Shown: piece by piece, positions 1 through 64,000 of the stretch | How positions within the stretch are numbered: the stretch's first letter is position 1 | How the letters are laid out: every line of letters begins with the position of its first letter | Assembly: GCF_011734195.1 (NCBI RefSeq) | Contig: NZ_JAANTH010000001.1 | Span: forward strand, 1 to 64,000 | Length of the DNA stretch: 64,000 nt | Direction of reading: 5' to 3' | DNA from: Halobacterium sp. R2-5 | GTDB taxonomy: Archaea > Halobacteriota > Halobacteria > Halobacteriales > Halobacteriaceae | The notes under the pieces: generated by a model | Told to the model about the DNA's origin: nothing | Seen by the model: only the letters and a program-made list of their open reading frames with translations | The model's database searches: none | Made by a program: the position numbers and the translations under genes

Positions 1-231
1 CGCCAGCGCCGCCAGCACGTCGATTCTCTCGACCCATTCACCAATGATTCAGCGTAACTCAGAATCCGACAGTACAGCCGTCGAAACGCGCGCGAGCACC
101 AGAGGATGCTATTCGGGCGGTCCCACTCCATTCAAGTCAGCAGCGTCGCGTGTCGCCGTTTGTCGGCGGTTTCGTAAAGACAAACAGCGCCGGGTCTCGC
201 TGGATACGTTGGCGACGGCGTGGTCGAAGCG
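1..231. other. No supported gene
   Basis: Short open frames exist here but none has a recognisable protein or haloarchaeal acidic composition. A minus-strand reading of the first 45 bases looks protein-like (acidic and hydrophobic alternation) but has no start inside the window, so a gene entering from the left cannot be confirmed. Confidence 0.4.
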
Positions 232-465
232 TCAGTCGGAGAACGCGAGTTCGCCGTCGTGAGCGACAGTGATCTCGTGGCCGGCGTACGTGAACGAGAT
301 CGCGCCGTTGTCCATCGTTTCGACGAGCGAATCGAGCACTTCGGGGTCGATTGTATCGTAGAGCGGTGGCAGGTCCACCGGGTCGCTGTCGGTCTGCGCT
401 GCTACCGCGTCGAGAATCCGGTTCGAGGGCGTCCCGGCCGCACCGGACGAGAGTGAGACGTTCAC
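232..465 (-). CDS. HalOD1 output-domain protein
   Basis: A protein of about 77 residues consisting of one HalOD1-type domain, the small haloarchaeal output domain often attached to response regulators or found alone. The pattern seen is an N-terminal helix, then DLPPLYDTIDPEVLDSL, then a short beta region (SFTYAGHEITV). The GTG at 465 is preferred over the TTG at 471 because a TATA-like TTAAGTA lies about 25 bases upstream on the minus strand, which fits a leaderless transcript. The gene is divergent from the winged-helix gene at 585. Its role is presumed regulatory; partner unknown. Confidence 0.7.
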   Translation of the reverse strand: MNVSLSSGAAGTPSNRILDAVAAQTDSDPVDLPPLYDTIDPEVLDSLVETMDNGAISFTYAGHEITVAHDGELAFSD

Positions 466-584
466 ACGCAACGGAAATCGCCCCGTTACTTAACGACTAG
501 CCTATTTTTCTCACCCGGTTAATCAAAAACACGCGGTTCGTCAAAGTGTGCAGTGGTTAACCGTAGTGGCGGCGTAGAGACGGT

Positions 585-896
585 GTGAACACTTCTGGCA
601 CGCAGTTGTCCGTAGACGACGTCCTCGCTGCTCTGAGCAACGTCCAGCGCCGCGAACTGCTGGACTCGCTGCTGGCCGATTCGCCGCCCGACGGCGCGAC
701 GAACGGTGTCGCCGTCGACGTCGACGTGTCGATGCACCACGTCCACCTGCCGAAGCTCGTCGACTACGGGCTCGTCGAGTGGGACGAGGAGACGGACCGG
801 GTCACGCGAGGCGCGAACTTCGAGGACGCGGCGGAGATTCTGGAACTGCTCGACGAGAACGCCGACGTACCTCCGACGGTCGAAGCGACCCTCTGA
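585..896 (+). CDS. Winged-helix regulator (DUF7344-like)
   Basis: A 103-residue protein with the layout of small haloarchaeal winged-helix proteins: LSNVQRRELLDSLL as the first helices, then MHHVHLPKLVDYGLVEWD, in which the recognition helix is followed by a wing. A protein of the same type is present inside the integrative element at 43762-44109, so two relatives occur in this window. The start is GTG. The protein probably binds DNA; no target can be read from the sequence. Confidence 0.75.
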   Translation: MNTSGTQLSVDDVLAALSNVQRRELLDSLLADSPPDGATNGVAVDVDVSMHHVHLPKLVDYGLVEWDEETDRVTRGANFEDAAEILELLDENADVPPTVEATL

Positions 897-955
897 GCGA
901 GCGCGGCGGCCGCCCGGGGAGAACGACTTTACTCCCGTGCCGCCAACGCGTAGAC

Positions 956-1228
956 ATGAGCGACCTGTCCCCGACTGACGTGGCGCCCGCGTGGGTCTGG
1001 CTGGCGACGGCCGTCTGCGGCGTGCTCGCGGTGGCGGTGCACGTCGCGGGCGGCGCGGCCTACGAGACGCCCGTGGGCGTGCTGACCGGCGCGACGGTCG
1101 CGGGCGTTCTGTACCTGCTCTACCGCTGGGGCCAGCTTCGGGAGACGCCGACCAGCGAGAAGAGCGAGAAGGACAAGGAGATGGAAGCGGAGGCGGGCGG
1201 CTACGGCGGCAACGGCGGCGGGATGTAG
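956..1228 (+). CDS. Small two-TM membrane protein
   Basis: A 90-residue protein with two hydrophobic segments (about residues 8-30 and 36-58), followed by a charged tail (EKSEKDKEMEAE) ending in a glycine-rich stretch. The frame could extend upstream, but the ATG at 956 fits the domain start and avoids overlap with the preceding gene. Its stop codon directly abuts the stop of the convergent gene at 1229-1519. No family recognised. Confidence 0.65.
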   Translation: MSDLSPTDVAPAWVWLATAVCGVLAVAVHVAGGAAYETPVGVLTGATVAGVLYLLYRWGQLRETPTSEKSEKDKEMEAEAGGYGGNGGGM

Positions 1229-1519
1229 CTACTCGACGCGGACGACGTCGTAGACGCCGACCATCTCCGTCTCCTCGACGCGCGCCGTGAGCTCGTCGCC
1301 CTCCTCTGGGGCGTCGTCGGCGACGAGCGTGACCGCCTCGATGGGCTTGCGCAGCAGGAACGACTTGATGCGCTCGGGCCACGACGGCGCGCCGCCCCTC
1401 CGGCAGACGAGCACGTACCGGGAGGCCGCGAGCTCGCGCAGCCCCGGCTGGAGTTCGTGGTCGTCTACTTCCTCCGGCGGGACGACGGCGAGCACCTGCG
1501 TGTGGAGCGTCTCGGGCAC
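1229..1519 (-). CDS. Conserved-looking hypothetical, 96 aa
   Basis: A 96-residue soluble protein. The central part (ELAASRYVLVCRRGGAPSWPERI) and the beta-rich end (ELTARVEETEMVGVYDVVRVE) suggest a small alpha/beta or OB-like fold. It converges with the small membrane protein at 956-1228 with no gap between stop codons. I do not recognise a function. Confidence 0.55.
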   Translation of the reverse strand: MPETLHTQVLAVVPPEEVDDHELQPGLRELAASRYVLVCRRGGAPSWPERIKSFLLRKPIEAVTLVADDAPEEGDELTARVEETEMVGVYDVVRVE

Positions 1520-1596
1520 ACCCGACGGGAGGTCCTCGACGGGAATGAGTCTTGCTCGAACGCGGCGCTTTTCCGGGCGACGCGAGACGCCCCGGT

Positions 1597-2010
1597 ATGG
1601 TCGGTTCGTCGATCCTCGTCGCGGTCGCGGCGCTCGTGCTGTACGGCGCGTGGGCGGTCACGGCAGGGGTGGCGACGCGGAGCGTGACGCCGCTGAACGC
1701 CGTGTTCGTGTCGTACGTCGCGGGCATCGCGGTCGTCGGCGCGTACGTCCTGTTCACGCGCCGCCCGGTCACCGGCTCGCGCGTCGACCTCGCGTTCGCG
1801 GCCGTGTCCGGCGTCTGTCTGGCCGCGGGCACCGTCGGCTTCTACGCGGCGCTCGCACGCGGCAGCATGCCCGTCGTCTCCGCCATCGTGGCGCTGTACT
1901 TCGTGATCCCCGCGGTCGTCGGCGTGCTCTACTTCGACGCCGCGCTCTCGGCGACGAACGTCGCGGGGCTCGCGCTCGCCGTCGCGGCGGTCGTGCTCGT
2001 CGCGTCCTGA
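1597..2010 (+). CDS. Single-repeat EamA/DMT-type transporter
   Basis: A 137-residue protein with about five hydrophobic helices, equal to one EamA half (most DMT carriers have two). The conserved C-terminal hairpin of the repeat is visible: MPVVSAIVALYFVIPAVVGVLYF. Single-domain members work as homo- or heterodimers in small-molecule export. The ATG at 1597 is chosen since residues before it in the open frame are not membrane-like. Substrate cannot be predicted. A two-repeat relative lies at 47326-48270. Confidence 0.75.
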   Translation: MVGSSILVAVAALVLYGAWAVTAGVATRSVTPLNAVFVSYVAGIAVVGAYVLFTRRPVTGSRVDLAFAAVSGVCLAAGTVGFYAALARGSMPVVSAIVALYFVIPAVVGVLYFDAALSATNVAGLALAVAAVVLVAS

Positions 2011-2096
2011 CCGGGAGCCCTCTTATACGCGGGTGCGAACATCATCCGGGTAGCTCCCAGTTCCTGGAAACGTGTGAGACGGTTCTTGGAGAGGGC

Positions 2097-2191
2097 GTGT
2101 AGAGCCTCCGCTGACGGTCGAATCACGCGAGAGACGACGGCGGGCGGCGACGGCGGTGTGGGTCGCCGCCCGCACGGACGGAGGCTCACAC
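2097..2191 (+). promoter_or_regulatory. Structured leader that can mask the ribosome binding site
   Basis: GAGCCTCCG (2102-2110) is an exact complement of CGGAGGCTC (2179-2187). The second arm contains GGAGG, the likely Shine-Dalgarno, directly before the ATG at 2192. The stem extends past a bulged A (2101) by GTGT (2097-2100) pairing with ACAC (2188-2191). Inside it a second perfect hairpin pairs 2140-2150 with 2163-2173 (11 bp, 12-nt loop). A TATA-like CTTATA near 2023-2028 implies a leader of roughly 140 nt, unusual in an organism group with many leaderless genes. Confidence 0.55.
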
Positions 2192-3409
2192 ATGCCAGAC
2201 CCAGACGACAACCCCGTATCGTTCGACGACGACGAGCGAGAGCGCATGGAACGCCTGCTCGACGACACCGAGTACGACACGGAACTCGGCGTCGAGATGG
2301 CGAAAGACGCCCAGCGCGTCGCCGCGGGCGAACTGAGCGAGGCGGAGTTCTACCGCCAGTACCACGACGACGTTCTCGAGGAGTTCGGCGAGGACGACCG
2401 CGAGCTCACGGGCCTGCTCGACGACGCCGGCGGCGACGGCTTCGGCGACCGGCTCTCCGGGCTCGCCGACGACGAGGGACTCTCCCGGCGCGAGGTGCTG
2501 AAGAAGGGCGGCGCCGCGGCGGTCGCGCTCGGGCTGTTCGCGAGCGCGGACGCCGAGAACGCGGCCGCCGCCCAGGACGACGAGGGCGAGGGCACCCGCT
2601 ACGGGATGACTATCAACCTCAACAACTGTGACGGCTGTCTCGCCTGCGTCGTCGCGTGCAACGAGGAGCACAACACCTCCGCGGGCGCGAACTGGATGTA
2701 CGTGTTCACGTACGAGGACGAGGACCAGGACGACGAGAACTTCCTCGTGCGGCCGTGCCAACACTGCACGGACTCGCCGTGTACGAAGGTGTGTCCGGTC
2801 GGCGCGCGGCACACCCGCGAGCAGGACGGCCTCGTGCTCACGGACTACGACATCTGCATCGGCTGCCGGTACTGCGAGGTGTCGTGTCCGTACGGCGTGA
2901 ACTACTTCCAGTGGGGCGAGCCCGACGTCCCGGAGAGCGAGATCGACGACGACCACCAGATAGACGAGCGCGGCCGCTGGGTCGGCTCCCGGCCGCCGCA
3001 GGGCGTGATGGGCAAGTGCACGTTCTGCGTCGACCGCCAGGACGGCCAGATGGGCGAGGAGAAGGTCGGCACCACCGCCTGCGAGGAGGCGTGCGCGATG
3101 GACGCCATCCACTTCGGGGACATGAACGACCCGGAGAGCGCGCCCAACCAACACCTCCGGGAGTACCGCGAGAGCCAGGAGAACGACCAGTCGTTCCCCA
3201 ACCGCAAGGACCACACCGTCTCCACGTTCAAACTCATGGAGGAGCGCGGCACGGACCCGAACGTCCACTACATCGGGAACGAGCCGTCGCCGCACGCCGA
3301 ACAGGTCGACGGCCCCGTGACGTACGAGGACGCCGGCATCGTCGACAACCGCAAGGAGGAGGTGCTCGACAACGGCGCGATGGCCAACACGGAGGGCGAA
3401 GAGGCATGA
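2192..3409 (+). CDS. Tat-type four-cluster 4Fe-4S electron-transfer subunit
   Basis: A 405-residue iron-sulfur protein of the PsrB/NrfC/DmsB type, passing electrons between a quinone-reactive membrane partner and another redox protein. Cysteine sets: C146-x2-C149-x2-C152-x3-C156; CQHCTDSPCTKVCP; CIGCRYCEVSCP; and a last set beginning CTFC and ending CEEAC. A twin-arginine signal (SRREVLKKGG, arginines 99-100, then AAAVALGLFA) sits after a 90-residue acidic N-terminal domain, not at the N-terminus. The next ORF overlaps its stop (ATGA) and NrfD follows, so they form an operon. No molybdopterin catalytic subunit lies nearby. Start: ATG with GGAGG just upstream. Confidence 0.85.
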   Translation: MPDPDDNPVSFDDDERERMERLLDDTEYDTELGVEMAKDAQRVAAGELSEAEFYRQYHDDVLEEFGEDDRELTGLLDDAGGDGFGDRLSGLADDEGLSRREVLKKGGAAAVALGLFASADAENAAAAQDDEGEGTRYGMTINLNNCDGCLACVVACNEEHNTSAGANWMYVFTYEDEDQDDENFLVRPCQHCTDSPCTKVCPVGARHTREQDGLVLTDYDICIGCRYCEVSCPYGVNYFQWGEPDVPESEIDDDHQIDERGRWVGSRPPQGVMGKCTFCVDRQDGQMGEEKVGTTACEEACAMDAIHFGDMNDPESAPNQHLREYRESQENDQSFPNRKDHTVSTFKLMEERGTDPNVHYIGNEPSPHAEQVDGPVTYEDAGIVDNRKEEVLDNGAMANTEGEEA

Positions 3410-3495
3410 CGAGCGCCGACCGCAGACGCCCCGACCGCGTCGAGCGCGACGACGAGCCGAGACGCGTCGCCGCGAACGGAGGTGAACGGCCGTGA
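3406..3495 (+). CDS. 29-aa coupled small ORF
   Basis: A very basic and acidic 29-residue ORF (starts MTSADRRRPDRVERDD) with stop-start overlaps at both ends: its ATG overlaps the TGA of the iron-sulfur gene and its TGA overlaps the GTG of the NrfD gene. This arrangement would couple translation of the two large genes. It may be a real micro-protein or only a translational bridge. Confidence 0.4.
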   Translation: MTSADRRRPDRVERDDEPRRVAANGGERP

Positions 3496-4817
3496 GCGTC
3501 GACGTCACCGGCGTCGGTCGCGACACGCTCGTGCGGCCGATACAGACGTTCTCGAAGCAGTACGTCGCCGCCTTCCTGCTGGCGGTCGCGGGCGTCGGCG
3601 TCTGGCTGTTCTTCTACGTCCAGCAGCTCGAACACGGCCTCGTCGTCACTCACCTCGGCGACTGGGGGTCCGGCGGCGGCGTCCCGTGGGGGCTGTACAT
3701 CGGCGCGTTCATCTGGTGGGTCGGCATCGCCCACGGCGGCATCATCCTCTCCGCCGCCGTCCGACTGCTCGGCATGGACGACTACCAGCCCGTCGCGCGG
3801 ATGGCCGAACTGCTCACCATCGCCGCGCTCACCTGCGCCGGCCTCTACATCCTCATCCACGTCGGCCGGCCGGACCGCCTCGTCACGAGCGTGCTGCCCG
3901 CGTGGCCGACCCGCGTCCAGTGGTCGCCGCTCGTCTGGGACGTCACCGTCATCACCGCGTACTTCGTGCTGACGGCGACGTACCTGCTGTTGACGATTCG
4001 GTACGACGTCCACCGGCTGCGCGACCGCCTCCCCGACCGCTTCGAGCCGCTGTACAGGGCGCTGCTGGTCGGGTACAGCGGGAAGGAGGACGCGGTCGTC
4101 GAGCGCATGGTGTGGTGGCTCGCGTTCGCCATCATCATCATGGCGCCGCTGCTGCTCCACGGCGGCGTCATCCCGTGGCTGTTCGCCCTGCTGCCGTCGA
4201 TGGCCGGCTGGGCGGGCGGCGTCCAGGGGCCGTCGTTCCTCTCCATCGCGCTGACCTCGGCGGTCAGCGGCATCATCATCATCGCCGCGGCGTTCCGGTA
4301 CGCCTACGACTGGCAGGAGCTCATCCCGGAGCAGGTGTTCTACGGCCTCTCGAAGTGGCTGGGGTTCTTCGGACTGCTCTTCCTCTGGCTGCAGCTCCAG
4401 CAGGTCATCACGGGCATCTTCGCCGCGCCGACCACGCTCCAGCACGCCACCGAAGTCAAGATCGCGACGCCCGTCTACTGGGTCGCCATCGGGCTCGTCG
4501 TCGCCGCGGAGCTGTACATCTTCGCGTCCGCGCTGAAAGCGTCGCTGTTCTCGATTCCGCGCATCGTCACGGTCTCCGTGCTGGTGCTCGTCGGCACCCT
4601 CATCGAGAAGACGCTGTTCGTCGTCGAGGGGCTCCAGCACGCGCACTTCCAGCTGTACGACGCCGTCCCCGGCGTCTACGTCCCGTCGCCCGTGGAGCTG
4701 TCCTCGCTCGTGGGCGCGGTGAGTATCGTCGTGCTGTTCTTCCTCGCCGTCTCGAAGGTGATTCCGGTGGTGGAACTGCACGCCATCGAGGACGACCACG
4801 AGGAGGTGACCGAGTGA
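3492..4817 (+). CDS. NrfD/PsrC-like integral membrane subunit
   Basis: A 441-residue polytopic membrane protein of the NrfD/PsrC family, which exchanges electrons and protons with menaquinone. About ten hydrophobic helices are visible, with typical short loops such as GGGVPWGLYIGAF and WWVGIAHGGIILS near the first helices and a basic loop around residues 175-200. It begins by GTGA overlap with the 29-aa ORF and ends by TGATG overlap with the next small membrane gene. The partner is the iron-sulfur protein upstream; direction of electron flow is not evident. Confidence 0.88.
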   Translation: MSVDVTGVGRDTLVRPIQTFSKQYVAAFLLAVAGVGVWLFFYVQQLEHGLVVTHLGDWGSGGGVPWGLYIGAFIWWVGIAHGGIILSAAVRLLGMDDYQPVARMAELLTIAALTCAGLYILIHVGRPDRLVTSVLPAWPTRVQWSPLVWDVTVITAYFVLTATYLLLTIRYDVHRLRDRLPDRFEPLYRALLVGYSGKEDAVVERMVWWLAFAIIIMAPLLLHGGVIPWLFALLPSMAGWAGGVQGPSFLSIALTSAVSGIIIIAAAFRYAYDWQELIPEQVFYGLSKWLGFFGLLFLWLQLQQVITGIFAAPTTLQHATEVKIATPVYWVAIGLVVAAELYIFASALKASLFSIPRIVTVSVLVLVGTLIEKTLFVVEGLQHAHFQLYDAVPGVYVPSPVELSSLVGAVSIVVLFFLAVSKVIPVVELHAIEDDHEEVTE

Positions 4818-5050
4818 TGCTGCCGCTGTCGTCGGCGCCGTACACGCTGCCGTTCGTCGGCCCGGGCACGTACCTCATCTTCGGCATCGTGCTCGCGCCC
4901 GTCTACGTGATGCTCGCCGCGTGGTACCTCGGCGAACCCAGCGACCGCCGCACCGCGCTGCTCGGCGTCACGTACCTCGCCGGCCTGACGACCGCGCTGT
5001 GGGGCGGCCTGTTCGTCGCCACGATGGTCATCAAGGTCGCGTTCTTCTAG
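4817..5050 (+). CDS. 77-aa membrane protein of the NrfD operon
   Basis: A 77-residue protein with two clear hydrophobic helices (about 13-38 and 45-75). Its ATG overlaps the stop of the NrfD gene (TGATG), so it is translated with it. It is likely a small stabilising subunit of the same membrane complex. No sequence family recognised. Confidence 0.65.
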   Translation: MLPLSSAPYTLPFVGPGTYLIFGIVLAPVYVMLAAWYLGEPSDRRTALLGVTYLAGLTTALWGGLFVATMVIKVAFF

Positions 5051-5103
5051 GACCGCCAGCCACCCGCGCCGGGGGGTGCGGACCCCGGCACCACCCAACC
5101 ACC

Positions 5104-6198
5104 ATGACCACTGCACCCGAACTCCGAGCACGACTCGCCGACGTGGAGGACCCGCTGAACGACGACGACATCGTCTCGATGGGGCTCGTCAACGACGTCA
5201 CCGTCAACGAGGACACCGCCCGCGTCTCGCTGGCGTTCAACGCGCCGTACTCGCCCGCCGAAATCGACATCGGCAACGACATCCGCGAGGTCGTCGAGGA
5301 CGCCGACCTCGAACCCGACCTGCGCGCGAACGTCGGCGACGAGCACGGCTTCGACGACGAGGTTCTGCCCGGCGTGAAGAACGTCGTCGCGGTCGCGTCC
5401 GGGAAGGGCGGCGTCGGGAAGACGACGGTCGCCGCGAACCTCGCGGCCGGCCTGAACGACCGCGGCGCGCGCGTCGGCATCCTCGACGCGGACGTCCACG
5501 GGCCGAACGTCCCCCGCATCCTCCCGACCGAGAACGAGCCCGGCGTCACGCCGAACGAAGACATCGTGCCGCCGCGCTCCGACGGCGTGATGGTGATGAG
5601 CACCGACCACCTGATGCCCGACGGCGACGAACCCGCAGTGATGCGCGGGCCGATGGTGAACAACGTGATGATGAAGTTCATCAACGAGGTCCAGTGGGGA
5701 CGGCTGGACTACCTCGTCGTCGACCTCCCGCCGGGGACGGGCGACGCGTCGCTGAACCTCCTGCAGACGCTGCCCGTCGCGGGCGTCGTGGTCGTCACGA
5801 CCCCGCAGGAGATGGCGGTCGCGGACGCCCGGAAGGGCCTGAAGCTGTTCGCCGAGCACGACGCGCCCGTCCTCGGCGTCGTCGAGAACATGTCCGCGTA
5901 CCACTGCCCGAACTGCGACGACGTCCACGACGTGTTCGGTAGCGGCGGGGCACAGGAGATTCACGAGGACTACGACGTGCCCGTGCTCGCCGAGCTCCCC
6001 GTCCACCCGGACTTCGGGGAGACCGGCGGCCCGACGATTCGCGAGGTGGACAGCGCCGTCCGGGACGACCTCTTCGAGTTCGTGGACGCGACCGCCGACC
6101 GCGTCGGCGAAATCAACCGCCGGAAGGTCGCCGAGCACGTCGAAGAACGCGGCGACGACGTGCCCGAGGAAGCAGACGCGCCCGCCGGCTCGCCGTAG
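5104..6198 (+). CDS. mrp: Mrp/NBP35-type iron-sulfur carrier ATPase
   Basis: A 364-residue P-loop ATPase that carries or transfers Fe-S clusters to apoproteins in the cytoplasm. The N-terminal 85 residues form a MIP18/PaaD-like domain. Then come the deviant Walker A GKGGVGKTT (about 100-108), the DADVHGPN switch, DLPPGTGD, and the CPNC cluster-binding pair (residues about 263-266). It lies 53 bases after the NrfD operon, whose Fe-S subunit needs four clusters, so co-expression would make sense. ATG at 5104 is preceded by a GC-rich, gene-free gap. Confidence 0.92.
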   Translation: MTTAPELRARLADVEDPLNDDDIVSMGLVNDVTVNEDTARVSLAFNAPYSPAEIDIGNDIREVVEDADLEPDLRANVGDEHGFDDEVLPGVKNVVAVASGKGGVGKTTVAANLAAGLNDRGARVGILDADVHGPNVPRILPTENEPGVTPNEDIVPPRSDGVMVMSTDHLMPDGDEPAVMRGPMVNNVMMKFINEVQWGRLDYLVVDLPPGTGDASLNLLQTLPVAGVVVVTTPQEMAVADARKGLKLFAEHDAPVLGVVENMSAYHCPNCDDVHDVFGSGGAQEIHEDYDVPVLAELPVHPDFGETGGPTIREVDSAVRDDLFEFVDATADRVGEINRRKVAEHVEERGDDVPEEADAPAGSP

Positions 6199-6203
6199 AC
6201 CGG

Positions 6204-7832
6204 TCAGTCCGCGGACTCGACGCCCCGGACTTCGAAGCGCGCGCCGGAACCGCTGTTCGCCGCGGCGGTGACCGAGACGTCCCAGCCGTGCGCGGACGCG
6301 ATGGTGTCGACGATGGAGAGCCCGAGTCCGGTGCCGTCGCTGGTCGTGTACCCCATCTCGAAGACGCCGTCGCGGTGCTCGGCGGGGATGCCGGGGCCGT
6401 CGTCCTCCACGTAGAACCCCGACCCGTCGTCGAGGACGCCGACCTGCACGGTGACCGTCGGGCCGCCGTGCTCGACGCTGTTGCGGTAGAGGTTCTCCAG
6501 CAACTGGACGACCCGGTCGGCGTCCGCGTCGAACGCGAGGTCGGCGTCGACGACGAGCGTCGCGCGCTCGGCGGCGACGGACGCCCACGCCGTCTCGGCT
6601 AGCGACGCCAGCGACGCCCGCGAGCGCTCGCCGATGTCCTCGCCCTCGCGAGCGAGCATCAGCACGCCCTCGATGATCTGCTCCATGCGGTCGAGCGCGC
6701 GCGCCGCCGCGTCGAGGTGTTCGCTGGCGTGGCGCTCGCGCTCCAGGTCCACGCGGCCCGCGGCGACGTTCAGGGGATTACGGAGGTCGTGACTGACGAC
6801 GCTCGCGAACTGCCCGAGGCGCTCGTTCTGCCGTTGAATCTGGCGGCGCGCGTCCTCCTCGCTGGTGACGTCGTTCACCACGACCATCTCCCCGACGCGC
6901 GTCCCGCCGAACGTGAACGGCGTCGCGGACACCTGGTAGTACCGCGTCTCGCCGCCGCGGGCGAGTTCGAGGACGTCCTGCTCGCCGCCGAGCCGCGCGG
7001 CGACCGCGGGCACCACCGCCGAGAGCGGCTGGCCGGTCGCACCGTCGAGGTCGGGGAACAGCGCTACCGCGCGCTCGTTGGCGTCCCTGACGTCGCCCTC
7101 GTCGGTGAGGAAGACCACCGCGTCCTCGACGTCGCCGGCGAGCTGGACGGCCTGGAAGCGGTCGAGGAAGACGAACAGCACGCCCAGCGCGAACGCCGCG
7201 ACGCCCAGCGACTCGTAGCTGAGTTCGGGGAGCACCGACGTCGACGCGCCGATTACGTCGGCGGCGACCGGGAGACCCGTGACGGCGACGAGCGCGAGCA
7301 GCGGGCGCGTGTCGTAGCCCGTCTGCCCGAGCAGCTCGAACAGCATGAAGTAGCCGACGGCGGCGAGCGCGTACGCGGTCCCCATCACCACCCAGTGGAC
7401 GGCGTAGTGGTCCACGGCGAGGTGCGGGAACGGCGCCGACACCCGCTCGACGCCGAAGTAGAAGCCGTGGACGGGGTTCGTGAGCTTCACGGCGACGACC
7501 GCGAGGAAGACGCCGAGCGCGACCCGTCTAACCGTCGGGTCGCGGTGGACCGCCCGCCCCGTGTACGCCGAACAGAAGTACAGCCACGCGCCCACGGTCG
7601 CGATGCCGCAGACGAGTCCCACAGTGTACACCGCGACCTTGAGGTCGGTCCCGGGCGCGACGAGGAAGCCCGCCTGCGCGGCCGCCCAGCCGCCGCTGGT
7701 CACGAGTAGTGCGGCGAGCCCGCGGCGCGTGTCCGGGTCGTCGACGCGACCGACGTGCGCGAGGCCAGCGAGGCACGCCAGCGACGACGCGGCGAACACC
7801 GCGACGTAGCCGGCGAAGAGCAGTCCGGTCAT
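6204..7832 (-). CDS. 7TM-PAS sensor histidine kinase
   Basis: A 542-residue sensor kinase. Seven hydrophobic helices occupy residues 1-225 (HisK-7TM type), a PAS domain about 230-325, a HisKA dimerisation helix with phospho-acceptor H348 in SHDLRNPLN, and a HATPase domain with the N-box (NLYRNSVEHGG), G1 (DDGPGIP) and G2 (GTGLGLSIV) motifs. Such proteins sense ligands or membrane signals. No response regulator is adjacent. It is convergent with mrp, stops 5 bases apart. Confidence 0.9.
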   Translation of the reverse strand: MTGLLFAGYVAVFAASSLACLAGLAHVGRVDDPDTRRGLAALLVTSGGWAAAQAGFLVAPGTDLKVAVYTVGLVCGIATVGAWLYFCSAYTGRAVHRDPTVRRVALGVFLAVVAVKLTNPVHGFYFGVERVSAPFPHLAVDHYAVHWVVMGTAYALAAVGYFMLFELLGQTGYDTRPLLALVAVTGLPVAADVIGASTSVLPELSYESLGVAAFALGVLFVFLDRFQAVQLAGDVEDAVVFLTDEGDVRDANERAVALFPDLDGATGQPLSAVVPAVAARLGGEQDVLELARGGETRYYQVSATPFTFGGTRVGEMVVVNDVTSEEDARRQIQRQNERLGQFASVVSHDLRNPLNVAAGRVDLERERHASEHLDAAARALDRMEQIIEGVLMLAREGEDIGERSRASLASLAETAWASVAAERATLVVDADLAFDADADRVVQLLENLYRNSVEHGGPTVTVQVGVLDDGSGFYVEDDGPGIPAEHRDGVFEMGYTTSDGTGLGLSIVDTIASAHGWDVSVTAAANSGSGARFEVRGVESAD

Positions 7833-7948
7833 GACGCAGTCTCTGCCTCGACCCGGGTGCCGACGCCGGATAGCCCTTCGGGGTGGACTACTTCCACCCC
7901 GGTTTGCGAACCTTCTTAGGCGAGCGCGCGCTACCTACCGTGGACAGA

Positions 7949-10042
7949 ATGGCCCAGGCCGCAAACCAGGAGCTCGTCGACAGGTTCGAGGAGTTCTACC
8001 GCCGGTACTACAGCGACGACGTCGCGGAACTCGCGCGCAAGTACCCGCGCGAGACGAAGTCCCTCCACCTCGACTGGCGGGACCTCTACCAGATGGACCC
8101 CGACCTGGCCGACGACTTCATCAACCACCCCGACGACCTCCGGGAGGCCGCCGAGGAAGCGCTGCGGCTCTACGACCTCCCCGTCGACGTGAGCCTCGGG
8201 CAGGCCCACGTGCGCGTCCACGGCCTCGACGAGCACACCGAGATTCGCGACATCCGCGCCGAACACCTCAACACGCTCGTCAGCGTGCAGGGGATGGTGC
8301 GGAAGGCGACCGACGTCCGCCCGAAGATCGAGCGCGCCGTCTTCGTCTGCCAGCGCTGCGGCGCCGAGACCGAAGTCCCGCAGGGCGACGCGGGCTTCCA
8401 GGAGCCCTACCAGTGCGAGAGCTGCGAGCGACAGGGGCCGTTCAAGCTCGACCCCGAGCGCTCGGAGTTCGTCGACTCCCAGAAGCTCCGCATCCAGGAG
8501 TCCCCCGAGGGGCTCGCGGGCGGCGAGACCCCGCAGAGCATCGACGTCCACGTCTCCGACGACATCACGGGCGAGGTCACGCCCGGCGACCACGTCACCG
8601 TCTCCGGCGTGCTGCGCCTCGACCAGAGCGAGGGCAGCAACGAGTCCCCGGTCTTCGACCTCTACATGGAGGGTTCGGCGGTCGTCATCGAGGACGAGGA
8701 GTTCGAGGAGATGAACATCACCGAGGAGGACAAACAGCAGATCGTCGAAATCTCGAACCGCGAGAACATCTACGAGCAGATGGTCGACTCGATGGCGCCC
8801 TCTATCTACGGCCACCGGCAGGCCAAGCTCGCGATGATTCTCCAGCTGTTCTCCGGCGTCACAAAACACCTCCCGGACGAGTCCCGTATTCGGGGCGACC
8901 TCCACATGCTACTCATCGGGGACCCCGGGACGGGGAAGTCGGCCCTCATATCATATGTTCAAAATATCGCGCCGCGCTCCGTCTACACCTCCGGCAAAGG
9001 CTCCAGCTCGGCAGGTCTGACGGCGGCCGCGGTCCGGGACGACTTCGGGGACGGCCAGCAGTGGACGCTGGAAGCCGGCGCGCTCGTGCTCGCCGACCAG
9101 GGCGTCGCGGCGGTCGACGAGCTCGACAAGATGGCGGCCGACGACCGCTCCGCGATGCACGAAGCACTAGAGCAGCAGAAGATATCCATTTCGAAGGCGG
9201 GAATCAACGCCACGCTGAAAGCGCGGTGTTCGCTTCTGGGCGCGGCGAACCCGAAGTACGGCCGCTTCGACCAGTACGAGCCCATCGGCGAGCAGATCGA
9301 CCTCGAACCCGCGCTCATCTCGCGATTCGACCTCATCTTCACGGTGACCGACGAGCCCGACCCCGAGGAGGACGCCCAGCTCGCCCAGCACATCCTCCAG
9401 ACGAACTACGCGGGCGAGCTCAACACCCAGCAGGAGCAGCTCGCGAACTCGAATCACACCGAGGAAGAGGTCGACGCCGAGACGGGGACGGTCGCGCCCG
9501 CCATCGAGGCGTCGCTGCTGCGGAAGTACATCGCGTACTCGCGGCGGAACTGCTACCCGACGATGACCGACGAGGCCCGGGACGCCATCGAGGAGTTCTA
9601 CGTCGACCTGCGCGCGGAGGGGCAGGGCGAGGACTCCCCCGTTCCCGTGACCGCGCGCCAGCTCGAAGCGCTCGTGCGGCTCGCGGAGGCGTCCGCGCGC
9701 GTCCGACTCTCGGACACCGTCGAGCAGGAGGACGCCGAGCGCGTCATCGAGATCGTGCGCTCGTGTCTGCAGGACATCGGCGTCGACCCCGAGACCGGCG
9801 AGTACGACGCGGACGTCGTCGAGACCGGGCGCTCGAAGACCCAGCGCGACCGCGTGAAGAACGTGAAGGCCATCATCAAGGAGATCGAGGACGAGTTCGA
9901 CGAGGGCGCGCCCGTCGACGAGGTGCTCGACCGCGCCGAGGAGGTCGGAATGGACGCCTCGAAGGCCGAGCACGAGATCGAGAAGCTCAAAGAGAAGGGC
10001 GAGCTCTACCAGCCGAACAAGGACCACCTGCGGGCGATATAG
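7949..10042 (+). CDS. mcm: Replicative DNA helicase MCM
   Basis: The 697-residue archaeal replicative helicase. N-terminal domain with zinc finger (CQRCG ... CESC, about 133-158), AAA+ core with Walker A GDPGTGKSA (about 325-333), Walker B (AAVDELDKM), sensor 1 (AANP), arginine finger (SRFDLIF) and a C-terminal winged helix (EVLDRAEEVGMD). No intein is present, although several haloarchaeal MCMs carry them. The codons just after Walker A (8945-8970) are unusually AT-rich. ATG at 7949 is used; an in-frame GTG at 7940 is possible. The next gene starts at the base after its stop. Confidence 0.96.
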   Translation: MAQAANQELVDRFEEFYRRYYSDDVAELARKYPRETKSLHLDWRDLYQMDPDLADDFINHPDDLREAAEEALRLYDLPVDVSLGQAHVRVHGLDEHTEIRDIRAEHLNTLVSVQGMVRKATDVRPKIERAVFVCQRCGAETEVPQGDAGFQEPYQCESCERQGPFKLDPERSEFVDSQKLRIQESPEGLAGGETPQSIDVHVSDDITGEVTPGDHVTVSGVLRLDQSEGSNESPVFDLYMEGSAVVIEDEEFEEMNITEEDKQQIVEISNRENIYEQMVDSMAPSIYGHRQAKLAMILQLFSGVTKHLPDESRIRGDLHMLLIGDPGTGKSALISYVQNIAPRSVYTSGKGSSSAGLTAAAVRDDFGDGQQWTLEAGALVLADQGVAAVDELDKMAADDRSAMHEALEQQKISISKAGINATLKARCSLLGAANPKYGRFDQYEPIGEQIDLEPALISRFDLIFTVTDEPDPEEDAQLAQHILQTNYAGELNTQQEQLANSNHTEEEVDAETGTVAPAIEASLLRKYIAYSRRNCYPTMTDEARDAIEEFYVDLRAEGQGEDSPVPVTARQLEALVRLAEASARVRLSDTVEQEDAERVIEIVRSCLQDIGVDPETGEYDADVVETGRSKTQRDRVKNVKAIIKEIEDEFDEGAPVDEVLDRAEEVGMDASKAEHEIEKLKEKGELYQPNKDHLRAI

Positions 10043-10318
10043 ATGGACCGGATTTCGGCGCTGCGGAACGTCGAGGACGCGCTCGCGGACTTCGAGGCTG
10101 GCGACGCCTCCCTGGGTGACGTCGAGGACCGCGTGCTCGGCGTGCTGCGGACGTACGCGACGGAGTTCGACGAGGGCGACGTCTCGGCGTACCGGGCGAC
10201 CGGCGACCCCCGCGTGGAGGGGACCGTCGTCGTCGCGGAATCCGAAGAAGAAGCGCGCGAGCGTGTCGCTGCACGGGTCGACGAAGTCCCCGAATTCCGC
10301 GTCGAGCCCGTGGGTTGA
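10043..10318 (+). CDS. MCM-linked hypothetical, 91 aa
   Basis: A 91-residue acidic protein starting at the first base after the mcm stop, so almost certainly co-translated with it. Helical N-terminus (ALRNVEDALADFEAG), then an alpha/beta part ending VPEFRVEPVG. The four following genes are also uncharacterised and closely packed. I know such genes recur next to mcm in haloarchaea but not what they do. Confidence 0.75.
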   Translation: MDRISALRNVEDALADFEAGDASLGDVEDRVLGVLRTYATEFDEGDVSAYRATGDPRVEGTVVVAESEEEARERVAARVDEVPEFRVEPVG

Positions 10319-10366
10319 TTCCACGTATTCGAAAGTAATTTTAACTCCCGCTGGGAGTGTCGGGTC

Positions 10367-10705
10367 GTGCTGCTGGTGGCGACGTACTCGCGGGCTGCCC
10401 GGCAGAGCCTCCGGAACGTCTGCTCGACGCACGAGGACTGCGTCGTGCGGCGGTTCGGCCGCGCGGCGCTGCTCGCGGAGACCGAGCTCGCGGCGTTCCA
10501 CGCGCTCCGCCTGCGCGAGAAACACGGCGGCGACGTGCAGGTCGAGCGCACCGAGGCCCTGAACGAGTTCAGCGACGTCCCCGAGTCGGTCCGGGGCGCC
10601 GCTGCCGCCTACGAGTCCCGGGACGCCGCGAGTACGCCGTACGCGAAGTTCGCGGCGGGGACCGACCACCCGGACCCCGAGTCGATGGCCGACGAGGAGC
10701 TATGA
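10367..10705 (+). CDS. MCM-cluster hypothetical, 112 aa
   Basis: A 112-residue protein with GTG start. The first half (LLVATYSRAARQSLRNVCSTH, GRAALLAETELAAFHALRLRE) looks like a small alpha/beta fold; the tail (TPYAKFAAGTDHPDPESM) is likely extended. A TATA-like TAATTTTAAC (10336-10345) about 25 bases upstream suggests its own leaderless promoter. The next gene overlaps its stop (ATGA). Confidence 0.7.
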   Translation: MLLVATYSRAARQSLRNVCSTHEDCVVRRFGRAALLAETELAAFHALRLREKHGGDVQVERTEALNEFSDVPESVRGAAAAYESRDAASTPYAKFAAGTDHPDPESMADEEL

Positions 10706-11526
10706 GAATCCGGCTCGCGGGCGTCGAACGCCGCGGTCGCGCCGTCGACCTGCGCGACGTGGACGTGAGCGCCCAGACCGTTCTCGAGGCCGTTCGCGAC
10801 CCGGAGGACGACAGAATCGCGTGCGCGAGTCCGCAGCCAGTCCACGAACGCGTCGGCTTCCTGCACCGAAGAACGTCGATTTCGACGGCGGCCGCGGTCG
10901 CGGCCGCCGCGCGCTCCCGCGGCGCGACGACCGAGTACGACGGCGAACTCCGCGCCATCGAAGGAGAACTCGCGAGCGTCGAGGCGCCGAGCGTGGAGCT
11001 CGCGGCGGCCCGCGAGCGCGTCGCGGAGACGGCTGGAGACGTGGACCGCCTCCGGGAGCGCGTCGCGCGGGCGAGCGGCCGCGTCGAGGCCAGACGCGAA
11101 GCGGGCGAGGACGCGAGCGGCGCGGAAGCCGAACTGCAGGAGGCGACCCGGGAGCTCGCCGAGCGCGAGACCGACCACCACGCCGCGAAGGAGGACCTAG
11201 CGGCGGCCCGGGAGCAGGCGCGAGAGGCTCGCGACGCACGCGAGCGCCGCCTAGAGCTGACGGACCGCCGCGACAACCTCCGGCGGGCTGCGCGGCGGGC
11301 GCTCGCGAGTGGGTACTCCGAATCGTTCCGGCGGGCACTCGAAGCGCTCCCCGTGCCGGGCGAGCCGGCCCCGCCAAGAGAGTTCGCGGGACCGGACTGG
11401 GCGGCCGGGATGGGGGCCGCGCGGCTCGCTCGACCGGGCGCACCACTCGTCGTCGGCTGCGGGTTCGGGAACGCCTCGCGGGCCGCGGCGGCGCTCGACG
11501 CGCCCGTCGCGCTGGTGGAAGTTTAA
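10702..11526 (+). CDS. Coiled-coil protein of the MCM cluster
   Basis: A 274-residue protein. Residues 1-60 look globular (MRIRLAGVERRGRAVDL); residues about 70-200 form a long heptad-rich, Ala/Glu/Arg coiled coil; the C-terminal part ends with a hydrophobic strand-like patch (GAPLVVGCGFGNASRAAAAL). Start is the ATG overlapping the stop of the previous gene. It may act as a structural partner of the MinD-like ATPase two genes downstream, but that is only inferred from neighbourhood. Confidence 0.75.
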   Translation: MRIRLAGVERRGRAVDLRDVDVSAQTVLEAVRDPEDDRIACASPQPVHERVGFLHRRTSISTAAAVAAAARSRGATTEYDGELRAIEGELASVEAPSVELAAARERVAETAGDVDRLRERVARASGRVEARREAGEDASGAEAELQEATRELAERETDHHAAKEDLAAAREQAREARDARERRLELTDRRDNLRRAARRALASGYSESFRRALEALPVPGEPAPPREFAGPDWAAGMGAARLARPGAPLVVGCGFGNASRAAAALDAPVALVEV

Positions 11527-11552
11527 GCCGGAGAGCGCGGCCACTCCGGGCC

Positions 11553-12050
11553 ATGGAGTTGGAGACAGCGACCCACCGGCGGCGCGGCGTGACGCTCGTC
11601 GCCGCCCGCGCGACCAACGACGACGACCACGCGCAGCGCGTCCGCGTCGCGAGCCGCTGCGACGGCCCCGTGTGGCCGCCCCGCGACGAGGGGATACCCG
11701 TGCCGGGCTGGGACGACGGCGGCTGGGAGGGCGTCGTCGAGGCGGGTGCAACGCGGCCGCTGGGGTTCGCGACACCCGCCGAACCCGCGAGTCCGCCCGT
11801 CGAGTTCGCGTGGAGCGAACGCGCCGCCGAGACGGAGCCGACGGCGGCAGAGACGCTCTCAGACCTCGGCGACCCGCGGCCGCCCGCGGACGCAATCGAG
11901 CCGCCCGAGACGGCGCTCCCGGCCGGCGTCCGCGAGTGGCTGGACGGCGTCGCCGAGCGCTCGAATCAGGGAGCGGCGACGGACGCCGACCGCGACCGGG
12001 TGGCGGCGCTGGCGGCGCGCGCGAGCCGGCTCCGGGAGGCGTTCCGGTGA
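11553..12050 (+). CDS. MCM-cluster hypothetical, 165 aa
   Basis: A 165-residue protein with a beta-rich N-terminal half (RRGVTLVAARATN, RVRVASRCDGPVWPP, PLGFATPAEP), resembling an immunoglobulin-like domain, then a linker and a C-terminal helical segment rich in Arg/Ala. It ends by GTGA overlap with the MinD-like ATPase gene, indicating coupled synthesis. Function unknown. Confidence 0.72.
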   Translation: MELETATHRRRGVTLVAARATNDDDHAQRVRVASRCDGPVWPPRDEGIPVPGWDDGGWEGVVEAGATRPLGFATPAEPASPPVEFAWSERAAETEPTAAETLSDLGDPRPPADAIEPPETALPAGVREWLDGVAERSNQGAATDADRDRVAALAARASRLREAFR

Positions 12051-12700
12051 TTCTCGCGGTCTGCGGCGGGAAGGGCGGCGTCGGAAAGACGACGACCGCG
12101 CTCAATCTCGCCGCCGAGCTCGACGCGGTGCTCGTGGACGCGGACCTCGGGATGGCGGACGTGCCGGCGGGCCGCGGCCCCGACCTCCACGACGTGCTCG
12201 CGGGGCGCGCGGACGCCGTCGAGGCGGTCCGCGAGACCGGTGCGATCGCGGTGCTGCCCTGTGGTCGGACGCTCGCCGGCGCCCGGGAGAGCGACCCGAT
12301 GCGGCTCCTGGACGCGCTGCATGCCGTCGCGGACGCGTACGGCGACGTGGTCGTGGACTGTCCCGCGGGTCTGCGCGCGGACGTCGGTCTGCCGCTGCTG
12401 GTCGCGGACGCGAGCGTGCTGGTGACGACGCCGGACCGCGCGGCGCTGGCGGACGCGCTTCGCGCGCGGTCGCTGGCCGTCGAACTGGACGCCGGGCTGG
12501 CAGCCGCCGCGTACAATCGCGCGGACAGCGCGGGCGACGAGGTGGCGAACGCGCTCGGCGCGCCGGTGGTCGCGATTCCGGCGGCGGACGCCGTGACGGC
12601 GGCGGTGGAAGCCGGGCAGCCGGTCGCGGCTGTCGCTGGAGAGTCGGCGGCTGCGGCGCGGTTCGAGAATCTCGCACAACGAGTTCGTGAGACGCGGTAA
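12047..12700 (+). CDS. MinD/ParA-type ATPase
   Basis: A 217-residue P-loop ATPase. Complete deviant Walker A CGGKGGVGKTTT at residues 6-17, switch I DADLGMADV and Walker B VVVDCPAG are visible. The usual C-terminal amphipathic membrane-targeting helix is weak (ENLAQRVRETR). Short relative to MinD (about 260). It ends a tight gene run after mcm, so a role in replisome or cell-division placement is possible but unproven. GTG start overlaps the preceding stop. Confidence 0.85.
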   Translation: MILAVCGGKGGVGKTTTALNLAAELDAVLVDADLGMADVPAGRGPDLHDVLAGRADAVEAVRETGAIAVLPCGRTLAGARESDPMRLLDALHAVADAYGDVVVDCPAGLRADVGLPLLVADASVLVTTPDRAALADALRARSLAVELDAGLAAAAYNRADSAGDEVANALGAPVVAIPAADAVTAAVEAGQPVAAVAGESAAAARFENLAQRVRETR

Positions 12701-12703
12701 CGG

Positions 12704-13561
12704 TCAGTCCTGGAGGTCGACGTACGTCGAGCGCAGCGTCACCGGCGTCACGTCCGCGACGTCGGCGGCGTCGGCCTGCGTGAGCGGGACGTTCCGGTCG
12801 CAGGCCGCGGTGTAGAGGCAGGCGGCGGCGACCCCGCTGGGGTTGCGTCCGGAGACGAGGTTCCGGGACTCGGCCTCTTCGACGTACTCGCGGGCGGCGC
12901 GCTCGACGCCCTGGGGGAGGTCGAGTTCAGTGGCGTACCGCGGGAGGTAGTCGCGGGGATCGATTGGACCCGTGGGCAGGCCGAGTTCGCGGTTCATGGC
13001 GTCGTACGCGGCGGAGAGCTCGCCCTCGTCCGCGCGGGCGACGTCCTCGACCTCGCCGAGCGTCCGCGAGAGCGCGTTCGTCCGACAGACCGCGTAGACG
13101 GCGGCGGCCGCGAACCCTTCGATGGAGCGACCGCGGAGCAGGCCCTCGTTCTGTGCGGAGTCGAACAGCGCACACGCCTGGTCGCGGACGCTGCGCGGCA
13201 GGTCGAGCTTGCCGACGAGCCGGCGGATCTCCGTGAAGCCGTACACCTGGTTGCGGTCGGCCTTCGACGGGATGGACGCGCGCTTGTGCTGGCGGCGCAT
13301 CCGCTTGAGACGGCGGCGCTTGCGCCCCTTCACGCGCGTCGAGCGGCCGATCTCCGTGGAGAGTCCGCGGTCGTGTCTGGCGCGCGTGAGCGGCGCGCCC
13401 GTCCGCTCGGGGTTGCTGTCGTCCTCGGAGAAGCTGCGCCACTCGGGGCCGCGGTCGATGCGGTCCTCGTCGACGACGAGCCCGCACTCCACGCAGACGC
13501 GTTCGGTCGCACGCTGCCGGACGGCACCCGAGCACTCGGGACAGGTCACTGACTGACTCAT
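12704..13561 (-). CDS. tfb: Transcription initiation factor TFB
   Basis: A 285-residue archaeal TFIIB homolog that bridges TBP-bound promoter DNA and RNA polymerase. N-terminal zinc ribbon CPEC...CVEC (residues about 8-29), B-reader region (PEWRSFSEDDSNPERTGAPLT), then two cyclin repeats. It is somewhat shorter than typical (about 310-320). Haloarchaea keep several TFB paralogs that select promoters, so this may be one of a set. ATG at 13561 chosen over the GTG codon just before it. Confidence 0.95.
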   Translation of the reverse strand: MSQSVTCPECSGAVRQRATERVCVECGLVVDEDRIDRGPEWRSFSEDDSNPERTGAPLTRARHDRGLSTEIGRSTRVKGRKRRRLKRMRRQHKRASIPSKADRNQVYGFTEIRRLVGKLDLPRSVRDQACALFDSAQNEGLLRGRSIEGFAAAAVYAVCRTNALSRTLGEVEDVARADEGELSAAYDAMNRELGLPTGPIDPRDYLPRYATELDLPQGVERAAREYVEEAESRNLVSGRNPSGVAAACLYTAACDRNVPLTQADAADVADVTPVTLRSTYVDLQD

Positions 13562-13700
13562 CACACCTGAACGTAGGTCCGGAAGCAGTATTTAAACGCA
13601 GGTCGAGACCGCCGATTCCGGGCGTTCCAGGCGCCGAGAGCGTATCGGTAACCGGTACGCTCCTGTAGCGGGCGGTGTATATCTCGCTTGTCGACACTCG

Positions 13701-13712
13701 AAATTTTAAGTG
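13701..13712 (+). promoter_or_regulatory. TATA-box promoter
   Basis: AAATTTTAAG lies 25-34 bases before the ATG at 13735. That spacing places transcription start at or next to the start codon, the usual haloarchaeal leaderless arrangement. Confidence 0.6.
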
Positions 13713-13734
13713 GTGTCGCGCGGAACTGGCTCGC

Positions 13735-14244
13735 ATGGGACTGGCGGACATCGCGGAAGGGGTCGAGGTGACGACGCGCCAGCGCGAGCGCGGCGTCGCG
13801 AGCGTCGACCGGACCGCGGCGTCGCTGGCGGCGGGGCTCGCCGGCGTGGAGGACGACCTCCCGGTGTCCGCGGACGCGGCCGCGACGATGGCCGAGGCGT
13901 ACGCGGGCGGCGCGAGCGTCGGCGACGCCGCCGACGAGGCCGGCGTGGCGCCGACCACCGCGGCGAAGACGCTCCACCGGCTCGGCTTCGAGGGGCTGTC
14001 GCCGTTCTCGCCGCTCCAGCGCGAGATACTCGACGACTGGCTGGCCGCAGAGTGCTCTCGCGCGGACGCCCTCGAACTCACGGGCGCCGGCGAGCGGGCG
14101 TTCGCGCTCGCGGCGTACGTCGCGACCCACGAGCCGGTCGAGGCGGCCGAAGCGGCCGTCGAGAGCGCGCTGTCGAACGCCGGGGACGCGATGGTCGAGA
14201 AGCGCGACGCGCTCGAAGCGACGCTCCCGGACCTCGACGCGTAG
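13735..14244 (+). CDS. HTH-like hypothetical, 169 aa
   Basis: A 169-residue all-helical protein. Residues about 55-90 (MAEAYAGGASVGDAADEAGVAPTTAAKTLHRLG) have the look of a helix-turn-helix with the ASVGDAADEAGV turn, so DNA binding is plausible. The C-terminal half (ALEL... AYVATHEPVEAAEAAVESAL) is helical. Its stop abuts the stop of the convergent ParA-like gene. I do not recognise a named function. Confidence 0.7.
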   Translation: MGLADIAEGVEVTTRQRERGVASVDRTAASLAAGLAGVEDDLPVSADAAATMAEAYAGGASVGDAADEAGVAPTTAAKTLHRLGFEGLSPFSPLQREILDDWLAAECSRADALELTGAGERAFALAAYVATHEPVEAAEAAVESALSNAGDAMVEKRDALEATLPDLDA

Positions 14245-14988
14245 TCAGGAGAGCTTCTGGCGGGCGGCGTCGAGCAGCGATTCTTCGTCGGCGTCGACGC
14301 TCAGGGACGTCTCGAACAGCGACGCCGCGAGCGCCGCGATTCGCGCGGTGAACGCGCCGTCGCCGGCGAGCGCGGCCGGCTCCTCGGGGATACCGCGCTC
14401 GGCGTGTTCGGGGACGGCGTGGTCGGCGTCCGGCGGTGCGTCCTCGGCCCGGTTCGCGATAGCGAGGTCGAAGTCCGCCCCGAGATCTGCGAGGCGCCCG
14501 CGGGCGCGCTGGAGGCTGTCGATGCCTCGACTCCCGGGCGGGAGGACGGCGGCGACCCGGTCAGCGCTCGTGACCGCGGCGACGGCCTGGTTCGCGGCGA
14601 CCGGCGGCGTATCTACCAGCACGTAGTCGTGGACGTCCGAGAGGTCCGCGAGCCGGTCGTCGAGACGCTCAGCGGCGGTCCGGGTCTTCGCTTCGGCGAT
14701 GCGAGCGAACGGCGCGAACGCGGGGTACGCGGCGACGTCGCCCGGCGCGTCGGGAGCGAGGACGTGGCGTGCCGCCGCCGGGTCGGCGTCCGGGTCCGCG
14801 AGCAGCGAGGTGGCGTCGGCGTCGATGCGGCCGTCGACGTACTGTGCGAGGCCCTGCGTGGCGAACGCGGCGTCGAGGACGCCGACGCTGGCGCCGTCGC
14901 GAGCGAGCACGGCGGCGGTCTCGACGGCGATTCGGGTGGTGCCGGCGCCGCCGGCGACGCCGACGAGCGCGGCAGTTCGTGGCTGCAT
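14245..14988 (-). CDS. ParA/MinD-like protein with degenerate P-loop
   Basis: A 247-residue protein with overall ParA/MinD fold features: a hydrophobic strand then GGAGTT, the DAAFATQGL switch, DYVLVDTPPVAANQA as Walker B, and SADRVAAVLPPGSRG. The nucleotide loop reads AGGAGTTR where ParA has KGGxGKTT: both the signature and the catalytic lysine are absent. It may bind nucleotide without hydrolysis or act as a regulatory partner of real ParA proteins. Confidence 0.78.
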   Translation of the reverse strand: MQPRTAALVGVAGGAGTTRIAVETAAVLARDGASVGVLDAAFATQGLAQYVDGRIDADATSLLADPDADPAAARHVLAPDAPGDVAAYPAFAPFARIAEAKTRTAAERLDDRLADLSDVHDYVLVDTPPVAANQAVAAVTSADRVAAVLPPGSRGIDSLQRARGRLADLGADFDLAIANRAEDAPPDADHAVPEHAERGIPEEPAALAGDGAFTARIAALAASLFETSLSVDADEESLLDAARQKLS

Positions 14989-15040
14989 GCCAGTAGTTTT
15001 CCCTCCTACTGGTACTAAAATTCGTGTATTCTCCGGCGAT

Positions 15041-15472
15041 TTATTCTCCGGCAGCCGCGGAGATGTCGTCGGCGATGTCGTCGAGTTCGTCGTCCGCGAG
15101 GTCCGGGCGCTCGCCGGCGATGGCGTGAATCGGGCGGCCGCCGTCGCCGTCGAAGCGCGGGATGATGTGTCCGTGGACGTGCGGCACCTCCTGTCCGGCC
15201 GCCTCGCCGTTGTTGAACGCGACGTTGCTGGCGTCCGCGTCCACGACGTCCTCCACGATGGGCGTGAGGGAGTGCAGCGCCGCGAACACCATCTCGCCGC
15301 TCTCCGGGGGCACGTCGTCGAGGGTCTCGTGGTGGTCCTTCGGGATGACGAGCGTGTGCCCGGGCGCGAGCGGGTTCGCGTCGAGGAACGCGAGCACGTC
15401 GGCGTCCTCGTAGACGACGCGGGCGGGAATCTCTCCGTCGACGATCTGGCAGAAGATGCAGTCTTCGGACAT
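15041..15472 (-). CDS. HIT-family nucleotide hydrolase
   Basis: A 143-residue histidine-triad protein acting on nucleotide-phosphoryl substrates (AMP-lysine or ApnA type). CIFC near the N-terminus is typical of zinc-binding HIT proteins, and the catalytic HVHGHIIPR is present at about residues 107-115, with NNGEAAGQ upstream. Complete length for the family. The substrate in haloarchaea is unknown. Confidence 0.93.
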   Translation of the reverse strand: MSEDCIFCQIVDGEIPARVVYEDADVLAFLDANPLAPGHTLVIPKDHHETLDDVPPESGEMVFAALHSLTPIVEDVVDADASNVAFNNGEAAGQEVPHVHGHIIPRFDGDGGRPIHAIAGERPDLADDELDDIADDISAAAGE

Positions 15473-15503
15473 GTGCGGCCAAACGACCGCCTCGATTAAA
15501 AGC

Positions 15504-15962
15504 CTAGCCGCGTCGGCCGCCGACGCTGTCGCGGAACTGCCCGCGGTCGACGACGCGGAGCGTGAGGTCGGCGGTGGCGACGGCGGCGCCGTCTTCGCGC
15601 TCGGCCCGGCAGGCGAACGAGAGGTCGGGGCGGTCGACGCCCACGAGCGTCGCGGACACGTCGACGGACGCGCCGACGCCGACGGGCGCGAGGTGGGAGA
15701 CCGAGGCGCCGCGGTCGACGACGCCCGTGCCGTCGGGGAGGCGACCGCGCAGCGTCTCCCGGACGAGCGTCTCGAACTGCGCGAGCAGGTGCGGCGTGCC
15801 GAGGACGCGGACCGCCTCCTCGGGGCTGGCGTCGATGGCAGCGGGGTCGCCGGGCGGGTCGTCGTGCGCGCCGAACGCGACGGTGGCGTGGTCGTCGTCG
15901 AGCGTGAACGCGGCCTCGCCGCGGACGTCGGCGTCCGCGAGCTCGTCGAAGGCGTCGGACAT
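15504..15962 (-). CDS. Hotdog-fold thioesterase-like protein
   Basis: A 152-residue protein whose C-terminal part has hotdog thioesterase features: VVDRGASVSHLAPVGVGASVDVSATLVGVD resembles the FAIDTEVHLKHLAPTPVG-like strand of fluoroacetyl-CoA thioesterase relatives, followed by further beta strands. It likely hydrolyses or binds acyl-CoA. Start taken at MSDAFDEL; an upstream start four codons earlier is possible. Confidence 0.65.
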   Translation of the reverse strand: MSDAFDELADADVRGEAAFTLDDDHATVAFGAHDDPPGDPAAIDASPEEAVRVLGTPHLLAQFETLVRETLRGRLPDGTGVVDRGASVSHLAPVGVGASVDVSATLVGVDRPDLSFACRAEREDGAAVATADLTLRVVDRGQFRDSVGGRRG

Positions 15963-16093
15963 GCGTGACGCCACGACGCAGTTCGTGTTAGTCTTGGCGG
16001 CGTGCGGCGTCGAGAGAGCTGTCGATTGCTCCGCTCGACAGTCGTTCCGTGGAGAACAGAAAGGCTATGAGCGGGGGCTGGCTACGCTGGAGC

Positions 16094-16324
16094 ATGCTCA
16101 GCAACTTCGCGGAACTGTTCGACGTCGCCGTGACCCTCGCGTACGCCGTGCTCGGCGCGGGGCTGGTGGGGACCGGCGTGCTCGTCGAACTGCGCAGCGT
16201 CGCCAGCCTCGGCGGCGGCGACCTCGTGCTCGGCGTGTGGCTCGCGGCCATGGGCGTGGTCGCCATCGCCGCCGGCACGATGCTGTTCACGGACAAGGTC
16301 CGGGCGCGCATCGGCGACGCCTAA
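16094..16324 (+). CDS. Small two-TM membrane protein
   Basis: A 76-residue protein with two hydrophobic helices (about residues 8-30 and 40-62) and a short basic C-terminus (KVRARIGDA). In-frame starts at 16049 and 16067 would add up to 15 non-conserved-looking residues; MLSNFAEL at 16094 is the best start. No family recognised. It precedes ileS in the same direction by 70 bases. Confidence 0.6.
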   Translation: MLSNFAELFDVAVTLAYAVLGAGLVGTGVLVELRSVASLGGGDLVLGVWLAAMGVVAIAAGTMLFTDKVRARIGDA

Positions 16325-16393
16325 ACCGGCAGACGCGGCGACGGCGACTGTACAACCGATTACCCTTTTAGGTGCGAGCGAGACGGGTACGCC

Positions 16394-19300
16394 ATGAGCC
16401 GATTCGCCGACGTCCCCGACCAGTACGACCCCGACGACGTGGAGGACCGGGTGTTCGACTACTGGGAGGCCGTCGACGCCTACGAGCAGACCAAACAGCA
16501 CCGGGCCGACGGCGAGGACTTCTTCTTCGTGGACGGGCCGCCGTACACGTCCGGGGCCGCGCACATGGGGACGACGTGGAACAAGACCCTCAAAGACGCC
16601 TACATCCGCTACCACCGGATGCAGGGCTACGACGTCACGGACCGCCCGGGCTACGACATGCACGGGCTCCCCATCGAGACGAAAGTCGAGGAGGAGCTCG
16701 GCTTCGAGTCGAAGAAGGACATCGAGGAGTACGGCGAGCAGAACTTCATCGACGCCTGCAAGGAGTTCGCCGACCGCAACCTCGAGGGTCTGCAGTCGGA
16801 CTTCCAGAGCTTCGGCGTCTGGATGGACTGGGAGAACCCGTACAAGACCGTCGACCCGTCGTACATGGAGTCGGCGTGGTGGGCGTTCGACCGCGTCCAC
16901 GAGCGCGGACTCGTCGAGCGCGGGAAGCGCTCCATCAGCCAGTGCCCCCGTTGTGAGACCGCGATCGCGAACAACGAAGTCGAGTACGAGGACGTCACCG
17001 ACCCCTCCATCTACGTGGCGTTCGACCTCGACGACCGCGAGGGGTCGCTGGTCGTGTGGACGACGACGCCGTGGACGATTCCCGCCAACGAGTACGTCGC
17101 CGTCGACGAAGAGATGACCTACCAGAAGGTGCGCGCGACCAGAGACGGCGAGGAGGACGTCCTCTACGTCGCCGAGGAGTGCGTCGAGGGCGTGCTGACG
17201 GCGGGCCGCTACGAGGACTACGAAATCGAGGAGACGCTCCCCGGCAGCCGGATGCTCGGCTGGTCGTACACGCCGCCGCTCGCCGACGAGGTGCCCGCGA
17301 ACCCCGTGGACGCCGACGGCACCCACGAGGTCTACCACGGCGACTGGGTGGAGGGCGACCGCACGGGCCTCGTCCACTCCGCGCCCGGGCACGGCGAGGA
17401 GGACTTCGAGCGCGGCGAGGAACTCGGCCTGCCGGTGTTCTGTCCGGTCGGCGAGGACGGCGTCTACACCGAGGAAGGCGGCAAGTACGAGGGCGAGTTC
17501 GTCCGCGACGCCAACGAGGCCATCATCGACGACCTCTCCGGGAAGGGTGCGCTGCTCGCCGAGGAGGAGGTCACGCACTCCTACGGACACTGCTGGCGCT
17601 GCGACACGGGCATCATCCAGATCGTCACCGACCAGTGGTTCATCACCATCACCGACGTCAAAGACGAGCTCCTGGAGAACATGGAGGATTCGGAGTGGTA
17701 CCCGCAGTGGGCCCGCGACAACCGCTTCCGGGACTTCGTGGAGGACGCGCCGGACTGGAACGTCAGCCGGCAGCGCTACTGGGGCATTCCGGTGCCCATC
17801 TGGACGCCCGATAGCGAGGCCACTGCCTCGAACGGGAGCGGCGAAGCCGCGGACGGCTGGAGCGGGGACATGGACGACGTGCTCGTCGTCGGCACCCGCG
17901 AGGAGCTCGCGGAGCTCGCCGACCAGGACGTCGACCCCGAGACCGTCGACCTCCACAAGGACACCGTCGACGACCTCACCATCACGCGGGACGGCACGAC
18001 GTACACGCGCGTCCCGGACGTCTTCGACGTCTGGCTGGACTCCTCGGTGGCGTCGTGGGGCACCCTCGACTACCCCGAGAAGCAGGACGACTTCGAGGAG
18101 CTGTGGCCCGCCGACCTCATCATGGAGGCCCACGACCAGACTCGCGGCTGGTTCTGGTCCCAGCTCGGGATGGCGACCGCGGCGATGGGCGAGGTGCCCT
18201 ACGAGCAGGTGCTCATGCACGGGTACGCGAACATGCCCGACGGCCGCGGGATGTCGAAGTCGAAGGGCATCACCATCGAGCCGAACGAGGTCATCGAGGA
18301 GTACGGCGCGGACCCGATGCGGCTGTTCCTGCTGTCGGTGAGCCCGCAGGGCCAGGACATGCGCTTCTCGTGGGACGAGACCGAGAACATGCAGCGGGAC
18401 CTCAACATCCTCTGGAACGTGTTCCGCTTCCCGCGGCCGTACATGGAGATGGACGGCTTCGACGCCAACGTCCCCGAGGCGTTCGGCGGCGACGGGTCGG
18501 GCGTCGCCGTCGAGGACGTCTCGCTCGAAACGGTCGACCAGTGGCTGCTGTCGACGCTCCAGCGCGTCAAGGCCGACGCCACGAGCCACTGGGAGGAGTT
18601 CGAGCAGCACAAGGCACTCGAGGAGATCCTGGAGTTCGTCACGGGCGACCTCTCGCGGTACTACGTGCAGGTCGTCCGCGAGCGCATGTGGGAGGAGGGC
18701 GACTCCGAGTCGAAGACCGCAGCGTACGCCACGCTCCAGAAGGCGCTGCTGGAGGTGACCGCGATGCTGGCGCCGTACGCGCCGCTCGTCACCGACGAGC
18801 TCTACCAGCACCTCACTGACGGCGGCGCCTACGACACCGTCCACATGTGCGACTGGCCGGAGGTCGAGGAGCGCTACCGCCAGCCCGCGCTCGAAGACGA
18901 CGTCGCGACGCTCCGCGACATCGAGGAGGCCGGCAGCCACGCCCGCCAGCAGGCCGGCCGGAAGCTCCGCTGGCCCGTGACGCGTGTCGTCGTGGACGCC
19001 GACGACGACCGCGTCGCGAGCGCGGTCCGCGAGCACGCCGAACTGCTGTGCGACCGCCTGAACGCGCGCCGCGTCGAGGTCGTCGACGAGGGCGAGGACT
19101 GGGACGAGCTCGCGTTCAGCGCGCGCGCCGACATGAGCGTCCTCGGCCCCGCGTTCGGCGACGACGCCGGCGAGGTCATGCAGGCGCTCAACGACGCCCA
19201 CGTCGAGGTCCGCGGACCCGACGCGCTCGCCGAGCAGGCCAGTGAGGCGCTCGGCCGCGACGTCGAACTCACGCCGGAGATGGTGGAGTTCGTCGAGGAG

Positions 19301-19630
19301 GCTCCCGAACACGTCGCCGGCGCGGACTTCGAGGACGGTACTGTGTACGTCGACACCGAACTCGACGAGGATGTCGAGAGCGAGGGGTACGCCCGCGAGG
19401 TCATCCGCCGCGTCCAGGAGATGCGCAAGGACCTCGACCTCGCGATGGACGCCGAGATCCGGCTCGACGTCGCCGTCTTCGACGACCGCGTCGGCCGCCT
19501 CGTCGCCGAGCACGAGGACCTCATCGCCGAGGAGACCCGCGCCCGCGAGCTCGGCGAAGTCGAGGACGGCTACCGCGAGGAGTGGGACGTCGAAGGCACG
19601 AAGCTCGCGCTCGAAATCGAGGAGCTGTAG
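16394..19630 (+). CDS. ileS: Isoleucyl-tRNA synthetase
   Basis: A 1078-residue class I synthetase charging tRNA-Ile. The HIGH-type motif reads GAAHMGTTWN (about 54-63) and the second signature is GMSKSKG (about 617-623). The editing domain lies between (about 200-400) and a zinc-type CxxC pair occurs (CPRC, about 183-186). An acidic, Ser/Gly-rich insertion near residues 476-495 (SEATASNGSGEAADGW) is a haloarchaeal-style surface loop. Full length for the archaeal type. ATG follows a TTTTAGG promoter-like stretch by about 25 bases. Confidence 0.97.
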   Translation: MSRFADVPDQYDPDDVEDRVFDYWEAVDAYEQTKQHRADGEDFFFVDGPPYTSGAAHMGTTWNKTLKDAYIRYHRMQGYDVTDRPGYDMHGLPIETKVEEELGFESKKDIEEYGEQNFIDACKEFADRNLEGLQSDFQSFGVWMDWENPYKTVDPSYMESAWWAFDRVHERGLVERGKRSISQCPRCETAIANNEVEYEDVTDPSIYVAFDLDDREGSLVVWTTTPWTIPANEYVAVDEEMTYQKVRATRDGEEDVLYVAEECVEGVLTAGRYEDYEIEETLPGSRMLGWSYTPPLADEVPANPVDADGTHEVYHGDWVEGDRTGLVHSAPGHGEEDFERGEELGLPVFCPVGEDGVYTEEGGKYEGEFVRDANEAIIDDLSGKGALLAEEEVTHSYGHCWRCDTGIIQIVTDQWFITITDVKDELLENMEDSEWYPQWARDNRFRDFVEDAPDWNVSRQRYWGIPVPIWTPDSEATASNGSGEAADGWSGDMDDVLVVGTREELAELADQDVDPETVDLHKDTVDDLTITRDGTTYTRVPDVFDVWLDSSVASWGTLDYPEKQDDFEELWPADLIMEAHDQTRGWFWSQLGMATAAMGEVPYEQVLMHGYANMPDGRGMSKSKGITIEPNEVIEEYGADPMRLFLLSVSPQGQDMRFSWDETENMQRDLNILWNVFRFPRPYMEMDGFDANVPEAFGGDGSGVAVEDVSLETVDQWLLSTLQRVKADATSHWEEFEQHKALEEILEFVTGDLSRYYVQVVRERMWEEGDSESKTAAYATLQKALLEVTAMLAPYAPLVTDELYQHLTDGGAYDTVHMCDWPEVEERYRQPALEDDVATLRDIEEAGSHARQQAGRKLRWPVTRVVVDADDDRVASAVREHAELLCDRLNARRVEVVDEGEDWDELAFSARADMSVLGPAFGDDAGEVMQALNDAHVEVRGPDALAEQASEALGRDVELTPEMVEFVEEAPEHVAGADFEDGTVYVDTELDEDVESEGYAREVIRRVQEMRKDLDLAMDAEIRLDVAVFDDRVGRLVAEHEDLIAEETRARELGEVEDGYREEWDVEGTKLALEIEEL

Positions 19631-19646
19631 GCACGAACGGTCCCGC

Positions 19647-20219
19647 TCAGCCGCGGACCGGGACGTGTCCGAGCCGGACGTCGCGTTCCGTTCGCTCGTC
19701 GCCGCCCTCGGCGTGTGTGATGCCGACGACTGTGACGCTCTGGGGGTTCTCCGCTGCCGGGAGCGACCATGCGCTCGTGAACGTCCGGGTGTCGCCGGGC
19801 TCGACCCGGCCGGAGGACGCGCCGCCGCCGACGCGCGTCCCGTCGCTCGTCGTGACCGTCCCGAGTTCGAGCGTGTACGGCGCGTCCCCCGTGTTCTCGA
19901 CGCGGACGGTCGCCTCGAAGTGCCACGCGTCGTCGCCGACCCGCACCTGAGCGTCTTCGAGCGTGTCCGCGGGCTCGGTCTCGGGCAGCAGCTCGTCGCC
20001 GATGCCCGTCCCCTGCTGGGTCGTCCGGCGTTCGGTCGTCGGCGCACCGCCGTCACCGCCAAGCCGGGACGCGACCATCCGGAGCAGCGTCGACGCTTCG
20101 ACGGCGACCGGCACGCCGATGCCGAGCCCGACCAGGACGCGAATCAGCCACCGGCGGCTCACGAGTCCCGCCTCCTCGGGCTCGTCGCCTCCCGGCTCCG
20201 GGGCGCTCTCGTCGCTCAT
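19647..20219 (-). CDS. Membrane-anchored secreted protein next to oxidase operon
   Basis: A 190-residue protein with an acidic N-tail, then SRRWLIRVLVGLGIGVPVAVEA, an uncleaved Tat-like or signal-anchor helix (about 22-45). The C-terminal half (FEATVRVENTGDAPYTLELGTV, EPGDTRTFTSAWSL) is an Ig-like beta sandwich facing outside. It lies 71 bases downstream of cytochrome oxidase subunit I on the same strand, so it may be an accessory protein. Function unknown. Confidence 0.6.
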   Translation of the reverse strand: MSDESAPEPGGDEPEEAGLVSRRWLIRVLVGLGIGVPVAVEASTLLRMVASRLGGDGGAPTTERRTTQQGTGIGDELLPETEPADTLEDAQVRVGDDAWHFEATVRVENTGDAPYTLELGTVTTSDGTRVGGGASSGRVEPGDTRTFTSAWSLPAAENPQSVTVVGITHAEGGDERTERDVRLGHVPVRG

Positions 20220-20290
20220 CGTCGGTGGCGCCGCGTCACGGGTGTTCTCGTCGAATCATGGGTTGTCAGTGGGGAGTGTCGGTGGAGCGG

Positions 20291-21985
20291 CTACACGGGG
20301 AACGGCGGCGTGCCGGGCTGGAGCACGCCGTCCGCGACCATGCTCCACAGCGGCAGCCCGTACGCGAGCACGACGAGGACGACGGCGATGCCGGTCCACA
20401 GCCAGAGGTTGTCGAGCACGCGCGGGCTGTTCGACGCGCCGGACAGCGGCTCGGGGATGTGGCCGTTCACGGAGAGGCGAGCGACCCCCGGCCGCGACAG
20501 CCACGTCCCGAGCATCACCACGAGGAACATCGCGAGCGCGGCGACCAGCAGCGTCGCGCCGACCGCGATCTGGACCCGGATCTCGCCGATGCTGCCGAAC
20601 ACGGGGTCGAACGCGGCGGCGCCCGCGTCACCGACCGGTTCGGCGGTCCGCCGCGGGAGCCCCGCGAGCCCGCCGCGGTGCATCGCGTTCGACATCAGCG
20701 TCATGCCGACGAACCAGACGTACGGCTGGACGCTCGCGAGCGTGCGGTGCCGGAGGCGCTTGCCCGTGAGCTGGGGGACCAGCCAGTAGCTGACCGCCAT
20801 CGCGGTGAGCGCGAACGCGGTGCCGACGGTGAGGTGGAAGTGCCCGGGCACCCAGATGGTGTTGTGGATGAGGTAGTTGATGTTCATCCCGGCGTTGATC
20901 ATCCCGGAGAACCCGCCGGCGGCGAACATCAGGCCGGCGAGCGCCGTCCCCGAGAACGCGGGGTTGTCCCAGGGGAGCGCGCGCAGCCACCCGAGGTAGC
21001 CGTCGCCGCCGCGCTGGCGAGCGCCGTGTTCGAGCGACGCGACGACGGTGAACGCCGTCAGTAGCGACGGCAACAGCAGCATCATCGTGTTCGTCATCGC
21101 GATGAACTTGAAGCCGTCCGCGATGCCGGGGTCGACGTACTGGTGGTGGAAGCCGACCGGCGTGGACAGCAACACGAACAGCACGAAGACGACGCGCGCG
21201 AGCGGGTCGCTGAACAGCCGGCCGCCCGCGAACTTCGGGAGCAGCGTGTACCACGCGAGGTAGCCCGGCAGCAGCCAGAAGTAGACGACCGGGTGGCCGA
21301 AGTACCAGAACAGCGACCGCGTCAGCAGCGGGTCGACCTGCCCGATCCAGCCCAGCGACCACGGGATCAGGAACACCACGACCTCGACGGCGACGCCGAC
21401 CGAGGAGAGGTACCACATGATGAACGTGGTCAACACCATGAACGTCTGGAGCGGGATGCGCGCGTCGGGGTTGTCAGCGCGCCAGTCGCGGTACGTCAGG
21501 AAGTACACCGCGCCGACGACCCACGACCCGACGACGAGCAGCGCGGCGCCGACGTAGAACGCGGGGTGGGCTTTCAGCGGCGCGTAGAACGTGTACAGGA
21601 CGTCCGCGGACTCGAAGGGGAGGCCGGGCGCGAACCCGTTGAGGATGGCGACGGTCGCCAGCGCGGTGCCGACGAACATCGACAGGAAGCCGGCCCAGGC
21701 GAGGCGGTCGCTGTACAGCGAGCGTTCGAGGCTGTTCGTGGTCGCCCAGAGGAACAGCCCGCAGATGAAGAACGTCGTGAACACGAGCGCGAGCAGGACG
21801 CCGTGGCCGGTGAGGACGGTGTAGTACTCGGTCGCCTGGATGGGGAGCAGCGAGCGCAGGGTGTCGGTGCGGTACAGCGCCTGCACCAGCCCCAGGAGGC
21901 CGCCGAGCGCGAGCGCGACGAACGCGACGCCGAAGTGCCAGCGGACGAGCTTCGCGGCGTTCGGGTACTCGTCGACGTACGTCAC
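20291..21985 (-). CDS. cbaA: ba3-type cytochrome c oxidase subunit I
   Basis: A 564-residue haem-copper oxidase catalytic subunit that reduces oxygen and pumps protons. Thirteen or so TM helices; low-spin haem ligand His in TGHGVLLALVF; Cu-B/Tyr-type helix region WYFGHPVVYFWLLPGYLAWY; HHQYVDPG for the Cu-B histidine pair; and HFHLTVG for the haem a3/low-spin histidines. The sequence resembles ba3 (type B) oxidases. Start overlaps the end of subunit II by 4 bases. Confidence 0.93.
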   Translation of the reverse strand: MTYVDEYPNAAKLVRWHFGVAFVALALGGLLGLVQALYRTDTLRSLLPIQATEYYTVLTGHGVLLALVFTTFFICGLFLWATTNSLERSLYSDRLAWAGFLSMFVGTALATVAILNGFAPGLPFESADVLYTFYAPLKAHPAFYVGAALLVVGSWVVGAVYFLTYRDWRADNPDARIPLQTFMVLTTFIMWYLSSVGVAVEVVVFLIPWSLGWIGQVDPLLTRSLFWYFGHPVVYFWLLPGYLAWYTLLPKFAGGRLFSDPLARVVFVLFVLLSTPVGFHHQYVDPGIADGFKFIAMTNTMMLLLPSLLTAFTVVASLEHGARQRGGDGYLGWLRALPWDNPAFSGTALAGLMFAAGGFSGMINAGMNINYLIHNTIWVPGHFHLTVGTAFALTAMAVSYWLVPQLTGKRLRHRTLASVQPYVWFVGMTLMSNAMHRGGLAGLPRRTAEPVGDAGAAAFDPVFGSIGEIRVQIAVGATLLVAALAMFLVVMLGTWLSRPGVARLSVNGHIPEPLSGASNSPRVLDNLWLWTGIAVVLVVLAYGLPLWSMVADGVLQPGTPPFPV

Positions 21986-22500
21986 GCCTCACTCACCTCC
22001 TCGGCGTCGAAGTCCTCCTGTGGGACGACTTCGATGGTGCCGGTCATGTCGTGGTGGGCGGCGCCGCAGTACTCGTGGCACGCGACGTGGTACGTCCGCG
22101 CGTCGCCGAACTCGACGGTCAGTTGCGCGACCTGCCCGGGGATGACCATCGTGTTGAGGTTCGTCCCGACGACGTTGAAGCCGTGAGTCACGTCGCCGCT
22201 CGCCACGTGGAAGGTGACTTCCGCGCCCTCGGGCACCCGGATGGGGGTGCCGCTGCCGGGCGAGAACTGGAACTGCCGCGCGACGACGTAGACGTCGTAC
22301 TCGCCGTCGCCCGTCCGGTAGACGCCGGGGTCGCGGAAGTCCGGGGAGTCCGTGGGGCTCGACGCGTCGACCGTGCCGCCGCCGTCGTCGACCATCGCGA
22401 CGCCAGCGCCGACGGCGCCGTAGACGATGGTTCCGACGAACGCGACGATTAGTGCGAGCGACGCGACCAGCCAGGCTCTCTCGAATCTGTGTATCTCCAT
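21982..22500 (-). CDS. cbaB: Cytochrome c oxidase subunit II (CuA)
   Basis: A 172-residue protein with one N-terminal TM helix (about 9-33) and a cupredoxin domain. CuA ligands visible: H in GDVTHGFNVVG, then CHEYCGAAHHDM (C-x3-C-x3-H and M). It receives electrons from the halocyanin encoded just upstream (4-base gap) and passes them to subunit I, whose gene overlaps. Length is typical of ba3-type subunit II. Confidence 0.93.
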   Translation of the reverse strand: MEIHRFERAWLVASLALIVAFVGTIVYGAVGAGVAMVDDGGGTVDASSPTDSPDFRDPGVYRTGDGEYDVYVVARQFQFSPGSGTPIRVPEGAEVTFHVASGDVTHGFNVVGTNLNTMVIPGQVAQLTVEFGDARTYHVACHEYCGAAHHDMTGTIEVVPQEDFDAEEVSEA

Positions 22501-22504
22501 GCTA

Positions 22505-23761
22505 TCACCCGATCACCGTCAGTTCGTTCCCGAGGAACTCGACGAAGTACATGAACACCCACATGGCGACGAGTATCAGGAAGTAGACGGCGACGAGCGC
22601 CGCCGTCCCCCGTGGGTCGTACTCGTCGTGGCCGATCTCCTCGACCGGCTCCTCGATCGCCGCTTCCGGCGTTCCCGTGGGTTCTCCGTCCCCGTCGTCG
22701 TAGGCCGGGGTCGTGGGCTGGTCGCGCCGGTAGACGCCGGCGAGCACCGGCAGGAGCATCGCCAGCGTCACCGTCCCCGCGAACGCCAGCCCGAACAGCG
22801 GGTTGAACGGCGCCGTGGTCCCGCCGGCCGGCGCTTCGTCGCCGCCGGCTCCCGACGGCGCGGGGCCGACGACGATGGCGCCCTTCATCCCCACGCTCAG
22901 GTGGGGCTCACAGTAGTACAGGTAGACGCCCGGGGTCTCGAACGTGTGCGTGAACGAGAACCCCTCGTCCTCGATGGGCTCGTGACCGCCCCAGGACGCA
23001 TCCTCGGGCTGGGACTCGACGAGCACGTTGTGCGTGTTCGACGTCCACTCGAAGACCACCGTCGTTCCCGGGGAAACGCGGAGTGCGGGCGGCTCGAACG
23101 CGAACGTCCCGCCGTTCCCGTTCGCCCCGACCGTCACCGTCACTTCCTCCTCGCCGGTGCGGTCTGCGGTCTCGCCGTCGTAGTTGTCGACCGCCCCGCC
23201 GGACGCCGCGTCCGTGAACCAGTCGCCGTACTCCGCGGGCACAGCGTCCGCCTGCTGGCCGCCGCCGTCCTCGGAGACGACGATAGCGCCCTTCATCCCC
23301 ACGCTCAGGTGGGGTTCACAGTAGTACAGGTACGTGCCGTTGGTCTCGAACGTGTGCGTGAACGAGAACCCCTCGTCCTCGATGGGCTCATGACCGCCCC
23401 ACGACGCGTCCTCGGGCTGGGACTCGACGAGCACGTTGTGCGTGTTCGACGTCCACTCGAAGACCACCGTCGTCCCGGGAGAAATCCGGAGTGCGGGCGG
23501 CTCGAACGCGAACGTCCCGCCGTTCCCGTTCGCCCCGACCGTCACCGTCACTTCCTCCTCGCCCGTCCGGTCGACGACCGTGCCGTCGTAGTTGTCGACC
23601 GCCCCGCCGGCCGCCTCGTCCGTGAACCAGCCGTCGAAGTCGGGCTGTGCCGCGGCCGACCCCGTGGCCGCGCTCCCGACCGCCGCGGCGGCCGCGGTGC
23701 CGGCGACCGTTCGGAGCACGCCACGCCGCGAGTACGACTGTTCGGCCACGTCCCCGGTCAT
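22505..23761 (-). CDS. Double-domain halocyanin with C-terminal TM helices
   Basis: A 418-residue blue copper protein, the likely electron donor of the adjacent oxidase. Tat signal SRRGVLRTVAG at the N-terminus. Two halocyanin domains follow, each with the copper ligands H (SNTHNVLVE), C/H/M (YYCEPHLSVGMKG). After a Gly/Ala linker come two TM helices (LAFAGTVTLAMLLPVLAGVY and VAVYFLILVAMWVFMYFVEFL), the last resembling a small oxidase subunit, so this looks like a fusion. The two domains are close to identical at DNA level. Confidence 0.88.
   Translation of the reverse strand: MTGDVAEQSYSRRGVLRTVAGTAAAAAVGSAATGSAAAQPDFDGWFTDEAAGGAVDNYDGTVVDRTGEEEVTVTVGANGNGGTFAFEPPALRISPGTTVVFEWTSNTHNVLVESQPEDASWGGHEPIEDEGFSFTHTFETNGTYLYYCEPHLSVGMKGAIVVSEDGGGQQADAVPAEYGDWFTDAASGGAVDNYDGETADRTGEEEVTVTVGANGNGGTFAFEPPALRVSPGTTVVFEWTSNTHNVLVESQPEDASWGGHEPIEDEGFSFTHTFETPGVYLYYCEPHLSVGMKGAIVVGPAPSGAGGDEAPAGGTTAPFNPLFGLAFAGTVTLAMLLPVLAGVYRRDQPTTPAYDDGDGEPTGTPEAAIEEPVEEIGHDEYDPRGTAALVAVYFLILVAMWVFMYFVEFLGNELTVIG
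22871..23162. repeat. Halocyanin domain repeat, copy A (copy B at 23279-23570)
   Basis: The DNA encoding the copper-ligand core is repeated at a constant offset of 408 bases (136 codons) with only scattered differences, even at third codon positions. This points to a recent internal duplication or ongoing gene conversion. Confidence 0.85.
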
Positions 23762-23977
23762 CCGTTATCCCTCTCCGAGCGAAGCGCGGCGAACCGCCGG
23801 CCGACGCCGTCCCGCGGGGCGAGACGACGGCCGCGGTCGCCGGTCGGTGTCCGGTCTGTCCTGACCATACGCTGTCACAAACGGTCGTTGCTGTGAATCG
23901 TCTTAAAAAAGCCCGGTCGTTCCCGGGTCCTTGGAACGGGTACAAGTACTTAGGCTCGGTCTGCAAAACACGTGCGC

Positions 23978-24163
23978 ATGAGCGTCCAACTACGGCGCCT
24001 CGCAGCAGGGATCCTGCTGCTCGCACTCGTTCCGGTCGCGCTGTACGCCGTCGGGCAGTCCACGCTCGCGGTCATCTCGCTCGTGAACGTCGTGCTCGTC
24101 GCCGGATGCCTCTACTACATGTTCGGCCCCAGCGAGAGCGAGCGAACGCACGTCGCGGGGTAG
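23978..24163 (+). CDS. Small membrane protein of oxidase region
   Basis: A 61-residue protein with two hydrophobic helices (about 9-27 and 30-50), similar in style to small subunits of ba3 oxidases. It is divergent from the halocyanin-oxidase operon and begins the maturation operon. TATA-like TACTTAGG at 23947-23954 sits about 25 bases before the ATG. A GTG two codons earlier is also possible. Confidence 0.6.
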   Translation: MSVQLRRLAAGILLLALVPVALYAVGQSTLAVISLVNVVLVAGCLYYMFGPSESERTHVAG

Positions 24164-24173
24164 CGCCGGCTCG

Positions 24174-24968
24174 ATGACGGGGACACCGACAGCCGCGGCC
24201 GCCGCAGGGGGCGTGACGCCCGACGCCGGCCTCGTCGCCTTCTTCGTCGTCGGGCTGTTCGGCGGCGCGCACTGCCTCGGGATGTGCGGCCCGCTCGTGA
24301 CGATGTACGGCGATCGGGTCGGCGGCGACGCCCGCGGCCCGACGACGCACGAGCTCCGCCAGCACGCGCTGTTCAACGCCGGCCGCACCGCGAGCTACGC
24401 GACAGTCGGCGCCGCGATTGGCGCCGCCGGGAGCCTCCTCGTCGACGCCGGCGGCCTGCTGGCAGCCGGCGGCGTCGTCCGCGGCGTCGTCGGCGTCGGC
24501 GCCGGCGTCGTCATCCTCGCCGCGGGCGCCCGCTACGCGACCGGGGGCGGAGTGCGCGCCTCCGGCGCGTCGATTCCCCTGGTCGGCCGCGCGTTCGCGG
24601 CGGTGACCGACCGGCTGCACGCCCGCGTCGACGACTGGGCGACCGGCCCCGGCATCGCGGCGCTCGGCGCGATACACGGTCTCCTGCCGTGTCCGCTGCT
24701 CTACCCTGCGTTCCTGTACGCGTTCGCGACCGGGTCGCCGGTCCGGGGCGGCCTCGCGCTCGCCGCGCTCGGCCTCGGGACGTTCCCGTCGCTGCTCGCG
24801 TACGGCACCGCCCTCGGGGCCGTCGACGCCGGCCTGCGCCGGCGGCTCCACCGCGGCCTCGGCGTCGCGTTCCTCGTCGCCGGTACCGTCCCGCTCGCGC
24901 AGGGGCTCCGGGCGCTCGGCTACGACGTCCCGCACGTCCCCCTCCCCATGCCGCCGCTTCCCGCCTGA
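24174..24968 (+). CDS. SafE/TauE-like (DsbD-type) membrane protein
   Basis: A 264-residue membrane protein of the sulfite-exporter TauE/SafE and UreH-like group. The signature GLFGGAHCLGMCGPLV (about 23-38) with paired cysteines is clear, as is the second-half motif GAIHGLLPCPLLYPAFLYA. In bacteria such proteins sit beside CcoI/FixI in oxidase maturation clusters, matching this context (copper P-type ATPase 3 bases downstream). A role in copper or thiol handling for oxidase assembly is likely. Confidence 0.85.
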   Translation: MTGTPTAAAAAGGVTPDAGLVAFFVVGLFGGAHCLGMCGPLVTMYGDRVGGDARGPTTHELRQHALFNAGRTASYATVGAAIGAAGSLLVDAGGLLAAGGVVRGVVGVGAGVVILAAGARYATGGGVRASGASIPLVGRAFAAVTDRLHARVDDWATGPGIAALGAIHGLLPCPLLYPAFLYAFATGSPVRGGLALAALGLGTFPSLLAYGTALGAVDAGLRRRLHRGLGVAFLVAGTVPLAQGLRALGYDVPHVPLPMPPLPA

Positions 24969-24971
24969 ACC

Positions 24972-27382
<2,411 letters not shown>

Positions 27383-27386
<4 letters not shown>

Positions 27387-28066
27387 CCGCGTCCACCGCA
27401 CTCGCCGGCGCGTGGCGGCGCGTCCGGCCGCGTCCGGAGACGGCGGCCGTCTTCGTCGGCCTCTGCGTCCTGGAGGGCGCCGCGCTGGCCGCGTACCTCG
27501 CGACGACGCCCGTCGGCGTGACCGCGCCGCGGTACCTCCTCTACCCGTTCGCGTGGGTGAACGTCGCGGTGCTGGCGGTCTGGCGGACCGAGCTCGCACC
27601 GGGTGAGCGGCGTCGGCGCCTGCTCGCGGCGGCCGCGGGCGTCGCGTACTTCCTCGTACTCGCGTGGGTCGGCGGCGTCGTCGCGCCGTCCCACTCCGCC
27701 GGCGGCGTCACCGTCTACTGGCAGCTGCCGCCGGGGTGGGGACCGCTGGTCGTCGCCGACCTCGGTCCGCTGCGGGTCGCGCCGACGCCGTACCTAGTCG
27801 GTGGGTACGTCGCGCTCGCGTACCTCGTCGCCGCCACGGTCGTGGACGCCACCGCGAGCCCGGCGGGCGCGCTCGCCGGCGCGCTCTCCTGCGTGAGCTG
27901 TGCGCTCCCCGTCGTCGCCGCGGTCGCCTCCAGCGTCACCGGCGGCGCCGTCGCAGTGGGCGGGGCGTCGGCGTGGTCGTACGACCTCTCGACGGCCGCG
28001 TTCCTGCTCGCCGTCGGGCTGCTCGTCTGGCGGCCGGACGCCGCGGCGCTCGCGCGGCTGCGGTGA
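27383..28066 (+). CDS. Membrane protein with intramembrane CxxC, oxidase cluster
   Basis: A 227-residue polytopic membrane protein (about six helices). A cysteine pair SCVSCALPVV lies in the fifth helix region, similar in position to metal- or thiol-active sites in small metal transporters. GTG start overlaps the stop of the copper ATPase (GTGA), so it belongs to the maturation operon and may help metal delivery. No firm family name. Confidence 0.72.
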
Positions 28067-28073
28067 GGAACTC

Positions 28074-28916
28074 TCAGTCCAGCGCGTCCGCGATCGCGGG
28101 CGCGGCGCTCACCGTCGAGACCGCTCGCTCGATGGTGTCGGTGCCGTAGACCGCTTCGACGCCGGCGTTCGCGAGCTTGAGGCGGGCGTTCCCGGCGAGC
28201 AGCGGGTGGACGCACGCGACGTAGACGCGGGCGGGGTCGTCGAGCTCGCCGACCGCCTGGCTCATCGTTGAGCCGGTGGCGATGATGTCGTCGACGACGA
28301 CGACGTCGCGGCCGGCGACGTCGACGTCGCTGGGCGTGACGGTGACCTCGCTGCCGGAGTGGCGGTATTTCTCGAAGTGGTCGGTCTCGCCGGCGCCGTA
28401 GCCGTCGCGGACGGACTCTGCGAGTGCGGTGGCGCCGGCGTCGGGCGCGAGGAAGACCGGGTCGGTGAGGTCCGCGGGCAGCGGGTCAGCGAGCCGCGGC
28501 GCGGCGTCGACGCCGACGGCGGGCACGTCGAAGAAGTCGAGAACCTTCTGCTCGTGCGGGCAGACCGTGACGACGCGGTCGGCGCCCGTGGAGACGGCGC
28601 GGGCGACGGCGCGCGCGGAGACGGGTTCGCCGGGCTCGAACGCCTCGTCCTGCCGGGCGTACCCCATGTAGGGAATCACGGTGACGACCTCACTGGCGCC
28701 GGCCTCGCGGGCGGCGTCCTGTAGCTGCAGGAGCTCCACGTGGGCGTCGCTGGAGACGGTGGAGGCGACGACGATTGCGCGGCCGTCGACCGGCGGCACG
28801 CGCGCGAGCTGCTCGCCGTCGGGGAACGACTCGTACTCGACGCGACCGAGGTCGTCGCCGAGCGCCGCCGCGAGCTCGGCGGCGAGCTGCTGGGTCGCGG
28901 ACCCGCTCAGTATCAT
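28074..28916 (-). CDS. prs: Ribose-phosphate diphosphokinase
   Basis: A 280-residue PRPP synthetase producing phosphoribosyl diphosphate for nucleotide, histidine and tryptophan synthesis. The PRPP-binding motif VVVDDIIATGSTM is clear, plus PYMGYARQDEAF and the N-terminal SGSATQQLAAELA. Archaeal class length. Start at 28916; the longer frame upstream has no prs-like sequence. Converges with the membrane gene ending 28066. Confidence 0.95.
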   Translation of the reverse strand: MILSGSATQQLAAELAAALGDDLGRVEYESFPDGEQLARVPPVDGRAIVVASTVSSDAHVELLQLQDAAREAGASEVVTVIPYMGYARQDEAFEPGEPVSARAVARAVSTGADRVVTVCPHEQKVLDFFDVPAVGVDAAPRLADPLPADLTDPVFLAPDAGATALAESVRDGYGAGETDHFEKYRHSGSEVTVTPSDVDVAGRDVVVVDDIIATGSTMSQAVGELDDPARVYVACVHPLLAGNARLKLANAGVEAVYGTDTIERAVSTVSAAPAIADALD

Positions 28917-28941
28917 ACCAGACGCGTGGTCAGCCGGCGGC

Positions 28942-29775
28942 TTACGCGTTTCCTTCGGCGACGACGGCGAGCGCGGCGGCGTCCCGCAGCCCGAGGCTGC
29001 GGTGTCGGAACCCGTCGCCGACGTCGGCGGCGAGCGCGCCGCCCGCGGTGAGCACGACGACGCCGTCCGTGGTGTACGCGACGTCCGTGACCGAGTCGTC
29101 GACCGGGAGGTCGCGGGGCCGCCACGCGTCGGCGTCCTCGCGCGCCGCGTGCTCGAAGAGGTCGTCCGCGGTCGCGGCGTGCGCACGCCCGAGGCCGTCC
29201 GCGCTCGCCGTCACGGGGTCGCTGACGGCCACCTCGAAGGCGCCGTCCGCGGTGTGCATCCAGCCCGCGCCGAGCTGGTAGAGGCCGTCGGGCGTTGCGG
29301 CGAGCGGGACGCCGGCGGCTGCGACGTCCCGGGCGTCGTCCAATCCGACTGCGGAGAGGTCGTCGTCGGTGACGCGGTGGACGCCGTCGTCGGCGGCGAC
29401 GAGGTCCGCGTCGAGCGCGCGCACCTCGCCGTCGAGACTACCGATGTCCGCCCACTCCCCGTTGTAGCGCGCGAGGTGGCCGTCCTCGCTCGCCGCGAGC
29501 ACGTCGCCCGCGTAGTCCGTGACCGCGACCGCCGGCCCGAACCCGGTCTCCTCGAAGCCGTCGCCGCTCTCGACGAGCACGTCCTCGGTGGTCGCGGCCG
29601 CGACGCCGCGCTCGGTCGCGGCGACGTCCCGCGCGGTGCAGCGCTCGACGAGACTGAACTCGCCGATCTTGTCCTGCGAGACGCGGGCGACCGCGACGCC
29701 GAGGTCGGCGGCGACGTACGCGTCGACGGTCTCGGACTGGTCGGTGTAGACGCGCTTCTCGCGGATGGTCGGCAT
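28942..29775 (-). CDS. Beta-propeller-like protein (HVO_0234 type)
   Basis: A 277-residue protein made of repeating short beta units with Asp/Ala-rich turns (for example VLAASEDGHLARYNGEW, GVHRVTDDDLSAVGL), consistent with a propeller and resembling the Haloferax HVO_0234 family. It probably sits on the same transcript as prs, 25 bases upstream of it. Function unknown; a scaffold or sensor role would be typical for the fold. Confidence 0.75.
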   Translation of the reverse strand: MPTIREKRVYTDQSETVDAYVAADLGVAVARVSQDKIGEFSLVERCTARDVAATERGVAAATTEDVLVESGDGFEETGFGPAVAVTDYAGDVLAASEDGHLARYNGEWADIGSLDGEVRALDADLVAADDGVHRVTDDDLSAVGLDDARDVAAAGVPLAATPDGLYQLGAGWMHTADGAFEVAVSDPVTASADGLGRAHAATADDLFEHAAREDADAWRPRDLPVDDSVTDVAYTTDGVVVLTAGGALAADVGDGFRHRSLGLRDAAALAVVAEGNA

Positions 29776-29876
29776 ACCTGAACGCGTCTCGCGGGGCAGC
29801 GTTAGCGTTGCGGTTGCGCCGCACACTGCTCGCCCGGTTCGGAAGCGATTAGGCGCGCGCGTCCCGAGGAACGCGC

Positions 29877-31241
29877 ATGAAAGTGTTCGGGTCGAGCGGC
29901 ACCCGGGGCGTGGCGAACGAGGAGCTCACCCCGGAGTTCGTGCAGGGCGTCGCGAAGGCCGCGGGGTCGGTGTGGCGGGCCGACCGTGTGGCCGTCGCTC
30001 GCGACACGCGGACGACCGGACGGATGCTCGTGAACGCCGCCACTAGTGGCCTCCAGAGCGTCGGCACGGACGTCGACCGGCTCGGCGTGGTGCCGACACC
30101 GGGGGTGCAGGCGTACGCCGAGCGCGAGGGCGTGCCCGCCGTGATGATCACGGCGAGCCACAACCCCGCGGAGTACAACGGCGTGAAGCTCGTCGGTCCG
30201 GACGGCGTCGAACTCCCGGTCGACGAACTGGAGCACGTCGAGCGGAAGTTCCTCACCGAGCAGTACGAGGCCGTCGACTGGGGCGCGGTCGGCGCGGACG
30301 TCGACGTCGAGCGCGCGCGCCGCGAGTACGTCGAAGAGCTCCTCGACGCGGTCGACCGCGACGCCATCGCGGACGCGGACCTCACGGTCGCGCTCGACCC
30401 CGGCCACGGCGCGGGCGCGCTCACCAGCCCCGAGTTCTACCGCCGGCTCGGCTGCGAGGTCGTCACCGTGAACAGCCAGCCCGACGGCTCGTTCCCCGGC
30501 CGCGACCCCGAGCCCGTCGAGGAGAACCTCGCCGACCTCGGGCGGCTCGTGCGCGCCGCGGACGCGGACGTCGGCATCGCCCACGACGGCGACGCCGACC
30601 GCGCCATCTTCTTCGACGAACGCGGCGAGTACGTCGAAGGCGACGCCACGCTCGCGGCGCTCGCGGAGGCCGAACTCGACGAGGACGACACCACGGTCTC
30701 CGCGGTGAACGTCAGCCAGCGCCTCGTGGACGTCTGCGAGCGCACGGGCGCGACGCTCGAACTGACGCCCATCGGGAGCACGCACATCATGACCCGCATC
30801 CGCCAGCTCGAATCCGAGGGCGAGACGGTCCCGGTCGCCGGCGAGGGCAACGGCGGCGTCATCTTCCCGGGCTACCGGACGACCCGCGACGGCGCGTACA
30901 CTGGCGCGCGCTTCCTCGAACTCGCCGCCGAGCAGCCCGTCAGCGAGGTCGTCGAGCCGTACGGCGACTACCACAACGTCCGCGTGAACGTCCGCTACGA
31001 GAACGACGCCGAGCGCGAGGCGCTGCTCGGCGCTGCCGAGGAGCGCGCGCTCGACGCGGACGCCAACCGCACCACCATCGACGGCTATCGCCTGGACTTC
31101 GGCGACGCGTGGGTGCTCGCGCGGCCCTCCGGCACGGAGCCGGTCGTCCGCATCTACGCCGAGTCCACCGACGCCGAGCGCGCGGAGTCCCTCGCCGACG
31201 AGTTCGCCGCCGCGCTCCGCGCCGCCAAGGCCGGCGTCTAG
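29877..31241 (+). CDS. glmM: Phosphoglucosamine/phosphohexomutase
   Basis: A 454-residue alpha-D-phosphohexomutase. Active-site serine in TASHNPAEYNGVK (about 88-100), metal loop DGDADR (about 239-244), sugar loop GEGNGG, and phosphate-binding RPSGTEPVVRIY near the end. The archaeal family interconverts hexosamine or hexose 1- and 6-phosphates for surface glycan precursors. Converges with the 31238-32371 gene with a 4-base overlap of coding ends. Confidence 0.92.
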   Translation: MKVFGSSGTRGVANEELTPEFVQGVAKAAGSVWRADRVAVARDTRTTGRMLVNAATSGLQSVGTDVDRLGVVPTPGVQAYAEREGVPAVMITASHNPAEYNGVKLVGPDGVELPVDELEHVERKFLTEQYEAVDWGAVGADVDVERARREYVEELLDAVDRDAIADADLTVALDPGHGAGALTSPEFYRRLGCEVVTVNSQPDGSFPGRDPEPVEENLADLGRLVRAADADVGIAHDGDADRAIFFDERGEYVEGDATLAALAEAELDEDDTTVSAVNVSQRLVDVCERTGATLELTPIGSTHIMTRIRQLESEGETVPVAGEGNGGVIFPGYRTTRDGAYTGARFLELAAEQPVSEVVEPYGDYHNVRVNVRYENDAEREALLGAAEERALDADANRTTIDGYRLDFGDAWVLARPSGTEPVVRIYAESTDAERAESLADEFAAALRAAKAGV

Positions 31242-32371
31242 AGGTCCCGGAGCGCGTCTCTGAGCTCCCGTTCTGCGTCCCGCGCGGCTGCGAGGTCTTC
31301 CTCGACGCCGGACTCGATTCGCTCGCGCTCCTCGTCCGTGAGCTCGTGCTCGGCGACGCCGGCGGTCCGCAGCCGCTCGTAGTCGTCGTCCCGCACGCGC
31401 CCCCGGACGGTGTGCAGCGCCGCGAGCACGTCCTCGTCCGCGAATCTGTCGACTACGGAGACGAGTTCGTCAAGCCGGTAGCGGAGTTCCTCGGCGGGCG
31501 CGGGCGGCCACCCGACCGTCAGCGGCTCGGCGTCGAGGCGTTCGAGGTACGTGCGGTTGCCGCCGACCGCGCGCTTCAGCGCGCGCGGCGCCGCGACGTA
31601 GTGGTCGAGCTTCGACGGCGAGTACTCCGCGTACTCCAGGAGCTGGGCGAGGGATTCGGTGCCGGCCTCGCGGTCCTCGACGAACGCCGCGAGGTCCGCC
31701 GGCACCGGGTCGAATCCCACCAGCGGGTACGACTGCGCGGTCTCCACGAACCCGAGAAGTTCGCGGGCGGGCGCGGCCTCCCGGAACTCCCGGAACGCCG
31801 CCCGAACGCCCTCGTCGTAGCGCTCGATCGGGTCCCGGAGCGTCCCCACGGGCGCGTCGAGGTCCGCGTCCCCCAGCCGCTGGAGGCGTTCGAGGGCCTC
31901 GACCTCCGCGGCGTACTCGTCGGCGCGCTCCTCCGCTCGCGCGCGCGCCTTCCGGTACTCGTCTTCGGCGTCCGCGAGCGCGTCCAGCCGACCGACGAGG
32001 TCGCGGGCGTCCGAGAGCCGATCGCGGGCCTCCGCGAAGTCGCTCTCCGAGAGCCGCTTCTTCTTGAACAGGTCCAGCAGCGACTCGAACGTCTCCCGCT
32101 CCGGGAGGTCGTCGTCCAAATCCTCCACGAACGCCACGAGGTCGTCCTGGAAGTCGATGTACGACTTGAAGTCTCCCGTACCGGTCGCGTCCGCCTCGTA
32201 CTGGTCGAACAGCCGTTCGAGGCCGCCCAGCGCCTCCCGGAGGTCGCGGAGCCGGGACTCGCCGATTTCGTCGACGGCCTCGCGGGCGTCGTCGCGAGCG
32301 TCGCGGGCTGTCTCGAGCTCGGCGACGAGGCCGGAGGGGTCCGAGCCGCGGGCGGCCTGCGCGTCGGGCAT
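31238..32371 (-). CDS. Coiled-coil haloarchaeal protein, 377 aa
   Basis: A 377-residue, highly charged helical protein (probably the DUF7118 type). Long heptad-like regions cover about residues 15-50 and 100-170. A more globular middle contains YPLVGFDPVPADL and YSPSKLDHYVAAPRALKRAVGGNR. A longer open frame exists upstream but MPDAQAARG at 32371 is the likely start. No enzyme motif seen. Confidence 0.75.
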   Translation of the reverse strand: MPDAQAARGSDPSGLVAELETARDARDDAREAVDEIGESRLRDLREALGGLERLFDQYEADATGTGDFKSYIDFQDDLVAFVEDLDDDLPERETFESLLDLFKKKRLSESDFAEARDRLSDARDLVGRLDALADAEDEYRKARARAEERADEYAAEVEALERLQRLGDADLDAPVGTLRDPIERYDEGVRAAFREFREAAPARELLGFVETAQSYPLVGFDPVPADLAAFVEDREAGTESLAQLLEYAEYSPSKLDHYVAAPRALKRAVGGNRTYLERLDAEPLTVGWPPAPAEELRYRLDELVSVVDRFADEDVLAALHTVRGRVRDDDYERLRTAGVAEHELTDEERERIESGVEEDLAAARDAERELRDALRDL

Positions 32372-32451
32372 TACGTCGAACGTGGACGCTCGCGCTGATA
32401 GGCTTTCTGTGCGAGTGAGCGAAATCCGAGAGTGACTGACGTAACGATGCT

Positions 32452-32691
32452 TCCTCGAAAGCCCCGAGGCTGTAGACTCGGTGCGCTCGCTGTCGCCGAA
32501 AGAGCGCACAGCGCTCTTTCGGGAGCAGGCGAACGCTTTGCGTTCGCCGCCCTCGCGAATCTTCGATTCGCTCAGTGACGAGAGAGCTTAGCTCTCTCGA
32601 ACCACGCGCTTCCCTCGCTACGCTCGGTCCAGTGCTTGCGTCGCACGCCTTCGTCTACAGCCTCGCCCCTTTCAGTCCTCCCCGCTACCGG
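32452..32691 (-). repeat. Structured intergenic repeat, copy 1 (long form)
   Basis: Read on the minus strand: an ACTGAAAGGGGC box (revcomp of 32665-32676), a 12-bp stem arm (32653-32664), the core CGACGCAAGCACTG (revcomp of 32630-32643), several nested perfect hairpins (around 32497-32522, 32529-32547, 32554-32570, 32580-32600), the matching stem arm (32466-32477), and a GGGGCTTTCGAGGA end box (32452-32465). It lies head to head with copy 2. Confidence 0.8.
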
Positions 32692-32706
32692 TTGACCAGC
32701 CGACAG

Positions 32707-32823
32707 TGGGTGGGGCTGAAAGGGGCGGCAGGCTACGGGAAGCACGACGAAGCAAGCACCGCAGGCCGAAGGCCGAGGAGCACAGCGAGTCGCGCGACCG
32801 TAGCCTGCCGGGGCTTTTCGAGG
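32707..32823 (+). repeat. Structured intergenic repeat, copy 2
   Basis: CTGAAAGGGGC box (32716-32726), a 12-bp arm at 32727-32738 exactly complementary to 32798-32809, a core CGACGAAGCAAGCAC (32745-32759), and an end box GGGGCTTTTCGAGG (32810-32823). The stem differs in sequence from copies 1 and 3 yet still pairs perfectly. Confidence 0.8.
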
Positions 32824-32870
32824 TCGAGAAAACTATCTCCGTGAGAACAAGCCCACCCGAAAAACCAGAA

Positions 32871-33236
32871 TCAGTACACGTCGTCGGGGTCGAAGGCCTT
32901 CTCGCCGTGGACCTCGCCGTCGAGGGTGCGGTGGAAGCAGGAGTGGTAGCCGGTGTGGCAGGCACCGCCCGATTGGCGGACGCGGTACAGCAGCGCGTCG
33001 CCGTCGCAGTCGACGCGCACGTCCTCGATCTCCTGGGTGTGGCCGCTGGTGGCGCCCTTCTCCCAGAGTTCGTCGCGGGACCGGGAGTAGTAGTGCGCGC
33101 GCCCCGTCTCGGCGGTCTGCTCGACGGCCTCGCGGTTCGCGTACGCGAGCATCACGACCTCCTCGGTCTCGACGTCCTGCGCGACGACGGGGACGAGGCC
33201 GTCGTCGCCGAAGTCGAGGTCGACTGCGATGTCCAT
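32871..33236 (-). CDS. hisI: Phosphoribosyl-AMP cyclohydrolase
   Basis: A 121-residue PRA-CH catalysing the third step of histidine synthesis. Zinc/active-site residues appear in [26 protein letters not shown] (C, D and the GACHTG...SCF cysteines) and [16 protein letters not shown]. Stand-alone form without HisE. Two structured repeats lie just downstream. Complete. Confidence 0.96.
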
Positions 33237-33267
33237 ACCGGGGCGAGGGCGGCCGGCCGGTTAGCGG

Positions 33268-34209
33268 TTACGTCCCCGCCACGAGGCCGAGGGCGTCCAT
33301 CGTCCAGAAGAGCACGTCGCCGGCGGTGAGCGCGAGCAGCAGACCGACGAACAGCGGGACGATGAACGGCACGCCGGGAGTGACCCAGACGTCTTCGCTG
33401 TCGACGACGACGTCGAGGCCCTCGCGGAGGTCCGCGGGCGTGGTGCCGTACGCGGAGCCCTCGATGTCGTCGAGGAACGCCGCGGCGCCCCACGGGTCGC
33501 CGCTGCCGTCCGTGACCACCGCGCCGTCGGTCGGGTCCGCGGGGTCGTCCGGGAGCGTGGCGGGGTCGCGGAGCCCGGGGTTCTCGCGGAGGTCGTCGAG
33601 CGTGAGGCCGCGCCACCGGAGGTACATCCGGAGCGCGTCCAGGTCGAGGCCGTCGCGGGTGAACCCGGACTCGGTCTCGAGGAGGCTGCCGTGGGTGTCC
33701 GTGAGTTCGAGGACGGGGACGCGGCGACCGACGAACATCACGACCGAGAACTCTCCGCCGAGGGCGTTCCGGACGCCGAGCGCGAGCGGGTACGCCAGCC
33801 CGAGCAGGACGGTGTTCGTGAGAATCGTCAGCGAGAACACGCCGAGGTACGTCTCCACCGCGGGCAGCGAGTACCCGAGCAGCTCGTACGTCGGGTACGT
33901 CGGGTAGACCACCGCGAGCGTCATGAACGCGCGGGCGTCCGCACCGCCGAACCCGCCGACGTACCAGAACGCGTACGCCAGCGGCACGACGAACAGCAGG
34001 CTGAACGCGACGCGAATCGCGAACGGCCGGAACGCGTTCGGCGTGCCGAGCGCCAGCAGCCCCTCCCAGAGGACGAGTACGCCGCCGAGCAGGACGAGCG
34101 GCCCCCAGAGGTCGTTCGGGACGCGGCGCGTCCGCACGTCCCGGAGCGCCGCCCACCCGAGCGCCGGCACGACCAGCAACCGCAGGAGGTCGGGTATCGA
34201 GGCGTCCAC
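33268..34209 (-). CDS. A24-type prepilin/preflagellin peptidase
   Basis: A 313-residue membrane aspartyl protease of the TadA/PibD group that cleaves class III signal peptides of pilins and archaellins. Catalytic aspartates are in LRDVRTRRVPN (residue about 23) and GGFGGADARAF (residue about 89, GxGD-type). A long soluble insertion (about 155-275) separates the early helices from a last TM helix, an unusual length for PibD (about 200-350 in haloarchaea). After insertion of the element at 34356, it no longer lies behind the ferredoxin gene. Confidence 0.82.
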   Translation of the reverse strand: MDASIPDLLRLLVVPALGWAALRDVRTRRVPNDLWGPLVLLGGVLVLWEGLLALGTPNAFRPFAIRVAFSLLFVVPLAYAFWYVGGFGGADARAFMTLAVVYPTYPTYELLGYSLPAVETYLGVFSLTILTNTVLLGLAYPLALGVRNALGGEFSVVMFVGRRVPVLELTDTHGSLLETESGFTRDGLDLDALRMYLRWRGLTLDDLRENPGLRDPATLPDDPADPTDGAVVTDGSGDPWGAAAFLDDIEGSAYGTTPADLREGLDVVVDSEDVWVTPGVPFIVPLFVGLLLALTAGDVLFWTMDALGLVAGT

Positions 34210-34355
34210 TACCCGGTGTCGGGCACGCCGCCGGCTTAGGTGTTGTCCTTGGCGTCAGCACGGCGGCAGGGCTACGCCAGCGGCGAGAGAGATACCGCCG
34301 TCCTCGGTGGACGGCTGCTCGCAAAAAATCGGGGTCGCCAGCGGCCGCGTCCGGT

Positions 34356-34402
34356 TTAGATGACGCGGTTCTCCCTGTTGTTGTGAAGCGAGGGTTTAAC
34401 AC
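34356..34402. other. attL with arm-type site
   Basis: Core TTAGATGACGCGGTTCT at 34356-34372. Just inside, GTTTAACAC (34394-34402) is the reverse complement of GTGTTAAAC, which occurs twice beside attR; these are likely integrase arm-binding sites. The outside flank holds GCAAAAAATC (34320-34330), a T-run on the minus strand that probably was the ferredoxin terminator before insertion. Confidence 0.8.
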
Positions 34403-34434
34403 AAAACGCCGCGTGTGGTGGAGTATCGCTCAAA

Positions 34435-35052
34435 ATGGCTAACCGAACAGAAACAATTGGGGTCCGCGTAACAGAGGCGGAGAAGCAGAAATTTGAGCAG
34501 TATGCCGAAGAGCACAACGAGTTTGATAGTGCCTCGCGGATGCTTCGCGTCCTCGCGCACCGGCACATCAATGGCGAGGGAGACGGCGTGGAGGCTAGTA
34601 TAGAGACGGATGAGTTGGTAGACGCGATGGACGTTGCACTCAGCGGTGTTCACGAGCGGCTCGACCGGATGGAAAATCACGTGGTCGCGATTGACTCCGC
34701 GACAGATACCGATGACGACGTAGACAAGCTGGCAAGAGAGATTTACGCAGCGCTTCCCGTTTACAATGACACTGACGACCTTCCCGGGATGGAAGAGGTA
34801 GCCCGCGCACTCACGAGTGAACAGCAAAGCGACCACAGCCAGACCCAACTCATTTCCTCGCCGTCCGTGTGGGCGAACTACTTCGGGGCGGACGAAGCAC
34901 AAGTGCGGAAGGCGTGTATGCGGATGCTAGACTACTTCCCCGACGTAGAGTACGTCACATCGTCAATGGGTGGCTACGACATTGAGGTAGCCGGCGAACC
35001 TGTGGACATCCGCGTCAGCGAGCGCCGGTACTTCAAGACGGAGGACGACTGA
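34435..35052 (+). CDS. RHH-type protein upstream of integrase
   Basis: A 205-residue protein. The first 45 residues (RTETIGVRVTEAEKQKFEQYAEEHNEFDSAS) fit a ribbon-helix-helix or DUF-type DNA-binding start; the middle is acidic and helical; the end (VWANYFGADEAQVRKACMRML ... DIRVSERRYF) resembles a second small domain. It overlaps the integrase by ATGA, so it may be a recombination-directionality factor or repressor. Its promoter would overlap the arm site at 34394-34402, allowing autoregulation. Confidence 0.72.
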   Translation: MANRTETIGVRVTEAEKQKFEQYAEEHNEFDSASRMLRVLAHRHINGEGDGVEASIETDELVDAMDVALSGVHERLDRMENHVVAIDSATDTDDDVDKLAREIYAALPVYNDTDDLPGMEEVARALTSEQQSDHSQTQLISSPSVWANYFGADEAQVRKACMRMLDYFPDVEYVTSSMGGYDIEVAGEPVDIRVSERRYFKTEDD

Positions 35053-36200
35053 TGGCGCGACGGTATCGTGCCCTAGAGGACTGCCGCACCGAGATACGCG
35101 ACTACGCCGACGACCTAGACGCCGGCACGGATGACGACTCCGACCATAAGCGCGACACGTCATCTACTGGGAGATACGAACAGGACATCAGGTGGTTTGA
35201 CGAGTGGTTAGATAACCCCGTCTCGAAGCCGAATCTCGGCAAGCATACCCCTGGGGATGAGGCTGGAGAGGAAGAGCAGACGCGACCCGCCATCGAGTCT
35301 CCGCTTGACCTCACGATTGCTGATGCGAATCGGCTCGGACGCGCAATTTCCCACGAGTTCAACGGAACTACACCCAGATACCGCTGGGACCGGATTCACG
35401 CGATGTATGAGTACTTCGTCACGATGACGCTCATCGACTCGAATCCAATGGAGAAGTGGGACGGCAAGAAGGAGGAGAAGTGGGGGATGACGAAGGGTAC
35501 GGCCCAGTCCGACAAGCTCGGTGAGGACGAATCCTACGCTGTTTCCCAGGACGACGTACGCCTGATGGAGGAAAACGTCGGCCGGCATCGGGTTCGTGAC
35601 CAGTGCATCATCCGGATGATGTGGCAAACAGGAATTCGTCGAGGCGAGCAATCGGGGCTGCTCACCACGGACATTGACCGAGACGGTCGCGTCATCCACA
35701 TCCGGGCGGAGAACGCTAAAAATGGGGAGGAGCGGTACGTAGGCTACCAGAAGTCGCTCGATGGACTCCTCGATTTATGGCTTGATGGTGGACACCGAGA
35801 CGAGATGCTAGGTATCGTTGACGACGAGGCTGCTCCACACGATTACGTGTTCGTTGGCGAGCGTGGTGCGCAGCTATCAGGGTCGCGAATTAACGACATT
35901 GTCATCGAAGCTGCCGACCGCGCGGGCATTAACCGGAAGATGTACGGAGACGCCAACGCCCCGATTGACCCCGAGACTAAGAAGCCGAAGCCGAATCGGT
36001 GGAAGATTACGGCACACAACGTGCGTCACGGCTACGGTTCGTATATGATAAACGAGGCACCAGGGGCAGATGGTCAAGCACGGCTTTGGGAGGTCTCCCA
36101 ACAAATGGGCCACTCCTCTGTTCAAATCACAGAGGACATCTACGTTGAGAACGACCCGAAGGCAGGCCTAGATTACGCCCTCGAAGCCGGTCCTGAATAG
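35052..36200 (+). CDS. int: Tyrosine recombinase (integrase)
   Basis: A 382-residue phage-type integrase. Catalytic residues visible: R196 in TGIRRGEQ, H322-x-x-R325 in HNVRHGYG, H354 in MGHSSVQIT and nucleophile Y364 in EDIYVEND. An N-terminal SAM-like core-binding domain covers about 85-150. It should cut within the 17-bp att core. It lies next to attL and overlaps the preceding gene by 4 bases. The element ends are clear, so it may still be active. Confidence 0.93.
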   Translation: MARRYRALEDCRTEIRDYADDLDAGTDDDSDHKRDTSSTGRYEQDIRWFDEWLDNPVSKPNLGKHTPGDEAGEEEQTRPAIESPLDLTIADANRLGRAISHEFNGTTPRYRWDRIHAMYEYFVTMTLIDSNPMEKWDGKKEEKWGMTKGTAQSDKLGEDESYAVSQDDVRLMEENVGRHRVRDQCIIRMMWQTGIRRGEQSGLLTTDIDRDGRVIHIRAENAKNGEERYVGYQKSLDGLLDLWLDGGHRDEMLGIVDDEAAPHDYVFVGERGAQLSGSRINDIVIEAADRAGINRKMYGDANAPIDPETKKPKPNRWKITAHNVRHGYGSYMINEAPGADGQARLWEVSQQMGHSSVQITEDIYVENDPKAGLDYALEAGPE

Positions 36201-36327
36201 GGTCAACACAGGGGGCGATTGCTCCAGTTGTGATACCCCCTGCGGCGGCCATCTATGTCGAGATTTTGAAGATGTCGAGTCAGACAGAATACATTTACTT
36301 GGTGATATAGCGCCTTCGTTAGCGTGA
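36201..36327. other. Integrase 3' region with hairpin
   Basis: CAGGGGG (36209-36215) pairs with CCCCCTG (36236-36242), a 7-bp stem with a 20-nt loop right after the integrase stop. It may end integrase transcription. The remainder is an AT-rich promoter-like stretch (ACATTTACTTGG) before the next gene. Confidence 0.4.
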
Positions 36328-36738
36328 ATGATAGGGTGGATTCTCAGCGGTGTGACCGAGGCAGCAGTCATCGCAGGATGGGCGGTCGCGGGGGCAATCG
36401 GTGTTGCGTTTTTGGGGTATATGACGCCCAAAATCGTGCTTTACGGTGGCATTGCCGCTACGCTAGTATACGTGATGTCGCCATTCGTTCCGGGTGCTGA
36501 CCAAGCGCTTGTAAACACCCATTTTCTGCCGGCCATCGAACGGATTCTCGTCGGCTATCCCTGGATGATGATGCAAGCGTTCGTCGATTCTACAACGTAC
36601 GCGCATTTGTGGCAGAACATTGTCGGAGGCCTCACTGTTGCCGTACTGAGCATCGTCTATTTGCCCGGATACCTGTACGGCCTGTATTACGGGTCGGTCA
36701 CGTATCCTGAATTGATTCTGTTCGCAGCCATCATCTGA
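36328..36738 (+). CDS. Element-encoded membrane protein, 136 aa
   Basis: A 136-residue protein with about four hydrophobic helices (residues 5-22, 27-50, 90-118, 122-136) and no charged domain. No homolog recognised. It stands alone between the integrase and a convergent regulator gene. Possible roles include exclusion or a small transporter, but nothing in the sequence decides. Confidence 0.6.
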   Translation: MIGWILSGVTEAAVIAGWAVAGAIGVAFLGYMTPKIVLYGGIAATLVYVMSPFVPGADQALVNTHFLPAIERILVGYPWMMMQAFVDSTTYAHLWQNIVGGLTVAVLSIVYLPGYLYGLYYGSVTYPELILFAAII

Positions 36739-36923
36739 GCGGCGGATAACCAAATTTGAGCGACTGAAGGTAGGGTAAATCCAGTAACGAGAAGCTGCAA
36801 TGCTGACTTGACCACCAGATATGACCACGCCGGTAGTTAGTTCTCCCTATGGGTGCGGGAAAACGGTCATAGCACATGCTCGCGGGCTGTAATCCTGTTA
36901 CTGCCTTGCCTTGGTGAATCGCT

Positions 36924-37226
36924 TCATCGCCGTCCATACTGATTTGAGTCGTCCAACATCCCATTCTCGTCCATGAATTGGAGAACTTCCTTGCCGTGGT
37001 CGCTCACAGCGTACAACCGCCCACGTTTCGTGTCCTCATCTACAACTAACTCAACGAGGTCTCGCTCGCGAAGTGCGTTCAGCGCCTCCGAAATACGCGA
37101 GTATTCTTGGCCGGTATCCTCACGAATTTGTGAGGGGATAGCCGCTCCTTCTGCGAGTCGTTGAAGCACCATTGTCCGGTTCGGCGAGCGCACGACGAAC
37201 GATGCGCTCTCCTCGACTTGGCCCAT
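36924..37226 (-). CDS. Winged-helix regulator, divergent from methyltransferase
   Basis: A 100-residue winged helix: SPNRTMVLQRLAEGAAIPSQIREDTGQEYSRISEALNALRERDLV is a clear HTH with wing KRGRLYAVSDHGKEVL. Similar small haloarchaeal regulators repress neighbouring genes. It is transcribed away from the methyltransferase gene and shares its 102-base promoter region, so it may act like a restriction-modification control protein. A GGTGG ribosome-binding-like stretch lies just before the ATG. Confidence 0.8.
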   Translation of the reverse strand: MGQVEESASFVVRSPNRTMVLQRLAEGAAIPSQIREDTGQEYSRISEALNALRERDLVELVVDEDTKRGRLYAVSDHGKEVLQFMDENGMLDDSNQYGRR

Positions 37227-37282
37227 TCTACCACCGGCTTACCAACGGCACTGCATGTCGTTACCTACATTCTACCTCAAAC

Positions 37283-37293
37283 TACTTACACCC
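37283..37293 (+). promoter_or_regulatory. Promoter motif shared with restriction locus
   Basis: TACTTACACCC lies about 36-46 bases before the methyltransferase ATG, compatible with a TATA/BRE element and a short leader carrying GGAGCAGAGAG. The identical 11-mer is at 40916-40926 and its ACTTACA part is inverted at 40864-40870. Confidence 0.4.
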
Positions 37294-37328
37294 CCGTTTC
37301 GTAGCGTGGGAGCAGAGAGATTAAGCCA

Positions 37329-38309
37329 ATGAGTACGAACAACCGTGCAATGGGTTACGACCTCTATCAGGGGAACTCCTTTCAGGTCCTAGAGGAGGAG
37401 TTTGAGGAGAACTCAATTCACGCAGTGGTTACCGACCCTCCGTATGGCGTCGTTGAATTCCAAACTGCGAACGTGGAAAAGATGCGAGAGGGGTCGGGCG
37501 GTGTCTGGAGAATCCCGCCAGAACTCGACGGCAATAAACGGAAGCCTCTGCCTCGTTTCACCACCCTCTCCGAAAGCGACAAAGAGGACCTCCGAAACTT
37601 CTTCCGCCAGTTCGGGGAGTCGGTTGAACGCGTGCTTCGTCCTGGAGGGCACGTGTTCGTTGCGTGCACTCAGTTGCTGATGCACGAGGTTTCCCAACAA
37701 CTGGATGAAGCCGGTCTTGAGCGACGGGATGTTCTTGTTCGCGAAACGAAGACGCTCCGGGGAGGCGACCGGCCTAAGGGCGCACACGAACGATACGACA
37801 TGGTATCATCGATGCCGCGCGTGTACTGGGAGCCGTGGCTGCTGTATCGGAAACCACTGGAAGGGCGTTTACAGGACAACCTAGATAATTGGCAGACAGG
37901 GGGCCTCCGCCGAGAGTCGGACGAACGGCCGTTCACCGACTTGCTCGGGAACGGGAAGACTCCGAAGGAGGAGACTCAAATCGTCAAGAACTCCCACCCC
38001 GGCGGCGAAGAGGAGGCAGAAGCTCATCCGAACCTGAAGCCTCAGAAGTTGATGCGTGAACTCTGCCACGCCGCACTCCCACTTCGCGAAGGGACCATCC
38101 TCGACCCCTTCATGGGCTCCGGTTCGACCATCGCGGCTGCCCACGCCCTCGGCTACGATGCGGTAGGCATCGAACTCGACGAGACATTCTTTGAGATGGC
38201 GCAGAATGCCATCCCAAAACTTGCAGAAGTCCCGACAGAAATCGAGAAGCGAGACGATGTGGAGGAACATCGCACACAGTCGCGGTCTCTCAGCGACTTC
38301 GGAAAATAA
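37329..38309 (+). CDS. DNA methyltransferase (N4-cytosine/N6-adenine, beta-type)
   Basis: A 326-residue DNA methyltransferase of the N6_N4 family. Catalytic motif IV DPPYG at residues 36-40 precedes the SAM-binding motif I DPFMGSGS at about 259-266, the beta-class order. DAVGIELDE follows. The middle (about 90-230) should hold target recognition (RETKTLRGGDRPKGAHERYD). A second start at the methionine in position 8 is possible. It lies near two nuclease-like paralogs (39378-40840) and likely protects host DNA from them. Confidence 0.9.
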   Translation: MSTNNRAMGYDLYQGNSFQVLEEEFEENSIHAVVTDPPYGVVEFQTANVEKMREGSGGVWRIPPELDGNKRKPLPRFTTLSESDKEDLRNFFRQFGESVERVLRPGGHVFVACTQLLMHEVSQQLDEAGLERRDVLVRETKTLRGGDRPKGAHERYDMVSSMPRVYWEPWLLYRKPLEGRLQDNLDNWQTGGLRRESDERPFTDLLGNGKTPKEETQIVKNSHPGGEEEAEAHPNLKPQKLMRELCHAALPLREGTILDPFMGSGSTIAAAHALGYDAVGIELDETFFEMAQNAIPKLAEVPTEIEKRDDVEEHRTQSRSLSDFGK

Positions 38310-38418
38310 TAGCCTGGTTAGGTATCTGGAATTCCCCTTTCGAAGGAGAGGAAGGGCAGGTGGCGATATGTTTATTGGCCCGTCCTAATGAGTCCAAACA
38401 ACGAGTTGAGACACTGGA

Positions 38419-38694
38419 ATGGGCATCCGACAATGGACAGCTGACGCCATTGAGGAGGGTGGGAGTGGAAGGTGGTTTCTTGGACTATTAACGAAGGGGG
38501 TCGCAGAACTCAGTGCTGCGCTCGTTCTGAGTTGGCTTCTTGTGCAGGTAGTGATGTGGCTATTTCCGATTAGTGCTGTTCGCGATTTGCTTGGTCCAAA
38601 TACTCATAACGGGCTTTGGTTGTTCTTCTTCATAGGTATCGCAAAAATCTTCACCGTATGCACTTTCACGGCACCAGTCAATGGCTCAGAATAA
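38419..38694 (+). CDS. Element-encoded membrane protein, 91 aa
   Basis: A 91-residue protein with two hydrophobic helices (about 32-52 and 65-85). It converges with the membrane protein gene at 38678-39268 and their 3' ends overlap by 17 bases. No recognised family. Confidence 0.5.
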   Translation: MGIRQWTADAIEEGGSGRWFLGLLTKGVAELSAALVLSWLLVQVVMWLFPISAVRDLLGPNTHNGLWLFFFIGIAKIFTVCTFTAPVNGSE

Positions 38695-39268
38695 ATGACC
38701 GTGCGTCCCTTGCCGCGTTTTGAGGGATAGATGTATTTGTTCGATAGATAGGCGCGACGAGATAGAGAACTGCCATTGCGAGGATTGCTCCCGTTGAAGC
38801 GATGTTCCAACCAAAGCGGTCTCCAACCCAGATGTCAATAGACGGGTAAAAAATGGCCGTGCCAACCCCGATTAGGCCCACACTCGTCCAACTTACGAGA
38901 AGGGAGGCGATGGTCCCAGTGACGAGAACCAGGACACTGAGCGCCGAAACAAGAACGAGCAAGTAGCTCATAAAGTAGAGGAGCATCTCACGACGGGTAG
39001 CGCTCTCAATGCTCTCCATCAAGGAAACGAGGAGTTCAGTATCATCTTCGTCTAAATCGAGGTTGAGGAAAGGGAGGAAAACACCGACAATGGCGAGCCA
39101 GCCAAAGCTGACTGCAAGGTCACCGAGCCGGGGAAGGACGATAAGAGCGGGGGAGCTCGCAACAGCGACAAGGGAACCGATGACAAGGCTACTGGCGATA
39201 AAGCGCCCCAGTAGCGTTTTTGCCCACTCGGCAACACTACCCAGTGGTTCCTGGTTCACCGTGCTCAT
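38678..39268 (-). CDS. Element-encoded polytopic membrane protein, 196 aa
   Basis: A 196-residue membrane protein with about five helices (residues 25-45, 52-72, 95-120, 122-142, 160-180) and an acidic loop DLDEDDTELLVSLMESIE. Such proteins sit within the restriction-modification segment but have no recognised motif. A structural or immunity role cannot be told from the sequence. Confidence 0.6.
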   Translation of the reverse strand: MSTVNQEPLGSVAEWAKTLLGRFIASSLVIGSLVAVASSPALIVLPRLGDLAVSFGWLAIVGVFLPFLNLDLDEDDTELLVSLMESIESATRREMLLYFMSYLLVLVSALSVLVLVTGTIASLLVSWTSVGLIGVGTAIFYPSIDIWVGDRFGWNIASTGAILAMAVLYLVAPIYRTNTSIPQNAARDARSFILSH

Positions 39269-39377
39269 TGGATAGTTGGTGGTTCCGTCTCCGAATAGTT
39301 AATTCGTTGGGTGGCCGACTTTCCGCCTACAAATTGATTAGCAGACCATAGCTACTGTAAAGCAACCTGAGGCCCCA

Positions 39378-40100
39378 TCAGATTGCCATCTCAGGCTCTT
39401 CCGAGACGTACTCAGGGTTAGACTCCGCGAACACCGGGTCAAAAGAGGCCTGTATCCGTCGATACCGCTCAACATGTTCGTTCTGGCAGATGGATTCCGG
39501 GTTCTGGTACAAGGGGTTTGAACGGAGAGCATCCTTCAAGTCGTCCGCCGCCCGCCACGTAGTGTTCGACCCTTGTCCTCGGTCCTCAAACTCCCAGTTG
39601 TACTTCCCGCCATCAGCCACCAGAATTTGCGTGAACTCAAACGGTTCCTCATCCTCCGGTATCTCGCCCTGTGCGTTCACGCGATACTGAAGGAACAGGA
39701 TATTCGTGGGGGACTCGTTATGGCTAGTGAAGAAGCTCCGGTAGTGCGCTGCCTTCTGTTCAATGCCGTCTACGATGGATTTGTCCCGGTTCTCCGCAGC
39801 TGCCCGGAATCCACTGTGGATGATGTCAGGGCGACGGTCGTCATGCGGATTGTGTTCGAGTGTTTCCATCTGCTCGATAAGTGCGTTGTTGAATTGGTGG
39901 CCGACGTAATCCCCCACGGCGTTCATCGCACGGAACTCGTCATAGAACCGCGTGCCGAACTCCTCAATATGGAACTCATTTACCTGATGGTAGCGGTCGT
40001 AGACCGCCTTAATCGCTTGCCGAATGTGGTCTATCTCCAGCCCCAGCGGAAGCCACGCATTCTCGTTTAGGTACCGCTCGCGGAACTGCGGCTTCTCCAT
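39378..40100 (-). CDS. PD-(D/E)XK-like protein, putative restriction subunit B
   Basis: A 240-residue protein paralogous to its upstream neighbour. Likely nuclease residues: RRPDII (D92), then GIEQK with E114 and K116. The shared C-terminal signature SNPLYQNPE ... ASFDPVFAESNPEYV matches the partner's SNPIYEDPD ... ASFDPTYAEKNPELV. ATG at 40100 overlaps the partner's TGA, so both are made together. Paired unequal subunits recall heterodimeric enzymes such as BbvCI and Bpu10I. The frame's TTG one codon earlier is not needed. Confidence 0.65.
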   Translation of the reverse strand: MEKPQFRERYLNENAWLPLGLEIDHIRQAIKAVYDRYHQVNEFHIEEFGTRFYDEFRAMNAVGDYVGHQFNNALIEQMETLEHNPHDDRRPDIIHSGFRAAAENRDKSIVDGIEQKAAHYRSFFTSHNESPTNILFLQYRVNAQGEIPEDEEPFEFTQILVADGGKYNWEFEDRGQGSNTTWRAADDLKDALRSNPLYQNPESICQNEHVERYRRIQASFDPVFAESNPEYVSEEPEMAI

Positions 40101-40840
40101 CAATCATCACCCAACGTCTTCTGCTCGGTCACAAGCTCCGGGTTCTTCTCGGCGTACGTCGGGTCAAAGCTTGCGTGCCGCTGTTTGTATTCGACAAGTT
40201 CCTCACCCCGGCCAGTGATGGCATCCGGGTCCTCGTAGATGGGGTTGCTTCGGAGTTTGTACATCCCCGACGCGATGATAGACGAGGTTATCGTCCGCCG
40301 GGAGTCTTCGCTCCGGCCTGAGTGCGACCAGTCGTCCTCGTTGAGGCTGGCGGCGAGAACCTGCACAAGACGAATTGGCTCCATATCATCTAGGTCAGCT
40401 TCGGGGTCACCGCGCGTGTACCGGAACACGACAAACCACGCTTCCTCATTGTTGTGGGCCTGCCACCCACCGCTTGACTTGCTACACTTCGTTTCAATGC
40501 CCTCATCGCCGTGGTGGATTTCGAAATCCTGCGCGGCGTACTCCTCATTGTCAACTGGCAGGATGTCTGGGAAGCCATCCTGCTTCTGGTTCGCGATGAG
40601 TGCATCGCTGGCCTGCGCGAGTTCCTCAGTTGCGACGTTCCCAATGAAGTCTGAGAGTGCGTTGTTCGCGCGCAGAACGGTCTCAATGCGCCCGTGGTCC
40701 TCTCGCATCAGGAACCGATTCAGGTCGTCATAGAAATCGTAGAATTCCTTGATTGCTGTTCGGACCTCCTCGGGCTGTACTCCGTAGGGGAGGTTCGCGT
40801 TCGGATTGAACCAATCCTCGTTAAATCCAGGTGTCTGCAC
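40100..40840 (-). CDS. PD-(D/E)XK-like protein, putative restriction subunit A
   Basis: A 246-residue protein with a helical N-terminus (EEVRTAIKEFYDFYDDLNRF), then DGFPDILP (P91, D92) and GIETKCSKSSGG (E116, K118), spaced as in PD-(D/E)XK restriction enzymes. The following strand AWFVVFRYTRG fits the nuclease core. It is the first gene of a two-gene operon and lies about 1.8 kb from a DNA methyltransferase in the same island. Specific cutting site unknown; the enzymatic role is inferred from motifs. Confidence 0.68.
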   Translation of the reverse strand: MQTPGFNEDWFNPNANLPYGVQPEEVRTAIKEFYDFYDDLNRFLMREDHGRIETVLRANNALSDFIGNVATEELAQASDALIANQKQDGFPDILPVDNEEYAAQDFEIHHGDEGIETKCSKSSGGWQAHNNEEAWFVVFRYTRGDPEADLDDMEPIRLVQVLAASLNEDDWSHSGRSEDSRRTITSSIIASGMYKLRSNPIYEDPDAITGRGEELVEYKQRHASFDPTYAEKNPELVTEQKTLGDD

Positions 40841-40863
40841 AGGTCAGTACGAAAGACCATTGA

Positions 40864-40926
40864 TGTAAGTGCAGTAATACAGGATAGATTCATTTTAACT
40901 CGGAATAATACGATTTACTTACACCC
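40864..40926. promoter_or_regulatory. Divergent promoter with inverted TGTAAGT/ACTTACA
   Basis: TGTAAGT (40864-40870) serves as a TATA-like box about 25 bases before the minus-strand gene starting at 40840. Its inverse ACTTACA (40917-40923) would serve the plus-strand genes. TACTTACACCC here is identical to the methyltransferase promoter motif at 37283-37293. Confidence 0.4.
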
Positions 40927-40946
40927 GGCGACTGTTCTTGACAGTC

Positions 40947-41003
40947 ATGACTAGGGATTTGGCAGAACACTCATATGTTAATTCCTCTATATGGCATATA
41001 TGA
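40947..41003 (+). CDS. Possible 18-aa leader peptide
   Basis: An ATG about 21 bases after the TTACTTACACC box opens an 18-codon ORF (MTRDLAEHSYVNSSIWHI) whose TGA overlaps the ATG at 41000 (ATGA). It could be a translated leader coupling expression of the 443-aa gene. Codon use alone cannot prove translation. Confidence 0.3.
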   Translation: MTRDLAEHSYVNSSIWHI

Positions 41004-42331
41004 CGAATCTAGAGCCTTGGCGGATTTTCGACGACGAGCAGGAGGTGACATCCAAGTCTTGGTATCTGCCTAAAGACACCATCAAATCCCTGCGGTCCTA
41101 CGTCATCGGACGATACGGTACTACACAGCACATCGGGACAGTCTGCACTCGGGCGATGACCAGTTGGATGGCGGACGACCCCGACGACCCGGCGCACCGA
41201 ACGTGGGAGCGCTTGAAGACCGACTACGACTGGGAGGACGCCGACGAAAACGTATCCGCGTGGAACTACCGCCAGTACGTCGACTACACGACCCTGTCGA
41301 AGAATGAAAAGCGCGCTCTGGGGTTCAGTGCGCCAAAAACAGTGATAGAGGAATTCACAGACGACCTGAACAAGAACGAGTATGGAGTGACACTAGCGAA
41401 TGCTGTCGAGGCTGAAATTCGCAAGCACACACAAATCCGCCGGATGCACGACATCATCGACGCGGGCGATGTCGACCGTAGCTACGACGAAACCGATGCC
41501 CGCGTGGATAAAGTCGAGGTGACTGAAGATGGCGACCTCGCAGACTGGTCCACCATCACGATGACCGATTCAGACATAGAAATCTCGCAAACGGAAATCA
41601 TCCAGTTCGTGAGCGAGACCGAGGAGGTGGACTGGGAGACTCGACGCGGGCTCCTCGCTGCACTTGTCCGAACGCACGGGGAAATCACGAGAGAAAGCCT
41701 ATACCGCAATGACGAGGCCCTGTTTGGCATCGAGAAGACCCGGCGAAAGAGGAAGGACAAGGATGCCATCATTGAACACGCTGAAACGGCTGCTGGGCCA
41801 TTAGCCATCGCTCCCGCTAAAATCGTAGCGGACGAAATGGGCGAACACAACCTGCCTCAAGCTTCCGGGCTGACGAATCGGAACCAGCCGCTGAATTTCG
41901 AGGATGATGAGCTAGATGACCTCAAATTGTTACTGTACCACCAAGGGAAGCACAGTCAGGCAGAGATGTGGGCGAGGATGGTAGCGAAGGTCACTAGCAT
42001 TGGCCACGACCTCGCGTCAGTGGACTGGACGCACAGCGATTCGGTGACGGCCATCTATCGTGGAAAGCACCTGTTGGACGCCATCAACCGATACCTGCCC
42101 CTCGTGACAATCACAGCGGATACAGTCGAGGACGCGGACGTGGAGTCCGAACATCACGTGTCTAAACTAAACCGTATCCGTACAGTACTGGAAACCACTC
42201 GAGACGACATCAGTAGCCCTGGCGGCCAAGACATAGAGGATGCATATGAACGGGCCGTGGAGCAAGGAAAGACGCCGCAATCAATCGAATTTCGACGCGG
42301 TGAGGAGACTCCTTCGACGCTCGAGTTCTGA
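41000..42331 (+). CDS. Element protein with two RHH-like segments, 443 aa
   Basis: A 443-residue hydrophilic protein. Two N-terminal stretches look like ribbon-helix-helix units: YLPKDTIKSLRSYVIGRYG and GFSAPKTVIEEFTDDLNKN. A central WETRRGLLAALVRTHGEITRESLY could be a winged helix, followed by a basic run (KTRRKRKDKD). The C-terminal half is helical. No replication initiator motif is recognised, but it sits beside a G/T-rich repeat tract typical of origin or partition regions. The ATG at 41000 (MTNLEPW) is preferred to 40991 because it couples to the leader ORF. Confidence 0.7.
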   Translation: MTNLEPWRIFDDEQEVTSKSWYLPKDTIKSLRSYVIGRYGTTQHIGTVCTRAMTSWMADDPDDPAHRTWERLKTDYDWEDADENVSAWNYRQYVDYTTLSKNEKRALGFSAPKTVIEEFTDDLNKNEYGVTLANAVEAEIRKHTQIRRMHDIIDAGDVDRSYDETDARVDKVEVTEDGDLADWSTITMTDSDIEISQTEIIQFVSETEEVDWETRRGLLAALVRTHGEITRESLYRNDEALFGIEKTRRKRKDKDAIIEHAETAAGPLAIAPAKIVADEMGEHNLPQASGLTNRNQPLNFEDDELDDLKLLLYHQGKHSQAEMWARMVAKVTSIGHDLASVDWTHSDSVTAIYRGKHLLDAINRYLPLVTITADTVEDADVESEHHVSKLNRIRTVLETTRDDISSPGGQDIEDAYERAVEQGKTPQSIEFRRGEETPSTLEF

Positions 42332-42696
42332 TTCTCTAAAGGGGGTGGGGTGGGTTGCTTGCAGCCCGGCTATGGTACAGGCAGGGAGTTCTGGTGTGAA
42401 TCTAAGACGATGAAATCGGGAAGAGGAGCCAAAATTAGCGATTGGGGTGGAATTAGAGGGGGTGTTGTGGGGGCGGTGTGGTTATTAGTAGTAGTAGTAG
42501 TAGTAACAATAGTTGTATAGTTGTTGTTGTGTTATGTAGTGTAGTGAGGAGGCTGTAGCCGGTGTCTAAGAGCAGCCAACACAGCTACAACAACACAATA
42601 CCGCCGAAATTAGCCACTTCAGTACTCCTTAGCATCCGAGTAGAGGATGTCGAGAACAATTCTCGGCCGGGAAGCAACCCATCCCACCCTTGATGG
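42332..42696. other. G/T-rich non-coding tract with (TAG)6
   Basis: 365 bases without a credible gene. The plus strand is strongly biased to G and T: GGGGGTGGGGTGGG near 42345-42358, TAG repeated six times (42486-42503), then GTTGTTGTTGTG and TGTAGTGTAG. Strand asymmetry and low helix stability make this the best candidate for an element replication origin or partition site. Confidence 0.5.
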
Positions 42697-42897
42697 TCAC
42701 TCCTCGCCGTCGCCATCCTTGTCGGCGGCGTTCTGCCGAGCCTGTACTTCATCGAGATAGTAACGGTCGTCGATGCGAATAAGCCATCCTCGGTCACACA
42801 GAGCGTTCGCGACTGGGACAGGGACATCGTCGGCGTGAACAAATCCTTGTTCTTTGATGGCGGTCAATACGTCGTTCCAGCGGTCATTGGATACCAT
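42697..42897 (-). CDS. Small winged-helix-like protein, 66 aa
   Basis: A 66-residue protein: WNDVLTAIKEQGFVHADDVPVPVANALCDRGWLIRIDDRYYLD reads as a compact winged helix with an acidic tail. It follows the 136-aa regulator gene by 21 bases on the same strand and is probably co-transcribed. Confidence 0.5.
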   Translation of the reverse strand: MVSNDRWNDVLTAIKEQGFVHADDVPVPVANALCDRGWLIRIDDRYYLDEVQARQNAADKDGDGEE

Positions 42898-42918
42898 ATC
42901 AGGTAGACTAGGGTTGAT

Positions 42919-43329
42919 TCAAGCGTCCGAATCAAGGAGCATTTCAACCAGCTTCTGCTGGCGGTGCACGATGTTAGCATTCGCTTCTTCAAGCTCCGTG
43001 ACACGCGCGTACAAGTCGTTGAGCGCGGTTCGCATCGCCCAAATGGGGTCGTGATTCTCAAGTTCGACGCTGGTCTCTATGCCGATTTCCTTGCCTGCTT
43101 CAGTCAGGGAGAGAACCTTGGGATTGGGGCGTTTGTCACCGACCCGGTGTGCACGGCCGACGACCTCAACGTACTCCGGAGAGAGCGTTCGGAGGGCGTT
43201 GTTGATAGTCTTATTCGAAAATCCAGTGGCACGTGAAAGGTGGTCGATGCGGACGCCTGCCTTCTCGTCATCTTGGGCAGCGCTCAGTCGCTCGATGCCC
43301 GCGAGGATTCGCCGGTGTTTGTCGTACAT
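42919..43329 (-). CDS. Winged-helix regulator with C-terminal coiled coil
   Basis: A 136-residue protein. Residues about 20-75 form a winged helix (IDHLSRATGFSNKTINNALRTLSPEYVEVVG), followed by KPNPKVLSLTEAGKEIG as wing. The end (ALNDLYARVTELEEANANIVHRQQKLVEML) is a coiled coil for dimerisation. ATG at 43329 is used, as the upstream start would be TTG. Confidence 0.75.
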   Translation of the reverse strand: MYDKHRRILAGIERLSAAQDDEKAGVRIDHLSRATGFSNKTINNALRTLSPEYVEVVGRAHRVGDKRPNPKVLSLTEAGKEIGIETSVELENHDPIWAMRTALNDLYARVTELEEANANIVHRQQKLVEMLLDSDA

Positions 43330-43338
43330 ATTTGTCAA

Positions 43339-43564
43339 TAGTCATATTCTTAGTGCAAAGGTGCGGTGGTGGTAAGATGTGGACGATACGTGTACCAACG
43401 TCTCCACTCAGAGACGGCTGTACATACCTAAATAGACACTGACGACCCCTTCCAGACGCCCTTCCCGTGAAAAGACGATGACTATGGAGGAAACCCACCA
43501 GTAGGTGATGATACAGGTTCTTTACTGAAATTTGAGAATAAAACTGCCGCTCAGTACAGCGAAG
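43339..43564. other. Intergenic, no gene seen
   Basis: About 225 bases between the winged-helix gene and the zinc-ribbon gene, AT-richer than core genome. It must contain the minus-strand promoter for the 42919-43329 gene. No repeats or hairpins strong enough to call. Confidence 0.4.
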
Positions 43565-43765
43565 CTACGTATCGTTCTGGTAGTAGACGAGGAACCGATT
43601 CTCGCAGTCCGTACAGATTGCCCATACTGTCCCGTCACCGGCTTCGTCACCATCGACAATCGTTGTTCCCTTCGGGACGGTTGCGAATGTATTATCGTTG
43701 CATGACGGACACGCGACCCGCTTTGCTGTTGGTTCGTCGTCCCGCCTCTCGCTTTTGTCCTTCAT
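43565..43765 (-). CDS. Small zinc-ribbon protein, 66 aa
   Basis: A 66-residue protein with two cysteine pairs, CPSC (residues about 19-22) and CTDC (about 51-54), the pattern of a zinc ribbon. Start overlaps the stop of the winged-helix gene upstream (4 bases), so both are produced together; it may be a DNA- or polymerase-binding co-factor. Confidence 0.72.
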   Translation of the reverse strand: MKDKSERRDDEPTAKRVACPSCNDNTFATVPKGTTIVDGDEAGDGTVWAICTDCENRFLVYYQNDT

Positions 43766-44109
43766 TTGGACGGGGTTACGGCGGGCAACCCCTGGTCGCC
43801 CTCGAACAATTCCTGCGGACAGTCCGCCAGCTTCACCGCCCGCTGTGCCGCGTCGTACTCGACGAGGTCTGCCTCCGCCAGCATCGGGAGGTGGACGTGA
43901 TGCAGCGCCACCTGCACGCGCTTGATTCCCTCGGCAGAGTCAGCCTGTGACGAGTCAGCCTCCCAGTCAACGATGTCCTCCGCCAGGTCGGCCAGTGCCA
44001 GCGGCGTCTCCGTCTCGTTCAATCGGTGCAGTACGTACCGGCGCCGTGACCGAGCGAGGCACCTGGCGACCGTCGTACTGACTTCCGTGTTCTCCAGAGT
44101 GTTGGACAT
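43762..44109 (-). CDS. Winged-helix regulator (DUF7344-like)
   Basis: A 115-residue protein related in layout to the 585-896 gene: ARSRRRYVLHRLNETETPLALADLAEDIV, then RVQVALHHVHLPMLAEADLVEYD. The YVLHRL and LHHVHLP signatures are typical of this haloarchaeal regulator group. Start at MSNTLENT (44109). It precedes and overlaps the zinc-ribbon gene. Confidence 0.8.
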   Translation of the reverse strand: MSNTLENTEVSTTVARCLARSRRRYVLHRLNETETPLALADLAEDIVDWEADSSQADSAEGIKRVQVALHHVHLPMLAEADLVEYDAAQRAVKLADCPQELFEGDQGLPAVTPSK

Positions 44110-44175
44110 ATCATAGTGGAGGAGCCATATTCGGAAACACCACGAGGTTGTCTTCACCACTCGTTGATAAGGGCG

Positions 44176-44838
44176 CTACTCGTCGTCTGGATGGCTGACG
44201 GTCAGGGCGCTCGTGATGAGGCCCTTGTGTCCGTGATGTAACCGCTTCGAGAGGGCTTGCTGGGAGATGTCTAGTTCTCCCGCCAGGTCGGCCATCGTCG
44301 TCTCTTGAGGAACATCGTAGTAGCCGTGTTCGAGCGCCGTGACCAGCGTCTCGCGTTGCTTGGGCGTCAGGCCGTACTGGGCGCTCGCCATCGGTTGCTC
44401 CTGTTGGTATATCCGGTTGAGGTCGAACGAGATGTCGTTTTCAGCGCAGTACTCTTGGAACTGCGAGGCCTTTTCGTGGTCGTCGAAGCGCATCTGGAGT
44501 TCCCACTGCTCGTCCCGCCCGGTCGCTTCGAGGATGGTCGCGCCGATGTCGGTGTAGGCGTAGACGATTGACTCGACGTTCTGCGTCCACTCGGCGCGGT
44601 AGAGAATGCCATCTTCGACCTCGTCGACGAGCGTGGTGTTGGTGACCGATTCGTCGGCTTCGAACGCGGCCTCGAAGTCCGATTGGTCGCCGCCGCTGAC
44701 CCAGAAGTACGGCATGATGCGGTCGCCCATCGTGGCGACGACGCGTTCGATTTCGACGACCATCTCCGGGGCGGCGGTCAGCGAATGATGCAACCCGAAG
44801 TCGTCGGCGGGAACCGTGAATTCAGCGATAACACTCAT
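44176..44838 (-). CDS. HTH-10 (Bat-type) transcription regulator
   Basis: A 220-residue regulator. The N-terminal part is the common alpha/beta sensory domain of this family (FTVPADDFGLHHSL start). The C-terminal HTH-10 reads LTPKQRETLVTALEHGYYDVPQETTMADLAGELDISQQALSKRLHHG. Such proteins activate nearby or distant haloarchaeal genes. It is the last gene before attR and is transcribed inward. Confidence 0.9.
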   Translation of the reverse strand: MSVIAEFTVPADDFGLHHSLTAAPEMVVEIERVVATMGDRIMPYFWVSGGDQSDFEAAFEADESVTNTTLVDEVEDGILYRAEWTQNVESIVYAYTDIGATILEATGRDEQWELQMRFDDHEKASQFQEYCAENDISFDLNRIYQQEQPMASAQYGLTPKQRETLVTALEHGYYDVPQETTMADLAGELDISQQALSKRLHHGHKGLITSALTVSHPDDE

Positions 44839-45149
44839 GTGGTTCGTTGTGTCTCCGCTGAGATAAGCCCGGGGCTGAATGAGAAGAAATTAGTCGTCGC
44901 CGGGCGGTTAGGTAGGCTCGCGCACCCACTTACCGATTCAGGAGTCAATTTTCATGTGTCCTTCTGAATAAAGAGATAGTGCTATCAACTCTAGCCTCGA
45001 TAGGTACGGGCCATTAGTTCTACAAACGAGTTGAGATAAGGGACGATATTCGCCCATTTGCGGAAGCTGAACGTATTGAGCATCCGGTTTTGCGCCTACA
45101 ACAGCGGTGAAAAATGGCGCCGTGTTAAACGTGTGTTAAACGTTGTTGG
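44839..45149. other. Right-end non-coding region of the element
   Basis: 311 bases with one copy of a dispersed repeat (44919-44995), the integrase arm-type sites and a T-run (minus strand, complement of AAAAA at 45110-45114) that now can end ferredoxin transcription. No gene. Confidence 0.55.
44919..44995 (+). repeat. Dispersed repeat family 2, copy in element
   Basis: The first 22 bases (including CACTTACCGATTCA) match 55437-55458 with one mismatch, and TTCTGAATAAAGAG plus the following GCTATCAACT continue the similarity to 55480-55510. The middle has diverged. Confidence 0.65.
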
Positions 45150-45166
45150 TTAGATGACGCGGTTCT
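45122..45166. other. attR with arm-type sites
   Basis: Core at 45150-45166, lying inside the ferredoxin stop-codon end. GTGTTAAAC occurs at 45122-45130 and 45133-45141, in direct orientation, and inverted near attL. GTTGTTG occurs at the inner edge of both ends. Together they look like a bipartite tyrosine-recombinase attachment site. Confidence 0.75.
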
Positions 45167-45539
45167 GGAGGTAGTCGAGGTGCTTGGCGTTGTAGACGAT
45201 CTTGACCTCGTCGGCCGCCGGGGAGCCGATGCAGGTCAGGCGGACGTTCTTCTCTTCGACTTCCTCGTCGGAGAGAATCTGCTGCATGTCCATGTCGATG
45301 TCGCCTTTCTTCACGATGGACGCGCAGTTCGCACACGCACCGGCGCGGCACGAGAACGGCCAGTCGTAGCCCTGCGCCTCGGCGGCTTCGAGGATGTACT
45401 CGCCTTCGGCTACCTCGAGGGTGCCGTAGTCCTCGTCGTCGAGACCGGCGTCGGCCGCCTTCTCGAAGAGGTCGTCGTCGTCCATGTCCCAGCCCTGGTC
45501 GTCCAGCGTCTCGTAATTGAGGTATTCAACCGTCGGCAT
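45150..45539 (-). CDS. fdx: 2Fe-2S plant-type halophilic ferredoxin
   Basis: A 129-residue ferredoxin, the main soluble electron carrier for 2-oxoacid oxidoreductases in haloarchaea. Cluster ligands C64, C69, C72 (CRAGACANC) and C103 (LTCIGS). The acidic N-terminal insertion ([16 protein letters not shown]) is the known halophilic surface domain. The last codons (NRVI, stop) are supplied by the attR core, so integration leaves the protein intact. Start ATG at 45539. Confidence 0.96.
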
Positions 45540-45684
45540 CGTCCGAGTGATTCGCGGTCCGCAGTCATAGTAGTTATTGTTCGGTTCGCGCGCTGGGAAC
45601 GGACGTGGCGAGCGTCTCGGACGCGATTTTCGCTGATTCGCCAGCGACGGGATGCTTTTAGGGGTCCCGGCCTGACACAACGGC

Positions 45685-46407
45685 ATGGCGTTCGAGTCCT
45701 TCGAGGTCGTTCCGGCGGTCGACATGCAGGACGGCGAGGTCGTCCAGCTCGTGCAGGGCGAGCGCGGCACCGAGAAGCGCTACGGCGACCCCGTGGCGGC
45801 CGCCGAGCGCTGGGCGTCGGCTGGCGCGGACACACTCCACCTGATCGACCTCGACGGCGCGTTCGAGGGCGAGCGCGGGAACGCGGACGCCGTCGAGCGC
45901 ATCCTCGACGCGACGAGCGTGGACGTGCAGGTCGGCGGCGGCATCCGCAGCGTCGCCGACGCCACCGGGCTCCTGGAGCGCGGCGTCGACCGCGTCATCC
46001 TCGGGACGGCGGCCGTCGAGAACCCGGAAATCGTCGGCGAGATCAGCGCGGAGTACCCGGGCAGCGTGATGGTGAGCCTCGACGCGAAGGGCGGCGAGGT
46101 CGTCGTCGAGGGCTGGACGGAGGGCACGGGCCTCGACCCCGCGGAGGCCGCCCAGCGCTACGAGGACCTCGGCGCGGGCTCGATTCTGTTCACGAACGTC
46201 GACGTCGAAGGCCAGCAGGAGGGCGTCGAGACAGCGCCCGTCCGCCGGCTCGCCGACAGCGCCGACATCCCGGTCGTCGCGAGCGGCGGCGTCGCCGACA
46301 TCGACGACGTGCTCGCCCTCCGCGACGCGGGCGCCGCGGCCGTCGTCGTCGGTACCGCCCTCTACGAGGGGTCGTTTACGCTCGAAGAAGCGAAGGAAGC
46401 GCTGTAG
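45685..46407 (+). CDS. hisA: ProFAR isomerase HisA
   Basis: A 240-residue TIM-barrel isomerase in histidine synthesis. The two half-barrel phosphate motifs are visible (VQVGGGIRS and [12 protein letters not shown]), with catalytic Asp in PAVDMQDG and [10 protein letters not shown]. Complete. Separated from hisB by a 253-base gap that holds the structured repeat copy 3. Confidence 0.96.
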
Positions 46408-46446
46408 TAGCTCTTCTGCGACCACCGCGCTACAGCCGACCCGGTA

Positions 46447-46574
46447 CCCGGTAGCGGGTGGGACTGAAAGGGGCCGACCGCTGGCGGTCACTCGCGACGC
46501 AAGCACTGCAGCGAACGAAGTGAGCGAAGCGCGCAGCGAGCGAGCGGCCGCCAGCGGGAGGGGGCTTTCGAGGA
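46447..46574 (+). repeat. Structured intergenic repeat, copy 3
   Basis: A small hairpin CCCGGTAGCGGG (46447-46458), GGACTGAAAGGGGC (46461-46474), stem arm 46478-46487 exactly complementary to 46548-46557, the core CGACGCAAGCACTG (46495-46508), and the end box GGGGCTTTCGAGGA (46561-46574). Located between hisA and hisB in their sense orientation. Confidence 0.8.
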
Positions 46575-46660
46575 AACGTCGTCACAAGCGAGAGCACGAG
46601 CGAGTTACAGTCTGACTAGCAGGCGGAACGGCCTTGTAGGCGGGCGACCACACCCCGAGT

Positions 46661-47248
46661 ATGACCGACCGGACGGCCGCCGTGAGCCGGGAGACGGCGG
46701 AGACGGACATCGACGTGACGCTGGACGTGGACGGGGACGGCGACAGCACAGTGGACACGGGCGTGGGGTTCTTCGACCACATGCTGGCGTCGTTCGCGAA
46801 GCACGGGCTGTTCGATTTGACGGTGCGCTGTGACGGCGACCTGCACATCGACGACCACCACACGGTCGAGGACGTCGCGATCGCGCTCGGCGAGGCGTTC
46901 GACGAGGCGCTCGGCGAGAAGCGCGGCATCGAGCGGTTCGCGGACCGCCGCGTGCCCCTCGACGAGGCCGTAGCGAGCGTGGTGGTGGACGTCTCGGGAC
47001 GGCCCGTCTACGAGTTCGAGGGAGAATTCAGTCAGGGCTCAGTGGGCGAGTTCACGAGCGTGATGGCGGCGCACTTCTTCCGGTCGCTGGCGACGAACGC
47101 GGGGCTGACGCTGCACTGCGAGGTCGAGGGGGAGAACGCCCACCACGAGGTAGAGGCGCTGTTCAAGGGCGTCGCGCGGGCGCTCGACGACGCGACGCGA
47201 ATCGACGAGCGGCGCTCCGGGACGCCGTCGACGAAGGGCGAACTGTAG
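46661..47248 (+). CDS. hisB: Imidazoleglycerol-phosphate dehydratase
   Basis: A 195-residue IGPD catalysing step six of histidine synthesis. Manganese-binding histidine motifs: [25 protein letters not shown], the second-half counterpart [18 protein letters not shown] and AHFFRSLA. Single-function enzyme of typical length. Second his gene after hisA. Confidence 0.96.
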
Positions 47249-47325
47249 TCAGGCCGGATTCTGCGCCGTCGCTGGAAGGTTGTCGAGGCCCCGGCATTTA
47301 GGCCCGCCCGGCACGAACGCCGCGT

Positions 47326-48270
47326 GTGAACCACTGGGTGGCATCGCTGGAGGAGCGCGTCGACCCGATGGTCGCGGTCGCAGTCGCCATCGCCGCGGTC
47401 AGCACGAGCGCGATTCTCGTGCGGTGGAGCGCGGCGCCGAGCGTCGTGAAGGCGTTCTACCGCGTGCTCTTCATGACGGCCGCCGTCGCGCCGTTCGCGC
47501 TCCGTGACGCCGCCGACCTGCGCGCCGTCTCCCGGCGCGACCTCGGGTTCGCCGTGGTGTCGGGGCTGGCGCTGGCCGTCCACTTCGCGAGCTTCTTCGA
47601 GAGCCTGGAGTGGACGACGGTCGCGGCGTCGGTGACGCTCATCACCACCCAGCCGGTGTTCGTCGGCGTCGGCGCGGCGTTCCTCCTGAGCGAGCGGCTC
47701 ACGCCCCGCATCGTCGCGGGGATGGCGCTCGCGCTCGCCGGCGCGTTCGCGATGTCGGTCGGCCCGCTCGTCGTCGACCCGCTGCTCGGCGGCGGCGACG
47801 TCGCCAGCGCGCTCGCCGCCGCGTTCGCGGACAGCACCACCCAGCTCTACGGGAACGCGCTCGCGCTCACGGGCGCCGTCGTCGGCGCCGTCTACACGCT
47901 CGCGGGGCGCTCGCTCCGCCAGCGGCTCTCCCTGTTCGCGTACACGTTCGTCGTCTACGCCGTCTGTACGGCCGCGCTCGGCGTCTTCGCCGTCGGCAGC
48001 GGCGCCGCGCTGCTCGGCTACCCGGGCGCGGAGTGGGCGCTCTTTCTGGCGATGGCGCTGCTGCCGGGAATGTTCGGCCACACCGTCATCAACTGGGCGC
48101 TGAAGTACGTCGAGTCCAGCGTCGTGAGCGTCGCGCTGCTCGGCGAGCCCGTCGGCAGCTCCATCCTCGCGCTCGCGCTGCTCGGCGAAGTCCCGGAGGT
48201 CGTGACGGTGCTCGGCGGCGTCGTCGTACTCACCGGGATTTTCGTCACGCAGCGCGGGAGAGCGACGTGA
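47326..48270 (+). CDS. EamA/DMT-family transporter
   Basis: A 314-residue transporter with ten TM helices in two EamA repeats (about 15-150 and 175-310). The C-terminal half contains the typical VESSVVSVALLGEPVGSSILALALLGE segment. Drug/metabolite exporters; substrate unknown. GTG start at 47326 preceded by a CATTTAGG promoter-like stretch about 25 bases upstream. Confidence 0.88.
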   Translation: MNHWVASLEERVDPMVAVAVAIAAVSTSAILVRWSAAPSVVKAFYRVLFMTAAVAPFALRDAADLRAVSRRDLGFAVVSGLALAVHFASFFESLEWTTVAASVTLITTQPVFVGVGAAFLLSERLTPRIVAGMALALAGAFAMSVGPLVVDPLLGGGDVASALAAAFADSTTQLYGNALALTGAVVGAVYTLAGRSLRQRLSLFAYTFVVYAVCTAALGVFAVGSGAALLGYPGAEWALFLAMALLPGMFGHTVINWALKYVESSVVSVALLGEPVGSSILALALLGEVPEVVTVLGGVVVLTGIFVTQRGRAT

Positions 48271-48273
48271 GAA

Positions 48274-48825
48274 TTACGCCGTTCGAAGGCCGTCGGTGGT
48301 CTCCTCGACGTCGCCGTTCCCGACGGCGGCGTCGACGGCGTCCTCGAACTCGCGGCCGCCGAGGTCGTAGGCGTTCGTCGCGAGCGCGCGCAGGTCCTCG
48401 CGAGGCATCGCGCCGTCGCGGTTCTGGAGCAGGCGGATCACCTGCGCGTAGCCGTCCGGCCGGCGCTCTGGCTCGGCGCTGGCGTCGTTCCCGTTCGCTA
48501 CGTCCGCTTCCTCCGGCTCGCCAGCGTCGATGACCACGCCGTCCGCGTCGTCGGCGGGCGCTGCGGGCTCCTCGGGAGAATCAGCGTCCGGCGTCGGCTC
48601 GGGGTCGCTGGCCGCCGCTCCGTCGCGCTCCGGGCTGTCGTCGCTCGCCCCGACGGTCGTCTCGCCGGCGGCGTCGAGCAGCGGGTCGACGACCGACTGG
48701 AGGGTGGTCCGGCAGTCCGCGCAGAGCGCGAGGCGTCGGGACTCGCCCGCGACCGCGGCCGGCACGACCTCGTAGACGCCGTCGGCGGCGTCGCCGCAGA
48801 AGTCACACGCGTCGAGTTGGCGCAT
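48274..48825 (-). CDS. Zinc-ribbon acidic protein, 183 aa
   Basis: A 183-residue protein. N-terminal zinc ribbon CDFCGD ... CADCRT (residues about 7-40), a long acidic disordered linker (about 60-130), and a C-terminal helical domain (PDGYAQVIRLLQNRDGAMPREDLRALATNAYDL) resembling a small winged helix. Probably a nucleic-acid or transcription partner. Start chosen at MRQLDACD. Confidence 0.75.
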   Translation of the reverse strand: MRQLDACDFCGDAADGVYEVVPAAVAGESRRLALCADCRTTLQSVVDPLLDAAGETTVGASDDSPERDGAAASDPEPTPDADSPEEPAAPADDADGVVIDAGEPEEADVANGNDASAEPERRPDGYAQVIRLLQNRDGAMPREDLRALATNAYDLGGREFEDAVDAAVGNGDVEETTDGLRTA

Positions 48826-48912
48826 GTGTCTCCGGTGGTGGGCGGCGGACAAAAGTCTCCGGTCCCGGTCCGGACCCACACCGTTTTGGCACCGCGCGGC
48901 CTGCGTCGTCGT

Positions 48913-49416
48913 ATGTTCGCGGAAATCATGGGGAAGTTCGCGGGTAGCCCCGGCCAGCAGGACGTCATCCGGCTGCTGCTCGAACGCGGGTTCTCCGTGA
49001 ACGACGACGGCCGCGTGGTCTCCGGCGACATCGAGATCCCGTACACGCAGGTCGCCGACGCCGCGGGCGTCGACCGCCGCGTCGTCGACTCGACGACGCA
49101 GGCCATCCTCGCGGACGACGAGCTCCGGCGCATCTTCCAGAACATCAGCCAGATTCCGAGCCTGATGGACCTCGCGCCCGTCCTCGACCTGACTGTCGTC
49201 ACCGTCGAGGTCCAGGACGCCGACGAGCCCGGTATCGTCGCGGCCGTCACGGGAATGCTCGCCGACCACGGCATCAGCATCCGCCAGACCATCAGCGAGG
49301 ACCCCGAGTTCACGGACGAGCCGCGGCTCTACCTCGTCATCGACGGCGACCTCCCCGGGGAACTGTTGACCGAACTGATGAACAAGCCGTTCGTGCGGTC
49401 GGTCGAGCTCTCCTAG
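48913..49416 (+). CDS. HTH-ACT regulator of amino-acid metabolism
   Basis: A 167-residue protein. Residues about 15-80 form a helical/HTH-like domain (YTQVADAAGVDRRVVDSTTQAI); the C-terminal ACT domain (VVTVEVQDADEPGIVAAVTGMLADHGISIRQTISED) binds amino acids. It likely senses an amino acid and controls related genes. It converges by 4 bases with the following minus-strand gene. Confidence 0.88.
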   Translation: MFAEIMGKFAGSPGQQDVIRLLLERGFSVNDDGRVVSGDIEIPYTQVADAAGVDRRVVDSTTQAILADDELRRIFQNISQIPSLMDLAPVLDLTVVTVEVQDADEPGIVAAVTGMLADHGISIRQTISEDPEFTDEPRLYLVIDGDLPGELLTELMNKPFVRSVELS

Positions 49417-49703
49417 CGGTCGCCGACGACGCTCGCGACGACGAACAGGTAGCCGACGGTGGTGAGCGCGTAGTTCACCGTCAGGAGGACGATGGCGTTC
49501 TCGAAGTCCTGCGCGAACGCGGAGACGGTGGTGGCGATCGCGGCGGCGACGATGATGGAGAAGCCGACCGAGAGCAACAGCATCTCGCGGCGCTCCGTCT
49601 GGAGGTAGGCGTTCGCCGCGAACGCCACCATCGCCAGCCCGGAGAGCGAGAGCGCGATGCTGAAGAAGACGTATATCAGTTCCAGCGTCGTCAGCGCGGC
49701 CAT
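49413..49703 (-). CDS. Small membrane protein, 96 aa (DUF7521-like)
   Basis: A 96-residue three-TM protein (residues about 5-30, 40-62, 68-92) typical of a haloarchaeal small membrane family next to winged-helix regulators. Possibly a membrane sensor partner. No motif beyond the helices. Confidence 0.68.
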   Translation of the reverse strand: MAALTTLELIYVFFSIALSLSGLAMVAFAANAYLQTERREMLLLSVGFSIIVAAAIATTVSAFAQDFENAIVLLTVNYALTTVGYLFVVASVVGDR

Positions 49704-49835
49704 CTAGGTAGGCGTTGCGCGACCGAACGCATAATCCTTTGGGAGTGGCCGGCCGCGTCGTGGTTCGAGCGTCCGACGAACGGCAGCCACAGCGACGGGC
49801 GGGCAACCGCAAACGGGAACTCGCTCGCTCACCGA

Positions 49836-50465
49836 GTGGCGTTCGTGACCGAGGCGTACCTGACCGTCGCGGGCCGCGGCGAAGCCGACTTCGAGGTGCA
49901 GGGCTCGGAGTTCGTCGGGTACGTCGCGCCCGCCGCGACCGTCGCGGACGCGGAGGCGTTCGTGGAGTCCGTCGAACGCGAGCACGACGACGCGACGCAC
50001 AACGTGCCCGCGTACCGGGTGCGCGTGGAATCGGGCGGGCCCGGGGAGGGGTACATGCTCCGCGAGTACCAGTCCGACGACGGCGAGCCCACGGGGTCGG
50101 CGGGCAAGCCCGCGCTGAACGTCCTCCAGCAGCGCGACGTCGAGAACGCGGTGGTCGTGGTGACGCGGTACTACGGCGGCACGAACCTCGGCGTCGGCGG
50201 ACTCGCGCGGGCGTACTCGCGAGCAGCGAAGGACGCCATCGACGCCGCGGGCGTCGTCGAACAGCGGCCCCGGGAGCGCTTCTCGATTACGGTGGAGTAC
50301 GACGACTCCGGTACCGTGCGGGGGATTCTGGAGAGCGCGGACTGCGAGTTCGACGCCGACTACGGCGAAGACGTCTCGTTCGACGTGACCGTCGCCGTCG
50401 AGGACGCCGGCGACCTGCGCGAGCGCGTGCAGAGCGCGACCAGCGGCCGGGCGGACGTCGAGTGA
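49836..50465 (+). CDS. YigZ/IMPACT-family protein
   Basis: A 209-residue protein with the UPF0029/IMPACT fold: GSEFVGYVAPAATVADAEAFV, SDDGEPTGSAGKPALNVL and VVVVTRYYGGTNLGVGGLARAY are highly diagnostic. The C-terminal ferredoxin-like half (about 140-205) is present. IMPACT relatives modulate translation stress in eukaryotes; the archaeal role is unknown. GTG start. Confidence 0.92.
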   Translation: MAFVTEAYLTVAGRGEADFEVQGSEFVGYVAPAATVADAEAFVESVEREHDDATHNVPAYRVRVESGGPGEGYMLREYQSDDGEPTGSAGKPALNVLQQRDVENAVVVVTRYYGGTNLGVGGLARAYSRAAKDAIDAAGVVEQRPRERFSITVEYDDSGTVRGILESADCEFDADYGEDVSFDVTVAVEDAGDLRERVQSATSGRADVE

Positions 50466-50513
50466 GGGTCTGCGAGGCAAACGCCTATGCGCGCGCCGGG
50501 AGACGGTGCGTGC

Positions 50514-50723
50514 GTGAATCGCGTCGAGGCCAGCGACTACGTCGAGTTCTCGCGGCTCTCGCACCCGGCGGTGTCGCCGGGCGGGGACCGCATCGAGCGC
50601 ATCGCCCGGTGGTTCGACGGCTACTCCGACCACCACGACGCCGAGCGCGCGCTCGACAGGCCGCGGAACGACGGGCTCGGCGCTGGCGACGGGAGCGACG
50701 AAACGGACAACGAGCGCGAGTAG
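50514..50723 (+). pseudogene. Remnant of an S9-family peptidase gene
   Basis: GTG-started frame encoding NRVEASDYVEFSRLSHPAVSPGGDR, which looks like the N-terminus of haloarchaeal prolyl-oligopeptidase-type (S9) proteins, immediately followed by RIERIARWFDGYSDHHDAERALDRP, which looks like their extreme C-terminus. All of the propeller and catalytic hydrolase domain is missing, so an in-frame deletion of most of a gene of about 600 codons is the simplest reading. The small product may or may not be made. Confidence 0.5.
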
Positions 50724-50846
50724 TCGAGAGGACTCCGGACGGCTACGGAGCCGTCCACGGGTCGGCTTCGGGAGCGACCAGGGAGCGAGGAGACCGCACG
50801 ACTGCGGGCCGGTCGGGAGGTGAAACGGAGGGGTCGCGGGCGGGTG

Positions 50847-51080
50847 TCAGTCGACGATGATGTCGGTGTCGCTGTCGGCGTCGTCGATGACGGTCTCCCC
50901 GGGGGAGTCGTCCTCGGGCCGCATCTCCTCGTCGTAGCGGTCGATCCAGTTCGCGAAACACTCCGGGCAGAGCCGCTGGCTGTCGATCTGCGAGCGGTCG
51001 ACCGTCACGCGGACGGTCCGCGAGAGCGGGTCCGCGACCGCGTCCCCGCACCAGTCACACGGCTCCGTGTCCTCGCTCAT
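50847..51080 (-). CDS. Small zinc-finger protein, 77 aa
   Basis: A 77-residue protein with CDWCGD (residues about 8-13) and CPEC (about 38-41), a zinc-binding pair, followed by an acidic tail ending TDIIVD. Small haloarchaeal zinc-finger proteins are common; partner unknown. Start at MSEDTEP. Confidence 0.75.
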   Translation of the reverse strand: MSEDTEPCDWCGDAVADPLSRTVRVTVDRSQIDSQRLCPECFANWIDRYDEEMRPEDDSPGETVIDDADSDTDIIVD

Positions 51081-51147
51081 GGCCACGACCAGAACGGGCG
51101 GCGTCTTATACGTTCGGCACGCGAGCGGCGCGGCCAGCGTGGCCGCG

Positions 51148-51828
51148 TCAGGTCGTGCGGAACGCGCGGTCGCCGGCGTCCCCCAGACCGGGGACGATGA
51201 AGCCGTCGTCGTCGAGGTGGTCGTCGATGGCGACCGTCAGCAGGTCGGCATCCGGGAACTGCTCGCCGACGCGGAGCAGGCCGTCGGGCGCGCTCACCGC
51301 GGACAGCACGAACAGGTCCTCGATGTCGTCGGGCGCCTCGTCGGTGACGTGGTCCAGTACCGTACACATCGTCGACCCCGTCGCGAGCATCGGGTCCGCG
51401 ACGATGACGGTGTCCTCGGGCGTGATCTCCGGGAGCTTCACGTAGTCGATGGTGATCGGGAACTCGCCGTCGTCGTTCATCCCGGCGTCCTCGTCGCGGC
51501 CGGCGCTGATGACGCCCTGTTTCGCGCGCGGGAACGCCTTCAGCAGGCCCTCGACGAACGGCGTCGCCGCGCGCAGCACGTTGATGATGACGACGTCGTC
51601 GAGGCCCTTCACGCGCTCGCCGGTGGTCTCCGTGAGCGGCGTCTCGATGGCGACGAACTCCGTCTCCATCGCGCCGTCGATGATCTCGTACCCGCAGATG
51701 CGGCCGAGCTTCACGAGGCCCTTGCGGAACTCCACTTGCTCGGTCTCGACGTCCCGGAGCCGCGAGAGGGTGTCTTTCGCCAGCGCGTGCGTGAGCACGT
51801 TCGCGTCGCCGCGGTCCTCGATTGGCAT
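51148..51828 (-). CDS. upp: Uracil phosphoribosyltransferase
   Basis: A 226-residue enzyme that turns uracil and PRPP into UMP (pyrimidine salvage). PRPP-binding motif [14 protein letters not shown] and the uracil-binding C-terminus ([14 protein letters not shown]) are typical. Complete length. Divergent from the DUF5828 gene at 51938. Confidence 0.96.
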
Positions 51829-51937
51829 ACGTAACGCCCGGCCCCGAATGAGCTTAAAACCCGCTATCGCGCGCCGTGCGGCGAGTGCAGACGACGCGAC
51901 AAGATGTTTATTGGCGCGTGACGTAGGGCGGGCAACG

Positions 51938-52630
51938 ATGGAGGAGAGCGTCGCCGGGTTCAAGGAACGCGGCACGTGGGGCGACATAGTCGAGCACGGC
52001 GAGCGAGTGACACAGGCGCTGCGCGAGGCCGACGCCCACGACGAGTATCCGGACGCCTTCGAAGAGTGGAACGAGTGGCGGCCGAAGTCCCACGAGCGCA
52101 TCGAGGAGGAGGTCAGCGAGAAGACCGCCGAGCAGGCCAGCGTCGGCGAGGGCGAAGGCGAGAAGGAGGGCCAGTCGCCCGACGAAGACCTCCAGACCGC
52201 GGGCGAACGCCTCACCGAGTCCTACGAGGAACTCGAAGACGGCGAGGCCGACACGGCCGTCGAGAAGTGGCAGGACACCCTCGGGCACGTCAAGCGCGCG
52301 GCGGATACGGCCGGCCGGCAGGCCATCCGGAAGGTCGAGAACGTCGTCTACCAGCGCGTGATGACCCAGGTCGCGCCGTACTACTTCGACAACGAGCTCG
52401 TGAGCGCGAACATCCAGCGCGTGCGCAGCCAGGAGGAGTTCGTCTTCGAGGTGAACGTCAACGACGACGACGTCAAGGACGGCATCCGCGAGCACCTCGA
52501 ATCGTTCGAGGACATCGACCGCTGGCACGTCGACACCGAACGCGAGACCGAGACCGCGGAAGCCGTCGAGGGCGTCGAACCGCCGGAGCAGAACGGCGAC
52601 GACGCGGACACCAGGTCGACGAGGAACTGA
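51938..52630 (+). CDS. DUF5828-type haloarchaeal protein, 230 aa
   Basis: A 230-residue charged protein with an N-terminal helical part ([18 protein letters not shown]), a long acidic linker (about 65-95) and a C-terminal alpha/beta domain ([16 protein letters not shown]). A TTTATT TATA-like box at 51907-51912 lies about 26 bases before the ATG, indicating a leaderless transcript. Biochemical role unknown. Confidence 0.8.
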
Positions 52631-52680
52631 GACGCCGAGGTCGGTAGCCTCTTGTTCGGTCCGCACGGAACACTCGCGTA

Positions 52681-53862
52681 ATGGCAGGAGCAGGAGCCGG
52701 ACTCGCGGTGCTCGTCGTCGCGGCGGTAGCGAGCCTCTTCATGGCGTGGGCCATCGGCGCCGGCTCCTCGGGGTCGACGCCGTTCGCGCCCGCGGTCGGC
52801 GCGAACGCCATCACCGTGATGCGCGCGGGGTTCGTCGTCGGCATCCTCGGGTTCGCGGGCGCCGTCTTCCAGGGCGCGAACGTCTCCGAGGCGGTCGGCA
52901 GCGAGCTGCTCGTCGGCGCGACGCTGTCGCCGCTGGCCGCCACGACCGCACTCATCATCGCCGCGACGCTGGTCGCCGTCGGCGTGTTCACGGGCTACCC
53001 GATAGCGACCGCGTTCACCGTCACCGGAGCCGTCGTCGGCGCGGGGCTGGCGATGGGCGCGGGGCCGGCGTGGGCGAAGTACCAGCAGGTCGCGACGCTG
53101 TGGGTGCTCGTGCCGTTCGTCGGCGGCGGCATCGCGTACGCGACCGCGCGCGGCCTCCGCGGCCTCGACCGCGACCTGCTCACGGTGCCCGTACTCGGCG
53201 CCGTCGTCGGCGTCATCCTCGCGAACGTCCAGTTCGTCTTCCTCGGGCCGCCCGGACAGAGCCAGTCGCTGGCGCGCGCGGCCGCCGTCGCCGCCGGCCA
53301 GTACGAGGCCGGCGTCCACGTCGCGGTCACGCTGCTGGCCGGCTTGGTCGTCGCGGGCGCGCTCTACCAGGACCTCAAGGGCGACCCGGAGCGCGGCCAG
53401 CGGCACTTCCTGCTCGCGCTCGGCGGCCTCGTCGCGTTCTCCGCGGGCGGCAGCCAGGTCGGCCTCGCGGTCGGCCCGCTGCTCCCGCTGGTCGGCGGGG
53501 ACGTCCCCCTGACGTACGTGCTCGTCGGCGGCGGCATCGGGCTACTCGTCGGGTCGTGGACCGGCGCCCCGCGGATGATCAAGGCCATCAGTCAGGACTA
53601 CTCCTCGCTCGGGCCGCGGCGTTCCATCGCCGCGCTCATCCCGAGTTTCGCCATCGCGCAGACCGCCGTCTTCTTCGGCATCCCCGTCTCGTTCAACGAG
53701 ATCATCGTCAGCGCCATCGTCGGCTCCGGGTACGCCGCGTCGACGGGCGGCGGCGTCAGCAAGCGCAAGATGCTGTTCACGGTGCTGGCGTGGGTGGCGT
53801 CGCTCGCGCTCGCGCTCGGCGTCGGCTACGGCGGCTTCCTCGCGGTCGACGCGGTGCTGTAG
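52681..53862 (+). CDS. PiT-family inorganic phosphate permease
   Basis: A 393-residue membrane protein with ten or so helices in two inverted repeats. PiT signatures: GANAITV in the first repeat, FQGANVSEAVGSE, and GYPIATAFTVTGA; the C-terminal repeat has the matching PVSFNEIIVSAIVGSG. Transports phosphate with cation (H+ or Na+). No PhoU is adjacent. Confidence 0.9.
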   Translation: MAGAGAGLAVLVVAAVASLFMAWAIGAGSSGSTPFAPAVGANAITVMRAGFVVGILGFAGAVFQGANVSEAVGSELLVGATLSPLAATTALIIAATLVAVGVFTGYPIATAFTVTGAVVGAGLAMGAGPAWAKYQQVATLWVLVPFVGGGIAYATARGLRGLDRDLLTVPVLGAVVGVILANVQFVFLGPPGQSQSLARAAAVAAGQYEAGVHVAVTLLAGLVVAGALYQDLKGDPERGQRHFLLALGGLVAFSAGGSQVGLAVGPLLPLVGGDVPLTYVLVGGGIGLLVGSWTGAPRMIKAISQDYSSLGPRRSIAALIPSFAIAQTAVFFGIPVSFNEIIVSAIVGSGYAASTGGGVSKRKMLFTVLAWVASLALALGVGYGGFLAVDAVL

Positions 53863-53933
53863 CGAGCGCGGGGACGTACATCGCTCGTGTGCAAGCAGTT
53901 CGACTTACCGACAGGAGCGCGTCTCTCGGGTGT

Positions 53934-54272
53934 ATGCGAACAGTCATCCACCTGATTTCCGGCGACGAGACCGAACAGGAGACGGCGCTGGCCATCGCGG
54001 AGAACCTCCTCGCCGACGAGAGCGGCAGCATCGACGGCGTGGCGGTCGTCGCGCAGTCCGAGGGCATCGAGGCGCTCACCGCGGGCGGCGACCACGAGGA
54101 GCAAGTCCGGTCCCTGCTGGACGACGACGTCTCGTTCAGCGGCTGCAGCAACACGCTCGACGCGATGGGGCTCGACGAAGCCGACCTCGTCGACGGCGTC
54201 GAGACCGTCCCGGAGGGCGCCGTCGAGGTGACGCGGCTGCAGGACGAGGGGTACGCGTACCTCCGGCCGTAG
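53934..54272 (+). CDS. DsrE/F-like small protein
   Basis: A 112-residue protein with alternating strands and helices (TVIHLISGDETEQETALAIAENLL, GVAVVAQSEGIEAL, FSGCSNTLDAMGL). The single conserved-looking cysteine in FSGCSNTL fits DsrE-type sulfur-relay proteins. Likely a cytoplasmic sulfur carrier or a relative without that function. Confidence 0.75.
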   Translation: MRTVIHLISGDETEQETALAIAENLLADESGSIDGVAVVAQSEGIEALTAGGDHEEQVRSLLDDDVSFSGCSNTLDAMGLDEADLVDGVETVPEGAVEVTRLQDEGYAYLRP

Positions 54273-54274
54273 AA

Positions 54275-54345
54275 GTTAGCAGTAGTCGCCAGTACGGTTT
54301 CTTTATTCAACGTGAGAGCTGAAACATCCGGTCGGTACAGGCACC
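54275..54345 (-). repeat. Dispersed repeat family 2, copy
   Basis: Closely matches 55050-55115 (both contain AGTACGGTTTCT and CTGAAACA or CCGAAACA in the same order) in the same orientation, and is inverted relative to 55437-55515, which shares the GAATAAAGA or GAATACAGA block on the opposite strand. Confidence 0.7.
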
Positions 54346-54490
54346 CCGCTAATCGCTCAGCACACCGGCGGGTTCTGCGCTAGTACCGGTGAGAAGGTAA
54401 ATCGGGATGAGATACGTGAGGGGCCGCGTCGCCCCCGTCACGCCTGCGAAACGCGACGGATGGCGGTGGAATCGTCGGGAACGGGTCGTG

Positions 54491-54994
54491 CTACTCGATG
54501 CTTCGAAGGTGGGTAGCGATACTGTCGTAGTCTCCGGCGACGCCCTGTTCAGTGAATCGGTAGGTCTCTTCTGCGGTCTCGATGTTCAGGACTTCCACGG
54601 TGCCGTGTTCTGTACGGGAGAACACGATAGTTCCCACGCCGGCGAGGACACCGGAGAGAACACCACCACCGCTCACCGCGTTGAACCCGGGTTCGAGTCC
54701 AGTTGAGGAACCGAAATGGAGCGGTGCACGACCGGCCATCGGGCTGACCCCGGACCACCCGGTGAAGTAGACGTAGACCCCGAGAGCGGTCATAAATATC
54801 GAGGTGAGCGCCAGGACGTAGGTTATCACGGCGAACCCGGTGAGTGTGTTCCGGGACACGTTCGTGATGTCCTCGTGCGGGATGGTTAGTCGTTCAGAGC
54901 CGTCGTAGATGACTGCATCGGCCGTAACGGATAGTTTGCCACCGTCTTCATCGATAATGTGTTCACCGAGTTGTGCAGTAGTTTCGAGTTCCAT
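54491..54994 (-). CDS. Two-TM membrane protein with soluble beta domains, 167 aa
   Basis: A 167-residue protein. N-terminal part (QLGEHIIDEDGGKLSVTADAVIYDGSERLTIPHEDITNV) resembles a PH-like domain; TM helices at about 52-78 and 105-125; then the tail (VEVLNIETAEETYRFTEQGV). The composition is less GC-rich than neighbours. It is bracketed by copies of repeat family 2. No family recognised. Confidence 0.65.
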   Translation of the reverse strand: MELETTAQLGEHIIDEDGGKLSVTADAVIYDGSERLTIPHEDITNVSRNTLTGFAVITYVLALTSIFMTALGVYVYFTGWSGVSPMAGRAPLHFGSSTGLEPGFNAVSGGGVLSGVLAGVGTIVFSRTEHGTVEVLNIETAEETYRFTEQGVAGDYDSIATHLRSIE

Positions 54995-55049
54995 GAATCT
55001 ACCCGAGAGTGAACCCACTTGTGTTTACGAGTATTACGCGCGTGAGGAG

Positions 55050-55115
55050 GTTAACAGTAGTTGAAAGTACGGTTTCTCTATTCAGCGCGAGAGCCGAAAC
55101 AGCCGGTCAGTAGAG
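55050..55115 (-). repeat. Dispersed repeat family 2, copy
   Basis: Same orientation as 54275-54345 with scattered differences. It lies between the two small membrane-protein genes, about 40 bases ahead of the 55153 start, so part of it could also act as promoter (GAATAGAGAAAC). Confidence 0.7.
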
Positions 55116-55152
55116 GGGAATATCTTATCGGCGCTGGAGTTCACGGTAGTGT

Positions 55153-55422
55153 ATGGGACTGAAGTCCGCCATTGGGAACCTCGCCGGATGGGGGCTGCTC
55201 GCGGGAGCGGTATTTGCGACAGGCGTCGTCGTCGTCGCCGTCGTAGAGAGCCTCTTGTGGGGACTCACCAGTGGACGGTTTCTCAGAATCTGGTTCTCGG
55301 CCGGGTTCGCCCTCACCGCTGGGTTCGTCGGGTACGTGGTCCGAAAACGTGTCGCTGGAAACGTGCTTCCACTGGATTACGATATCTCAGTCGCGTTCCG
55401 TGGTGGGCAAGGAGGGCTGTGA
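55153..55422 (+). CDS. Small two-TM membrane protein, 89 aa
   Basis: An 89-residue protein with two hydrophobic helices (about 10-36 and 47-66) and a basic-to-neutral tail (RKRVAGNVLPLDYDISVAF). AT-richer than core genome and flanked on both sides by repeat family 2 copies, suggesting that it came with the neighbouring 167-aa gene as a unit. No known relative. Confidence 0.55.
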   Translation: MGLKSAIGNLAGWGLLAGAVFATGVVVVAVVESLLWGLTSGRFLRIWFSAGFALTAGFVGYVVRKRVAGNVLPLDYDISVAFRGGQGGL

Positions 55423-55436
55423 CGTACTCGTACGTT

Positions 55437-55515
55437 CGCGCACCTACTTACCGATTCAGTCGCTTGAGCTTCAGTAATCCATCTGAATACAGAACTCGCG
55501 CTAGTAACTACTGGT
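55437..55515 (+). repeat. Dispersed repeat family 2, right-hand copy
   Basis: Begins with the same 22 bases (one mismatch) as the copy inside the integrative element at 44919. Inverted relative to the copy at 54275, so the two outer copies bracket a 1.2-kb segment like terminal inverted repeats. Confidence 0.7.
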
Positions 55516-55521
55516 AGAGAG

Positions 55522-56892
55522 CTACGCTTCGGGCTGGTCGTCCGCGAGGGACTCGTGGTCGGCGTCCTCGGCGGCTTCCTCCTCGGGCAGCCGACGGACG
55601 CGGGCCTTCATGATTCGCGTGTTCTCGACGCGCTCGGCCGTGAGCTCGACGTTCTCGAAGCGGAACGTCTCGTCCTCCTCGACCAGCCGGCCGGCGCGGT
55701 TGAAGATGAACCCCGCGATGGTCTCGAACTCCTCGCCCTCCGGCAGGTCGATGCCGAGAGCGTCGTTGACTTCCTCGATGTTCACCTCGCCCCGCACCCG
55801 GACGGTGTCGTCGTCCACGAAGTTGATGGGGAGCTCCTCTTCGCCCTCCAGGATTTCGCCGACGATCTCCTCCGTGATGTCCTCGGCTGTGAGCAGGCCC
55901 TCCGTGGTGCCGAACTCGTCGATGACGACGACGAGCTGGACGCGCTCGTCCTGCATCTCGCGGAGCAGGTCGTCGACGTTCTTCGACTCGGGGACGTGCA
56001 GCGTCGGCTCGATGAGGTCCCGGAGGTCGAGGTCCTCGCTCTCCCCGTAGAGGTACTCGCGGACGAGGTCTTCGAGGCTGACGACGCCGATGACGTTGTC
56101 GAGTTCGCCCTCGTAGACCGGGATGCGCTCGTGGCCGCCCTGCGTACACGTCTGGATGGCCTCCTCGATGGTGGCCTCCGTGGAGACGGCGTTCATGTCC
56201 AGCCGCGGCGTCATCACCTCCTTCGCGATGGTGTTGTTGAACCGGAAGATGCGCTGGAGCATCTCCCGTTCGTCCTCCTCGATGACGCCCTCGCGCTCCC
56301 CGGTCTTGATCATGTCCTGGATCTCGGAGCGCGTGACGTAGCTCGTCTCGATGGCGGCGCGACCGCCGGTCACCTGGTTCACCCACCGCGTCAGGTGGTC
56401 GAAGAGGACGACCAGCGGGTACAGCAGCCGCTCGGACCACTTCAGGGGGCTGGCGATGGTGAGCGCCCACGACTCCGTGTTCTCGACGGCGTAGGACTTC
56501 GGCGCGCTCTCCCCGAACAGCAGGACGAGCGCGGTGACGCCGAACGTCGCCGCGACCACCGCCTGCCCGTCGGAGAGGTAGTAGCCGAGCAGGCCGGTGG
56601 CGATGGAGGACATCGCGATGTTCACGAGGTTGTTCCCGACGAGAATCGTGATGAGCAGCCGGTGGGGGTCGGACTTGAGCTCCTCGACGAGCGCGCCGCC
56701 CGGGCGCCCCTCCTCTTTCAGCGCCTCGACGCGGTGCTGAGCGAGCGAGAACATCGCCAGCTCCGAGGAGGAGAAGAACGCCGACAGCCCCATCAGGACG
56801 ACCATCGCGACGACGCCGACGCCGACGATGACGTCCTGCGTGAGCTCGACACCGAACAGCAGTACCGCCGGTGAGAGCGAGAGAGTGCCCAT
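55522..56892 (-). CDS. CNNM/CorC-type membrane protein with CBS pair
   Basis: A 456-residue protein: DUF21/CNNM membrane domain (about 20-200, with FFSSSELAMFSL), two CBS domains (about 225-345; MTPRLDMNAV, ERIPVYEGELDNVIGVV), and a CorC/HlyC transporter-associated domain at the end (VRGEVNIEEVNDALGIDLPEGEEFETIAGFI). Linked to Mg2+ or Na+ extrusion. ATG at 56892 fits the first TM helix; the open frame upstream is not similar. Confidence 0.92.
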   Translation of the reverse strand: MGTLSLSPAVLLFGVELTQDVIVGVGVVAMVVLMGLSAFFSSSELAMFSLAQHRVEALKEEGRPGGALVEELKSDPHRLLITILVGNNLVNIAMSSIATGLLGYYLSDGQAVVAATFGVTALVLLFGESAPKSYAVENTESWALTIASPLKWSERLLYPLVVLFDHLTRWVNQVTGGRAAIETSYVTRSEIQDMIKTGEREGVIEEDEREMLQRIFRFNNTIAKEVMTPRLDMNAVSTEATIEEAIQTCTQGGHERIPVYEGELDNVIGVVSLEDLVREYLYGESEDLDLRDLIEPTLHVPESKNVDDLLREMQDERVQLVVVIDEFGTTEGLLTAEDITEEIVGEILEGEEELPINFVDDDTVRVRGEVNIEEVNDALGIDLPEGEEFETIAGFIFNRAGRLVEEDETFRFENVELTAERVENTRIMKARVRRLPEEEAAEDADHESLADDQPEA

Positions 56893-56998
56893 TCCAGTGT
56901 GCGAGGTTTTCGGCCCGCGGGTTAATAGTTTATTCACTGTACGCGCGGAGACCGCCGCGGGCGAAGCGTTTACCCGGGTTTCGGGCGAACAGACGCAC

Positions 56999-57289
56999 AT
57001 GAGCGCGCGAAACGCACCGCCGCGACCCGAGCACAGCGACGCCCACGTCACGCTCTACCGGCTGCAGGCGTGCCCGTTCTGCGAGCGCGTCGTCCGCAAG
57101 CTGGACGAACTCGACGTCGACTACCACTCGCGGTTCATCGAGCCGATGCACGCCGAGCGCAACGCCGTCAAGCGCGTCGTCGGCGCGCGCACGGTGCCCG
57201 CCATCGTCGACGACGAGACCGGCGTGGCGATGGCCGAGAGCGCGAACATCGTGGAGTACCTCGAAGCCACCTACGGGGGTGGGAACTGA
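56999..57289 (+). CDS. Glutaredoxin/GST N-terminal-type protein
   Basis: A 96-residue thioredoxin-fold protein with active site CPFC (residues about 25-28), cis-proline motif RTVPAIV and a C-terminal ESANIVEYLEATYG helix as in GST N-terminal domains. Likely thiol-disulfide exchange. Followed without gap (TGATG) by the peroxiredoxin-like gene, so they probably work together. Confidence 0.9.
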   Translation: MSARNAPPRPEHSDAHVTLYRLQACPFCERVVRKLDELDVDYHSRFIEPMHAERNAVKRVVGARTVPAIVDDETGVAMAESANIVEYLEATYGGGN

Positions 57290-57807
57290 TGGACCTCGAC
57301 TTCGAGGTTGTCGACCTCCCCGACGCTGACCACGTCGAAGCGGGCGAGGAAGCGCCGGCGTTCACGCGCCCGCTCGTGAACGCCGAGTACTGGGAGGACG
57401 TCGCGCTGTCGGACCTCCTCGACGACGGGCCCGTCCTGCTGGTGTTCACGCCGATGGACGGCGCGTTCCCGTCGACGTACATCTGGAACGAACTCCGCGA
57501 CCGCGGCGTCGAGGAGTACGGCGTCCAGGTCGCGGGCGTCTCCGTCTCGTCGCCGTACGAGCACAAGACCACTATCGAGGAGCGCGGCATCGAGGAGTTC
57601 GCGGGGCTGTTCAGCGACCCGCAGAACGGCGTCGCCGAGCAGTACGGCGTCAGCCACGACCTCGACGGGATGGCGGGCGTCAGCGAGGCCCGGCCCGCGG
57701 TGTTCCTCGTCGCCGCGGACGGTACCGTCGAGTACGCGTGGGCGGCCGACGAGTGGCCGAGCTTCCCCGAGTACGACGACGTCGAAGCCGCGCTCGCCGA
57801 ACTGTAA
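57289..57807 (+). CDS. Cysteine-free peroxiredoxin-like protein
   Basis: A 172-residue AhpC/TSA-fold protein (GEEAPAFTRPLV, PVLLVFTPMDGAFPSTYIWNELRD, VAGVSVSSPYEHKTTIEE). In active peroxiredoxins the PxxxT/SxxC loop holds a catalytic cysteine; here that loop reads TPMDGAFPSTYIWN and the protein has no cysteine at all. It may be a redox-inert partner or sensor. Start overlaps the glutaredoxin stop (TGATG). Confidence 0.8.
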   Translation: MDLDFEVVDLPDADHVEAGEEAPAFTRPLVNAEYWEDVALSDLLDDGPVLLVFTPMDGAFPSTYIWNELRDRGVEEYGVQVAGVSVSSPYEHKTTIEERGIEEFAGLFSDPQNGVAEQYGVSHDLDGMAGVSEARPAVFLVAADGTVEYAWAADEWPSFPEYDDVEAALAEL

Positions 57808-57839
57808 CGCTTTTTCGCGCGGCGGCCGACCGTCCGCGC

Positions 57840-58436
57840 ATGGTTACCGACGCCGACCTCGACGAGGCCGCCGCGGCGCTCCGCGACGGCGGGCTCGTCG
57901 TCTTCCCGACGGAGACCGTGTACGGGCTCGCCGCGGACGCCCTCGACCCCGACGCGGTCGAGGCGGTCTTCGAGGCGAAGGGGAGGGACCGCGACAAGCC
58001 GCTGTCGTTCGCGTTCCCCGACCACGAGGCCGCACTCGACCACGTCGACGTGGGTGAGACCGAGCGCGCGTTCATGGCCGAGTTCCTGCCCGGTCCCGTC
58101 ACCGTCGTCGTCGAGAAGCGCGACAGCGTCCCGGACGTGCTCACGGGCGGCCGCGACCGCGTCGGCGTCCGCGTCCCCGACCACGACGTCGCGCTCGCGC
58201 TCCTCGACCGGGTGGCGCCGCTCACGGCGACGAGCGCGAACCTCTCCGGCGAACCGAGCGTCACGAACCCCGCCGACCTCGACCCCGAGTTCCGGGAGCG
58301 CGTCGACGCCGTCCTGGACGACGGCGAGACCGCGGGCGGGACGGGGAGCACGGTCGTCGACGTCGCGCGCGACGAGATTCTCCGCGAAGGCGCGGCCGGC
58401 GACGCCGTCCGCGAGTGGCTCGCCGAGCACGCCTGA
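57840..58436 (+). CDS. Sua5/YrdC-type threonylcarbamoyl-AMP synthase
   Basis: A 198-residue enzyme making threonylcarbamoyl-AMP for t6A in tRNA. FPTETVYGLAADA, KGRDRDKPLSF (KxR) and TATSANLSGEPS are diagnostic. Short YrdC form without the Sua5 C-terminal domain. A single-gene unit in the same direction as the redox pair. Confidence 0.94.
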   Translation: MVTDADLDEAAAALRDGGLVVFPTETVYGLAADALDPDAVEAVFEAKGRDRDKPLSFAFPDHEAALDHVDVGETERAFMAEFLPGPVTVVVEKRDSVPDVLTGGRDRVGVRVPDHDVALALLDRVAPLTATSANLSGEPSVTNPADLDPEFRERVDAVLDDGETAGGTGSTVVDVARDEILREGAAGDAVREWLAEHA

Positions 58437-58440
58437 GTTC

Positions 58441-59115
58441 TCAGTCGTCGCCGAGCGACAGCAGCGAGCCGAGCGTGCGCGTCTTCGTCCCGCAGCGGTC
58501 GCTGTACTCACAGGCGCCGCACTTCGCGTCGTCGTGGAGCCGCGGCGGCGGGCCGTCCAGCGATTGGGCCGCTCGAAGCGCGCGCCGGTAGGCGGCCTTC
58601 CGGCGGGTCGTCAGCGGCACTTTGCGGACGACGCCGTGGCGGGCGTACTCGACGTACGCGCGCTCGACGGGCTGATTCTCCCGCCACGCGAGCGCCTTCG
58701 CGGCGGCGACCGCGCGCACGGACTGGGGCGCCCACACCCCGGCTTCGGGTGGGCTCCCCGGCGTCACCACGGACGCCGCCAGCGGCCCCGTGTGGACTTT
58801 CCCCACGCGCCCGTGTGCGTCCTTCCCGCGGACGAACGCGGCGGTCTCCGAGGGGTCCGCGACCCCGGGGTGGCGGTCGAGGCTGACGCGCAGGTTCGAC
58901 CGGAACTCGGGGGGTTCGACCGCGAGGTCGTACGTCGCCAGCGCGGCGTCCGAGGCGACCGCGAGCGCGTCGTACTGGCCCGCGAGCTCGCGCGCGGTCT
59001 CGTGCTCTGGCGGCGGCTCGCGGTCCTCCCGGCGGGTGTAGTAGAGCTGGCGCGGACAGTACGCGGCGCGAGCGAGGTCGCTGAACGAGACAGAACCAGT
59101 GCGGTCGTCGGGCAC
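58441..59115 (-). CDS. Cas4-like protein outside any CRISPR locus
   Basis: A 224-residue protein with the Cas4-type cysteine arrangement: YCPRQLYY near the N-terminus and KCGACEYSDRCG near the C-terminus, which would hold a Fe-S cluster. The nuclease core is unclear: a convincing D...E-x-K set is not seen in the middle (AGVWAPQSVRAVAAAKALAW is present). No cas genes or CRISPR repeats are within this window. Probably a solo Cas4 with altered or lost nuclease function. Confidence 0.7.
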   Translation of the reverse strand: MPDDRTGSVSFSDLARAAYCPRQLYYTRREDREPPPEHETARELAGQYDALAVASDAALATYDLAVEPPEFRSNLRVSLDRHPGVADPSETAAFVRGKDAHGRVGKVHTGPLAASVVTPGSPPEAGVWAPQSVRAVAAAKALAWRENQPVERAYVEYARHGVVRKVPLTTRRKAAYRRALRAAQSLDGPPPRLHDDAKCGACEYSDRCGTKTRTLGSLLSLGDD

Positions 59116-59154
59116 GTCACGGGGTGGCCGCGTTCCCGTACTTGAACGTTCGCG

Positions 59155-59787
59155 CTACTTGGTGCGGGAGAGCCACCACGTCTCGACGGTCTCGGCGACG
59201 CCGACGAGGTGGACCTGCCCGAACACGCCGACGATGAGCGCGCCCAGCGAGTTGTACATCAGGTCCTTGACGGTGTCGTCGAGGCCGTGCTGGGCGAGCG
59301 GCATCTCCATCCCGGTCGCCTGCGAGAGGACGTCGAGGCCGAACTCGAACAGCTCCCAGACGACGCCGAACGACAGCACCACGACGAAGAGGTAGACGAA
59401 CGCGACCTCGCTCGGGATGGTGATGTCGTCGTGGTGGATGTCGACGGCGCGCGCGAACGTGTAGCCGACGCCCGCGACCAGCGACGCGGACAGCGAGTGC
59501 GTGACGTGGTCCCACCACGGAAGGTGGACGTACAGCCCCGAGGAGCCGAGGACGTGGAGGAAGACGGCGGCAGTGATCCAGAGCGCGAGCCACGGGTCCA
59601 GCGGCAGGTCGTAGCGCCGCTCTAAGAGCGCGGGGACGAACGTGATGACGAGCGTGATCGAGCCGTTCACGACGGCCTTCGAGTTCCCCTCCAGGAACCC
59701 GAAGACGACGAGTCCGGCGAGCACGAACTGCATCGCGCGCGTGATGGCGCGCTGGGTCGCGGGGGCGGGCCGCGGGAGCAGCGTCAT
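59155..59787 (-). CDS. Polytopic membrane protein, 210 aa
   Basis: A 210-residue protein with about five TM helices. WWDHVTHSLSASLVAGVGY and SFGVVWELFEFGLD include conserved-looking His and Glu residues as in the DUF2238/YjdJ-type family. Its start overlaps the stop of the upstream membrane protein by 4 bases (two-gene operon). Function unknown. Confidence 0.75.
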   Translation of the reverse strand: MTLLPRPAPATQRAITRAMQFVLAGLVVFGFLEGNSKAVVNGSITLVITFVPALLERRYDLPLDPWLALWITAAVFLHVLGSSGLYVHLPWWDHVTHSLSASLVAGVGYTFARAVDIHHDDITIPSEVAFVYLFVVVLSFGVVWELFEFGLDVLSQATGMEMPLAQHGLDDTVKDLMYNSLGALIVGVFGQVHLVGVAETVETWWLSRTK

Positions 59788-60425
59788 ATCGGCACCACCC
59801 GCGAGAGCGCGCGGCGCAGCCAGCGGTCGCGGCGCCGGAAGTACGCGTCGAACAGCACGCCCGCGGCGAACCCGGCGAGGGTCACCCAGACGAACTCCGT
59901 CATCAGCGCCTCGTTCGTGGAGAGGTACGACGTGCCGAAGAACTCGTCGAGGTTCCAGCGCACGACCGCCCACGCGGCGCTAGAGGCGAGCGTCGCCATC
60001 ACGACGAGCACGACCGCGAACCAGTGCGTGACTTTCATCGCGGTGAACAGGTGGAGTTCGACGACGACGATGAGCGCGAGCGCGGCGAGCGCGAAGTACG
60101 TCGCGAACGCGCCGACGGTGCCGCCGAGCAGCCCGCGGACGAGAATCGGCAGCAAGGCGAGCACGAGCAGTTCCCACGGGAGCATCACGCTCCACTCGCG
60201 GAACGCGACCGGCGGCACGAGCACGATGACGCCGACGGCGGCGACGAACACCATCCACTGGTGGTCGAAGTCGACGACGCTGTCGGCGAACACGAGCGCG
60301 AGCACGCCGACGAGCAGCCACGCGAGCACGGCGTTCGTCCAGCTGTCCCGGAACAGCCGTTCGAAGACGCCCTCGGCGTACTCTGTGCTCGTCGGCCTGT
60401 CGGACTGGGAGCCGCCGTCGCTCAT
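59784..60425 (-). CDS. Polytopic membrane protein, 213 aa
   Basis: A 213-residue protein with six likely TM helices (starting around residue 35) and a short acidic N-tail. It is first in an operon with the 210-aa membrane protein. EFVWVTLAGFAAGVLFDAYFRRRDRW ends the membrane part. No family motif recognised. Confidence 0.7.
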   Translation of the reverse strand: MSDGGSQSDRPTSTEYAEGVFERLFRDSWTNAVLAWLLVGVLALVFADSVVDFDHQWMVFVAAVGVIVLVPPVAFREWSVMLPWELLVLALLPILVRGLLGGTVGAFATYFALAALALIVVVELHLFTAMKVTHWFAVVLVVMATLASSAAWAVVRWNLDEFFGTSYLSTNEALMTEFVWVTLAGFAAGVLFDAYFRRRDRWLRRALSRVVPI

Positions 60426-60473
60426 TCGTTCGTTCGGAGTGGCGTAGCCGACATAAAACCGCCGGCACCAGCG

Positions 60474-61061
60474 TCAGATGTCGATGTCGGTCTCCTGGCC
60501 TTCTGTGGCGCCGTCGAGGCCGTCCTCGTGGACGGAGCTGGTGAGGCGCTCGGAGAGTTCGCGGTCCTGGAGGGCGTTCTCGAACTCGGCGCGGTAGCGG
60601 TCGTTGACCCGCCGGAGCTCGGCCTGGGTCTCGACGACGCGCTGGGCGCGGCGGACGGCGTCCTCGTCGGCGTCGAGTTCGTCGGCGAGCGCGTCGGCGT
60701 CCGCGTCGCTCTCGCGGACTTGGTCGAGGTCGACGGGGACGTCGGTGTCGTCCTCGCGGAGCAGGTGGAGGTCGAAGCGGGCCTCCGTGACGGTCGCGGC
60801 GTCGGCCCCGAGCTCGTCCGCGATTTCGGCGTCGCTGTCCTCGCCGTAGAACCGCTCGACGAGTTCGGTGAGCTCGTCGACGGACAGCGACGTCTCGAAG
60901 TCGAGGTTCTTCCGCATCGCCGCGACCGTCTCCCGGAGCCGGGCTTCGACGTCGGCCTCGGACGCGAGCGAGCCGTGCGTGTCCTCCTGGGACTCGGTGA
61001 CGGTGTCGTCGTCGGCGACGTCGACGAAGATGTCCCGGAGCTCCTCGGTCTTCTCGTCCAT
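60474..61061 (-). CDS. cmi4: Conditioned medium-induced protein 4
   Basis: A 195-residue acidic, helical protein matching the haloarchaeal Cmi4 family, known from high-density or conditioned-medium experiments. A possible HTH region is DAEIADELGADAATVTEARFDL. Regulation and target are not evident from the sequence here. Divergent from the biotin transporter operon. Confidence 0.82.
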   Translation of the reverse strand: MDEKTEELRDIFVDVADDDTVTESQEDTHGSLASEADVEARLRETVAAMRKNLDFETSLSVDELTELVERFYGEDSDAEIADELGADAATVTEARFDLHLLREDDTDVPVDLDQVRESDADADALADELDADEDAVRRAQRVVETQAELRRVNDRYRAEFENALQDRELSERLTSSVHEDGLDGATEGQETDIDI

Positions 61062-61102
61062 TGGAATAGTAGCACACTAACGGAGCCGGCGACCATATGT
61101 CT

Positions 61103-61136
61103 GTTGACTTACCACGTAACGTGCCCGTAAACCGTT
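61103..61136 (+). promoter_or_regulatory. Candidate biotin operator/promoter
   Basis: CACGTAACGTG (61113-61123) is a perfect 5-1-5 palindrome flanked by TTAC (61109-61112) and CCCGTAA (61124-61130), giving an overall two-fold symmetric site of about 22 bp directly upstream of the bioY operon. It resembles BirA-type operators in layout (GTTGAC... GTAAACC). Confidence 0.35.
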
Positions 61137-61169
61137 CGTTTGAAGCAGGTTGACGAGAGTCGTCGGAGC

Positions 61170-61751
61170 GTGAGCGTCGAAACCGACTCCGTCGACCTCG
61201 TCGGCGAGCACGTCGCCGAGAACGTCGCCCGCGCGGCCGTCTTCGCGGCGCTCGCGGGCGCGTTCGCGTACGTATCGTTCCCGAACCCCGTCTCACCGGT
61301 GCCGGTGACGCTGCAGGTGCTCGGCGTGTTCCTCGCGGGCATCTACCTCGGCCCCGTCTGGGGCGGCGCCTCCCTCTCGCTGTACGTCGCCGCGGGCGCC
61401 GTCGGCGCGCCCGTCTTCGCCGGCGGGAGCGCGGGCCTCGGCGCGCTGCTCGGCCCCTACGGCGGCTACCTCTGGGCGTACCCCGTCGCCGCCGCCCTGA
61501 CCGGCCTTCTCGCGCACGGCACCGACGGCATCGACGCGCCCCGCGACGTCTCGGTCCCGCGGCTCGTCGCTGCGATGCTCGCGGGCACCGTCGTCGTCTA
61601 CGCGGGCGGCACGCTCGGCTACGCCGTCGTCCAGAACGTCGGGCTCTACCGCGCGTTCGTCGTCGCGGCGGTCGCGTTCGTTCCCGCGGAGGCGTTCAAG
61701 ATCGCGGCGGCGGTCGGCATCACGCGCACCGAGGACCTCGGCGCGGCCTGA
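61170..61751 (+). CDS. bioY: Biotin transporter S component BioY
   Basis: A 193-residue ECF-type biotin-binding membrane protein with six helices. NPVSPVPVTLQVLGVFLAG and GPYGGYLWAYPVAAALTG are typical. GTG at 61170 is preferred; a TTG 10 codons earlier is in frame. Start of an operon with EcfA and EcfT (TGATG overlap with the next gene). Confidence 0.93.
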   Translation: MSVETDSVDLVGEHVAENVARAAVFAALAGAFAYVSFPNPVSPVPVTLQVLGVFLAGIYLGPVWGGASLSLYVAAGAVGAPVFAGGSAGLGALLGPYGGYLWAYPVAAALTGLLAHGTDGIDAPRDVSVPRLVAAMLAGTVVVYAGGTLGYAVVQNVGLYRAFVVAAVAFVPAEAFKIAAAVGITRTEDLGAA

Positions 61752-62449
61752 TGCTCGCCGTCGACGACCTCACGCACCGCTACGGCGACACCGCCGCGCT
61801 CGACGGCGTCAGCCTCCGCGTCGCGGACGGCGAGTGCGTCGTGCTCGCGGGCGCGAACGGCTCCGGGAAGACCACGCTCGTCCGCCACCTCAACGGCCTG
61901 CTCGAACCCGACAGCGGCGGGGTGCGCGTGAACGGCACGCCCGTCCACGACGACCTCGTCGCGGCGCGCGCGAGCGTCGGGATGGTCTTCCAGGACCCCC
62001 GCGACGGCTTCGTCGGCGCGACCGTCGGCGCGGACGTCGCGTTCGGCCCGGAGAACCTCGGGCTGCCGCGCGCGGAAATCGACGAGCGCGTCGCGGAAGC
62101 CCTCGACGCCGTCGAGCTCGCGGGCCGCCGCGACGAGCGCATCGACGAGCTCTCCGGCGGCGAGCAGGCGCGGGTCGCCATCGCGGGCGCGCTCGCGATG
62201 GCTCCCGACCACCTCGTGCTCGACGAGCCGTTCGCGGGGCTGGACTGGCCCGCCCGCGAGTCCGTCCTCGACCGCTTACGCGCGCTCCACGACGCCGGGA
62301 CGAGCCTCGTCGTCGTCACCCACGACCTCCGCGACGTCTGGACGTTCGCGGACCGCGTCGTCGCGCTCGCCGACGGCGAAATCGCGGTCGACGGCCCGCC
62401 GGAGGAGGTCCGCGAGCGCCTCGCCGACCTCGGGGTGCGGCCGCCGTGA
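61751..62449 (+). CDS. ecfA: ECF transporter ATPase (EcfA/BioM)
   Basis: A 232-residue ABC ATPase with Walker A GANGSGKTT (about 35-43), Q-loop FQDPRDGF, signature ELSGGEQARV, Walker B LVLDEPFAG and switch HD. Energises biotin uptake with BioY and the T component. Overlaps both neighbours. Confidence 0.94.
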   Translation: MLAVDDLTHRYGDTAALDGVSLRVADGECVVLAGANGSGKTTLVRHLNGLLEPDSGGVRVNGTPVHDDLVAARASVGMVFQDPRDGFVGATVGADVAFGPENLGLPRAEIDERVAEALDAVELAGRRDERIDELSGGEQARVAIAGALAMAPDHLVLDEPFAGLDWPARESVLDRLRALHDAGTSLVVVTHDLRDVWTFADRVVALADGEIAVDGPPEEVRERLADLGVRPP

Positions 62450-63153
62450 CGCTCGCGTACCGGCCCGGCGACGGCGTCCTGCACGGCCTCGACCCGCGCG
62501 CGAAGCTCGCGCTGCAGGCCGCGTTCGCGGCGGTCGCGTTCGCACACACCACGCCACTCGGCCTCGCGCTCCTGACCCCGGTCGCCATCGTCGCGCCGTA
62601 CCTCGCCGACGCCTCGCCGCTGGCCGCGCTCCGGGAGTTCCGGGTCGCGCTCCCGTTCCTCGTCGCCGGGCCCGTCGTCGCCGCCGTCGCGCCCGGCTCG
62701 CCGTGGATCCGCCCGGAAGCCGCCGTTTCGGCGGCGCTGGCGTCCTACCGCGTCGTGCTCGTGTTGCTCGTCGCGGCCGCGTACGTCTACAGCACGCCCA
62801 CGCGGGACTCGCGGGCCGCGGTGCGGTGGCTGCTGCCCGGGCGCCTCGGCGCGGTGGCGGGCGTCGGCGTCGCGCTCGTCGTCCGGTTTCTGCCGGTGCT
62901 GCAGTCAGACCTCGCGGGCCGCCGGGACGCCGTGAACGCGCGCCTCGGGAGCGAGCGCCCGCTCCGCGAGCGGATGCGACTCGTCGCCATCGGCGGCCTC
63001 GCTCGCGCGCTCGACCGCGCGAGCCGGCTCTCCGTCGCACTCCGCGCACGGTGTTTCTCCTGGAATCCCACGCCCCCGCCGCTGGCTTACGGCCGACGGG
63101 ACTGGCTGGCGACGGGCGTGGCAGTGGCGCTCGCCGGGGTCGCGCTCGTCTGA
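62446..63153 (+). CDS. ecfT: ECF transporter T component (EcfT/BioN)
   Basis: A 235-residue membrane protein with four to five TM helices and the coupling-helix Ala-Arg motifs typical of EcfT (GLARALDRASRLSVALRARCF). Couples the ATPase to BioY. GTG start overlaps the ecfA stop (GTGA). Completes the uptake system. Confidence 0.9.
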   Translation: MTLAYRPGDGVLHGLDPRAKLALQAAFAAVAFAHTTPLGLALLTPVAIVAPYLADASPLAALREFRVALPFLVAGPVVAAVAPGSPWIRPEAAVSAALASYRVVLVLLVAAAYVYSTPTRDSRAAVRWLLPGRLGAVAGVGVALVVRFLPVLQSDLAGRRDAVNARLGSERPLRERMRLVAIGGLARALDRASRLSVALRARCFSWNPTPPPLAYGRRDWLATGVAVALAGVALV

Positions 63154-63189
63154 AGAAACCGTTAGCGAGTGGTTTTCCGGGTGCCAACC

Positions 63190-63197
63190 TTTAAGCG
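63190..63197 (+). promoter_or_regulatory. TATA-box promoter
   Basis: CTTTAAG-type box about 25-30 bases before the ATG at 63220, fitting a leaderless or short-leader transcript for the last gene. Confidence 0.5.
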
Positions 63198-63219
63198 GGT
63201 CGTCGCCCGCGTTTCTGGT

Positions 63220-64000
63220 ATGTCTTCGTTCGTGCTGGCGCAAGCAGGGGTCGAGACGCGACCCACGTTCTGGCGCATCGGACACGTCGGCGAGGCGCTG
63301 TTCTACTACCTCGCCGCCGTCGCCGTCGCCATCTTCCTGTACGGCGTCTACCACCGGTTCGCGACGTACGCCCGCGGCGCTGACGACCCGATAGACCGGC
63401 TCACCGACCTGCCGTCCCGCGTGCTCTCGGCCGCGAAGATCGCGGCCTCGAACGAGAAGCAGTACGACCGCGACCTCTACGCGGGGCTGATGCACACGTT
63501 CATCATGTGGGGGTTCCTGACGCTGCTCATCGCGACGACCATCCTCGGCATCGACATGGACCTCTGGACGCTCGTGCTCGGCCAGCCCTCCTTCTTCGTC
63601 GGCGACTTCTACCTCGCGTACTCGTTCGTCGCCGACGCCATGGGGCTGCTGTTCGTGGTCGGCGTCGGCATGGCGCTGTACCGCCGCTACTGGGTGCGCC
63701 ACGACCGCCTCTGGGGGAAACACACCAGCGCCGAGGACGACCTCTTCGTCTGGACGCTGTTCCTGCTCGGCGTCGGCGGCTACGTCACCGAGGGCGTCCG
63801 CATCCTCGGCACGAGCGCCACCCGCGACGTCTCCTTCGAGACCGTGTCGTTCGTCGGCTGGTTCGTCAAGGACGTCCTCCAGATGGCGGGCGTCACCGCC
63901 GACGCCGCGGCCGCGGCGTACCCCGCGGTGTGGTGGAGTCACGCGCTGCTCGCGCTCGCGTTCGTCGCCGCCGTCCCGTACGCGAAGCCGTTCCACATGC
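63220..64000 (+). CDS. HdrD/GlpC-type membrane Fe-S protein, N-terminal part
   Basis: The first 260 residues of a protein that runs past the right edge. They hold five TM helices of the nitrate reductase gamma-like, haem-binding type (HTFIMWGFLTLLIATTIL, WWSHALLALAFVAAVPYAKPFHM with paired histidines). Haloarchaeal proteins with this start continue into 4Fe-4S and CCG (heterodisulfide reductase-related) domains, making a membrane redox complex, probably linked to quinone. The C-terminal part is not visible. Confidence 0.75.
   Translation, partial: MSSFVLAQAGVETRPTFWRIGHVGEALFYYLAAVAVAIFLYGVYHRFATYARGADDPIDRLTDLPSRVLSAAKIAASNEKQYDRDLYAGLMHTFIMWGFLTLLIATTILGIDMDLWTLVLGQPSFFVGDFYLAYSFVADAMGLLFVVGVGMALYRRYWVRHDRLWGKHTSAEDDLFVWTLFLLGVGGYVTEGVRILGTSATRDVSFETVSFVGWFVKDVLQMAGVTADAAAAAYPAVWWSHALLALAFVAAVPYAKPFHM

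Follow-up and report, generated by a model that had tools for sequence, protein, structure and literature searches.

A palindromic intergenic element of haloarchaea with conserved end boxes and a covarying stem, probably a REP-like DNA repeat

We describe a family of palindromic elements, three copies of which lie in the window (the whole stretch of 64,000 nt analysed here, from Halobacterium sp. R2-5, the source genome). Each element consists of a hairpin of variable stem sequence held between conserved end boxes. At sites shared between species the hairpin is replaced, loops are found inverted, and head-to-head pairs of the element are co-located with rearrangement junctions. We regard it with moderate confidence as a REP-like extragenic palindromic DNA repeat of haloarchaea, which would work at the DNA level, recombine via single-stranded DNA or a cruciform, and have its boxes read by a putative host factor. 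The element is apparently unnamed and undescribed: no earlier description was found in the limited collection of papers that was searched, and the box sequences were absent from the haloarchaeal papers in that collection.

Element Plan and Copies in the Source Genome

As shown in Table 1, the window contains one head-to-head pair (copies 1 and 2) and a single copy (copy 3). The preliminary description, made from the sequence of the window, had recognised the head-to-head arrangement, and 40 bp separate the CTGAAAGGGGC cores of the two copies. The end boxes and core that it took to be shared are real, but they are not the same in both copies: in copy 2 the start is GGGCTGAAAGGGGC, with G in place of A, the 3' box carries an additional T (GGGGCTTTTCGAGG) and the inner core reads CGAAGCAAGCAC. 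Copy 1 is indeed expanded, its loop holding four additional perfect hairpins.

Table 1. Coordinates in the window of the three copies of the element and their parts.
Feature	Position	Strand	Remark
Copy 1, left half of head-to-head pair	32453..32678	minus	covariance-model match
Copy 1 5' box GGACTGAAAGGGGC	32678-32665	minus	
Copy 1 stem arms GAGGCTGTAGAC/GTCTACAGCCTC	32653-32665 and 32465-32477	minus	
Copy 1 3' box GGGGCTTTCGAGG	32465-32453	minus	
Head-to-head linker, 40 bp, TCCTCCCCGCTACCGGTTGACCAGCCGACAGTGGGTGGGG	32676..32715		between copies 1 and 2
Copy 2, right half of head-to-head pair	32714..32823	plus	covariance-model match, 97.1 bits
Copy 2 GAAAG	32718-32722	plus	
Copy 2 bubble GGG	32723-32725	plus	
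Copy 2 stem arms	32726-32738 and 32798-32810	plus	
Copy 2 bubble GGG	32811-32813	plus	
Copy 2 CTTTTC	32814-32819	plus	
Copy 2 GAGG	32820-32823	plus	
Copy 3, single	46460..46573	plus	covariance-model match; between hisA and hisB
Copy 3 upstream G-tracts GGGTGGGA	46456..46463	plus	GGG-n-GG(G)-A part of conserved 5' block
Copy 3 GAAAG	46466-46470	plus	
Copy 3 bubble GGG	46471-46473	plus	
Copy 3 stem arms	46474-46487 and 46548-46561	plus	
Copy 3 bubble GGG	46562-46564	plus	
Copy 3 CTTTC	46565-46569	plus	

On its G-rich strand the element reads GGG-n(1-2)-GG(G)-A-CT-GAAAG-GGG-C[stem]-loop-[stem]G-GGG-CTTTC, followed by GAGG or TGG, and the conserved 5' block of the family is GGGnGGACTGAAAGGGG. GAAAG and CTTTC pair as an outer helix, which the preliminary description had missed. 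It had correctly noted that the flanking G-runs do not pair with each other, and GGG opposite GGG forms a G-rich internal loop, here called the bubble. GG-n-GG stands immediately 5' of the box in 202 of 226 copies; the upstream G-tracts and the two bubble runs make four G-tracts per element, the second of which is often just GG. The stem varies in sequence and is mostly at least 12 bp long. That of copy 3 has a tandem G.A/A.G mismatch, which is retained in orthologues.

A covariance-model search found 29 copies in the source genome, all on the two largest contigs. Because of these copies, and because CTGAAAGGGGC occurs 18 times in this 2.98-Mb genome compared with 2 times for a reversed control, the copies are not a product of chance, and copies 1 to 3 belong to one family as had been proposed. 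One copy (L008, G000:C1 601806-601914) lacks its 3' half and continues into an apparent partial duplicate of the adjoining tRNA-Ser (cga) gene.

Stem Covariation

Stems that differ in sequence and still pair, a claim made from the window's own copies, proved to be a property of the family. Among 14 source-genome copies 97.6% of cells pair, compared with 74.1% in shuffled and 33-44% in slid controls. In the same copies both partners have changed in 11 of 18 pairs, and the alignment scores 0.558 for covariation, compared with 0.139 when shuffled and at most 0.073 when slid. Selection without regard to pairing gave 185 exact 5' boxes that had GGGCTTTC no more than 320 nt away, and in 148 of these 11 or all 12 of the 12 stem positions were Watson-Crick paired (27 further 5' boxes had no 3' box). 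Among 182 distinct stems (31 clusters at four or more differences), three or four Watson-Crick types occur at most positions; pairing was required for selection of this set, which inflates its pairing values. The same filter applies to the wobble statistics, with G·U making up 2.6% and A·C 1.0% of stem pairs and a G·U to A·C ratio on the element strand of 56:22, or 38:21 when position 11 is left out.

Nearest-neighbour cores differ by 71 double changes and 39 one-sided changes. The double changes comprise 42 transversions, for which a G·U intermediate is impossible, and 29 transitions. Such a pattern would be expected if one arm were copied from the other or if whole hairpins were exchanged. 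Compensatory change, which the preliminary description took as strong evidence of selected structure, is strong in itself, but selection on an RNA structure cannot be read from it directly.

Distribution and Gene Context

The covariance-model search of haloarchaeal genomes that the preliminary description had proposed was positive for 98 of 116 genomes, spread over 40 of the 46 genera in a class-wide sample, in which the counts per genome are lower bounds (at least ~32 at the top). Within a genus sample, 12 of 13 genomes had 5-53 matches. The sole congener with no match, G007, has a 2.4-Mb assembly that is 99% complete, and offers a natural null for the function of the element. In the phylum sample no match was found outside the haloarchaeal class, and all 20 matching genomes belonged to the order of the source genome. 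Those bacterial matches to the 14-mer that were inspected had neither stem nor 3' box. Viral carriage was considered and rejected: none of 69 viral-contig matches to the 14-mer had a downstream GGGGCTTTC box, and the viral contigs searched held no intact element.

None of 163 copies examined lies inside a called gene. Single copies are found in sense (50) or antisense (22) orientation between tandem genes, between divergent genes (27) and between convergent genes (14), orthologous sites being counted more than once in these numbers. Sense orientation is preferred between tandem genes (50/72), with several copies shortly after a stop codon. The upstream profile of the copies has no AT-rich promoter-like signal, and no Rfam family reached its gathering score, the only matches being weak, miRNA-like and far below gathering. 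A transcription terminator is not favoured, given the copies in antisense orientation and those between divergent genes.

Hairpin Replacement at Persisting Sites

We used the 110-bp flanks of 22 source-genome sites as anchors in five congeners, where the matches were mostly 80-95% identical, and found the element retained at most of these sites. The boxes at orthologous sites are 94-98% identical (somewhat inflated, as box detection tolerated one mismatch), compared with 63-71% for the adjacent intergenic flanks and 65% for the 5' stem arms. Of the 21 pairs scored, 11 have a 5' arm of no more than 67% identity alongside boxes that keep 94-98%. Site-specific box variants are inherited, such as GGCGGATTGAAAGGGCGAGG...CCGAGGGCTTTC at L160 in six of six genomes; L161 behaves likewise with small changes. 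The hairpin between the boxes is often replaced wholesale, and at L153 at least three clearly different stems occur among five genomes. Near-identical cores (at least 85%) were found at unrelated flanks in 34 core pairs.

Stubs are left at L149 in G010 and at L161 in G002, with five further stubs in the linker survey, and empty sites occur at L139 in G002 and G009, at L146 in G002 and at L155 in G009. The element ends are imperfect inverted repeats, and no clean insertion boundary or target duplication was discernible at the compared sites. The preliminary description had set simple mobile-element dispersal against its own reading; the sites are instead old and orthologous, with conserved end boxes.

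At the hisA-hisB site of G002 the loop is present in inverted form. In 3 copies, compared with 168 canonical ones, the GGGG of the 5' bubble is changed to CCCC, a perfect complement, so that the bubble is paired and the 5' box is the copied complement of the 3' box. That this conversion occurs in just 3 of 171 copies suggests that the GGG/GGG bubble is itself under selection. Triloops are strand-biased (458 CGNAG, 65 CTNCG), and C-GNA-G triloops are very stable DNA mini-hairpins. A second loop type, GGTCGTCTCG..CTATC..GATATG..GAGCGACCGCGAG, stands in place of the common GACGCAAGCACCGCAGG loop at L009, L011, L014, L060, L131 and others, in several genera and at some orthologous sites.

Head-to-Head Pairs and Rearrangement Junctions

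The linker between the inner boxes of head-to-head pairs measures 40-42 bp in 39 of 55 pairs. We had suspected that the linker also covaries, an idea that was dropped because most symmetric positions beyond the boxes pair just 16-59%. The source genome has nine head-to-head pairs, and all nine are broken in at least one synteny comparison. With 40 further anchors and three comparisons, breaks were found in 20 of 27 cases for pair-holding intervals, 7 of 39 for intervals with single copies only and 18 of 77 for element-free intervals; the comparisons share ancestry, so these ratios are not independent events, and interval lengths differ, the pair intervals not being the longest.

At least four pair-to-pair flank swaps were found (L138-L145, L138-L140, L144-L151 and L156-L159). 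In all five relatives the left flanks of L144 and L151, which are separated by 83 kb in the source genome, face each other at a distance of ~1 kb. The same holds for the left flanks of L138 and L145 in G002 and G009, and the flanks of L138/L140 and of L156/L159 are exchanged in G005 and G011. G005 shows disruption at both L142 and L143 and an inverted segment lying between the two, a swap that is less resolved. Misassembly at palindromes could produce false junctions, and the junction restricted to the source genome could be an assembly error; two flank swaps that are each common to two species count against this.

The hisI-hisB distance is 13.8 kb in the source genome compared with ~3 kb in G002, G005, G010 and G011. 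Within 33268-45600, near the head-to-head pair, the window carries an insertion of ~10.5 kb with a tyrosine integrase (35052-36200, PF00589).

Proposed Mechanism and Alternative Explanations

When the G-rich strand is single-stranded, as at replication forks, or is extruded as a cruciform, the GAAAG/CTTTC base and the stem would pair and leave the fixed GGG/GGG bubble. The conserved end boxes, bubble and neighbouring G-tracts are probably what a DNA-binding or repair protein of the host recognises, while pairing would be the sole requirement on the hairpin above. We infer that single-stranded DNA or the cruciform is the active form, in which the hairpin would most likely be broken and then repaired from another copy. 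One arm would be corrected from the other, loops would flip, and a whole hairpin would be exchanged, up to the end boxes, for that of another copy. Recombination of one head-to-head pair with another would turn segments of the chromosome round.

Breakage and repair as the putative cause of the exchanges would explain the perfect arms, the flipped loops, the box-limited hairpin replacement, the stubs and the inversions at pairs. Because it would leave the conservation of boxes and bubble at old sites unexplained, a host protein that reads the end boxes is the simplest addition to the model; neither a protein partner nor a sign of cleavage was found. The same traces would be expected from ordinary gene conversion if some host function were under selection.

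The preliminary description offered two identities, a mobile ssDNA-type element, which comes near our best reading, and an undescribed structured RNA, which is not favoured. As an RNA family, the copies would be transcribed, and the hairpin with its G-rich internal loop would bind a protein or act in the 3' UTR of the upstream gene. This explanation is kept alive by the strong stem covariation, by the excess of G·U over A·C on the element strand, which holds even without position 11, and by the sense preference of single copies between tandem genes. We consider it unlikely, however, because the low G·U with its excess of transversion-type double changes, the inverted loops and paired bubbles, and the presence of copies in all gene orientations favour the DNA level; the upstream profile and the Rfam search also speak against it. 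Rather improbable is a non-autonomous transposable element (a MITE, or a REP moved by a Y1/RAYT transposase), of which the copies would be remnants of past transposition. Dispersed palindromes with tagged ends and head-to-head dimers are indeed features of REPs (PMC3733652), near-identical cores occur at unrelated sites, and some sites are empty in a relative. Yet most sites are common to species and not new insertions, exchange ends at the boxes while the site persists, and intact elements were absent from the viral contigs searched. A link to Y1/RAYT transposases was dropped: Y1_Tnp is absent from the source genome and from the high-copy genomes G004, G017, G020, G034, G083 and G095, and is present in several genomes that have no copies.

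The near-constant linker, the position of all nine pairs in rearrangement intervals, the flank swaps between pairs and the conserved boxes at orthologous sites would also suit a site that serves the host chromosome, for instance as organiser, domain boundary or specific recombination site; a dimer would bind it at the linker, and a dedicated recombinase would make the inversions. This seems very unlikely to us: no such recombinase was found, 18 of 116 genomes, one congener among them, have no match, single copies outnumber pairs, and repeat-mediated homologous recombination could account for the junctions.

Should the reading as a REP-like DNA repeat hold, the majority of haloarchaea would have copies, frequently tens of them, of a repeat that keeps structure over sequence and marks places of chromosome inversion, which would give a handle on genome rearrangement in polyploid halophiles. 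It would also be a natural case of strong stem covariation largely at the DNA level, a warning for covariation-based RNA discovery, and would offer many naturally occurring copies on which to test G-quadruplex/hairpin hybrids in high potassium.

Comparison with Known Elements

Integron attC sites have an outer paired box, an unpaired spacer, inner arms and a variable loop, and keep structure over sequence. The haloarchaeal element has a similar box/spacer/arm/loop plan. Unlike attC sites, its copies are dispersed as singles and pairs, for example between his genes, and no cassette array or integrase association was seen. In quadruplex-duplex hybrids a G-tract quadruplex is joined to a duplex hairpin. 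The sequence of the element resembles these in its four G-tracts (the second being often the short one) and in the hairpin between tracts 3 and 4. Haloferax volcanii contains ~2.5 M potassium, in which G-quadruplexes are very stable (PMC12678505), and G4 formation has been reported in this species (PMC12873603). With these tracts and this background, the element might fold in molar K+ as such a hybrid (GGG, GG(G), GGGG and GGGG, with the hairpin as third loop) and its head-to-head form might be a programmed recombination site, a combination that we hold to be rather doubtful.

Like REPs and BIMEs, the element is a short multi-copy extragenic palindrome with a conserved end tag, alternative complementary stems, G-T pairs and head-to-head dimers (PMC3733652). 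It differs from them in being tagged at both ends and in having the GGG/GGG bubble, hairpins of ~70-300 nt and swappable loops; it has no GTAG/CGTC-type tag and no tie to Y1 transposases. Haloquadratum walsbyi has transposase-free palindromic or inverted-repeat elements, PATE and SMR-A (~110 bp) (PMC3119063). PATEs have near-terminal palindromes related to IS605 ends (PMC3119063), which would set them apart from our element. SMR copies are commonly >95% identical (PMC3119063), whereas stems differ among most copies of our element, a comparison made by description. SMR-A inserts into palindromes (PMC3119063), and the secondary hairpins in the haloarchaeal element appear to do likewise.

A separate palindromic insert of ~60 nt, CTGAGCGAACG..CGTTCGCGAGGGTCGGAAGACGAACGCAGTGAGTCTTCCGGGA, lies inside the 5' box at L141 and L244 (G002), and also occurs at L196 (the hisA-hisB site of G002). 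It has an apparent GGACTGA duplication, and the orthologous L141 site in G002 is without the insert.
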